In this document: positions 1 to 32,674 of the stretch, in pieces | Layout of the letters: each line of letters opens with the position of its first letter | Position numbering within the stretch: position 1 is the first letter of the stretch | Source: Candidatus Desulfobacula maris | GTDB lineage: Bacteria; Desulfobacterota; Desulfobacteria; Desulfobacterales; Desulfobacteraceae | DNA length: 32,674 bases | Assembly (NCBI GenBank): GCA_014383445.1 | Contig: JACNHV010000257.1 | Coordinates: 1 to 32,674, forward strand | Direction of reading: 5' to 3' | Program-made: the position numbers and the translations under genes | The notes under the pieces: generated by a model | The model's input: the letters and a program-made list of their open reading frames with translations, nothing else | Databases searched by the model: none | Told to the model about the DNA's origin: nothing

Positions 1-582
1 AAATATGGCCGCCTGGATATCCTGATTAATAATATTGAACGCGGCGGCTGGCCCACTGTTCATGGTGAATATGTTGAAGATCAATGGGATCTTGAAATTG
101 AAACCACGCTCAAGGCTAAGCAATGGGTGTTTTCTTCTGTGTTTCCCCTGCTGAAAAAAGCAAGGGAAGCCGTGGTCATCAATATATCTTCCATTGCAGG
201 GATTGTGGGACGATCCGGTCCTGCCGCACTGGTTTTTAATGATGGGTATGCTGCTGCCAACAGGGGTGTTTCAAGTCTGACAGAAACCTGGGCCCGCCTG
301 GGTGCGCCTCATATCAGGGTCAATGAAATCATGCTGGGCATTTTTGATACCCGGCATGCAAAAGACACCCGGGGATGGAGTCAGGTTCTAACAGAAAAAG
401 AAAAAAAGTCCTTGATTGATCACACACTTTTGAAACGCACAGGAACCATAGAAGATGCGGTCAAGGCCTGCCTGTTTCTCATCAAGGATGCCCCCTACAT
501 GACTGGAAGTGTTTTAAGGCTTGATGGCGGATATGTGCTTGCCGGGGAAACAATCCCGCCCATGCCTAAAGGGATTGTTTGA
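1..582 (+). CDS. SDR-family oxidoreductase, 5' end cut by window
   Basis: The reading frame is open from base 1, so the gene begins upstream; 193 codons plus stop are visible. The visible part starts at the NNAG-equivalent region (YGRLDILINN then IERGGW in place of NNAG), continues through the ISSIAG segment with the catalytic-serine position (bases 187-192), and reaches the active-site tyrosine in GYAAANRG (Tyr at 247-249). The C-terminal part has the usual family layout (RVNEIMLG...DTRH, then TGSVLRLDGG near the end). The YxxxK catalytic pair is YxxxN here (Asn at 259-261), so classical NAD(P)H-dependent alcohol/ketone chemistry is uncertain. The rest of the fold looks intact, so this may be a divergent conserved subfamily rather than decay. 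Substrate unknown. No terminator hairpin is evident behind it. Confidence 0.85.
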   Translation, partial: KYGRLDILINNIERGGWPTVHGEYVEDQWDLEIETTLKAKQWVFSSVFPLLKKAREAVVINISSIAGIVGRSGPAALVFNDGYAAANRGVSSLTETWARLGAPHIRVNEIMLGIFDTRHAKDTRGWSQVLTEKEKKSLIDHTLLKRTGTIEDAVKACLFLIKDAPYMTGSVLRLDGGYVLAGETIPPMPKGIV

Positions 583-645
583 ATTCAGCACCCAAAAAGT
601 GTGTTACAACCAATCCGGCTGTTTTTTTTAAAGATAATGAAGTCA

Positions 646-958
646 TTATTTTTTTGGCTTTTCCTCGTTTTTCATTTCTATGTACCAATCTTCTTTGCCA
701 TAAAGTTCATCAGAACATTCAGAGCAAATACCATGACTGAATGAAACATCGGAATGGGTCTGAATATATTCTTCCAAATTATTCCAATATCCTTATATCA
801 TCTCGGATTTTTTTGCATTTGGCACATATAGGGAGCAGTCCTCCGAGCTGTTTAACTTCTCTCAAAGCTTGTTGGAGTTCTGAAAGTAACCTATCCTTTT
901 CCTTTTCAAGCTCGTTGACCCTTTGTTCCAGTTCTTCATATGTTGGTTTTTCAGACAT
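646..958 (-). pseudogene. Small coiled-coil/cysteine-module protein, frameshifted
   Basis: Reading left from ATG at 958-956, a 59-residue ORF begins MSEKPTYEELEQRV, forms a short coiled coil (about residues 5-38), and enters the module GLLPICAKCKKIRDD that ends many deltaproteobacterial sensor proteins. It then stops at 779-781. In the +1-shifted frame from about 792 to 646 the expected continuation follows: GYWNNLEEYIQTHSD, then FSHGICSECSDELYG, then DWYIEMKNEEKPKK and a TAA at 646-648. Four bases (793-796) sit where one lysine codon is expected, so one extra base separates the halves. The restored protein would have about 103 residues and a CxxC...CxxC pattern suggesting metal binding. Its N-terminus is nearly the same as that of the neighbouring diguanylate cyclase. 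Either a recent pseudogene or a base-calling error. Confidence 0.75.
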
Positions 959-1057
959 GATTTTTACCTGATCTTTCCCGATCTTTTTGAGTTGAAATTA
1001 CTTGCATTACTTTAACCCCCCAAATTTAATAATCAAAACCATATCATTTAAAATTGT

Positions 1058-3172
1058 TTAATCACTAAAGGCCAATTGATTACGCCCATTTTCTTTAGCC
1101 CTGTACAAGGCGGCATCAGCTTTTGCAATCATTGCATCTGCTGTTTCATCCCCGCTTCTACTTGTAATGCCGATACTGATTGTGATACCAACCTCTCCTG
1201 ACCTTGTGACCATTTTATGGTCGGCTATTCTTGCCCTCACACGCTCGTAGATCCTTTCTTCAACCAATCCGCTAGAAGCGGGTAACTCTGGTATAACTAA
1301 TAAAAACTCTTCTCCTCCGTATCGGCCCACAAGGTCATAAGGCCGAAGGGTGTTCTGGACAGTTTTGACAAAATTGCATAGGACATCGTCGCCCACCTGA
1401 TGCCCATACTTGTCATTGACATGTTTGAAGTGATCAATGTCACATAACCCAATACTTAGCTTCAAGTTCCCCCTCTTAGCACGGACCAGTTCTCCGCTCA
1501 GTCTGTCTAAAATGGCACGGCGGTTCGACGCTCCGGTTAAAGGATCATGTGTGGCCTCATGCTCAAATTTTAAATTTAGTAATTTCAATTCCTGTTTAGC
1601 CTGCATCTGGTCGGTGATGTCTCGAACAGATGTAACTCTTATTATTTTCCCCTGATATTCAAACATTTTGCCATGAAATTCTGCCCAGAATTTACTGCCA
1701 TCTTTTCTTTGTGCAATTGCTTCATAAGGCTGATCATATCCGGAAAGCATTTTGTCTTTGACGATAGTTTTAAATTCATCAGCGATTATATCTGTACCCA
1801 AAATCCCGATAAACTCATCATGTTTATACCCAAACAACTGGCTGGCAGAATTATTAGCTTCAATACAAACTCCTTTTACTGAAAAAAATAATGCTTCAAA
1901 TGTGGCTTCCTGAAGTGCCTTATTCTTTGTTTCGCTTTCCCGAAGAGCATTCTCTGACTTTTTGCGATCTGTAATATCTCTTAGAAAGATCAACGTCGCC
2001 GGTCTATCTTCCCATTGAAACAGAACTGCGTTGATTTGAACTGTCTTTTCCAAACCAGATTTGTGGATAATTCTGAATGAATAGATGTTGACTGGGTTTT
2101 CACCTTTTAAGCGCCTCCTGTACCTGTCAAGCACGGTTTCTTTGTCATTCGGATGAACAAAATCAATAAAAGGCGTATTACTCAGTTCTTCTGCAGAGTA
2201 ACCGGTCAGCTCTTCGGCTCTCCGGTTTGAGAATTTTGTGACCCCATCTTGAGCAACCAATATTGCATCAGTGGCGTTCTCCACTACAATTCGATATTTA
2301 TCCTCACTCTCCTGAAGTGCCTCATCAACCCGCTTGCGCTCGGTGATATCCGTCACATAGCCTTCATAGCGGGCAGTCTTGCCGTCCCGGTCATAAATGG
2401 CACGGGTGCTATCGGATACCCAGATATGTGAACCGTCTTTACACCGGACTCTGTACTCGAAATTTTCAACAAACCCTGCTGTTTGGAGAAGTTGCTCATA
2501 CCGTTGCCGATCTTCATTGTTTACATAATATTGCTTTGTAATATCGGAAGTGCCGGATACGAGCTCCTCTGGAGAGGCATACCCCAGCATCCTCGCAAAG
2601 GATGGATTGACACTTATAAAACGACCTTCCGGTGTGCTCTGAAAAAGACCTTCAACAGCATTCTCAAAAATACTCCGGTATCTTTCCTCACTTTCCCTCA
2701 GCTTCTCCTCGACCTGCTTACGCTCGGTAATATCTATACCTAAACCAAAGAAATAGCTGAATTCACCTTTTTTATTAAAAATAGATCTCCCATGCCACTC
2801 AATTAAAAGTTCTTTGCCATCTTTCGTCATGATAAAATTTTCATTCAAAGTTGGCTTCTTTTGTTGAATAAGTTTATCAAATATTTTGGATAACTCTTCA
2901 CGATTTTTTTCCGGGACAAAAGTTGTCAAATAATCTTTTCCAACAACTTCTTCCTGTTTGTATCCAAGAGAATGAAGCATTGTTTCATTTACCATTATTG
3001 TTTTGCCTTCGGCGTTTATCGCCACAAAAAAGACAGGAGCGGCCTGAAGCAGAGTTTGGCTGAAATAAATCTCTTCGAATAATTTTTCTTCAACCAATTT
3101 TTGTTCAGATCCTATCTTCTCTAATTCCTGAACTCTTTTTTCTAATTCTTCATAGGTTGGTTTTTTATCCAT
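1058..3172 (-). CDS. Diguanylate cyclase with four PAS domains
   Basis: Predicted to make cyclic di-GMP from two GTP, controlled by PAS sensing. The 704-residue protein has a short N-terminal coiled coil (1-34), four PAS/PAC repeats (about 35-150, 166-278, 294-402, 420-522; the first three end in DITERK/DITDRK linkers, the fourth in RDITDQ) and a C-terminal GGDEF domain (535-700). The active-site loop is GGEEF at 619-623, a functional variant, and an inhibitory-site RxxD (Arg610, Asp613) lies five residues before it, so product inhibition is expected. There is no membrane segment or signal peptide, so it is cytoplasmic. A longer GTG start at 3256 exists, but no ribosome site precedes it. ATG at 3172 has GGA six bases upstream and its first residues match the small protein at 958. 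Ligands of the PAS domains cannot be told from sequence. Confidence 0.88.
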   Translation of the reverse strand: MDKKPTYEELEKRVQELEKIGSEQKLVEEKLFEEIYFSQTLLQAAPVFFVAINAEGKTIMVNETMLHSLGYKQEEVVGKDYLTTFVPEKNREELSKIFDKLIQQKKPTLNENFIMTKDGKELLIEWHGRSIFNKKGEFSYFFGLGIDITERKQVEEKLRESEERYRSIFENAVEGLFQSTPEGRFISVNPSFARMLGYASPEELVSGTSDITKQYYVNNEDRQRYEQLLQTAGFVENFEYRVRCKDGSHIWVSDSTRAIYDRDGKTARYEGYVTDITERKRVDEALQESEDKYRIVVENATDAILVAQDGVTKFSNRRAEELTGYSAEELSNTPFIDFVHPNDKETVLDRYRRRLKGENPVNIYSFRIIHKSGLEKTVQINAVLFQWEDRPATLIFLRDITDRKKSENALRESETKNKALQEATFEALFFSVKGVCIEANNSASQLFGYKHDEFIGILGTDIIADEFKTIVKDKMLSGYDQPYEAIAQRKDGSKFWAEFHGKMFEYQGKIIRVTSVRDITDQMQAKQELKLLNLKFEHEATHDPLTGASNRRAILDRLSGELVRAKRGNLKLSIGLCDIDHFKHVNDKYGHQVGDDVLCNFVKTVQNTLRPYDLVGRYGGEEFLLVIPELPASSGLVEERIYERVRARIADHKMVTRSGEVGITISIGITSRSGDETADAMIAKADAALYRAKENGRNQLAFSD

Positions 3173-3255
3173 TGCAATTCCATGTTCCTTTGTGACCTGG
3201 TTGGCTTGCACATATTTGCAAAAATAGTCTTCACTCTCCCCAAAATATAAAACCA

Positions 3256-3278
3256 CCAGAATGTTTTTAATATTCTGG
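3256..3278. repeat. Short inverted repeat upstream of the diguanylate cyclase
   Basis: CCAGAAT (3256-3262) and ATTCTGG (3272-3278) are a perfect 7-bp inverted repeat around a 9-base T-rich centre, about 85 bases before the chosen cyclase start. It could be an operator or a leader hairpin. The rest of 3173-3431 shows nothing else convincing. Confidence 0.3.
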
Positions 3279-3431
3279 TCAATCTAAATAAAAATCACAA
3301 TAATATATTTTGTGGTGCAAAGTAAATAAATCTTCAAAAGAATATTCCATTATATAGCTGAAAAACAAGGCCTACCTGATCCAATGGTCTGGTCACTGGC
3401 CCTGGAAGCTGAATATTTTCCTCAGATAAAA

Positions 3432-4409
3432 TTATCCAAATATGATTTTTATAATAATTTGGGCAAGTTTTTCCGGATCATGTCGGGCAATCATTGCATT
3501 GGTATCCAAAACATCGGTCATGTGCAGGTTGCGATGATCCCAGAAAGGGTCTGCCATATCAATATGAACAAAATCTGATTTTTGCGCAAAATAGATGTCA
3601 AGCACCTTTTGTATGGGTTTTGTAGCGTTGCCAATAAAGCCATCAATCTTACGTCCAAGACACTCTTCCAGTTTGATAACAAAATCTTTTCCTGAAAAAT
3701 TGTGGGTCTCTCCAAATTTTGTCATAATATTAATAAAGAAATAAATCTTTGCAGATGTATTTTGCAGGGCATCTTGTACCCCTGAAACAATCAGGTTGGG
3801 GATAATGCTGGTAAACAGGTCACCTGGCCCTATAAAAATATAGTCTGCCTTTTCAATGGCATCTATAACAGGTGGATATACAGAAATTGCGGCATGATGG
3901 TGGGGAACCAGGAATACATCTTTTATTTGTTCGCGCTGTGTTCCCCGGGGAAGGTCAATGGCTTCTTCACCATAGATTCTTTTTCCGTCCGTCAGCTCTG
4001 CAACCAGAGTTGCCCGATCTATTGTAACGGGAAGGATGGTGCCTTCCACTTCAAGTATTTCAGAAAGGGCAGCAACACTTGCAGGAAAATCCCCTGTATA
4101 TCTTGAGAGCATTGTTAAAAGCATGTTACCGGCGCTATGGCCAGCCAGGCGGGGATCCTTTTTAAATCGTTTTAACATAATGCAGCGGCCGGCAGCCTGA
4201 TAAGGTGACAAGGCAAGGATGCATTTTAAAATATCCCCGGGTGGCAGGATTCCAAGTTCATTCCGCAATCTGCCCGTGCTGCCGCCTGAATCCACCATGG
4301 AGACTATGGCTGTTGTGTGTGTGTTTTCCAAATCCCTTAATCCGGATAATAATATGAATTGCCCACTTCCACCCCCGATGGTGACAATTTTTTTTTCTTC
4401 TATTTTCAT
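3432..4409 (-). CDS. YvcK/CofD-like family protein
   Basis: A 325-residue member of the CofD/YvcK family (2-phospho-lactate transferase fold). YvcK proteins are linked to gluconeogenic growth and cell-wall precursor control and can bind UDP-sugars. The N-terminal nucleotide-binding loop GGGSG is at residues 12-16, followed by DSGGSTG (40-46) and PPGD (56-59), typical of the family; HSAGNMLL and the later IFIGPGDLFTSIIPNL segment also fit. The start at 4409 has AAGGA about six bases upstream. It follows the ykgJ-like gene by about 106 bases in the same direction and may share the dgt transcript. A true F420-pathway CofD is unlikely because no other F420 gene is nearby. The exact role in this organism is inferred from family only. 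Confidence 0.82.
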   Translation of the reverse strand: MKIEEKKIVTIGGGSGQFILLSGLRDLENTHTTAIVSMVDSGGSTGRLRNELGILPPGDILKCILALSPYQAAGRCIMLKRFKKDPRLAGHSAGNMLLTMLSRYTGDFPASVAALSEILEVEGTILPVTIDRATLVAELTDGKRIYGEEAIDLPRGTQREQIKDVFLVPHHHAAISVYPPVIDAIEKADYIFIGPGDLFTSIIPNLIVSGVQDALQNTSAKIYFFINIMTKFGETHNFSGKDFVIKLEECLGRKIDGFIGNATKPIQKVLDIYFAQKSDFVHIDMADPFWDHRNLHMTDVLDTNAMIARHDPEKLAQIIIKIIFG

Positions 4410-4515
4410 TGAATTCCTTTTTTGTCGAAATTACACAAAATTAGTTTTAGACATAAAAAACCATCTGCATCTGTTTTAAAGGGTGTATGCCAACAAACAA
4501 TTAAAAATATTATTG

Positions 4516-5064
4516 TTAAATCAGCATTTGTGCAATGGTTTCTTTTATTTTATCGGTTTTATTGAAGTCCTGTCGAAATTTCATCTCTATTTGCGCCATT
4601 TGTTTATAGAATGGGGTCCTGTCAAATTTGATATATGATTTTTCATCAAATAACCCTGCATCACAACCAGGGCCTTTGATGGGTTCAGCCCCGGGCTTGC
4701 AGAGTTCATGGGGCAGCCCGTGAAGTCTGCAAATCATTGGCCTAAAGGAATATAAAAGGCATTGGCCATTTTCATTTGCCGGGCAGATAATTTTTAAAGC
4801 CTTTGTTTTTAAGTTTTCAGAAAAAGTCTTTTTAACATAGATATCTGCCCGGGTCAGTATGGTTTTTTTCTGGTCCTGATCAAGTTTATTAAAGCCGTGG
4901 CATAAATAGTCTTTTTCAATATAGGTATGGTGGAAAAACAAAGAGGTACAGCAATTGTCTTTACACCCGTTGCAAATGAAATTATAGCCGGCAGCAATCT
5001 TGTCCCAGGTTTTATCCATATCATTGTAAAGGGTTTTAAGTGCTTTAAAAAAGGTGTCTGTCAT
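4516..5064 (-). CDS. YkgJ-type cysteine-cluster protein
   Basis: A 182-residue protein with the CxxCxxxCC signature (Cys31, Cys34, Cys38, Cys39) and further cysteines at 94, 102, 112, 122 and 134, including the family's CPANENGQC...RPMICRLHGLP segment. YkgJ-like proteins are thought to chelate zinc or iron; no enzymatic role is established. There is no signal peptide, so it is probably cytoplasmic. It begins nine bases after the dgt stop codon, so it is very likely co-transcribed with dgt. The stretch 4410-4515 between this gene and yvcK shows no clear terminator. Confidence 0.8.
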   Translation of the reverse strand: MTDTFFKALKTLYNDMDKTWDKIAAGYNFICNGCKDNCCTSLFFHHTYIEKDYLCHGFNKLDQDQKKTILTRADIYVKKTFSENLKTKALKIICPANENGQCLLYSFRPMICRLHGLPHELCKPGAEPIKGPGCDAGLFDEKSYIKFDRTPFYKQMAQIEMKFRQDFNKTDKIKETIAQMLI

Positions 5065-5073
5065 TGGAGAAAA

Positions 5074-6180
5074 TCAGACCAAAGGTTTGGGAAGGAAAAT
5101 TTTGGAATAAAGCCCTAAAGCATACCGGTCTGTCATGCTGGCAATCAAATCACAAACCGAGCGTTTAAGAGCATTTTTTGAAGAATCCCATGGGGCCATT
5201 TCCATTTTTTCCAACTCCTTCTGCAGAAGGTCAGGTTCTTTTATGAAGTAATTATAAAGACTTATGATCACCTTTTTTGCCTTTGAAAATTCGTTGTGAA
5301 CTGCTGGTGAACGATACACTTTATCATATAGGAATTTTCTTAATATTATCATGGCATGGAAAGTATCCTGGCCCATATCAAGGATGAACTTGTCATTCTG
5401 TGGCCCGCTGTTATACACCAATTGCTCAATCATGATGCTGGCTCTCTGGGCGTGTGTTTCCCCTAGTTTTTTAATGCAAATGTCTGGAACCTCTGTTGCT
5501 AAGATAACCTTGCCTCTCAATGCATCATCAAGGTCATGGTTTAAATAGGCGATGATATCTGCCACCCGGACGAGTTTTCCTTCGACTGTGCTAGCGGTCT
5601 CACCAAGAGTTGCCGGGAAAATATTGCCAAATCCTTTGGAGTGTTTTAGGATACCATCCCTGACTTCCCGGGTCAGGTTAAGGCCCTCCCCTCTGTTCTC
5701 AAGGGAATCCACCACTCTCAAACTTTGGTCGGCGTGTGAAAAATGGGGAGAATGAACCTCGATCAATGCAGTTTCACCGCCATGGCCAAATGGTGTGTGG
5801 CCCAGATCGTGACCCAATGCAATGGCTTCGGCAAGATCTTCATTCAGATACATGGCTCTTGCAATAGTTCTTGAAATTTGGGCTACTTCAAGAGTATGGG
5901 TAAGTCTGGTACGATAATGGTCTCCCAGGGGGGAGAGAAAAACCTGGGTTTTGTGTTTTAACCGCCTAAAGGCATTTGAATAAACGATCCTGTCCCTGTC
6001 AAGCTGGAAAGGTGTTCTGATATTATATGTGGTTTCTTCGTCGCCCCTTCTTTTTGCAGTGGAACTTAATGTGCCGTAAGTCGAAAGAAAATTTTTTTCT
6101 CTAATCTGAAACTGTTCCCTTATACAAAGGTTTTTATCTGAAATTTTTTTTTGTATATATATTTTCTTTTTTGTTTCCAT
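5074..6180 (-). CDS. dgt: Deoxyguanosinetriphosphate triphosphohydrolase-like protein
   Basis: An HD-superfamily dNTPase expected to cleave dGTP (or other dNTPs) to the deoxynucleoside and triphosphate, balancing nucleotide pools. It has 368 residues, the size of the short dgt-like class. Metal ligands are visible: His95 in RLTHTLEVAQ, His124-Asp125 in ALGHDLGHTPFGH, and a later Asp in VADIIAYLNHD. The family hallmark NAFRRLKHKTQVF is at about 69-81. The family usually begins near IREQ, about residue 20 here, so the first ~19 lysine-rich residues are an extension. ATG at 6180 has no visible Shine-Dalgarno; it is preceded by a tandem AT palindrome (6182-6202). First gene of the leftward dgt-ykgJ-like-(yvcK-like) group and divergent from the TadA-like gene. 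Confidence 0.88.
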   Translation of the reverse strand: METKKKIYIQKKISDKNLCIREQFQIREKNFLSTYGTLSSTAKRRGDEETTYNIRTPFQLDRDRIVYSNAFRRLKHKTQVFLSPLGDHYRTRLTHTLEVAQISRTIARAMYLNEDLAEAIALGHDLGHTPFGHGGETALIEVHSPHFSHADQSLRVVDSLENRGEGLNLTREVRDGILKHSKGFGNIFPATLGETASTVEGKLVRVADIIAYLNHDLDDALRGKVILATEVPDICIKKLGETHAQRASIMIEQLVYNSGPQNDKFILDMGQDTFHAMIILRKFLYDKVYRSPAVHNEFSKAKKVIISLYNYFIKEPDLLQKELEKMEMAPWDSSKNALKRSVCDLIASMTDRYALGLYSKIFLPKPLV

Positions 6181-6181
6181 A

Positions 6182-6202
6182 AATAATTATTGAATAATTA
6201 TT
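6182..6202. repeat. Tandem AATAATTATT palindromes at the dgt start
   Basis: AATAATTATT occurs at 6182-6191 and again at 6193-6202; each copy is its own reverse complement. The pair ends two bases from the dgt start codon, in the divergent dgt/tadA-like interval (6181-6319), where a ribosome site would be expected. It may be an operator or simply AT-rich leader. No good sigma-70 pair for either gene stands out here. Confidence 0.4.
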
Positions 6203-6319
6203 AAAATTTAATACACTACATCTGTTATACAAAAAGCAGGTTGAACCTCAATGGGTTCTATTTGGTCATATGAAACATGGTTTGTAAAGGGTTATTTCAT
6301 TTGGGAGAGGTGATTTCAA

Positions 6320-6847
6320 TTGGATTATGAATATTACATGGGCTTTGCATTGGAACAGGCCAAAAAAGCATTTGACCAGGGGGAATTCCCAGTGGGCTGT
6401 GTGATTGTGCAGGGAAAAAAAGTGATTGCAACCGGAGCAAGGCTGGGAACAACTCAAAACAAAGCTTTTTTCAATGAGATTGATCATGCTGAGATAAGGG
6501 CATTAAAGCATCTTGAAAAAAGTAATATTGAGTTTTGCCCTGAAAAATCAATCCTCTTTTGTACCATGGAGCCCTGTCTGATGTGCTTTGGCGCTATTAT
6601 TCTGTCCGGCATAAAAAAAATAGTATATGCATATGAAGATCCCATGGGGGGCGCAACAAAATGTGATTTGGAAAAGTTACCGTCCTTATATCAGCAGTGC
6701 TCATTAGAGGTTATTTCTGGGGTATTGCGACAGAAAAGTCTTGATTTTTTTTATGATTTTTTTAATAAAGAGGATAACTTGTATTGGAAAAACAGTTATT
6801 TGGAAGAATATACCTTTGATCAGAAAAGAGAGAAGAATTCAGAATAA
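6320..6847 (+). CDS. TadA-like nucleoside/tRNA adenosine deaminase
   Basis: Cytidine-deaminase-fold protein of 175 residues. The zinc site is complete: His56-Ala-Glu58 (HAEIRAL) and Pro85-Cys86-x-x-Cys89 (EPCLMC). The N-terminus (YMGFALEQAKKAFDQGEFPVGCVIV) is the family's usual opening, which supports the TTG start at 6320; GGGAGAGGTG lies about nine bases upstream. TadA converts adenosine-34 to inosine in tRNA-Arg; other relatives deaminate guanine or free nucleosides, and the region after the zinc site (YAYEDPMGGATK) is not a textbook TadA sequence, so specificity is open. It is divergent from dgt and ends three bases before the infC leader region. Confidence 0.8.
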   Translation: MDYEYYMGFALEQAKKAFDQGEFPVGCVIVQGKKVIATGARLGTTQNKAFFNEIDHAEIRALKHLEKSNIEFCPEKSILFCTMEPCLMCFGAIILSGIKKIVYAYEDPMGGATKCDLEKLPSLYQQCSLEVISGVLRQKSLDFFYDFFNKEDNLYWKNSYLEEYTFDQKREKNSE

Positions 6848-6852
6848 ATAAT

Positions 6853-6883
6853 GCTTGCATTTTTCTATGCAAGCCATTATAAT
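6853..6883 (+). promoter_or_regulatory. Hairpin and possible promoter in the infC leader
   Basis: GCTTGCAT (6853-6860) and ATGCAAGC (6867-6874) form a perfect 8-bp stem with a 6-base loop, just behind the deaminase stop. The same segment holds a TTGCAT box at 6855-6860 and a perfect TATAAT at 6878-6883, 17 bases apart. A promoter starting transcription near 6890 would leave a leader of about 55 bases before infC. The -35 match is only partial (TTG), so promoter and weak terminator are both possible. Confidence 0.45.
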
Positions 6884-6946
6884 CGCTGGGTTATACTTGT
6901 TCTATCAAGGATTAATATAGAATCATCTAGTTGCAGGAGGTGTAGG

Positions 6947-7468
6947 ATATCTAAGCGGGGAAGACAGGATCAGACAAGTGTTAATAAGGGAATCAGGGCC
7001 AGCCAGGTTAGGGTTGTCGGCTCTGATGGTTCGCAGATAGGAATTATGCCCATTGAAGAGGCATTAAGAATTGCAGGGGAAGAAACACTTGATTTGGTCG
7101 AGGTTTCACCGGATGCAGACCCACCTGTTTGCAAGATAATGGATTTTGGAAAATTTAAGTACGAGCTGACCAAAAAAAAGCAGGAGGCTAAACGTAAGCA
7201 GAAAACGACTCAGATTAAAGAAATAAAGGTCAGGCCAAAGACGGATAGTAATGACCTTGCAACAAAGGTCAAGCATATTGAGAAGTTTCTCAGTAAAAAT
7301 GATAAGGTTAAGGTTACGCTGTTTTTCAGAGGAAGGGAAGTTGTACTCAAGGAACAGGCCAATACGATTCTGCAAAAAATTGTTACCATGACTGAAGGGT
7401 TTGCCCAGGTTGAGCAGCAACCCAAATATGAGGGGCGTGTTATCACCATGCTTTTGGGGCCTAAATAG
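6947..7468 (+). CDS. infC: Translation initiation factor IF-3
   Basis: IF-3 binds the 30S subunit, checks start-codon/initiator-tRNA pairing and prevents 50S joining. Both halves are present: the N-domain (VNKGIRASQVRVVGSDGSQIGIMPIEEAL...DLVEVSPDADPPVCKIMDFGKFKYE), the lysine-rich linker, and the C-domain (IKEIKVRPKTDSNDLATKVKHIEKFL...KVTLFFRGRE...ITMLLGPK). A perfect AGGAGG at 6935-6940 is six bases from an ATA codon at 6947, giving a 173-residue protein. The in-frame ATG at 6851 lies upstream of that AGGAGG and would add 32 residues absent from the family. IF-3 genes often use rare AUU/AUC/AUA starts so that IF-3 represses its own synthesis, which this arrangement fits. First gene of infC-rpmI-rplT; its TAG stop is the first triplet of a repeat element. 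Confidence 0.93.
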   Translation: MSKRGRQDQTSVNKGIRASQVRVVGSDGSQIGIMPIEEALRIAGEETLDLVEVSPDADPPVCKIMDFGKFKYELTKKKQEAKRKQKTTQIKEIKVRPKTDSNDLATKVKHIEKFLSKNDKVKVTLFFRGREVVLKEQANTILQKIVTMTEGFAQVEQQPKYEGRVITMLLGPK

Positions 7469-7636
7469 TGTTCGAACGAAAACTCACCCATCTACTGTGT
7501 TGCTGCAAAATCCTGAAATCCTCATGTACAGTAGTACACTCCGGTTTCAAGATTTTTTGCGCCTTGTATATGGGCAACTTTGTGAGCATTGCTCCTCTAC
7601 GAGCCACCCAAACACGGGGTTTTCGGTCAGGCACTA
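7466..7636. repeat. Miniature inverted-repeat element A (foldback)
   Basis: A 171-bp segment bounded by TAGTGTTCGAACGAAAACT (7466-7484) and the inverse GGTTTTCGGTCAGGCACTA (7618-7636); reverse-complemented, the right end shares TAGTG and CGAAAAC with the left. Inside lies a long imperfect palindrome, about 7484-7529 against 7534-7577, with CCCAT/ATGGG, CAAAATC/GATTTT and CTGAAA/TTTCAA blocks and a TGTAC-AGTA-GTACA tip. No protein is encoded. The left end supplies the infC stop codon. The short remainder to rpmI (7637-7761) is AT-rich and holds the rpmI ribosome site (AGGAGAGG). From memory, similar foldback repeats are dispersed in Desulfobacterales; I could not check that. Confidence 0.7.
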
Positions 7637-7761
7637 AATATTATAGTTTTATAAAATAGTAAGACTGCTTAAAAATACATAATAAATGTATGGTGGTATA
7701 TTGTTTGTTTTGAATGTGTACCACCATATTTTTTAGAAATTGCAATACAGGAGAGGATAAA

Positions 7762-7959
7762 ATGCCTAAAATTAAAACATGCAGAGCGGCTGCCAAACGG
7801 TTTAAAAAAACAGGATCAGGGAAATATAAATTCCGCAAATCCCATGCCAGTCATATATTAACCAAGAAAAGCACTAAAAGAAAAAGATCTTTAAGGCTAG
7901 ATAATATTGTGAGTCAGGATAATATGAAAGCAGTCAGGCGTATGTTACCCAACGGATAG
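7762..7959 (+). CDS. rpmI: 50S ribosomal protein L35
   Basis: A 65-residue basic protein starting [23 protein letters not shown] and ending RRMLPNG, the standard length and pattern of L35 (KTxxxAAKRFKxTGxGKxKR...HxLxxKxxKRKRxLR). ATG at 7762 is preceded by AGGAGAGG; an upstream in-frame ATG at 7714 would add 16 residues not found in the family. It assembles into the 50S subunit. The gene lies between two terminal-repeat elements within the infC-rpmI-rplT operon. Confidence 0.95.
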
Positions 7960-7960
7960 A

Positions 7961-8084
7961 TAGTGCCCGGCCGAAAACCGCCAATTTTGGAAGAATAAGC
8001 TCTTTTGCGAACAGATTACCGCGTTGGGATTGGATTACAGTGGAGATTATGCTTTAAAAATGTTAGGTTTTCGTTTAAACACTA
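7961..8084. repeat. Miniature inverted-repeat element B
   Basis: A 124-bp segment bounded by TAGTGCCCGGCCGAAAACC (7961-7979) and GGTTTTCGTTTAAACACTA (8066-8084). Reverse-complemented, the right end is TAGTGTTTAAACGAAAACC, identical to the left in the outer 5 and inner 8 positions. The termini match element A, but the interior differs and shows no long palindrome, so it may have lost one arm. It begins one base after the rpmI stop. The rest of the rpmI-rplT interval (8085-8152) is AT-rich with the rplT ribosome site (GAGGAG). Confidence 0.65.
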
Positions 8085-8152
8085 AATGACGCCCAGATTA
8101 ATATGATAATGATATTAATTTAAAAAAATAGAGAGTTGAGGAGTTTGACAAA

Positions 8153-8503
8153 ATGAGAGTTGTAAGAGGATTTAAAGCAAGACGACGCAGGAATAAGGTA
8201 CTGAAGCTTGCAAAAGGGTTTAGAGGCGGAAGAAGCAAATTATACCGCACGGCGGCAGACGCTGTTGATAAAGCGTTGATGTATGCATACCGGGACAGAA
8301 GGGTGCGTAAAAGAGATTTCAGAAAACTTTGGATCGTCAGAATTAATGCCGCAGCAAGGATGAATGATCTGTCATATAGTAAATTTATCAATGGTCTTAA
8401 ATTGGCAGGCAGTGAATTGGATCGCAAGGTGTTGGCGGATCTGGCAATATGTGATCCGGCTGCTTTTTCCCAATTGGCATCACTTGCCAGTGCAAATGTT
8501 TAA
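8153..8503 (+). CDS. rplT: 50S ribosomal protein L20
   Basis: A 116-residue protein with the classic L20 opening ([34 protein letters not shown]) and the C-terminal globular part ([28 protein letters not shown]...[10 protein letters not shown]). It is an early 50S assembly protein and, in model bacteria, represses its own operon by binding leader RNA. Repeat element B occupies the interval just upstream where such control would act. GAGGAG lies about ten bases before the ATG. pheS follows 27 bases later. Confidence 0.96.
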
Positions 8504-8530
8504 ATAGATTAAACGATTTGCGAGGGTATT

Positions 8531-9538
8531 TTGCAAAATAGTATTATTGATATTGAAAAACAAGCCCTTGAAAGTATAGAAAAAGCAACTGATTCAGAGC
8601 AGCTCGAGCAGTTTTCCATTAAATATCTTGGAAGAAAGGGTGAGCTTACAAAATATTTGAGAAATATTTCTTCTCTTCCAGAGGATGAACGTCCCAGTGC
8701 TGGTAAGAATGCGAATATTCTGAAGACAAAGCTTGAAAAAGCTTTTAAGGCGGCCTTGTCAAAAATTGAGGCTTATGATGATAAGGCGTTTACAGGTATT
8801 GATGTGACCCTTCCCGGACGGTTCGTCCAAAGGGGGTCTCTTCATCCTATAACCCAGGTGGCCAATGAGATCTCTGATATCTTTTTAAGACTTGGGTTTG
8901 ATATTGCAGAAGGCCCGGAAGTTGAAACGGATTATTATAATTTTGAAGCCTTGAATATTCCCAAATATCATCCTGCAAGAGATATGCAGGACACCTTTTA
9001 TGTGTCGGAAAATATAGTCTTGAGGACACATACATCTCCATCCCAGCCCCGTGCAATGGAAAAAACCCAACCGCCATTGAGAATTATTGCGCCGGGAAAG
9101 GTGTTCAGGTGTGATTCAGACATCACTCATACGCCCATGTTTTATCAGATTGAAGGCCTGATGGTGGATCAAAATGTCTCTTTTGGTGACTTAAAAGGGA
9201 TTTTGACCACCTTTGTCCATCAATTTTTTGACACACAAACTTCTTTAAGATTCAGGCCTAGTTTTTTCCCGTTTACCGAGCCCTCTGCTGAAGTGGATAT
9301 CCGTTGTGTCATGTGCAAAGGAAAAGGCTGCCGAATCTGTTCAAAAACAGGATGGCTCGAAGTATTGGGGTCGGGCATGGTTCATCCAGCCGTTTTTGAA
9401 AATGTCGGGTATGATACCCAAAAGTATACGGGGTTTGCCTTTGGCATCGGCATCGAGCGTATGGCCATGCTCAAATATGGTATTGACGATATCAGAAAAT
9501 TTTATGAAAATGATTTGCGTTTTTTAGGGCAGTTTTAA
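8531..9538 (+). CDS. pheS: Phenylalanyl-tRNA synthetase alpha subunit
   Basis: Catalytic subunit of the alpha2-beta2 enzyme that charges tRNA-Phe. It has 335 residues: an N-terminal coiled-coil tRNA-binding arm (about 1-85, with KYLGRKGELTKYLRNI), then the class II core with motif 2 (RIIAPGKVFRCDSDITHTPMFYQIEG) and motif 3 (GFAFGIGIERMAMLKYGI...RFLGQF). It carries a C-x2-C-x4-C-x2-C cluster (VMCKGKGCRICSKTGW) often seen in bacterial PheS. The start is TTG at 8531 with GAGGG a few bases upstream; no earlier Met fits the family N-terminus. The stop is one base from the pheT ATG, so the two are translated together. Confidence 0.96.
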   Translation: MQNSIIDIEKQALESIEKATDSEQLEQFSIKYLGRKGELTKYLRNISSLPEDERPSAGKNANILKTKLEKAFKAALSKIEAYDDKAFTGIDVTLPGRFVQRGSLHPITQVANEISDIFLRLGFDIAEGPEVETDYYNFEALNIPKYHPARDMQDTFYVSENIVLRTHTSPSQPRAMEKTQPPLRIIAPGKVFRCDSDITHTPMFYQIEGLMVDQNVSFGDLKGILTTFVHQFFDTQTSLRFRPSFFPFTEPSAEVDIRCVMCKGKGCRICSKTGWLEVLGSGMVHPAVFENVGYDTQKYTGFAFGIGIERMAMLKYGIDDIRKFYENDLRFLGQF

Positions 9539-9539
9539 T

Positions 9540-11993
9540 ATGAAAGTCAGTTTAAGCTGGTTAAAAGAGTATATCTGTGTTGACCTTGAACCTGACGTGA
9601 TCGCAGAAAAATTGACCATGGCAGGCCTTGAGGTTGATGCTGTTGAAGATAAATATGATTACCTGGCCAATATTGTTGTTGCAAAAGTTGAAGATGTTAA
9701 AAAACACCCGAATGCTGACAACCTGTCTGTCTGCAGTGTTCATGCGGGCGGAGACAAACTGATTCAGATTGTCTGTGGCGCGCCCAATGTACAAAAAGGT
9801 ATGTTTGTGCCGTGTGCACTACCAGGAGCAGTGCTTCCTGGAGACAAGAAAATAAAAAAAGGTAAGATTCGGGGAGAAATTTCCTGTGGCATGTTATGCA
9901 GTGCCGCAGAACTAAGGCTCAATACAGATGCTTCAGGAATTATGGTTCTTGAAGAAGGCTTTCTTGCAGGAACTCCCCTTGAACAAGCATTAAAAATTTC
10001 TGATACTATGTTTGAAATTGATTTGACCCCCAACAGGCCGGATTGTTTGAGCATTATCGGTGTGGCCCGTGAAATTGGGGCGTTCACAGAACCCAGGCAA
10101 AAGCTTATGCTTCCTGATTATACTCTGCCAAAAGATAAAATTGGTAAAAAATCAATTCACGATTATGCAAAAGTTCAGATTATTGATTCGGATCTTTGCC
10201 CAAGATACTCTGCAGGTCTTTTATTTGATGTTAAAATCAAACCCTCTCCATTCTGGTTGCAGGAAAGACTTGAAACCATAGGCTTGACACCCATTAATAA
10301 CGTGGTTGATATTACAAATTTTGTTATGATGGAAATGGGGCAACCCCTTCATGCCTTTGATTTTGATGAGGTTGCAAAGGGTAAGATTATTGTTAGAAGA
10401 GCTGGGAATGATACGGATTTTACCACCCTTGACAGTAAAAATCATAAGCTTGAATCTGATATGCTCATGATTTGTGATGGAGAAAGGCCTGTGGCACTTG
10501 CCGGAGTGATGGGGGGCGAAAATTCTGAGATTTCAGATTCCACCACCCGGGTACTTGTGGAAAGCGCATATTTTAATCCCATCTCCATCAGAAAAACGGC
10601 AAAAAAAACCAATATTGCCACGGACGCGTCTCACCGGTTTGAACGGGGTGTTGACCCGGACGGAACAGTCAAAGCATTAACCAGGGCAGTTTCTCTCATG
10701 GCTCAACTATGCGATGCAACCATTGCCAAAGATTATATTGATGAATATCCGAACAAATCTGTTCCCGTTAAGATTGACTTGAATACAGATGTTTTGAATA
10801 AACGATTGGGAACTGATTTAAGTAGAGATGCAATCTGTGAGATTTTAAGGTCAGTGGAATTTGATGTTGAGAAAATAAGTGATGTCCATCTGAAAGTCGG
10901 CGTACCATTTTTCAGGGTGGATGTTGTCAGACCTGAAGACCTTTCTGAAGAAGTGGCCAGGCTTTGGGGATATAACAATATTAAGACAAGTTATCCTCTG
11001 GTGCCGGCAATTGGCAGACCTTTGGATCAAAAGATCGTTCTCAGGGAAAACATCCGGCATATAATGACTGGATTTTCTTTTTTTGAGATTATTAACTATA
11101 ATTTTATTAATGAAAATTCATGTGACAGGTTAAACCTGTTGGATAACGATAAAAGGCGGGATGTTGAAACGATTTTAAACCCGATTTCAGATCAGATGTC
11201 GGTTTTAAGGACCTCTTTGATTCCCGGTCTTCTTGAAACAATGAAAATAAATATTTCACAGCAGGTAGATACGTTAAAGATTTTTGAAATCGGCAAGGTG
11301 TTTTTTGCTACACAAAAGGGATCTTTGCCTGAAGAAAAGGAAATGTTTGCGGGCCTGATCACAGGCAGCCGGTCTGATCAGTCATGGCATTCAAAAAAGA
11401 CCAGGATTGATTTTTTTGATTTAAAAGGTGTTATTGAAGGTTTTTTTGAAGGGCTGATGATCAAGAATTTAATTTTTGAAAAAATTGAAGATGAATCCTG
11501 CCCATATTATAAAAAAGGATATGCAGCTGTAGTTAATTCCAATGATACCATTCTGGGTACCCTTGGAAAAATCGATGAAAAGGCTTTGAAAAATTATGGA
11601 TTAAAACAGGATGCATTTGTTTTTGATTTCAGTCTTAAGGCCATACAGGATCTGCTTCCCCGCGATATTACAGCGGAACTTTTGCCAAGATTCCCTTCCA
11701 TTTCAAGGGATATTACCATTATTGTGGACAGATCCATAACAGTCGGGGCAATCTTGAAACATGTTGAACTCATTTCTAAAAAGGAATCTCTGATTGAAAA
11801 GACTTTTCTTTTTGATGCCTTTGAAGGCCTGCCTTTGCCTGAAGGTAAAAAGTCTTTGTCCCTCAGGGTTGTTTATAGATCAGCAGGTAAAACCTTGAAA
11901 GAAAAAAATATTAAACAATTGCATGTAAATATTTCACAATCCATTGTTGACCTGTTCCATGCAGACCTGCCAGACTCGCAGGAAATAAGATAG
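9540..11993 (+). CDS. pheT: Phenylalanyl-tRNA synthetase beta subunit
   Basis: The 817-residue beta subunit, full length for the family. Domains in order: N-terminal B1 fold with the EMAP/tRNA-binding insert (about 40-150; KKHPNADNLSVCSVHAG, VCGAPNV), B3/B4 editing region (about 210-400; DITNFVMMEMGQPLHAFD, VMGGENSEI, ASHRFERGVD), B5 (about 405-475), the catalytic-like core (RTSLIPGLLETM, FEIGKVF) and a C-terminal ferredoxin-fold anticodon-binding domain (about 720-810; RFPSISRDITIIVD). The B3/B4 module hydrolyses mischarged Tyr-tRNA-Phe. It directly follows pheS. No ihfA or MerR-type gene comes after it, as is seen in some relatives; a tRNA gene follows instead. Confidence 0.96.
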   Translation: MKVSLSWLKEYICVDLEPDVIAEKLTMAGLEVDAVEDKYDYLANIVVAKVEDVKKHPNADNLSVCSVHAGGDKLIQIVCGAPNVQKGMFVPCALPGAVLPGDKKIKKGKIRGEISCGMLCSAAELRLNTDASGIMVLEEGFLAGTPLEQALKISDTMFEIDLTPNRPDCLSIIGVAREIGAFTEPRQKLMLPDYTLPKDKIGKKSIHDYAKVQIIDSDLCPRYSAGLLFDVKIKPSPFWLQERLETIGLTPINNVVDITNFVMMEMGQPLHAFDFDEVAKGKIIVRRAGNDTDFTTLDSKNHKLESDMLMICDGERPVALAGVMGGENSEISDSTTRVLVESAYFNPISIRKTAKKTNIATDASHRFERGVDPDGTVKALTRAVSLMAQLCDATIAKDYIDEYPNKSVPVKIDLNTDVLNKRLGTDLSRDAICEILRSVEFDVEKISDVHLKVGVPFFRVDVVRPEDLSEEVARLWGYNNIKTSYPLVPAIGRPLDQKIVLRENIRHIMTGFSFFEIINYNFINENSCDRLNLLDNDKRRDVETILNPISDQMSVLRTSLIPGLLETMKINISQQVDTLKIFEIGKVFFATQKGSLPEEKEMFAGLITGSRSDQSWHSKKTRIDFFDLKGVIEGFFEGLMIKNLIFEKIEDESCPYYKKGYAAVVNSNDTILGTLGKIDEKALKNYGLKQDAFVFDFSLKAIQDLLPRDITAELLPRFPSISRDITIIVDRSITVGAILKHVELISKKESLIEKTFLFDAFEGLPLPEGKKSLSLRVVYRSAGKTLKEKNIKQLHVNISQSIVDLFHADLPDSQEIR

Positions 11994-12020
11994 GGCAATT
12001 ATTTTTAATATCCTTGCCCT
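11992..12020 (+). terminator. Weak hairpin after pheT
   Basis: AGGGCAA (11992-11998) pairs with TTGCCCT (12014-12020) across a T-rich 15-base loop, starting inside the pheT stop codon. No T-run follows, so a factor-independent terminator is doubtful; it may protect the 3' end or reduce read-through into the tRNA promoter. Confidence 0.3.
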
Positions 12021-12033
12021 GTTAAAAGTGTTA

Positions 12034-12062
12034 TTGACAAACCCAATCGGGGTTGGTATATT
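12034..12062 (+). promoter_or_regulatory. Sigma-70-type promoter of tRNA-Gly
   Basis: A perfect TTGACA (12034-12039), a 17-base spacer and TATATT (12057-12062) lie 11 bases before the mature tRNA 5' end. It is the best consensus promoter in the window. Transcription may continue into rimP-nusA-infB if the terminator after the tRNA is leaky. Confidence 0.8.
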
Positions 12063-12073
12063 ATGCCGCTAAT

Positions 12074-12149
12074 GCGGGCATAACTCAGCTGGTAGAGTGC
12101 AAGCTTCCCAAGCTTGATGTCGCGAGTTCGAGTCTCGTTGCCCGCTCCA
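12074..12149 (+). tRNA. tRNA-Gly (anticodon CCC)
   Basis: A 76-base cloverleaf with encoded CCA. The acceptor stem is GCGGGCA/TGCCCGC, the D stem ACTC/GAGT around AGCTGGTA, the anticodon stem CAAGC/GCTTG with loop TTCCCAA (anticodon CCC at 12107-12109), the variable loop ATGTC, and the T stem GCGAG/CTCGT around TTCGAGT. All helices pair, with one G-T. It reads GGG codons. It lies between pheT and rimP behind its own strong promoter. Confidence 0.95.
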
Positions 12150-12222
12150 TCTTTAAAAGGAAGGATGGCAGATTTGTTCCACTGATTTTATTTGGTGAAG
12201 ATTTTGTGATTGTTGCACTAGG

Positions 12223-12243
12223 AACGGGCATCTGCCCGTTTTT
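12223..12243 (+). terminator. Intrinsic terminator between tRNA-Gly and rimP
   Basis: AACGGGC (12223-12229), loop ATCT and GCCCGTT (12234-12240) form a GC-rich 7-bp stem followed by a run of five Ts counting the stem end (12239-12243). It would end the tRNA transcript 74 bases past the tRNA and 43 bases before rimP, or act as an attenuator for the rimP-nusA-infB genes. Confidence 0.7.
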
Positions 12244-12285
12244 GTATTTGAGGACGTATAAACGAGTAGGTGGTTAAGATTATAT

Positions 12286-12762
12286 ATGGGTGTTAAGTAT
12301 AAGAAAGATAACAGCTGGTTAGTTGAAAAAATCAAAGAAGTGGTGCAGCCATTGTGCCAGGCTGAGAATTTTGAACTGGTTCATTTGGAATATGTTCATA
12401 GTGATCGGGAAAATATTGTCCGTCTCTTTCTGGATAAACCAGGGGGCATTACACTAGACGATTGTATTTATGTCAGCCGTCAGCTTGGAGACTTAATAGA
12501 TGTTCATATAGAGAATATTGGCAGTTACAGGTTAGAAGTTTCTTCTCCCGGGCCAAACCGTCCCTTGAATAAAAAAGAAGATTTTCATCGTTTCAAGGGT
12601 GAGAGAGTAAAAATTGAGACTAATGAGTTGATTGAGAATAAAAAAAAGTTTACCGGAATTCTTGAGATAATTAATGATGATTCTGTTGTAATTGCTGTTG
12701 ATGAGAAAAGAGTTGAGATATCAGATCATGCGATCAGCAAAGCAATACTTGCAGGTCAATAA
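12286..12762 (+). CDS. rimP: Ribosome maturation factor RimP
   Basis: A 158-residue protein matching RimP: N-terminal domain with FELVHLEYVHSDRENIVRLFLDKPGGITLDDC and SRQLGDLIDV, the conserved SYRLEVSSPGPNRPL segment (about 84-98), and a C-terminal Sm-like barrel (about 99-155). RimP is needed for late 30S maturation. Its position directly before nusA and infB is the classical one. ATG at 12286 has only a distant AGGTGG upstream, so the exact start is less certain than the identity. nusA begins 18 bases after the stop. Confidence 0.93.
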   Translation: MGVKYKKDNSWLVEKIKEVVQPLCQAENFELVHLEYVHSDRENIVRLFLDKPGGITLDDCIYVSRQLGDLIDVHIENIGSYRLEVSSPGPNRPLNKKEDFHRFKGERVKIETNELIENKKKFTGILEIINDDSVVIAVDEKRVEISDHAISKAILAGQ

Positions 12763-12780
12763 TATGGAGAACGCTTAGTA

Positions 12781-14178
12781 ATGTTTATCACAGATATTAA
12801 AAGGGTTATTGACCAGGTAAGCCGAGAAAAAGGGATTGAACCGGAAGTTCTTATTAACACCTTGAAAGAAGCCATTATTTCAGCGGCCAGAAAGAGCATC
12901 GGGCCGCGGGCTGATATTGAAGTCCACTATGATAGTAAGACAGGGGATGTTGAGGTCTTCCATTTTAAAGAGGTGGTAGAAGAAGTTGAATATTCTGACA
13001 GTGAACTGACCCTTGAAGACGGATATGAATATGACCCTGAATGTGAGATTGGTGACAGCCTGGGTATCCGGATTGACACAGAAGAATTTGGTCGAATTGC
13101 TGCTCAGTCTGCTAAACAGGTAATCATTCAGAAAATGCGGGAAGCGGAAAGAAATGCGGTCTATGAAAATTTTATCCAGAAAAAAGGTAAAATTATTAAT
13201 GGTATTGTTCAACGCTTCGACAGGGGCAGTATTGTTGTTAATCTGGGACAGGCAGAGGCGGTTTTAAGGCCCCGGGACCAGATGCCAAGAGAAAATTACA
13301 AGCGCGGCGACAGGGTCAGAGCTTATGTATTAGATGTCCTGGAGGAATCAAAGGGCGCCCAGATTCTTTTATCCAGAACACATCCAGAATTTTTAGTTGA
13401 ATTGTTTAAAACAGAGGTTCCAGAAGTTGCAGAAGGAATTGTAACCCTGCGTGCGGCTGCAAGAGTGCCAGGGTTAAGGGCTAAGGTTGCCGTGTCTTCT
13501 AGTGATTCAGATGTTGATCCGGTTGGTGCCTGTGTGGGCATGAAGGGGAACAGGGTTCAGAATATTGTTCAGGAACTTCGCGGTGAAAAAATTGATATTG
13601 TTCAATGGAGCCCGGATATAGCAAGATTTGTTTGTAATGCTTTGTCTCCTGCTGAGATTGCCAGGGTGATTATTGATGAAGATAATCGATCCATGGAAGT
13701 CATAGTGAACGATGAATACCTTTCCATTGCCATCGGCAAGGGTGGTCAAAATGTGTCTCTTGCCTGTGAAATAACGGGTTGGCATCTGGAAGTGACCAGT
13801 GAAGAGGAATACAGCCGGGAATTAAAACAAGGATATGACAGTCTGATGAAATTGACTGGGGTAGGACTGACCATGGCAGAAGTTCTTTTTAAAAGTGGAT
13901 ATGCTTCTGTCCTGGATATATCTGAAGCAGACATTGAAGATATTATTTCAATCACTGAATTAGATGAAACTCAAGCTAAAGAAATGATTGAAGAAGCAAA
14001 AGTCATTCTGGAAAAAGAATTACAGGAAAAAGACCAGGAAAAAGACCAGGAAAAAGACCAGGAAAAAGTGCAGAAAAAAGAGCAGAAAAAAGAGCAGGTT
14101 CAGGAGCGGGAACAAGATCAGGAACAGGATAAAGAGCCGAAAGATGATCAAGATATGCAAGAAGGTGAAGGCGATTAA
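12781..14178 (+). CDS. nusA: Transcription termination/antitermination protein NusA
   Basis: NusA binds RNA polymerase and nascent RNA and modulates pausing, termination and antitermination. The 465-residue protein shows the N-terminal polymerase-binding domain (1-125), the S1 domain (about 135-200; GKIINGIVQRFDRGSIVVNLG), KH1 (about 235-285; VGACVGMKGNRVQNIVQEL), KH2 (about 300-350; SIAIGKGGQNVSLACEITGW) and one helix-hairpin-helix region (about 350-415; LTGVGLTMAEVLFKSG). The tail from about residue 410 is low-complexity Glu/Lys/Gln/Asp built on an EKDQ tetrapeptide and coded by a 12-bp tandem repeat. This tail replaces the two acidic-repeat domains of the E. coli protein. It sits between rimP and infB. 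Confidence 0.95.
   Translation: MFITDIKRVIDQVSREKGIEPEVLINTLKEAIISAARKSIGPRADIEVHYDSKTGDVEVFHFKEVVEEVEYSDSELTLEDGYEYDPECEIGDSLGIRIDTEEFGRIAAQSAKQVIIQKMREAERNAVYENFIQKKGKIINGIVQRFDRGSIVVNLGQAEAVLRPRDQMPRENYKRGDRVRAYVLDVLEESKGAQILLSRTHPEFLVELFKTEVPEVAEGIVTLRAAARVPGLRAKVAVSSSDSDVDPVGACVGMKGNRVQNIVQELRGEKIDIVQWSPDIARFVCNALSPAEIARVIIDEDNRSMEVIVNDEYLSIAIGKGGQNVSLACEITGWHLEVTSEEEYSRELKQGYDSLMKLTGVGLTMAEVLFKSGYASVLDISEADIEDIISITELDETQAKEMIEEAKVILEKELQEKDQEKDQEKDQEKVQKKEQKKEQVQEREQDQEQDKEPKDDQDMQEGEGD
14026..14097 (+). repeat. 12-bp tandem repeat in the nusA 3' end
   Basis: Six consecutive 12-base units: GAAAAAGACCAG three times (14026-14061), GAAAAAGTGCAG (14062-14073) and AAAAAAGAGCAG twice (14074-14097). 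They encode EKDQ x3, EKVQ and KKEQ x2. The unit length keeps frame, so copy-number change would lengthen or shorten the NusA tail without disrupting it. A looser ERDQ/EQDK-like continuation follows to the stop. Confidence 0.85.
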
Positions 14179-14250
14179 TGGTTAGGTCATATAGACAACA
14201 GATAGCAGACGAAAAAAGAATATAAAAAGAGACTTACTTGGGGGCAATAA

Positions 14251-17133
14251 ATGGTGAAGATCAGAGTATATGAGCTGGCTAAAGATCTGAACATGACGAA
14301 CAGAGCGCTTCTTAATAAAATGAAAGAGTTGAAGATTGAAGTTAAAAGCCATATGAGTTCTCTGGAAGACTATGATATTAGCACAATTAAAAGAAGCCTT
14401 TTTGGAAAAGCGAAAAGGGAAAAGGATGTTAAGGTAAAACCATCCGTCATCCGCAGGCGCAGACAGGATTCTGAAGAGATTGTTGTGCCGGAAATTAAGG
14501 AAGAAACCATAACATTGACGGAAGAAAAAACAGAACAGACTATTGCCCTTAAAAACAAAGCGCCTGTTGCCAAGGAAGAAATACAAGAAGCGCCATCAGA
14601 TATTGAGCAAGGGGTTATTAAAGAAGAACCCAAAGACCAGGATATTGAAAAGGTCCCTGGGAAAGTAGATCCAGCTCCCAAAAAAATTAAAGTAAAAGCT
14701 AAAAAAGGTAAGCCTGCCAAAATTATTAAACCCATGGAAATTGATAAACCCGAAACAATTGAGACTGAAAAGATAAAACACGACCTTAAATCTGATGAGA
14801 CTGCAATTCCTCCTGCAAAGAAAGAAGACCTTAAACCTGAAGAATTGATTAAGGAAAAAGAAGAAAAACATATTGCTGCCCAGGAAATTGAGCCGGTTGT
14901 TGTCGAGGATATAGAGAAAAAAAAGAAAAAGAAAAAGAAAAAATCCACTCCTGCAAAAATTGTTAAAATTGCAGATCCTTTAGTACTTGAAAATTTAAGA
15001 AAATCTACGCCAGGCGAAGATAATAAATGGGGTGGTGTGAAAAAAGACAGCAACAAGGAGAGTGCAAATAAAAAACCCTTTCAAAAGAAAGCCCCCGCAC
15101 CCTCACGGCCTCCTGCTACTCCTGGAAAGGCTTTGCCCGTGGTTGATATTCCCGTGTCCGATGAAATTGATACGCTAAAAAGAAAAAAAGAAAAAAGAAA
15201 AATCGTGTTTGGTGAGGACAAACCTGCTGCCGGGAAAAGAAAACAGCGTATGAAAAAATCTGTGATTGAAGGGGAGGCCCTCTATACCACCCCCCGCGGT
15301 AGAAAAAAACGAGGCAAAAAGGATACAAGAGGGAAAAAGGGAAATAAGACCCAGATTACCACACCAAAAGCAATTAAAAGACGTATTAAGATTGATGATG
15401 CAATTGAACTTGCCGAACTTGCAAAGAGAATGGGTATCAAAGCAAATGAGATGATTGCTAAATTGATGACCTTAGGTGTTATGGCAACGGTGAATCAGAC
15501 CATTGATTTTGATACGGCAGTGCTGGTTGCGACAGAATTCGAATTTGAGGTGGAAAAAGCATCTTTTGAGGAAGAGACCCTTCTCAATATTGAAATTGGG
15601 GATGATGATGAAGATAAAATGACTGGAAGAGCGCCGGTTGTCACTATAATGGGGCATGTAGACCATGGAAAAACTTCACTTTTAGACGTCATCAGGAAAT
15701 CTAAAATTACCAGTGGTGAAGCCGGCGGAATTACACAGCATATTGGTGCCTATAATGTTAAAACACCCAATGGCGGACGTATCACATTCCTTGATACACC
15801 TGGGCATGCTGCCTTTACTGCAATGCGATCCAGGGGTGCCAAGGTTACAGATATTGTTATCCTTGTTGTTGCTGCCGATGACGGGGTGATGCCTCAGACC
15901 ATAGAAGCAATCAACCACTCAAAAGCAGCAGGTGTGCCAGTTGTGGTTGCTGTAAATAAAATGGATAAGCCAGGAGCTGATCCTGACAAAATCATGAGAG
16001 AGCTATCAGAGCTTGATCTGCTTGCAGAAGACTGGGGTGGAAATGTCATATTTGTGAAAGTATCTGCAAAGACTGGAGAAGGCATTGATGATCTACTTGA
16101 AATGATTCTGTTGCAGTCTGAAGTTCTGGAACTCAAGGCGAATCCAGAAAGAAAAGCCACGGGTTATGTTGTAGAATCAAGGTTAGACGTTGGGCGAGGT
16201 GCAGTTGCAACAGTACTTGTAAAACAGGGAACTTTGAGAGATGGTGATCCAATTGTGTGTGGACACTATTCAGGTCGACTCAGGGCAATGATTGATGATT
16301 CCGGGGCCAGAATTGAAAGCGCAGGCCCAAGTACTCCTGTTGAAATTGTTGGCCTGAACGGCGTGCCAGATGCCGGGGATGAGTTTATAGCTGTTGCCTC
16401 GGATAAGGATGCAAAACAGATTGCAGGCCACAGGATGCAGAAACAAAGGGCCAAAGAGCTGGCCAAGAAGAGCCGGGCAAATCTTGAAAAGATGTTTGAA
16501 AACCTTGGTTCTGCTGAAGTCAAGGAACTCAAACTTATTGTTAAAGCAGATGTTCAGGGCTCCATTGAAGCCTTGAATGATTCATTAAAAGATCTGGCCA
16601 AGGAAGAAGTGGAGATTAAAATCGTTCATTCCGGTGTTGGTACCATAAACGATTCGGATGTAGCACTTGCAGCAGTGTCTGATGCCATTATTATCGGGTT
16701 TAATGTCCGGCCGACAACACAGATTCGAAAGTTTGCCAAGGATGAAAATGTGGATATGCGGTTTTATGATATTATTTATAATGTTATCAATGATATTAAA
16801 GCTGCACTGGATGGTATGATGCCGTCAACATTCCATGAAATTATCATTGGACGGGCTGATGTTCGTGAGACTTTTGTAGTGCCTAAGATGGGAACCATTG
16901 CAGGGTGCCATATTTCAGAAGGCAAAGTTATTCGAGGCAAGAAAGTAAGACTCTTAAGAGATGGCATTATCAAGTGTGATACGGAATTGTCATCCCTGCG
17001 GCGGTTTAAAGATGATGCCAAAGAGGTGGAACAGGGATTTGAGTGCGGTATCGGTCTTAAAAAATACAATGATATCAAGGTGGGCGATGCTATTGAGTGT
17101 TATGAAGTTGAAGAAAGAAAGTACAAAGGCTGA
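14251..17133 (+). CDS. infB: Translation initiation factor IF-2
   Basis: GTPase that delivers fMet-tRNA to the ribosome and promotes subunit joining; 960 residues. A small IF2_N domain (1-50; [26 protein letters not shown]) is followed by a long, charged, probably disordered linker (about 60-370) with a nine-lysine run, then a second IF2_N module (about 375-440; [25 protein letters not shown]). The G domain begins near residue 465: G1 GHVDHGKT (468-475), G3 DTPGH, G4 NKMD, G5 SAKTG. Domains II, III and C2 complete the protein ([29 protein letters not shown]). It follows nusA by 72 bases and precedes rbfA by 10. The ylxR and DUF503 genes found here in some relatives are absent. Confidence 0.96.
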
Positions 17134-17143
17134 TTAATTAAAC

Positions 17144-17521
17144 ATGAAACCCTATACAAGAGCCGACAGAATCAGTGGCAGGATTCAATATGCCATTACC
17201 CAGCTTTTAAGTAAAAAAATGCAGGACCCTAGAATTGAGATGACCACTGTGAGCGGTGTTAAAATGACGTCTGACCTTCGGGTTGCCAATGTGTATATTA
17301 CTGTTTTTGGAAATAAAAAGCGAATTTCAGATGCCATGGATGGATTTAAGAATTCCAAGGGATTTATCAAGAAAAGTATTGCTCCGGCATTGGGATTGAA
17401 ATTCATGCCGGAATTAAAATTTTTCCATGATGATTCCTTTGACAAGGCGGCTAAAATGGATGAACTCATTAAATCCGCTTTAACGGGAATATCAGATGAA
17501 CAAGACGTTTTAAAAAAATAG
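17144..17521 (+). CDS. rbfA: Ribosome-binding factor A
   Basis: A 125-residue KH-like protein needed for 30S maturation and 16S rRNA 5'-end processing. Family features seen: N-terminal YTRADRISGRIQYAITQLL, the core DPRIEMTTVSGVKMTSDLRVANVYITVFG, and the C-terminal LKFMPELKFFHDDSFDKAAKMDELI. It lies between infB and truB, the standard context. Its TAG stop abuts the truB ATG with no gap, so the two are probably translationally coupled. Confidence 0.94.
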   Translation: MKPYTRADRISGRIQYAITQLLSKKMQDPRIEMTTVSGVKMTSDLRVANVYITVFGNKKRISDAMDGFKNSKGFIKKSIAPALGLKFMPELKFFHDDSFDKAAKMDELIKSALTGISDEQDVLKK

Positions 17522-18427
17522 ATGAAAAGTGGCATTATAGCGGTTAATAAGCCTTGCGGCATCTCTTCAGCCCGTGTGGTGGCTCGTGTAAAAAAGGCTT
17601 TGGGGGCGAAAAAAGTTGGGCATACAGGGACCCTGGATCCTTTTGCCACAGGATTGCTGCTTTGTGCAATTAACCAGGGAACCCGGATATCTGGATTTTT
17701 TCTTGGTGGCCATAAAAGATATCTTGCCAGGATTTGCCTGGGGGTCGAAACAGACACCTATGACCTGACAGGTAAAACAGTTTTTACAGCCCCAAAAAAA
17801 GTCATGGACGGTCTCAAAAAACAGGATATCCAGGAGGCTGTAAAATCTTTTATCCGTATCCAGGACCAGGTAGCGCCAGCCTTTTCTGCTTTAAAGCATG
17901 AAGGCCAGCCTTTGTATAAACTGGCACGTCAGGGAAAGATAATACAAAAAGCACCACGGCAGATTGAGATTTTTGATATTCGCATCAACCATATTGAGTT
18001 GCCGAATATTGACATAGACGTTTTTTGCTCGTCAGGGACCTATATCAGAAGTCTTGGCTTTGATATAGGCAGAAAACTTGGATGCGGTGCTCATCTGTCA
18101 AAACTTTGCAGAACCCAGTCCAGTCAATTTCTCTTAGACAATGCCATTGAATTGGATGCGCTTGAAAAACTTGATAAAGATGCTGTTGAGAAAAGAATTG
18201 TTCCCTTATCAAAGTGTCTTGAATTTATGCCCCTGATGTTTGCGGACAGATCCATTGCCCAAAAAATTAAATTTGGTCAAAAACTTTTAAAAAAAGAATT
18301 TTCCGATATCCCGGAAAAAGAAGATCAACTTATCCGGGTGATTGATGATAAGAAAAATCTTCTGGCGATCATTCAATTGAGTGGAAACAGGAATGAATAT
18401 AATTATTCTTGCGTTTTTTCAAGTTAA
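17522..18427 (+). CDS. truB: tRNA pseudouridine(55) synthase
   Basis: Makes pseudouridine-55 in the T loop of tRNAs. The 301-residue protein has the N-terminal signature GIIAVNKPCGISSARVV, the catalytic-Asp motif KVGHTGTLDPFATGLL (about 36-51), the RYLARICLGVETDTYDLTG segment, and YIRSLGFDIG with LCRTQS in the second half of the catalytic domain. The C-terminal part (about 230-300) is a weakly conserved PUA-like region. The start immediately follows the rbfA stop. No DHH-type nrnA gene sits between rbfA and truB, unlike in many bacteria. Confidence 0.93.
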   Translation: MKSGIIAVNKPCGISSARVVARVKKALGAKKVGHTGTLDPFATGLLLCAINQGTRISGFFLGGHKRYLARICLGVETDTYDLTGKTVFTAPKKVMDGLKKQDIQEAVKSFIRIQDQVAPAFSALKHEGQPLYKLARQGKIIQKAPRQIEIFDIRINHIELPNIDIDVFCSSGTYIRSLGFDIGRKLGCGAHLSKLCRTQSSQFLLDNAIELDALEKLDKDAVEKRIVPLSKCLEFMPLMFADRSIAQKIKFGQKLLKKEFSDIPEKEDQLIRVIDDKKNLLAIIQLSGNRNEYNYSCVFSS

Positions 18428-18456
18428 TTGGTATTTGTAGAAGGTTCATATATATA
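18428..18456 (+). promoter_or_regulatory. Possible rpsO promoter
   Basis: TTGGTA (18428-18433), a 17-base spacer and TATATA (18451-18456) lie just behind truB and about 125 bases before rpsO; both boxes match consensus at four of six positions. The remaining leader (to 18581) could hold S15 autoregulatory structure, but I see no convincing fold by eye. Confidence 0.4.
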
Positions 18457-18581
18457 TGTAATGGTATGGTGATCTGTTTTGCATTTCTTGTTTCTGAATG
18501 GAATATCGGATGGGAAATCATAAAAAATCAGGTTATCAAAGAATGCCATGTTTTATTTATTCCAACTAAAGGAGTTTTAAA

Positions 18582-18851
18582 GTGGTTTTATTAGCAGAGA
18601 ATAAAGAGGAGATGATTGAACAATTCAAGCTCCACGAGTCTGATACAGGCTCACCAGAGGTGCAGGTTAGCATTTTAACTCACCGGATCAGCTATCTTAC
18701 AGAGCATCTTAAAGTGCACGTGAAAGACCATCATTCAAGACGGGGTCTGTTGATTCTTGTCGGGCGGCGCAGAAGTCTTCTGGAGTATGTTAAGAAAAAA
18801 GATGTGAACAGATACCGCTCTTTAATTGAAAGACTCGGACTTAGAAGATAA
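18582..18851 (+). CDS. rpsO: 30S ribosomal protein S15
   Basis: An 89-residue protein with the S15 hallmarks: [60 protein letters not shown] and the C-terminal [13 protein letters not shown]. It binds the central 16S rRNA junction early in 30S assembly. The start is GTG at 18582 with AAGGAG nine bases upstream. It is followed by a strong terminator and then pnp, the standard rpsO-pnp order. Confidence 0.97.
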
Positions 18852-18862
18852 AAATGACAATC

Positions 18863-18907
18863 AACTGGTTTTTGACTACTTGCGCGTCAAAAACCAGTTT
18901 TTTATTT
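18863..18907 (+). terminator. Strong intrinsic terminator after rpsO
   Basis: AACTGGTTTTTGAC (18863-18876) pairs perfectly over 14 bp with GTCAAAAACCAGTT (18886-18899) around a 9-base loop, followed by a T-rich run to about 18907. It begins 11 bases after the rpsO stop and should separate most rpsO mRNA from pnp. Confidence 0.85.
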
Positions 18908-18960
18908 TTATCAATTTTATTATTGGGGCGGCAATTTTCAGAAAATTTTTTAAATAAGTT

Positions 18961-19015
18961 CGCAGGTTTGCCATTAAGTTTATATTTAATGGCAAACCTG
19001 CGGGTTTATTATTTT
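18961..19015 (+). terminator. Second long hairpin in the rpsO-pnp interval
   Basis: CGCAGGTTTGCCATTAA (18961-18977) pairs perfectly over 17 bp with TTAATGGCAAACCTGCG (18986-19002), with an 8-base loop and a T-rich tail to 19015. It could be a back-up terminator. Its place about 60 bases before pnp also resembles the leader stem by which RNase III and PNPase control pnp mRNA in E. coli. The sequence alone cannot decide. Confidence 0.6.
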
Positions 19016-19062
19016 TAAAAATTTCCTTACACTTTGCTGCCCTTTTTATTACAGGAGAAGTT

Positions 19063-21150
19063 ATGGAAAAAAAATTTACAACAACCATTAATGGAAAAGA
19101 ATTTTCCATCAGTAGTGGAAAAATTGCCAAACAGGCATCAGGATCAGTCATCGTACAATATGGGGAAACTATGGTAATGGTTACGGCTGTTGCTTCGAAA
19201 GATCCGAAACCAGAGATCAGTTTTCTGCCCTTAACTGTTGAATACCAGGAAAAAATTTATTCAGCCGGAAGAATCCCGGGAAATTATTTCAGGCGTGAAA
19301 TAGGCAGACCCTCTGAAAACGAAACTTTGACAGCAAGAATGATTGACAGACCCATTCGTCCCCTTTTTAGTGAGGGTTACAATTATGAGACTCAGGTCAT
19401 TGCCACTGTCCTTTCAATGGATAAGATCCATGAACCGGATACCCTTGCCATGGTGGGGGCATCCGCGGCTCTGCAAATTTCTGATATTCCCTTTGCAGGA
19501 CCCATTGCCGGTATTAAAGTCGGCAGGATAGATGGGCAGTTTATTGCAAACCCGACCATTGAGCAGATGAAGGAAAGTGATATCGACCTGGTTGTGGCAG
19601 GATCTAAAACCGGTGTGGTCATGGTTGAAGGCGGGGCAGATATTGTTTCTGAAAAAGATATGCTGGATGCTATCTTTTTTGGTCACCAAGCCATGCAGCC
19701 CATCATTGATCTGCAGATTCAAATAAAAGAAGCCTTTGGAAAAGAAAAACACGTGTTTATATTGCCGGCCAGGGATGAAGAACTGGATGCCAAGGTGATT
19801 GAATATTCAAAGGATAACATTTATAAGCAGGTTCAGATCAAAACAAAGATAGAGCGCCAAAATGCACTCAGTGACTTAAAAGCGCAGGCTGTTGAACATT
19901 TCAGCGAAACCTATCCTGAACAGACAAAAGATATAAAAGAAGCCTTTTCCAAATGTGTGAAAAAAGTCAGTCGTGATATCGTTCTGAAAGAAGATAAAAG
20001 GATTGACGGCAGGGCTTTTGATGAAATCAGACAGATCGACTGTGAAGTGGGACTGCTTCCCATGACTCACGGGTCAGCTCTTTTTACAAGGGGTGAAACC
20101 CAGGTTTTAGGTGTTTTAACCCTTGGCTCGGGCATGGATGAACAACGGGTTGAAACCCTTATGGGAAATGAAACCCGGGCGTTTATGCTTCATTATAATT
20201 TTCCTGCTTTTTCAGTGGGGGAAGTCAGACGGGCGGGAGGCCCCAGCAGACGGGATATTGGCCATGGAAACCTTGCTACCCGCGCCATTCAACGAGTCCT
20301 TCCAACCCCTGAAGAGTTTGAATATACCATCCGCCTGGTGGGTGAAGTCATGGAGTCCAACGGAAGTTCATCCATGGGAACCATATGTTCAGGTACCCTG
20401 GCATTAATGGATGGTGGCGTTCCTATAAAAGCGCCGGTTTCCGGTATTGCCATGGGACTTGTAAAAGATGGCGATAAAACCGCTGTGCTTTCGGATATCC
20501 TGGGAGATGAAGATCATTTCGGAGATATGGATTTTAAAGTGGCTGGAACGATTGAAGGGATTACTGCCCTGCAGATGGACATCAAGATTAAAGAGCTGTC
20601 CCGCGAGATCATGGAAAAAGCCCTTAATCAGGCCAGGGGCGGCAGGTTGCACATCCTTGATAAAATGCTTGAAACCCTTAAGGACACAAGGCCGGAAGTT
20701 TCTCCCCGTGCACCCAAAATTGTAAGCATTCAAATAAATTCCGATAAAATCAGAGATATCATAGGTCCTGGCGGGAAAGTGATCAGAGCTCTTCAGGCTG
20801 AAACCAACACCGTCATTGAGGTGAATGATGCCGGTATCGTCAAGATTGCTGCACAAAATGAAGAAGATGCTGCCCTTGCTTTAAAAATGGTATCAGATAT
20901 TGCCCTTGATCCTGAAATTGGTGCCATTTATCAAGGCACAGTTGTTAAAATCACCGACTTTGGTGCTTTTGTAAATATTAAACAGGGAACTGACGGGCTG
21001 GTACATATTTCTGAACTTGCAGACTACAGGGTCAAAAAAGTAACAGATGTCGTTAAAGAAGGGGATGTCATCCCTGTAAAGGTACTTGATGTTACCCGGG
21101 ATGGAAAAATAAAGCTGAGTTATAAAGCAGCAAAAGAAGATGATAAATAA
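19063..21150 (+). CDS. pnp: Polyribonucleotide nucleotidyltransferase (PNPase)
   Basis: 3'-5' phosphorolytic exoribonuclease acting in mRNA decay; 695 residues, the normal size. Domains: first RNase PH core (about 5-215; [34 protein letters not shown]), helical linker (about 240-310), second catalytic RNase PH core (about 315-545; [43 protein letters not shown]), KH (about 555-612; [16 protein letters not shown]) and S1 (about 622-692; [30 protein letters not shown]). GGAGAA precedes the ATG. Its last 11 bases overlap the start of the metallo-hydrolase gene. Confidence 0.97.
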
Positions 21151-21916
21151 TTCATTTAGTATCTGTCCCCTTGCCAGTGGCAGCAAGGGGAACAGCCTTT
21201 TTGTATCATGCCACAATAGTTCCATTCTGATTGATGCCGGGCTTTCAGGGATTGAAATTGAACGGCGGCTGAACATTTTGAATGTTAGTCCTGAAAGCCT
21301 TACAGCCATTATCATCACACATGAGCATTCCGATCATGTAAAAGGTGCAGGGATATTGAGCCGTCGCTTTAAACTCCCTGTTTATATCACCGAACAAACC
21401 TATGAGGCATGCAGCACTCTTGGAAAAATTGAAGACCTTTGTTTTTTCCAGTGTGGTGTTTCCTTTGAAATAGATCAAATTCTGGTCAGCCCGTTTTCTA
21501 TCTCACATGATGCCAAAGACCCTGCCGGACTGACCATGGAATATAATGGTCATAAAATAGGGATAGCAACAGATCTGGGTATTGTGACAAGTCTTGTAAA
21601 AGAGCATTTGAAAAACAGCCATATTTTATACCTTGAATCAAACCATGATCTTGACATGCTGATTAATGGTTCCTATCCATGGCATCTTAAACAACGAATC
21701 AAAGGCAGGACCGGTCATCTGTCAAATATGGATGCAGGGATACTGGTATCGGAACTTAGGACAGATGCCTTAAAACATGTCATTCTTGCGCATTTGAGTG
21801 AAGAAAATAATTGTCCGCAAAAAGCGATCCAAGAGGTATCAAAAAGCTTGAATGGTTCAAATATTGCATTACATGTTGCCAGGCCAGATGAACCAGGAAT
21901 GCTCATAAAACTATAG
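21140..21916 (+). CDS. WalJ/YycJ-like MBL-fold metallo-hydrolase
   Basis: A 258-residue metallo-beta-lactamase-fold protein. The metal-binding HxHxDH motif is HEHSDH at 61-66; [10 protein letters not shown] near the N-terminus (13-22) and LIDAGLS (30-36) are typical of the YycJ/WalJ group. Further ligands are likely in [16 protein letters not shown] and LESNHD, and HLSEENN comes near the end. Relatives have been linked to nuclease activity and coordination of DNA replication with cell-wall signalling, but the substrate is not settled. The start codon lies inside the pnp 3' end (11-base overlap, different frame), implying translational coupling. AAAGAAGATG upstream is only a weak ribosome site, consistent with coupling. 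Confidence 0.82.
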
Positions 21917-21936
21917 CCTCTATGAAGGAGACAATT

Positions 21937-22560
21937 ATGAATCCGGTAATTAAAGCCTTAAATTTCCGTCATGCATGCAAACTTTTTGATCCAAAAAAAA
22001 AGATTTCAAAAGAGCAAGTGGACATGATAATAACAGCAGCTCATCTTTCGCCCACCTCTTTTGGGTTGGAGGCATGGAAGTTCCTGGCTATAAGTTCTGA
22101 TGAGGTAAAAAAAGCCCTTCGGCCAGCCTGCTGGAATCAACCTCAGATCACAGATGCCAGCCATGTAATTGTAATCCTTTCAAGGCCGGAAGTTGTTGAT
22201 CCATCACATGAGTATATTAAACTCAATTTTGAACGGCGGGGCTTGCCGGAAGAGGTCACAAAAGCCTATATTGATAGATATAAGCACCATATGGAAACTC
22301 AAGTTTTTCCCAGAATGAGTGCCTATGCCTGGTGCTCCAAACAATGCTATATCGCCCTTGCAAACATCATGACAACGGCTGCATCAGAAGAGATTGATAC
22401 CTGCCCCATTGAAGGATTTGAAAAAGAATGGGTGGAAAAAGTACTAAATATAGATACGAACCAATATGAAGTGGCAGTGATTGTGGCATTGGGGTATCGT
22501 GCCAAAGAGCAACCCCCAAGAAGACGTCACCCTCTTGAAAATATTGTTGAGTACAGATAA
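21937..22560 (+). CDS. NAD(P)H-dependent nitroreductase-family flavoprotein (NfsB-like)
   Basis: A 207-residue FMN-dependent oxidoreductase of the nitroreductase fold. Family cues are LNFRHACKLFDPKKKISKEQVDMIITAAHLSPTSFGLEAWKF at the N-terminus (FMN-phosphate contacts by the R/K and the SPTSFGLE loop) and VIVALGYRAKEQPPRRRHPLENIVEY at the C-terminus. ATG at 21937 is chosen because AAGGAG ends six bases upstream; an in-frame ATG at 21922 would place that ribosome site inside the gene. It probably reduces quinones or nitro compounds with NAD(P)H; the true substrate is unknown. It is convergent with the ABC exporter genes; the two stop codons are only three bases apart and no terminator is visible between them. 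Confidence 0.85.
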   Translation: MNPVIKALNFRHACKLFDPKKKISKEQVDMIITAAHLSPTSFGLEAWKFLAISSDEVKKALRPACWNQPQITDASHVIVILSRPEVVDPSHEYIKLNFERRGLPEEVTKAYIDRYKHHMETQVFPRMSAYAWCSKQCYIALANIMTTAASEEIDTCPIEGFEKEWVEKVLNIDTNQYEVAVIVALGYRAKEQPPRRRHPLENIVEYR

Positions 22561-22563
22561 ATA

Positions 22564-24360
22564 TTAGATCCGTTCTTTTTCCAAAAGATGGTAATATTCA
22601 CCCTTTAGACGTACAAGTTCACGATGAGATCCTTTTTCCCTGATTTTCCCATCCCTTAAAAGAAGTATGGTATCACAATTTTTTACAGTAGAAAGCCTGT
22701 GGGCGATGATGATGGAAAGCCGACCTTTCATAAGCTTGTTCATTGCATCATGAACCTTTTGTTCTGACTGGGAATCCATGTATGATGTTGCTTCATCAAA
22801 GATGATCAGGTCTGGATTAAAGGCAAATGCCCGGGCAATGCATACAAGTTGTTTCTGGCCGCTGGATAATGGACGGCCGCCTTCTTTGATCAATGTATCA
22901 AGCCCTGAAAATTTTTCAAATAAAAAATCACAGTTTCCATCATATAAAGCCTTTTCAAGCCCCAAAGTATCCATAGAAAGTCCAGCTGGCTTAATATTTT
23001 CCCTTATGCTGCCAAAAAAGAGAATCGGATCCTGCATGACAAGAGCAGTCTTACTCCTGATATCTTTTATATTTATTGAATTGCTATTGATATTGTTGAT
23101 GAAAATATTTCCATCATCTGCTTTATAGAATCCTGTGATCAGGTTGATAATGGAACTTTTTCCTGATCCTATCTGGCCTACAATACCAATGGAGTTTCCT
23201 TGATCAAGATGAAAAGAAATATTTTTTAATATCATTGTTTTCTGGTCATATGAAAAATTCACCTGATTAAAAGCGATACTGGAAATTTTATCAATTCCCT
23301 GTCTATTTGTACTGATTCGCTGTTTTGCCTTATCATTGTTGAGAACGTTGACAATCCTTTCTGCCGAAGCCATAGCACTCTGGAGCAGATTAAACTTTTC
23401 AGATAATTCCCTTAATGGCCTGAAAAAAAGTTTCATATAAGTTAAAAAGGCCACAAGTTCACCTAAGGTCAGAGATTTTTCAACGACTCCAAAGCTTCCG
23501 CCCCAGATGATGATAGCAACACTCACTACACCTAAGAAACCTATAAAGGGCATAAATATGGAAAATATTTTTATCTGAAACACAGCAGCTGTAAAATGTT
23601 CAAAATTCAGGTTTTTAAACCGTTGCAGAAACCGGTTCTGGCTGGAGGTTGTCTGGATGATTTTTATCCCTGTAATGGCTTCTGAAAAACTATGGTTGAT
23701 TTCAGCTAATTTCTGTCGGATAGTTCTAAAAGCATTGCGCAGAATTTTCGAAAACAGGACAATACTTATCCCTATAACCGGAACCAGCAGGGACAGGTAA
23801 AAAGCCAGTTTAATGTCAATGGTATAAAGGATCAAAAGAATGCCGGCCATAAGCATAAGATCCTTAAAGATAAAAATGAGGATACTTGTAAACATCTCAT
23901 TCATGTTTTCAACATCACCTGCCACTCGGGAAACCAGCCGGCCGCTTGAGTTTTTATCATAAAAGGCTACGGGCAGAAATGTCATGTGGGCGAACAGAGC
24001 GCAACGAAGGTTTAATATGATTTTTTGACCCGTGTATTCCATGAAAAGGCTCTGAAAAAAATCAATTACAAATGAAACCAATATAAATATGGAAAAAAAG
24101 ATGCAAAAAGTTTTAAAAGATTCAATTTTAAAGCCCAGGATCTGTATGCCTTTTTCAAGACCCACAGGAACGATAAATCCATCAAATGCTTTTTGGATAA
24201 AAAGCGGCATTAGCAGCTCAAAGAAAGTGACCAGAGTGACAAGTAATGTTGATAGGATCAGCATCCATGCATAGGGCCTGATAAAAGGCAATAATTCTTT
24301 GTAAACAGCAAGATTTGCAAGCTTGATTTCTTGTTCCTGGGAATTAATATCAGACTTCAT
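22564..24360 (-). CDS. ABC exporter half-transporter, catalytic-Glu subunit
   Basis: A 598-residue fused membrane/ATPase protein: six predicted membrane helices (about 30-305) and an NBD (about 360-598). Walker A is GQIGSGKS (395-402), the signature is the altered LSSGQ (498-502), Walker B ends FDEATS with catalytic Glu523, and the switch His is at 554. Its partner gene lies immediately upstream, and the two overlap by 11 bases. In heterodimeric exporters such as TM287/288 and LmrCD, the subunit with a normal Walker B has a deviant signature, exactly the pattern here. ATG at 24360 is chosen because GAGGAGGGG is directly upstream; a start at 24438 lies deep in the partner gene. Cargo is unknown; multidrug or lipid export is possible. 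Confidence 0.87.
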   Translation of the reverse strand: MKSDINSQEQEIKLANLAVYKELLPFIRPYAWMLILSTLLVTLVTFFELLMPLFIQKAFDGFIVPVGLEKGIQILGFKIESFKTFCIFFSIFILVSFVIDFFQSLFMEYTGQKIILNLRCALFAHMTFLPVAFYDKNSSGRLVSRVAGDVENMNEMFTSILIFIFKDLMLMAGILLILYTIDIKLAFYLSLLVPVIGISIVLFSKILRNAFRTIRQKLAEINHSFSEAITGIKIIQTTSSQNRFLQRFKNLNFEHFTAAVFQIKIFSIFMPFIGFLGVVSVAIIIWGGSFGVVEKSLTLGELVAFLTYMKLFFRPLRELSEKFNLLQSAMASAERIVNVLNNDKAKQRISTNRQGIDKISSIAFNQVNFSYDQKTMILKNISFHLDQGNSIGIVGQIGSGKSSIINLITGFYKADDGNIFINNINSNSINIKDIRSKTALVMQDPILFFGSIRENIKPAGLSMDTLGLEKALYDGNCDFLFEKFSGLDTLIKEGGRPLSSGQKQLVCIARAFAFNPDLIIFDEATSYMDSQSEQKVHDAMNKLMKGRLSIIIAHRLSTVKNCDTILLLRDGKIREKGSHRELVRLKGEYYHLLEKERI

Positions 24361-26077
24361 ACCCCTCCTCAAACTGCTGCACCTGGTAAGATTTTCTATA
24401 AAAACGATCTGTTTGAATGAGTTTCTCATGGGTTCCAAAATGATTGATCCGGCCGCTTTTCAGTATAAAAATGGTGTCGCAGGATGCCAGAGCCGAGATC
24501 CTATGGGATATGATAATAAAAGTGGAATTAAAATTCATCCGGTTCAATTGTGAAATAATTTTGGATGCAGTATTAGTGTCCATCTGGCTTATGGGATCAT
24601 CGAGGATTATAATGGGTTTTTTGCTCATCAATGTCCTGGCAAGAGCAATCCTTTGTTTTTGTCCTCCTGAAAGGTTGATACCCCTTTCGCCAACAATTGT
24701 ATCAAGCCCTTCAGGCATTTTTTCAATGGTATCTTTCAGACAGCAAACCCGGATAATTTGATCAAGTTTTTCTTTATCCACATTTTTCCCCATGAGAATA
24801 TTTTCTTTTATAGTACCTGAAAAAAGAAAGGCTTCCTGGGGCATCAGGGCAATATTCTGCCTTAGAGAATTAAGATCCAGGGTATTCACATCAATACCGT
24901 CTATACTGATTTTTCCGCCACTTACATTGTAAAGCCTTGGAATCAGCTGGATCAGGCTGCTTTTCCCGGAACCCGGGGGGCCGCTTATGCCGATGGAATT
25001 TCCCTGGGAGATTTTAAGATTGATATTTGAAAGAATTGCTTTGTCCTTATCATAGCCAAAGCTGACATCTTCAAATATTATGTTTCCTGCAACTTTTGGA
25101 AGTATATTTGGATTTTCAGGAGAGCTTACCTCGGGCATTGAGTCTAAAAGCGTATTAATTCTTTGTAATGATGCCATTCCCCTTTGAAAAAGATTGGTCA
25201 TCCAGCCCAGGGCAATGACAGGCCATGCAAGGATTCCAAGATATTGGAAAAAGGCAACAAGCTCACCAGGTGTTATAACCTGTTTCATCACAAGAAAACC
25301 GCCATAAAATATAACTACCAGGGTGGACAAATTTAAAAAAAATATCAGCAAAGGTTTTATCAGAGCCGTAACAAAAGCACGCTTAAGATTTTTTTTAAAA
25401 TAATCTGTTGAAGCATTTTCAACCTTGTTGCTTATAATGCCTTCAAAATTGAACACTTTTATAATGCGTATGCCAAAAAAACTCTCCCTTACAAGTTCCG
25501 TAAGTTGAGAAAAGGATTCCTGGGCTGTTTTATGAAAAGCATGCATTTTTTTCCCCAGGGTCCTTGTTGCAAAAATCAGAAACGGCATGGGGATCATTGC
25601 AATGGCTGTCAGTTTCGGATGGGTCCAGACCATGATGGCAAGGGTGGCACCGCCAAGAAGAATGGTATCCACAAGTACGATCAGGCCAAAACCGAATGCC
25701 ATCCTGATATGATTGATGTCGCTTGTGGCATGGGCCATGATATCCCCTGTTTTAACCTTGTCTAAATAGGCCATGTCCAGACTTAAGACATGTTTGAACA
25801 GATCATCTCTTATGCCTTTTTCAACATCTCTTGCACTTATCATTAGAAGATTACGCCAGCCATACCTGAATACTGCCATGAAAAGGCCCAGGAAAATAAT
25901 TAATGCACATTGCAATATCAGGGTTTTTTTGTCAAAAGAGGCTGAACTCAAGGTATCAATAGCATTTTTAACGATCTGTGGAATGACCAGTTGCATGGCA
26001 TCCACAATAATCATGCATAAAATACCCAATAGTATTTTATAAAAGTTTTTCTTAAAATATGGATAGATCAGTTTCAA
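24350..26077 (-). CDS. ABC exporter half-transporter, degenerate-site subunit
   Basis: A 575-residue partner with six membrane helices (about 10-300) and an NBD (about 333-575). Walker A GPPGSGKS (366-373), signature LSGGQ (469-473) and switch His525 are canonical, but Walker B reads IIILDDP, with Asp494 where the catalytic Glu should be. This is the mark of the non-hydrolysing site in asymmetric ABC exporters (TM287, YheI, LmrC). The start is TTG at 26077; GGAG lies 12 bases upstream, a little far. Transcribed first, then its partner. Neither gene is near a recognisable substrate-biosynthesis gene. Confidence 0.85.
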   Translation of the reverse strand: MKLIYPYFKKNFYKILLGILCMIIVDAMQLVIPQIVKNAIDTLSSASFDKKTLILQCALIIFLGLFMAVFRYGWRNLLMISARDVEKGIRDDLFKHVLSLDMAYLDKVKTGDIMAHATSDINHIRMAFGFGLIVLVDTILLGGATLAIMVWTHPKLTAIAMIPMPFLIFATRTLGKKMHAFHKTAQESFSQLTELVRESFFGIRIIKVFNFEGIISNKVENASTDYFKKNLKRAFVTALIKPLLIFFLNLSTLVVIFYGGFLVMKQVITPGELVAFFQYLGILAWPVIALGWMTNLFQRGMASLQRINTLLDSMPEVSSPENPNILPKVAGNIIFEDVSFGYDKDKAILSNINLKISQGNSIGISGPPGSGKSSLIQLIPRLYNVSGGKISIDGIDVNTLDLNSLRQNIALMPQEAFLFSGTIKENILMGKNVDKEKLDQIIRVCCLKDTIEKMPEGLDTIVGERGINLSGGQKQRIALARTLMSKKPIIILDDPISQMDTNTASKIISQLNRMNFNSTFIIISHRISALASCDTIFILKSGRINHFGTHEKLIQTDRFYRKSYQVQQFEEGYEV

Positions 26078-26119
26078 TTTTTTTTAAGCTCCAGGTATCA
26101 AAATAGACACTCTTTTTTT

Positions 26120-26149
26120 CATTGCAATGCTTAAAGCTGACCTATTATA
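26120..26149 (-). promoter_or_regulatory. -10 box and palindrome upstream of the ABC exporter genes
   Basis: On the minus strand a perfect TATAAT occupies 26149-26144, about 67 bases before the TTG start; a good -35 box is not evident. Downstream of it the perfect 10-bp palindrome CATTGCAATG (26120-26129) could be an operator in the leader. The remaining sequence to 26271 is AT-rich; on the plus strand TTGCTA (26218-26223) and TAGTAT (26241-26246), 17 bases apart, may drive the DUF6957-like gene. Confidence 0.35.
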
Positions 26150-26271
26150 CTTATTAATAATAAATCCAAAACGCAAATTATTGTATTTTCTTTGGGTTTA
26201 ATTCTTTTACTTTTTTTTTGCTACATTCCGCACAAAGATGTAGTATAGGAAAAAGACAGGATTTATTAAAC

Positions 26272-26595
26272 ATGAAAAAAGACGGTGGATTGATCAGGAA
26301 TTGGCAACTTCATCACCTGATTTTACCGGACATAGAGGGTTTTGAAGAAGAATTTTTAGCTACTTTCCCCGGAGCTTTGCTTGACCCAGGACCCTTGAAG
26401 TTCAGTGGTACTGTTGTTGAAGATTCAGCTGGTAGATATAAACCTGGCTGGCACATGATCTCATCTTATATCTGCTCAATTGATCGAGAAAGAGGGGTTA
26501 TTGAAACAATGAATACCATTTACAAGGTTATTGATGAGGGCAATGATGAGTTGCCGGATATGGGTAACAATATTTTAAACGTTTTTTATCGATAA
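26272..26595 (+). CDS. Hypothetical protein, DUF6957-like
   Basis: A 107-residue acidic protein with no signal peptide or membrane segment. The stretch TVVEDSAGRYKPGWHMISSYICSIDRERGVIETMNTIYKVIDEG (about residues 46-89; quoted in parts: TVVEDSAGRYKPGWH, then SYICSIDRERGVIETMNT, then IYKVIDEG) resembles the core of the DUF6957 family as I remember it; no function is established. ATG at 26272 is preferred over a TTG 18 codons upstream, although the ribosome site (AGGA, 12 bases away) is weak. It is followed 54 bases later by the small zinc-finger-like gene in the same direction. It may be part of an accessory gene cluster. Confidence 0.55.
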   Translation: MKKDGGLIRNWQLHHLILPDIEGFEEEFLATFPGALLDPGPLKFSGTVVEDSAGRYKPGWHMISSYICSIDRERGVIETMNTIYKVIDEGNDELPDMGNNILNVFYR

Positions 26596-26649
26596 GGCTA
26601 AAGCTGTAAAGTTTCACAACAAACCATCTGAAGGAAAGAGGAAGAGATA

Positions 26650-26844
26650 ATGGCACATAACTGTAAAGAATGCGGCTTCCGAGCAAAATATGACAACGCT
26701 CCAAAGTCATTTTTAGGCCGTGTATGGAGATGGCACGCAGGATGGTGCCCAGGGTGGAAAAGATATATTACCTCATTACCCGATGCTGAACGTATTAAGT
26801 TGGCTGAAAAGTATAGTATGGAAAAATATAAGGGGACACGATGA
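26650..26844 (+). CDS. Small CCHC zinc-finger-like protein of unknown function
   Basis: A 64-residue basic protein. Cys5-x2-Cys8 near the N-terminus (NCKECGFRAKYD) and His29-x3-Cys33 in RVWRWHAGWCPGW make a plausible CCHC metal site; the middle is rich in Trp and Arg, which suits nucleic-acid or protein binding. A helical tail follows (SLPDAERIKLAEKYSMEKY). From memory, short proteins with CGFRAKYD and WRWH...CPGWK recur in deltaproteobacteria, without known function. GGAAGAG is a good ribosome site. Its TGA overlaps the ATG of the RHH gene (ATGA), so the two are translationally coupled. Confidence 0.75.
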   Translation: MAHNCKECGFRAKYDNAPKSFLGRVWRWHAGWCPGWKRYITSLPDAERIKLAEKYSMEKYKGTR

Positions 26845-27008
26845 CAGAGGGAATAAAAGACCAGTGCCAAGACCCTACCCAAAGCATAACAATTGATTTA
26901 CCTTGTCCGCTTGCAGAACGGGTTGAAAGGTATGCCAAAAAGAATGAAACAGATGTAACAGTAGTGTTGATTGAGGCCTTGGATGATTTCTTGAGAAAAC
27001 AGGGATGA
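26841..27008 (+). CDS. Small ribbon-helix-helix (CopG/Arc-like) protein
   Basis: A 55-residue protein too short for most gene callers. It shows a beta-strand QSITIDLP (about 14-21), helix A PLAERVERYAKKN (24-36) and helix B DVTVVLIEALDDFLRKQ (38-54), the layout of dimeric RHH DNA-binding proteins such as CopG, Arc and many antitoxins. Its ATG overlaps the previous gene's TGA by four bases. It may repress its own operon or be the DNA-binding half of a two-protein module with the zinc-finger-like partner. No toxin-like fold is evident beside it. Confidence 0.7.
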   Translation: MTEGIKDQCQDPTQSITIDLPCPLAERVERYAKKNETDVTVVLIEALDDFLRKQG

Positions 27009-27379
27009 TTTATGATTGTGGAAGGTATCTTATCCTTATATCTTGTTGCAATTAAGAAAGCATGAGTAAGCTCGTTAATATATATTCATCCAACTTTGAA
27101 AATTGTTTCCAGGACTAGGTCGAAAATGTTCTTGGTCGCCAATTATGTAGCGAGGTTATTTTGGTATATTGTACCAGAATAAATTATATTTCCAACCAAA
27201 GTTGATTTTTCAAAACACCTTTACACAAATTCGAAACGTTGATATTGATTTACAAATTAAAATTAATAATCATTGCAGTCGAATAACATTATAAATTACG
27301 TGAAAAAGTCTGCACACTAACTGGTTATATGTTTTAAGAACCTATAGTGAAAATTTATTCAAACAAATTAGGATTATCA
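27009..27379. other. AT-rich stretch without a recognisable gene
   Basis: The first part holds only a 17-codon ORF (27012-27065, MIVEGILSLYLVAIKKA) that looks like a remnant. The rest is visibly richer in A+T than the flanking housekeeping genes and contains no hairpin terminator, tRNA or direct-repeat array I can support. It may be scar DNA from past insertions or deletions. Confidence 0.5.
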
Positions 27380-27380
27380 C

Positions 27381-27473
27381 ATGACAGTTAAAAAAGATGG
27401 CAAAAGCACATGGGCTATTGGTGGTGGTGTGAATCTATCAACAAATCTGAACCACAAAAGATTTAAGGGGTAG
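27381..27473 (+). CDS. Possible 30-residue peptide upstream of the acyltransferase
   Basis: ATG at 27381 has AGGA seven bases upstream and opens a 30-codon ORF (MTVKKDGKSTWAIGGG, then VNLSTNLNHKRFKG). Its last codons contain AAGGGG, which is also the likely ribosome site of the acyltransferase starting six bases after its stop. It may be a leader peptide coupling translation, the remnant of a longer gene, or chance. No family recognised. Confidence 0.35.
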   Translation: MTVKKDGKSTWAIGGGVNLSTNLNHKRFKG

Positions 27474-27479
27474 TAATAT

Positions 27480-28400
27480 ATGGTGAAAAATAGAATATTT
27501 TTTTTGGATAATTTGCGAACATTTATAATTTTTTTGGTCGTTTTGTATCATTCCGGAGCAGTGTATGAAAGCAGCGGAATTTTTGCATCATTTTGGATTG
27601 TTGACGATCCAGCTACAAACAAATTAGTCGATATTGTAAATTTAATTGTAGATATTTTTATGATAATGACGTTATTTTTTATAGCAGGTTATGTTGCACC
27701 CCTATCCATGAAAAACAAAAACCTATGCACTTTTTTAAAATTTAAATTCAAAAGGCTTCTGATCCCTTGGCTTATTGCAGTATTTACTTTGATTCCTATT
27801 TACAAAATAATTTTTCTGTATTCCCGGAATTTACCACAAGAAAACTGGATGACATATTTTCATTTTAATAATGGAGTCTTTAGCCAAAGCTGGCTATGGT
27901 TTTTACCGATTTTATTTTTTTTCTTAGGTGCAATTGCTTACAACAACAAAATATTTGAAGCTGAAATAAAAAGTAGAAAGCTATATTATATCATTAATAG
28001 TATTTCATGGATTCCTATCAATATATATATTTTTTTTCTGATTTTTCTTTTCACAGGTCAAATCATAGTTTCAGTTACATTTCATAAATTTATACTTTAT
28101 TTCGGGTTCCACCTATCCTTGTTATGCTTGGTCTATATCGCAATTGAAACTTTTAGATTATATTTTAATAGTAAAGGGAATATATGGCGAATATTAAATC
28201 AAAATTCTTATGGCGTTTATATCATTCATGTAATTATCATTGGTTTAATTGCATTAGCCATGCTCAATACTGGCATCCCTTCATTATGCAAATACGTCAT
28301 TTTGACAACAGTTAGCTACAGCGCCAGTAATTTAATCGTATATTTTTATAAAAAAAATTTTTTAAGTTTTTGTATAAAAAAACAATTCTATTACTTATAG
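27480..28400 (+). CDS. Acyltransferase-3-family membrane protein (short)
   Basis: A 306-residue, very hydrophobic protein with about eight membrane segments. The N-terminus carries the family signature FFLDNLRTFIIFLVVLYHSG (Asp10, Arg13, His24), followed by FKFKRLLIPW (about 88-97), SWLWFLPILFF, and NSYGVYIIHVIIIGLIA near the C-terminus. Relatives move acyl groups onto cell-surface sugars or glucans (OafB, MdoC/OpgC type). It is shorter than the usual 350-400 residues: WFLPILFF runs straight into FLGAIAYNN, where family members normally have additional helices, so an internal segment appears to be missing. Its base composition is visibly more AT-rich than neighbouring core genes, suggesting transfer. 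AAGGGG precedes the ATG. Confidence 0.75.
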   Translation: MVKNRIFFLDNLRTFIIFLVVLYHSGAVYESSGIFASFWIVDDPATNKLVDIVNLIVDIFMIMTLFFIAGYVAPLSMKNKNLCTFLKFKFKRLLIPWLIAVFTLIPIYKIIFLYSRNLPQENWMTYFHFNNGVFSQSWLWFLPILFFFLGAIAYNNKIFEAEIKSRKLYYIINSISWIPINIYIFFLIFLFTGQIIVSVTFHKFILYFGFHLSLLCLVYIAIETFRLYFNSKGNIWRILNQNSYGVYIIHVIIIGLIALAMLNTGIPSLCKYVILTTVSYSASNLIVYFYKKNFLSFCIKKQFYYL

Positions 28401-28464
28401 GAAAACCTAACATAAAAAACAAATTAACATACAAAAGGTATAAGAACTGGGGGCGAGTTTAGGG

Positions 28465-28494
28465 TTGACTTTAAGCGTGGGAACCATCTATAGA
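28465..28494 (+). promoter_or_regulatory. Likely promoter of the mce-mcm-meaB genes
   Basis: TTGACT (28465-28470) and TATAGA (28489-28494) are separated by 18 bases and lie about 42 bases before the epimerase start. The rest of 28401-28535 shows no terminator for the preceding gene. Confidence 0.55.
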
Positions 28495-28535
28495 TAACAG
28501 GTTTAATTTTATTGATTAATCGTGGAGATGGTAAA

Positions 28536-28937
28536 ATGAAAATATTAAAAATAGATCACCTAGGAATTGCTGTTTCAAGCATTGATGAAAAGAAAAATTT
28601 CTGGACAGATGCTTTGGGATTGACGCTTGAGGGGACAGAAACTGTTGAAGAACAGAAAGTGACTACGGCTTTTTTACCTGTGGGCGAAAGTGAAATCGAA
28701 CTTTTGGAATCCACGTCAAAGGAAGGGCCTGTCGCCAAATATATTGAAAAAAAAGGCGAAGGGATTCAGCATGTGGCTTTCAGGGTTGAAAATATAGAAG
28801 AGGCGCTTGCCGAACTTAAAGAAAAAGGGATTGCACTTATAGATCAAACTCCCCGAAAAGGAGCGGGTGGAGCAAAAATTGCCTTTTTACACCCCAAGGC
28901 CACTTCAGGGGTGCTTGTGGAGTTATGTGAAAGGTAG
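28536..28937 (+). CDS. mce: Methylmalonyl-CoA epimerase
   Basis: Interconverts (S)- and (R)-methylmalonyl-CoA. A 133-residue VOC-fold protein with two beta-alpha-beta3 modules; metal ligands are expected at His in KIDHLGIAVSS (residue 7), His in EGIQHVAFRVEN and Glu in VLVELCER near the end, all visible. ATG at 28536 is preferred over a start eight codons upstream because GGAG lies nine bases before it and the family begins MKILKIDHLGIAV. It heads a propionate/succinate module with the mutase and its chaperone directly downstream. Confidence 0.93.
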   Translation: MKILKIDHLGIAVSSIDEKKNFWTDALGLTLEGTETVEEQKVTTAFLPVGESEIELLESTSKEGPVAKYIEKKGEGIQHVAFRVENIEEALAELKEKGIALIDQTPRKGAGGAKIAFLHPKATSGVLVELCER

Positions 28938-28989
28938 AATAGTGTGAAAGACAGTTTGTATTTTAAATTTGATGTGCCGGAGGATAATC

Positions 28990-31113
28990 ATGTCTCAAAT
29001 GTTTGACTTAAATAAGTGGGAAGAGCTTGCTAAAAAAGAGCTAAGGGGAAAACCCCTGGAATCCTTAACAAAGAAAACACCGGAAGGAATAGATATTAAG
29101 CCGCTATATTCGGCTAAAGACCTTGAGCAAGTAGAGTTCATAAATAATCTTCCAGGGTTTGAACCCTTTGTCCGGGGGCCCAAGGCTACCATGTATACGG
29201 GCCGCCCCTGGACCATTCGCCAGTATGCTGGGTTTTCAACTGCCAAAGAATCCAATACCTTTTATCGTAAAAATCTTGCAGCAGGACAAAAAGGGCTATC
29301 TGTTGCCTTTGATCTGGCCACCCACCGAGGATATGATTCTGATCACCCAAGGGTAACAGGTGATGTTGGAAAAGCCGGAGTTGCCATTGATTCCGTCGAA
29401 GATATGAAAATACTGTTTGACCAGATCCCCTTAGATAAGATGTCCGTTTCCATGACCATGAACGGTGCAGTTCTACCAATTCTTGCAGGGTTTATTGTTG
29501 CGGCAGAAGAGCAGGGTGTCAAACATGATCAGCTCATGGGAACCATTCAAAACGATATATTAAAAGAATATCTGACCCGGAATACCTATATCTATCCTCC
29601 AACTCCTTCCATGAGGATTGTTTCCGATATCATCGCCTTTTGTTCGGATAAAATGCCCAAGTTTAATACCATCAGCATCAGCGGGTACCACATGATGGAA
29701 GCAGGGGCTGATTCAGTTCTCCAGACAGCCTTCACCCTGGCCGATGGCCTTGAGTATGTCAAAGCTGCCCTTAAAACAGGCCTTGATATTGATAAATTTG
29801 CACCAAGGCTCTCTTTCTTTTTCGGGATCGGCATGAATTTTTTCATGGATATTGCCATGCTTAGAGCTGCCAGATTCCTATGGGCAGAGCTCATGAGCCA
29901 GTTCAACCCTAAAAATTCACAATCAACCATGCTTCGAACCCATTGTCAGACATCGGGCTGGAGCCTGACCCAGCAGGATCCCTATAACAATATTGTCAGA
30001 ACCACCCTTGAATGCCTGTCAGCAGTTCTTGGTGGCACACAGAGTCTTCACACCAACTCTTTTGACGAGGCAGTGGGCCTGCCCACGGAATTGTCTGCCA
30101 GGATCTCCAGAAATACCCAGATCATTGTTCAGGAAGAATCCCATATCTGTGATGTGGTGGATCCTTTAGGCGGATCATACTATGTTGAAACCCTGACCCA
30201 GAATATTATTGATGAAGTCCGCAAAATTCTGGCTGAAATAGAGGACCTGGGTGGCATGGCCAAAGCTATTGAGTCTGGGATGCCGAAAATGAGAATTGAA
30301 GAAGTGTCTGCCAGACGACAGGCCAGGATTGATCATGGTTCGGATGTGATTGTGGGGGTGAATAAATATAAAATTGAAGATGAAATCCCCATCCCCGTGC
30401 GTGAAGTCGCAGAAGAGATCAGGAATGAACAGGTGGCACGTCTTGACCAGATTAAAAAAGACAGGGATAATACAGCTGTTCAAAAGGCTTTGGAGGATAT
30501 TACAAAGGCCTGTGAATCCGGTAGAAATCTTTTGGAAGCCTGTCTGCCGGCAGTAAGGGCAAGGGCAACTGTTGGGGAGATTAGTGATGCTATGGAAAAA
30601 GTGTTTACACGGTTTGTGGCCACAACCCAGTGTATTTCCGGGGTGTATGCACAAGAACATTCTGATTCCGAGATGATTGAGTCTTTAAGAAAGCGTACAG
30701 CGGATTTTCAAAAAAAGACGGGTCGCAGACCCAGGATTTTATTGTCTAAAATGGGACAGGATGGACATGACAGAGGTATTAAGGTCATTGCCACGGCCTT
30801 TGCGGATTTTGGGTTTGATGTGGATTTGGGCCCCTTGTTCCAGACCCCTGAAGAAGCCGCCAGAATGGCCGTTGAAAATGATGTCCATGTGATCGGGGTG
30901 TCCAGCCTTGCAGCAGGGCATAAAACTTTGGTTCCTATGGTCATTGAAGAGTTGAAAAATCATGGTGCTTCTGATATTAAAGTGGTGGTTGGCGGTATAA
31001 TTCCACCAGGCGATTATGAATTTTTGAAAAACGCGGGTGCATCAGATATTTTTGGCCCCGGAACTATAGTAACAGATGCTGCAAACAGGACGCTTAACAT
31101 CATAGGTGCGTAA
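28990..31113 (+). CDS. Methylmalonyl-CoA mutase, single-chain large subunit
   Basis: Adenosylcobalamin-dependent isomerisation of (R)-methylmalonyl-CoA and succinyl-CoA. The 707-residue protein carries both parts: the TIM-barrel substrate domain (about 45-550; [28 protein letters not shown], the family hallmark, then [18 protein letters not shown] and [19 protein letters not shown]) and the C-terminal B12 domain with the base-off motif DxHxxG (Asp591, His593, Gly596), followed by [12 protein letters not shown] and [10 protein letters not shown]. No separate small subunit is encoded nearby. ATG at 28990 has CGGAGG about seven bases upstream; an ATG seven codons earlier would swallow that site. 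meaB follows after five bases. Confidence 0.96.
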
Positions 31114-31118
31114 AGGTT

Positions 31119-32099
31119 ATGATTCAAACTGACCCTGAAAGTGAGAGCTTTGTCCAGGGTATTTTAGACGGCAATCGGCGCATGATTGCCAAGACAATAA
31201 CATTGATAGAAAGCAGTCTTAAGGCCCATCAAAAAAAAGCTTTCTTAGTTATGGAAAAGATCCTGCACCAAACTGGAAATAGTATCCGGGTAGGTATTAC
31301 AGGGGTGCCTGGTGTAGGCAAGAGTACCTTTATAGAAAATTTAGGCGTATATCTGGCAGATCTTGGACATAAAGTGGCTGTTCTGGCTGTCGATCCCACA
31401 AGCCGGAGGAGCGGCGGGTCTATTCTGGGAGATAAAACCCGTATGGAAAAGCTGTCTGCCCATGCAAATGCCTTTATAAGGCCCTCTCCTGCCGGGGAAA
31501 CCCTGGGGGGAGTTGCCGCTAAAACCCGTGAAATAATGCTGGTCTGTGAAGCAGCCGGGTTTGATGTTATCCTTGTTGAAACTGTAGGGGTGGGACAATC
31601 TGAAACCAGTGTGGCTTCCATGGTGGATTTTTTTCTGGTATTGATGATTGCCGGGGCCGGTGATGAACTTCAGGGGATAAAAAAAGGAGTTCTGGAACTG
31701 GCAGATGGCATTGCCATTAACAAGGCAGACGGAGATAACCTTAAGGCCGTTGAAAAAGCCAAAGCAGATCTTGATATGGCCATGCATTTTATCAGGCCTG
31801 AATCTCCAACCTGGTCCACACCTGTTTTAACCTGTTCTTCTGTTATTGATGGGGGGACGCAAGCTGTCTGGGAAATTATTCTTGATCATAATCTGAAATT
31901 TAAAGCTTCAGGAGAATTTTTACAAAGGCGGAAGAAACAATCCCTGGAATGGATGTGGACCCTTGTTGAAGATGGCTTAAAACAGCGTTTTAAAAACAAT
32001 GAGAAAATTAATAAAGAAATAGTGCTTGTTTCACAACAGGTAGAAAATGAGAAAATTTCGCCGACAGCTGCTGCTGAAGAGCTGTTGTCATATTTATAG
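31119..32099 (+). CDS. meaB: Methylmalonyl-CoA mutase-associated GTPase MeaB
   Basis: G3E-family GTPase that protects methylmalonyl-CoA mutase and gates loading of intact adenosylcobalamin. The 326 residues include Walker A GVPGVGKST (62-70), VLAVDPTSRRSGGSILGDKTRM, VETVGVGQSE (the switch motif) and the base-recognition INKADGDN. The C-terminal dimerisation helices follow. It begins five bases after the mutase stop with AAGG overlapping that stop, so it is part of the same operon. The confusing old name ArgK applies to the same family. Confidence 0.95.
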   Translation: MIQTDPESESFVQGILDGNRRMIAKTITLIESSLKAHQKKAFLVMEKILHQTGNSIRVGITGVPGVGKSTFIENLGVYLADLGHKVAVLAVDPTSRRSGGSILGDKTRMEKLSAHANAFIRPSPAGETLGGVAAKTREIMLVCEAAGFDVILVETVGVGQSETSVASMVDFFLVLMIAGAGDELQGIKKGVLELADGIAINKADGDNLKAVEKAKADLDMAMHFIRPESPTWSTPVLTCSSVIDGGTQAVWEIILDHNLKFKASGEFLQRRKKQSLEWMWTLVEDGLKQRFKNNEKINKEIVLVSQQVENEKISPTAAAEELLSYL

Positions 32100-32160
32100 A
32101 TTACTCAACTTTCGGAGTTGCCGGATTTGAGTGGGGTCAGGCTTGCATTATTGTACTTCT

Positions 32161-32227
32161 TAAGTTTTAGGATTTAAGTTTTAAGATTTATGTAAAAACT
32201 TAAATCCTAAAACCTAAAACTTAAAAC
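32161..32227. repeat. AT-rich inverted/direct repeat between meaB and sucC
   Basis: GTTTTAGGATTTAAGTTTT (32164-32182) and its exact reverse complement (32195-32213) form a 19-bp stem. The left arm itself contains a repeated TTTAAGTTTTARGAT unit, and TTAAGTTTTAGG can also pair with CCTAAAACTTAA at 32213-32224, so two alternative hairpins exist. Low-complexity origin by slippage is likely. It lies about 30 bases before the sucC start and could affect read-through from meaB. Confidence 0.7.
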
Positions 32228-32258
32228 AGTGCTGTTGTAAAGTTGAAAGGAAATTAAA

Positions 32259-32674
32259 ATGAAAATACATGAATATCAGGCAAAGGAATTGTTTAAGGCA
32301 TACAATGTTCCTGTTCCTGATGGAAATGTTGCTTTTTCAGTGGATGAGGCAAAAAAGACTGCCGCAAACCTGGGCAATTTTCCAGTGGTTGTGAAAGCCC
32401 AGATCCATGCAGGCGGAAGGGGTAAAGGCGGTGGTGTAAAACTTGCGGCTTCCATGGAAGAGGTTGAAACCCTGGCCAGGGAAATACTTGGCATGACCCT
32501 TGTCACCCATCAAACGGGTCCTGAGGGCAGGCTTGTGAAAAAACTCTTGATCGAGGCAGGCCAGAAAATTAAAAAAGAGCTGTATTTAAGCCTTCTTGTG
32601 GACCGCACTACAGCATCAATTGTGATCATGGCAAGCCAGGATGGCGGCATGGACATTGAAGAAGTGGCAGCCAA
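32259..32674 (+). CDS. sucC: Succinyl-CoA synthetase beta subunit, 3' end cut by window
   Basis: The first 138 codons are visible. [22 protein letters not shown] and [20 protein letters not shown] are the standard N-terminal ATP-grasp motifs of the ADP/GDP-forming enzyme, which converts succinyl-CoA to succinate with nucleotide phosphorylation. AAAGGA precedes ATG at 32259. Its position after mce-mcm-meaB links propionyl/methylmalonyl-CoA chemistry to succinate and ATP. Nothing can be said about the missing C-terminal part or a following sucD. Confidence 0.95.

Follow-up and report, generated by a model that had tools for sequence, protein, structure and literature searches.

The two very small overlapping genes found in the window (the whole stretch of 32,674 nucleotides of Candidatus Desulfobacula maris DNA analyzed here) are best read, with a probability that we put at roughly 70%, as two unrelated small genes juxtaposed in this lineage only. 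The first, A, normally lacks a fixed operon partner; the second, B, is as a rule either solitary or located after a GntR-type gene. Being lineage-specific, the proposed micro-operon is of little import. Family A carries more weight: its proteins of about 62 residues are spread across phyla, combine a W-x-W-H-x3-C-P-G core with putative metal ligands that are invariant, and correspond to no family in the libraries searched.

Arrangement of the two genes and extent of their pairing

An earlier note on this DNA had described two tiny genes sharing an ATGA, the first with a C-x2-C-x20-H-x3-C pattern and the second with a ribbon-helix-helix (RHH) layout, and had read them as a coupled regulatory or antitoxin-like unit. 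The open reading frame list confirmed both genes, with their positions and lengths, and the spacing of the pattern in A (C5, C8, H29 and C33) was also correct. The features concerned are as follows:

26272-26595, forward strand: upstream neighbour, DUF6957-like protein of 107 aa, also occurring where neither A nor B is present and lying outside the A+B block
26649-27035, forward strand: A+B block, about 90% alike in congener G018, with unrelated 5' DNA and divergence soon after B
26650-26844, forward strand: ORF A, 64 aa, ATG start, C-x2-C-x20-H-x3-C protein with the core WRWHAGWCPGW
26662-26673, forward strand: CxxC codons of A (C5 to C8), invariant in the 20-row and 64-row alignments
26734-26748, forward strand: HxxxC codons of A (H29 to C33), invariant in the same two alignments
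26841-27008, forward strand: ORF B, 55 aa, putative ribbon-helix-helix protein, in ATGA overlap with A

A Shine-Dalgarno-like purine-rich stretch precedes each ATG (GGAAGAG for A and AAGGGG for B). Comparison of the window with the pair-bearing congener gave dN/dS values of 0.11 (A) and 0.20 (B); these are rough since the genes are short, and both genes look to be under purifying selection, as fits translated, constrained proteins. Chance open reading frames are therefore not at issue, given the homologues found for each gene, the four conserved residues of A and the low dN/dS. An Rfam search around the pair returned no element close to its gathering score, and promoter and terminator scans found no more sites there than in shuffled sequences.

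We then considered how far A and B occur together, scanning the fetched loci with the profiles of these two families alone. With 121 distinct A genes and 36 distinct B genes compared, the two were adjacent at three places only, each in one of two congeners: in the window (contig C55), on contig C84 of the same genome, where A lacks its CxxC half, and on contig C81 of congener G018. At the sole other fetched locus with both genes (L073), about 1.5 kb separates them and they are on opposite strands. Thus, the motif in A and the RHH-like character of B stood, but the conserved coupled unit was not supported, as outside this lineage no A homologue among the genes compared was beside a family B gene. 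Type II toxin-antitoxin genes are conserved as a pair and, with three pairs in two congeners, A and B are not, so that a family-wide toxin-antitoxin reading was rejected. Moreover, no gene family recurred next to A in the best 80 of 285 loci, beyond groups of close relatives. A codirectional open reading frame lay within 60 bp downstream of 42 of the 121 A genes, an upper figure given that the frames were called mechanically. The simplest reading of the pairing is a single lineage-specific event, and the copies could cooperate locally in this lineage.

The three sites also bear on how the pair arose. The copy on C84 matches window positions 26679-27018; in G018 homology begins with the start codon of A, in C84 it begins within that gene, and at both sites it soon fades past B. 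The C84 copy has CPRW in place of CPGW in its shortened A, together with an intact B that is 91% identical to that of the window. The 5' flanks are mutually unrelated, with sharp breaks in homology: in the window there is a DUF6957-like gene, in G018 a shortened open reading frame that resembles DUF72 proteins, and in C84 a frame for a small membrane protein (the latter two named by eye). Three sites with unrelated 5' flanks indicate that the block moved or was copied as a unit. The region yielded no convincing terminal repeats. Separately, the DUF6957-like gene is present at 88-96% identity in sporadic congeners (G024 twice, G006 and G004); its differing surroundings there suggest that it moves as a single gene.

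Under the juxtaposition reading, A would have come to rest directly upstream of B in the lineage of this species and one congener, and B would now probably be translated by coupling, as A lies directly upstream with an ATGA overlap. It is improbable, by our assessment, that in this lineage A and B genuinely work as a regulatory or toxin-antitoxin unit of two genes, with B repressing the operon and A either modulating B or being the controlled partner. Such a unit would account for the ATGA overlap, the purifying selection on both genes between the two pair-bearing species, the occurrence of the block as a unit at three sites, and the weak Pfam matches to CopG_antitoxin (best E 8e-5) and Antitox_RHH in some B members. 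However, the pairing recurs in no further genome searched, A is widely solo, which would be unusual for a toxin, the C84 copy retains B next to an A without its CxxC part, and PADLOC gave no match for any of the genes. Slightly less probable still is that A, B and the DUF6957-like gene are parts of a mobile-element or integron-type cassette array: the block does sit at three unrelated sites and the DUF6957-like gene is sporadic despite its high identity, but convincing terminal repeats are lacking, inspection by eye of the short flanks read around the copies revealed no integrase or transposase (attC sites were likewise searched by eye only), and the DUF6957-like gene and A+B are found apart.

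Family A: motif, spread and likely role

All but six of the 121 distinct A genes have the pattern C-x2-C-x(17-23)-H-x3-C, and the six without the full motif mostly look truncated or frameshifted. Conservation of the four ligand-type positions, on which the earlier reading of A as a metal-binding protein depended, was thereby upheld, the same positions being invariant in alignments of 20 and 64 rows. Invariant columns in the larger alignment include C5, C8, R11, D15, S20, G23, W26, W28, H29, C33, P34, G35 and Y55, and the core consensus is R-x-W-[RK]-W-H-x-x-[WF]-C-P-G-[WF]. Remoter relatives preserve a CxxC...WHxxxCPxW pattern. Searches of Pfam, NCBIfam, PHROGs, PADLOC and PDB sequences with the window protein gave no match, other members gave only scattered chance-level matches, and a literature search by accession or motif string returned no paper.

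The AlphaFold2 (AF2) model of A consists of four short helices, at moderate confidence (pLDDT 75.6), and a structure search with it found no match in PDB or BFVD. With a model of only moderate confidence and no known-fold match, the metal site is a putative one. Lys and Arg together exceed Asp and Glu (counted by eye), and A is a small, basic, Trp-rich protein that is probably zinc-stabilised. It may form a small helical domain closed by one Zn2+, in which an Arg/Lys/Trp surface would bind nucleic acid or ribonucleoprotein. Given its invariant ligand-like residues, its surplus of basic over acidic residues and the fact that it lacks a partner gene, we infer that A most likely binds nucleic acid (RNA or DNA) or a ribonucleoprotein, although a basic, Trp-rich composition is no proof of nucleic-acid binding.

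Matches to A were obtained in 21 of 58 related genomes, some with two or three copies, and a scan of one genome per species gave 285 related loci, the best 80 of which were kept and read. The titles of these best 80 name Desulfobacterota, Acidobacteriota, Bacteroidota, Calditrichota, KSB1, Ignavibacteriota, Fermentibacteria, Planctomycetota, Myxococcota, SAR324, Spirochaetota and others; most source genomes are metagenome-assembled, so that some phylum assignments may be binning errors. This concern does not touch the A homologues on plasmids of the gut Bacteroidales Segatella, Phocaeicola and Parabacteroides, two of which were read (L173, positions 5989-6788; L172, positions 5989-6189). On the Parabacteroides plasmid, the A gene shares a single base with a type 1 glutamine amidotransferase gene; on the Segatella plasmid, ermG and an IS1380-like transposase gene are a few kb away from A.

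Identity to the window protein is 55-79% for every row of the 64-row alignment bar the nearest relative. Presence is patchy, both in the home phylum (41 of 395 genomes) and elsewhere (6 of 296 genomes in the phylum of a Bacteroidales genome, and 5 of 199 in that of a Terriglobia genome). High identity combined with patchy presence suggests transfer between phyla. The family tree was set aside as proof of such transfer, having too few columns and almost no supported forks. A phage origin was likewise dismissed, since the IMG/VR scan found no relative and the sole match was one unverified faecal 'phage' scaffold. An apparent fusion of A within a 349-aa frame (L019) proved to be read-through from upstream, where A has its own ATG.

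Tentatively, and at odds somewhat short of even, family A may be an uncatalogued single-domain putative zinc family of about ten phyla, with high identity and partly spread by transfer, that has a general cellular role (e.g., RNA or ribosome binding) and was overlooked because its members have only about 62 aa. It is in any case a good candidate for a new small-protein function, testable in culturable hosts such as Desulfospira joergensenii, Desulfoluna limicola and gut Bacteroidales.

Family B and its genomic neighbours

The RHH layout proposed for B is supported by weak but consistent profile matches and by a two-helix AF2 model. B of the window matched PHROG 582, 'Arc-like repressor', at E 1.1e-5 over residues 8-54, and the family profile hit a CopG-family chain in the PDB (9kkd) at E 0.006. 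The window protein itself had no Pfam or NCBIfam match, and its relatives gave sub-threshold Pfam matches to RHH_1, CopG_antitoxin and Antitox_RHH. In the single-sequence AF2 monomer (pLDDT 76), helices 22-34 and 39-54 follow an extended N-terminal stretch; the N-terminal strand, which requires a dimer, is absent from it. Invariant positions in a 16-row alignment are C9, P21, C22, E26, R27, A32, E45, A46 and F50-L51-R52. On the basis of its fold, B is a putative DNA-binding RHH regulator that would dimerise and bind operator DNA.

Within the family, 37 of 86 genomes carry a relative of B, and family B is a Desulfobacteraceae-centred group of small RHH-like proteins, normally encoded alone or after a GntR-type regulator gene. 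For ten of the 36 B genes, such a gene lies 2-74 bp upstream; it was recognised via a motif string and named GntR from resemblance. In one clade, solo B genes directly downstream of a GntR-type gene are seen in L041-L044, L073, L185, L194 and L198-L200. The GntR-type gene and solo B are more likely to be a functional pair than A and B. In addition, a common leader around TTTTTCATTGCAT precedes the solo B genes within one clade. A similar leader lies about 100 bases upstream of solo B in L033-L037, L039, L040 and L177; that of L033 contains TTGCAT-N13-ATGCAA and TTGGtaggCCAA, which are possible candidates for a promoter and an RHH operator.

Comparison with known systems

B resembles RHH proteins of the Arc/MetJ/CopG kind (PHROG 582; Pfam RHH_1, CopG_antitoxin and Antitox_RHH) in its predicted strand-helix-helix order, its length and its weak profile matches; unlike them, it falls below the Pfam gathering scores, has an invariant Cys pair (C9 and C22), and was found with no toxin partner.

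For A, the ligand order C-x2-C ... H-x(3-5)-C is that of the C2HC finger (FOG/MYST type) and the retroviral-type zinc knuckle. The spacer between the two ligand pairs is about x12 in the C2HC finger and x4 in the zinc knuckle. A has the four conserved Cys/His positions of the CCHC/C2HC class (64 invariant sequences; 115 of 121 genes) but neither a known-class spacing nor a profile match, as its spacer is x20, no Pfam, NCBIfam or PDB match was obtained, and it is predicted to be helical without a beta hairpin.

Small stand-alone zinc-finger proteins are on record in archaea: HVO_0758 of Haloferax volcanii is reported to belong to a class of stand-alone zinc-finger microproteins of <70 aa, described with two C(P)XCG motifs (PMC10716476), and Brz of Halobacterium is reported as a small stand-alone zinc-finger protein (PMC2253796). 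Claiming no homology, we note that A shares with these microproteins its small size and a Cys-based zinc motif, putative in A, and departs from the Haloferax ones in its CxxC-x20-HxxxC arrangement, its Trp/Arg core and its spread across bacterial phyla.
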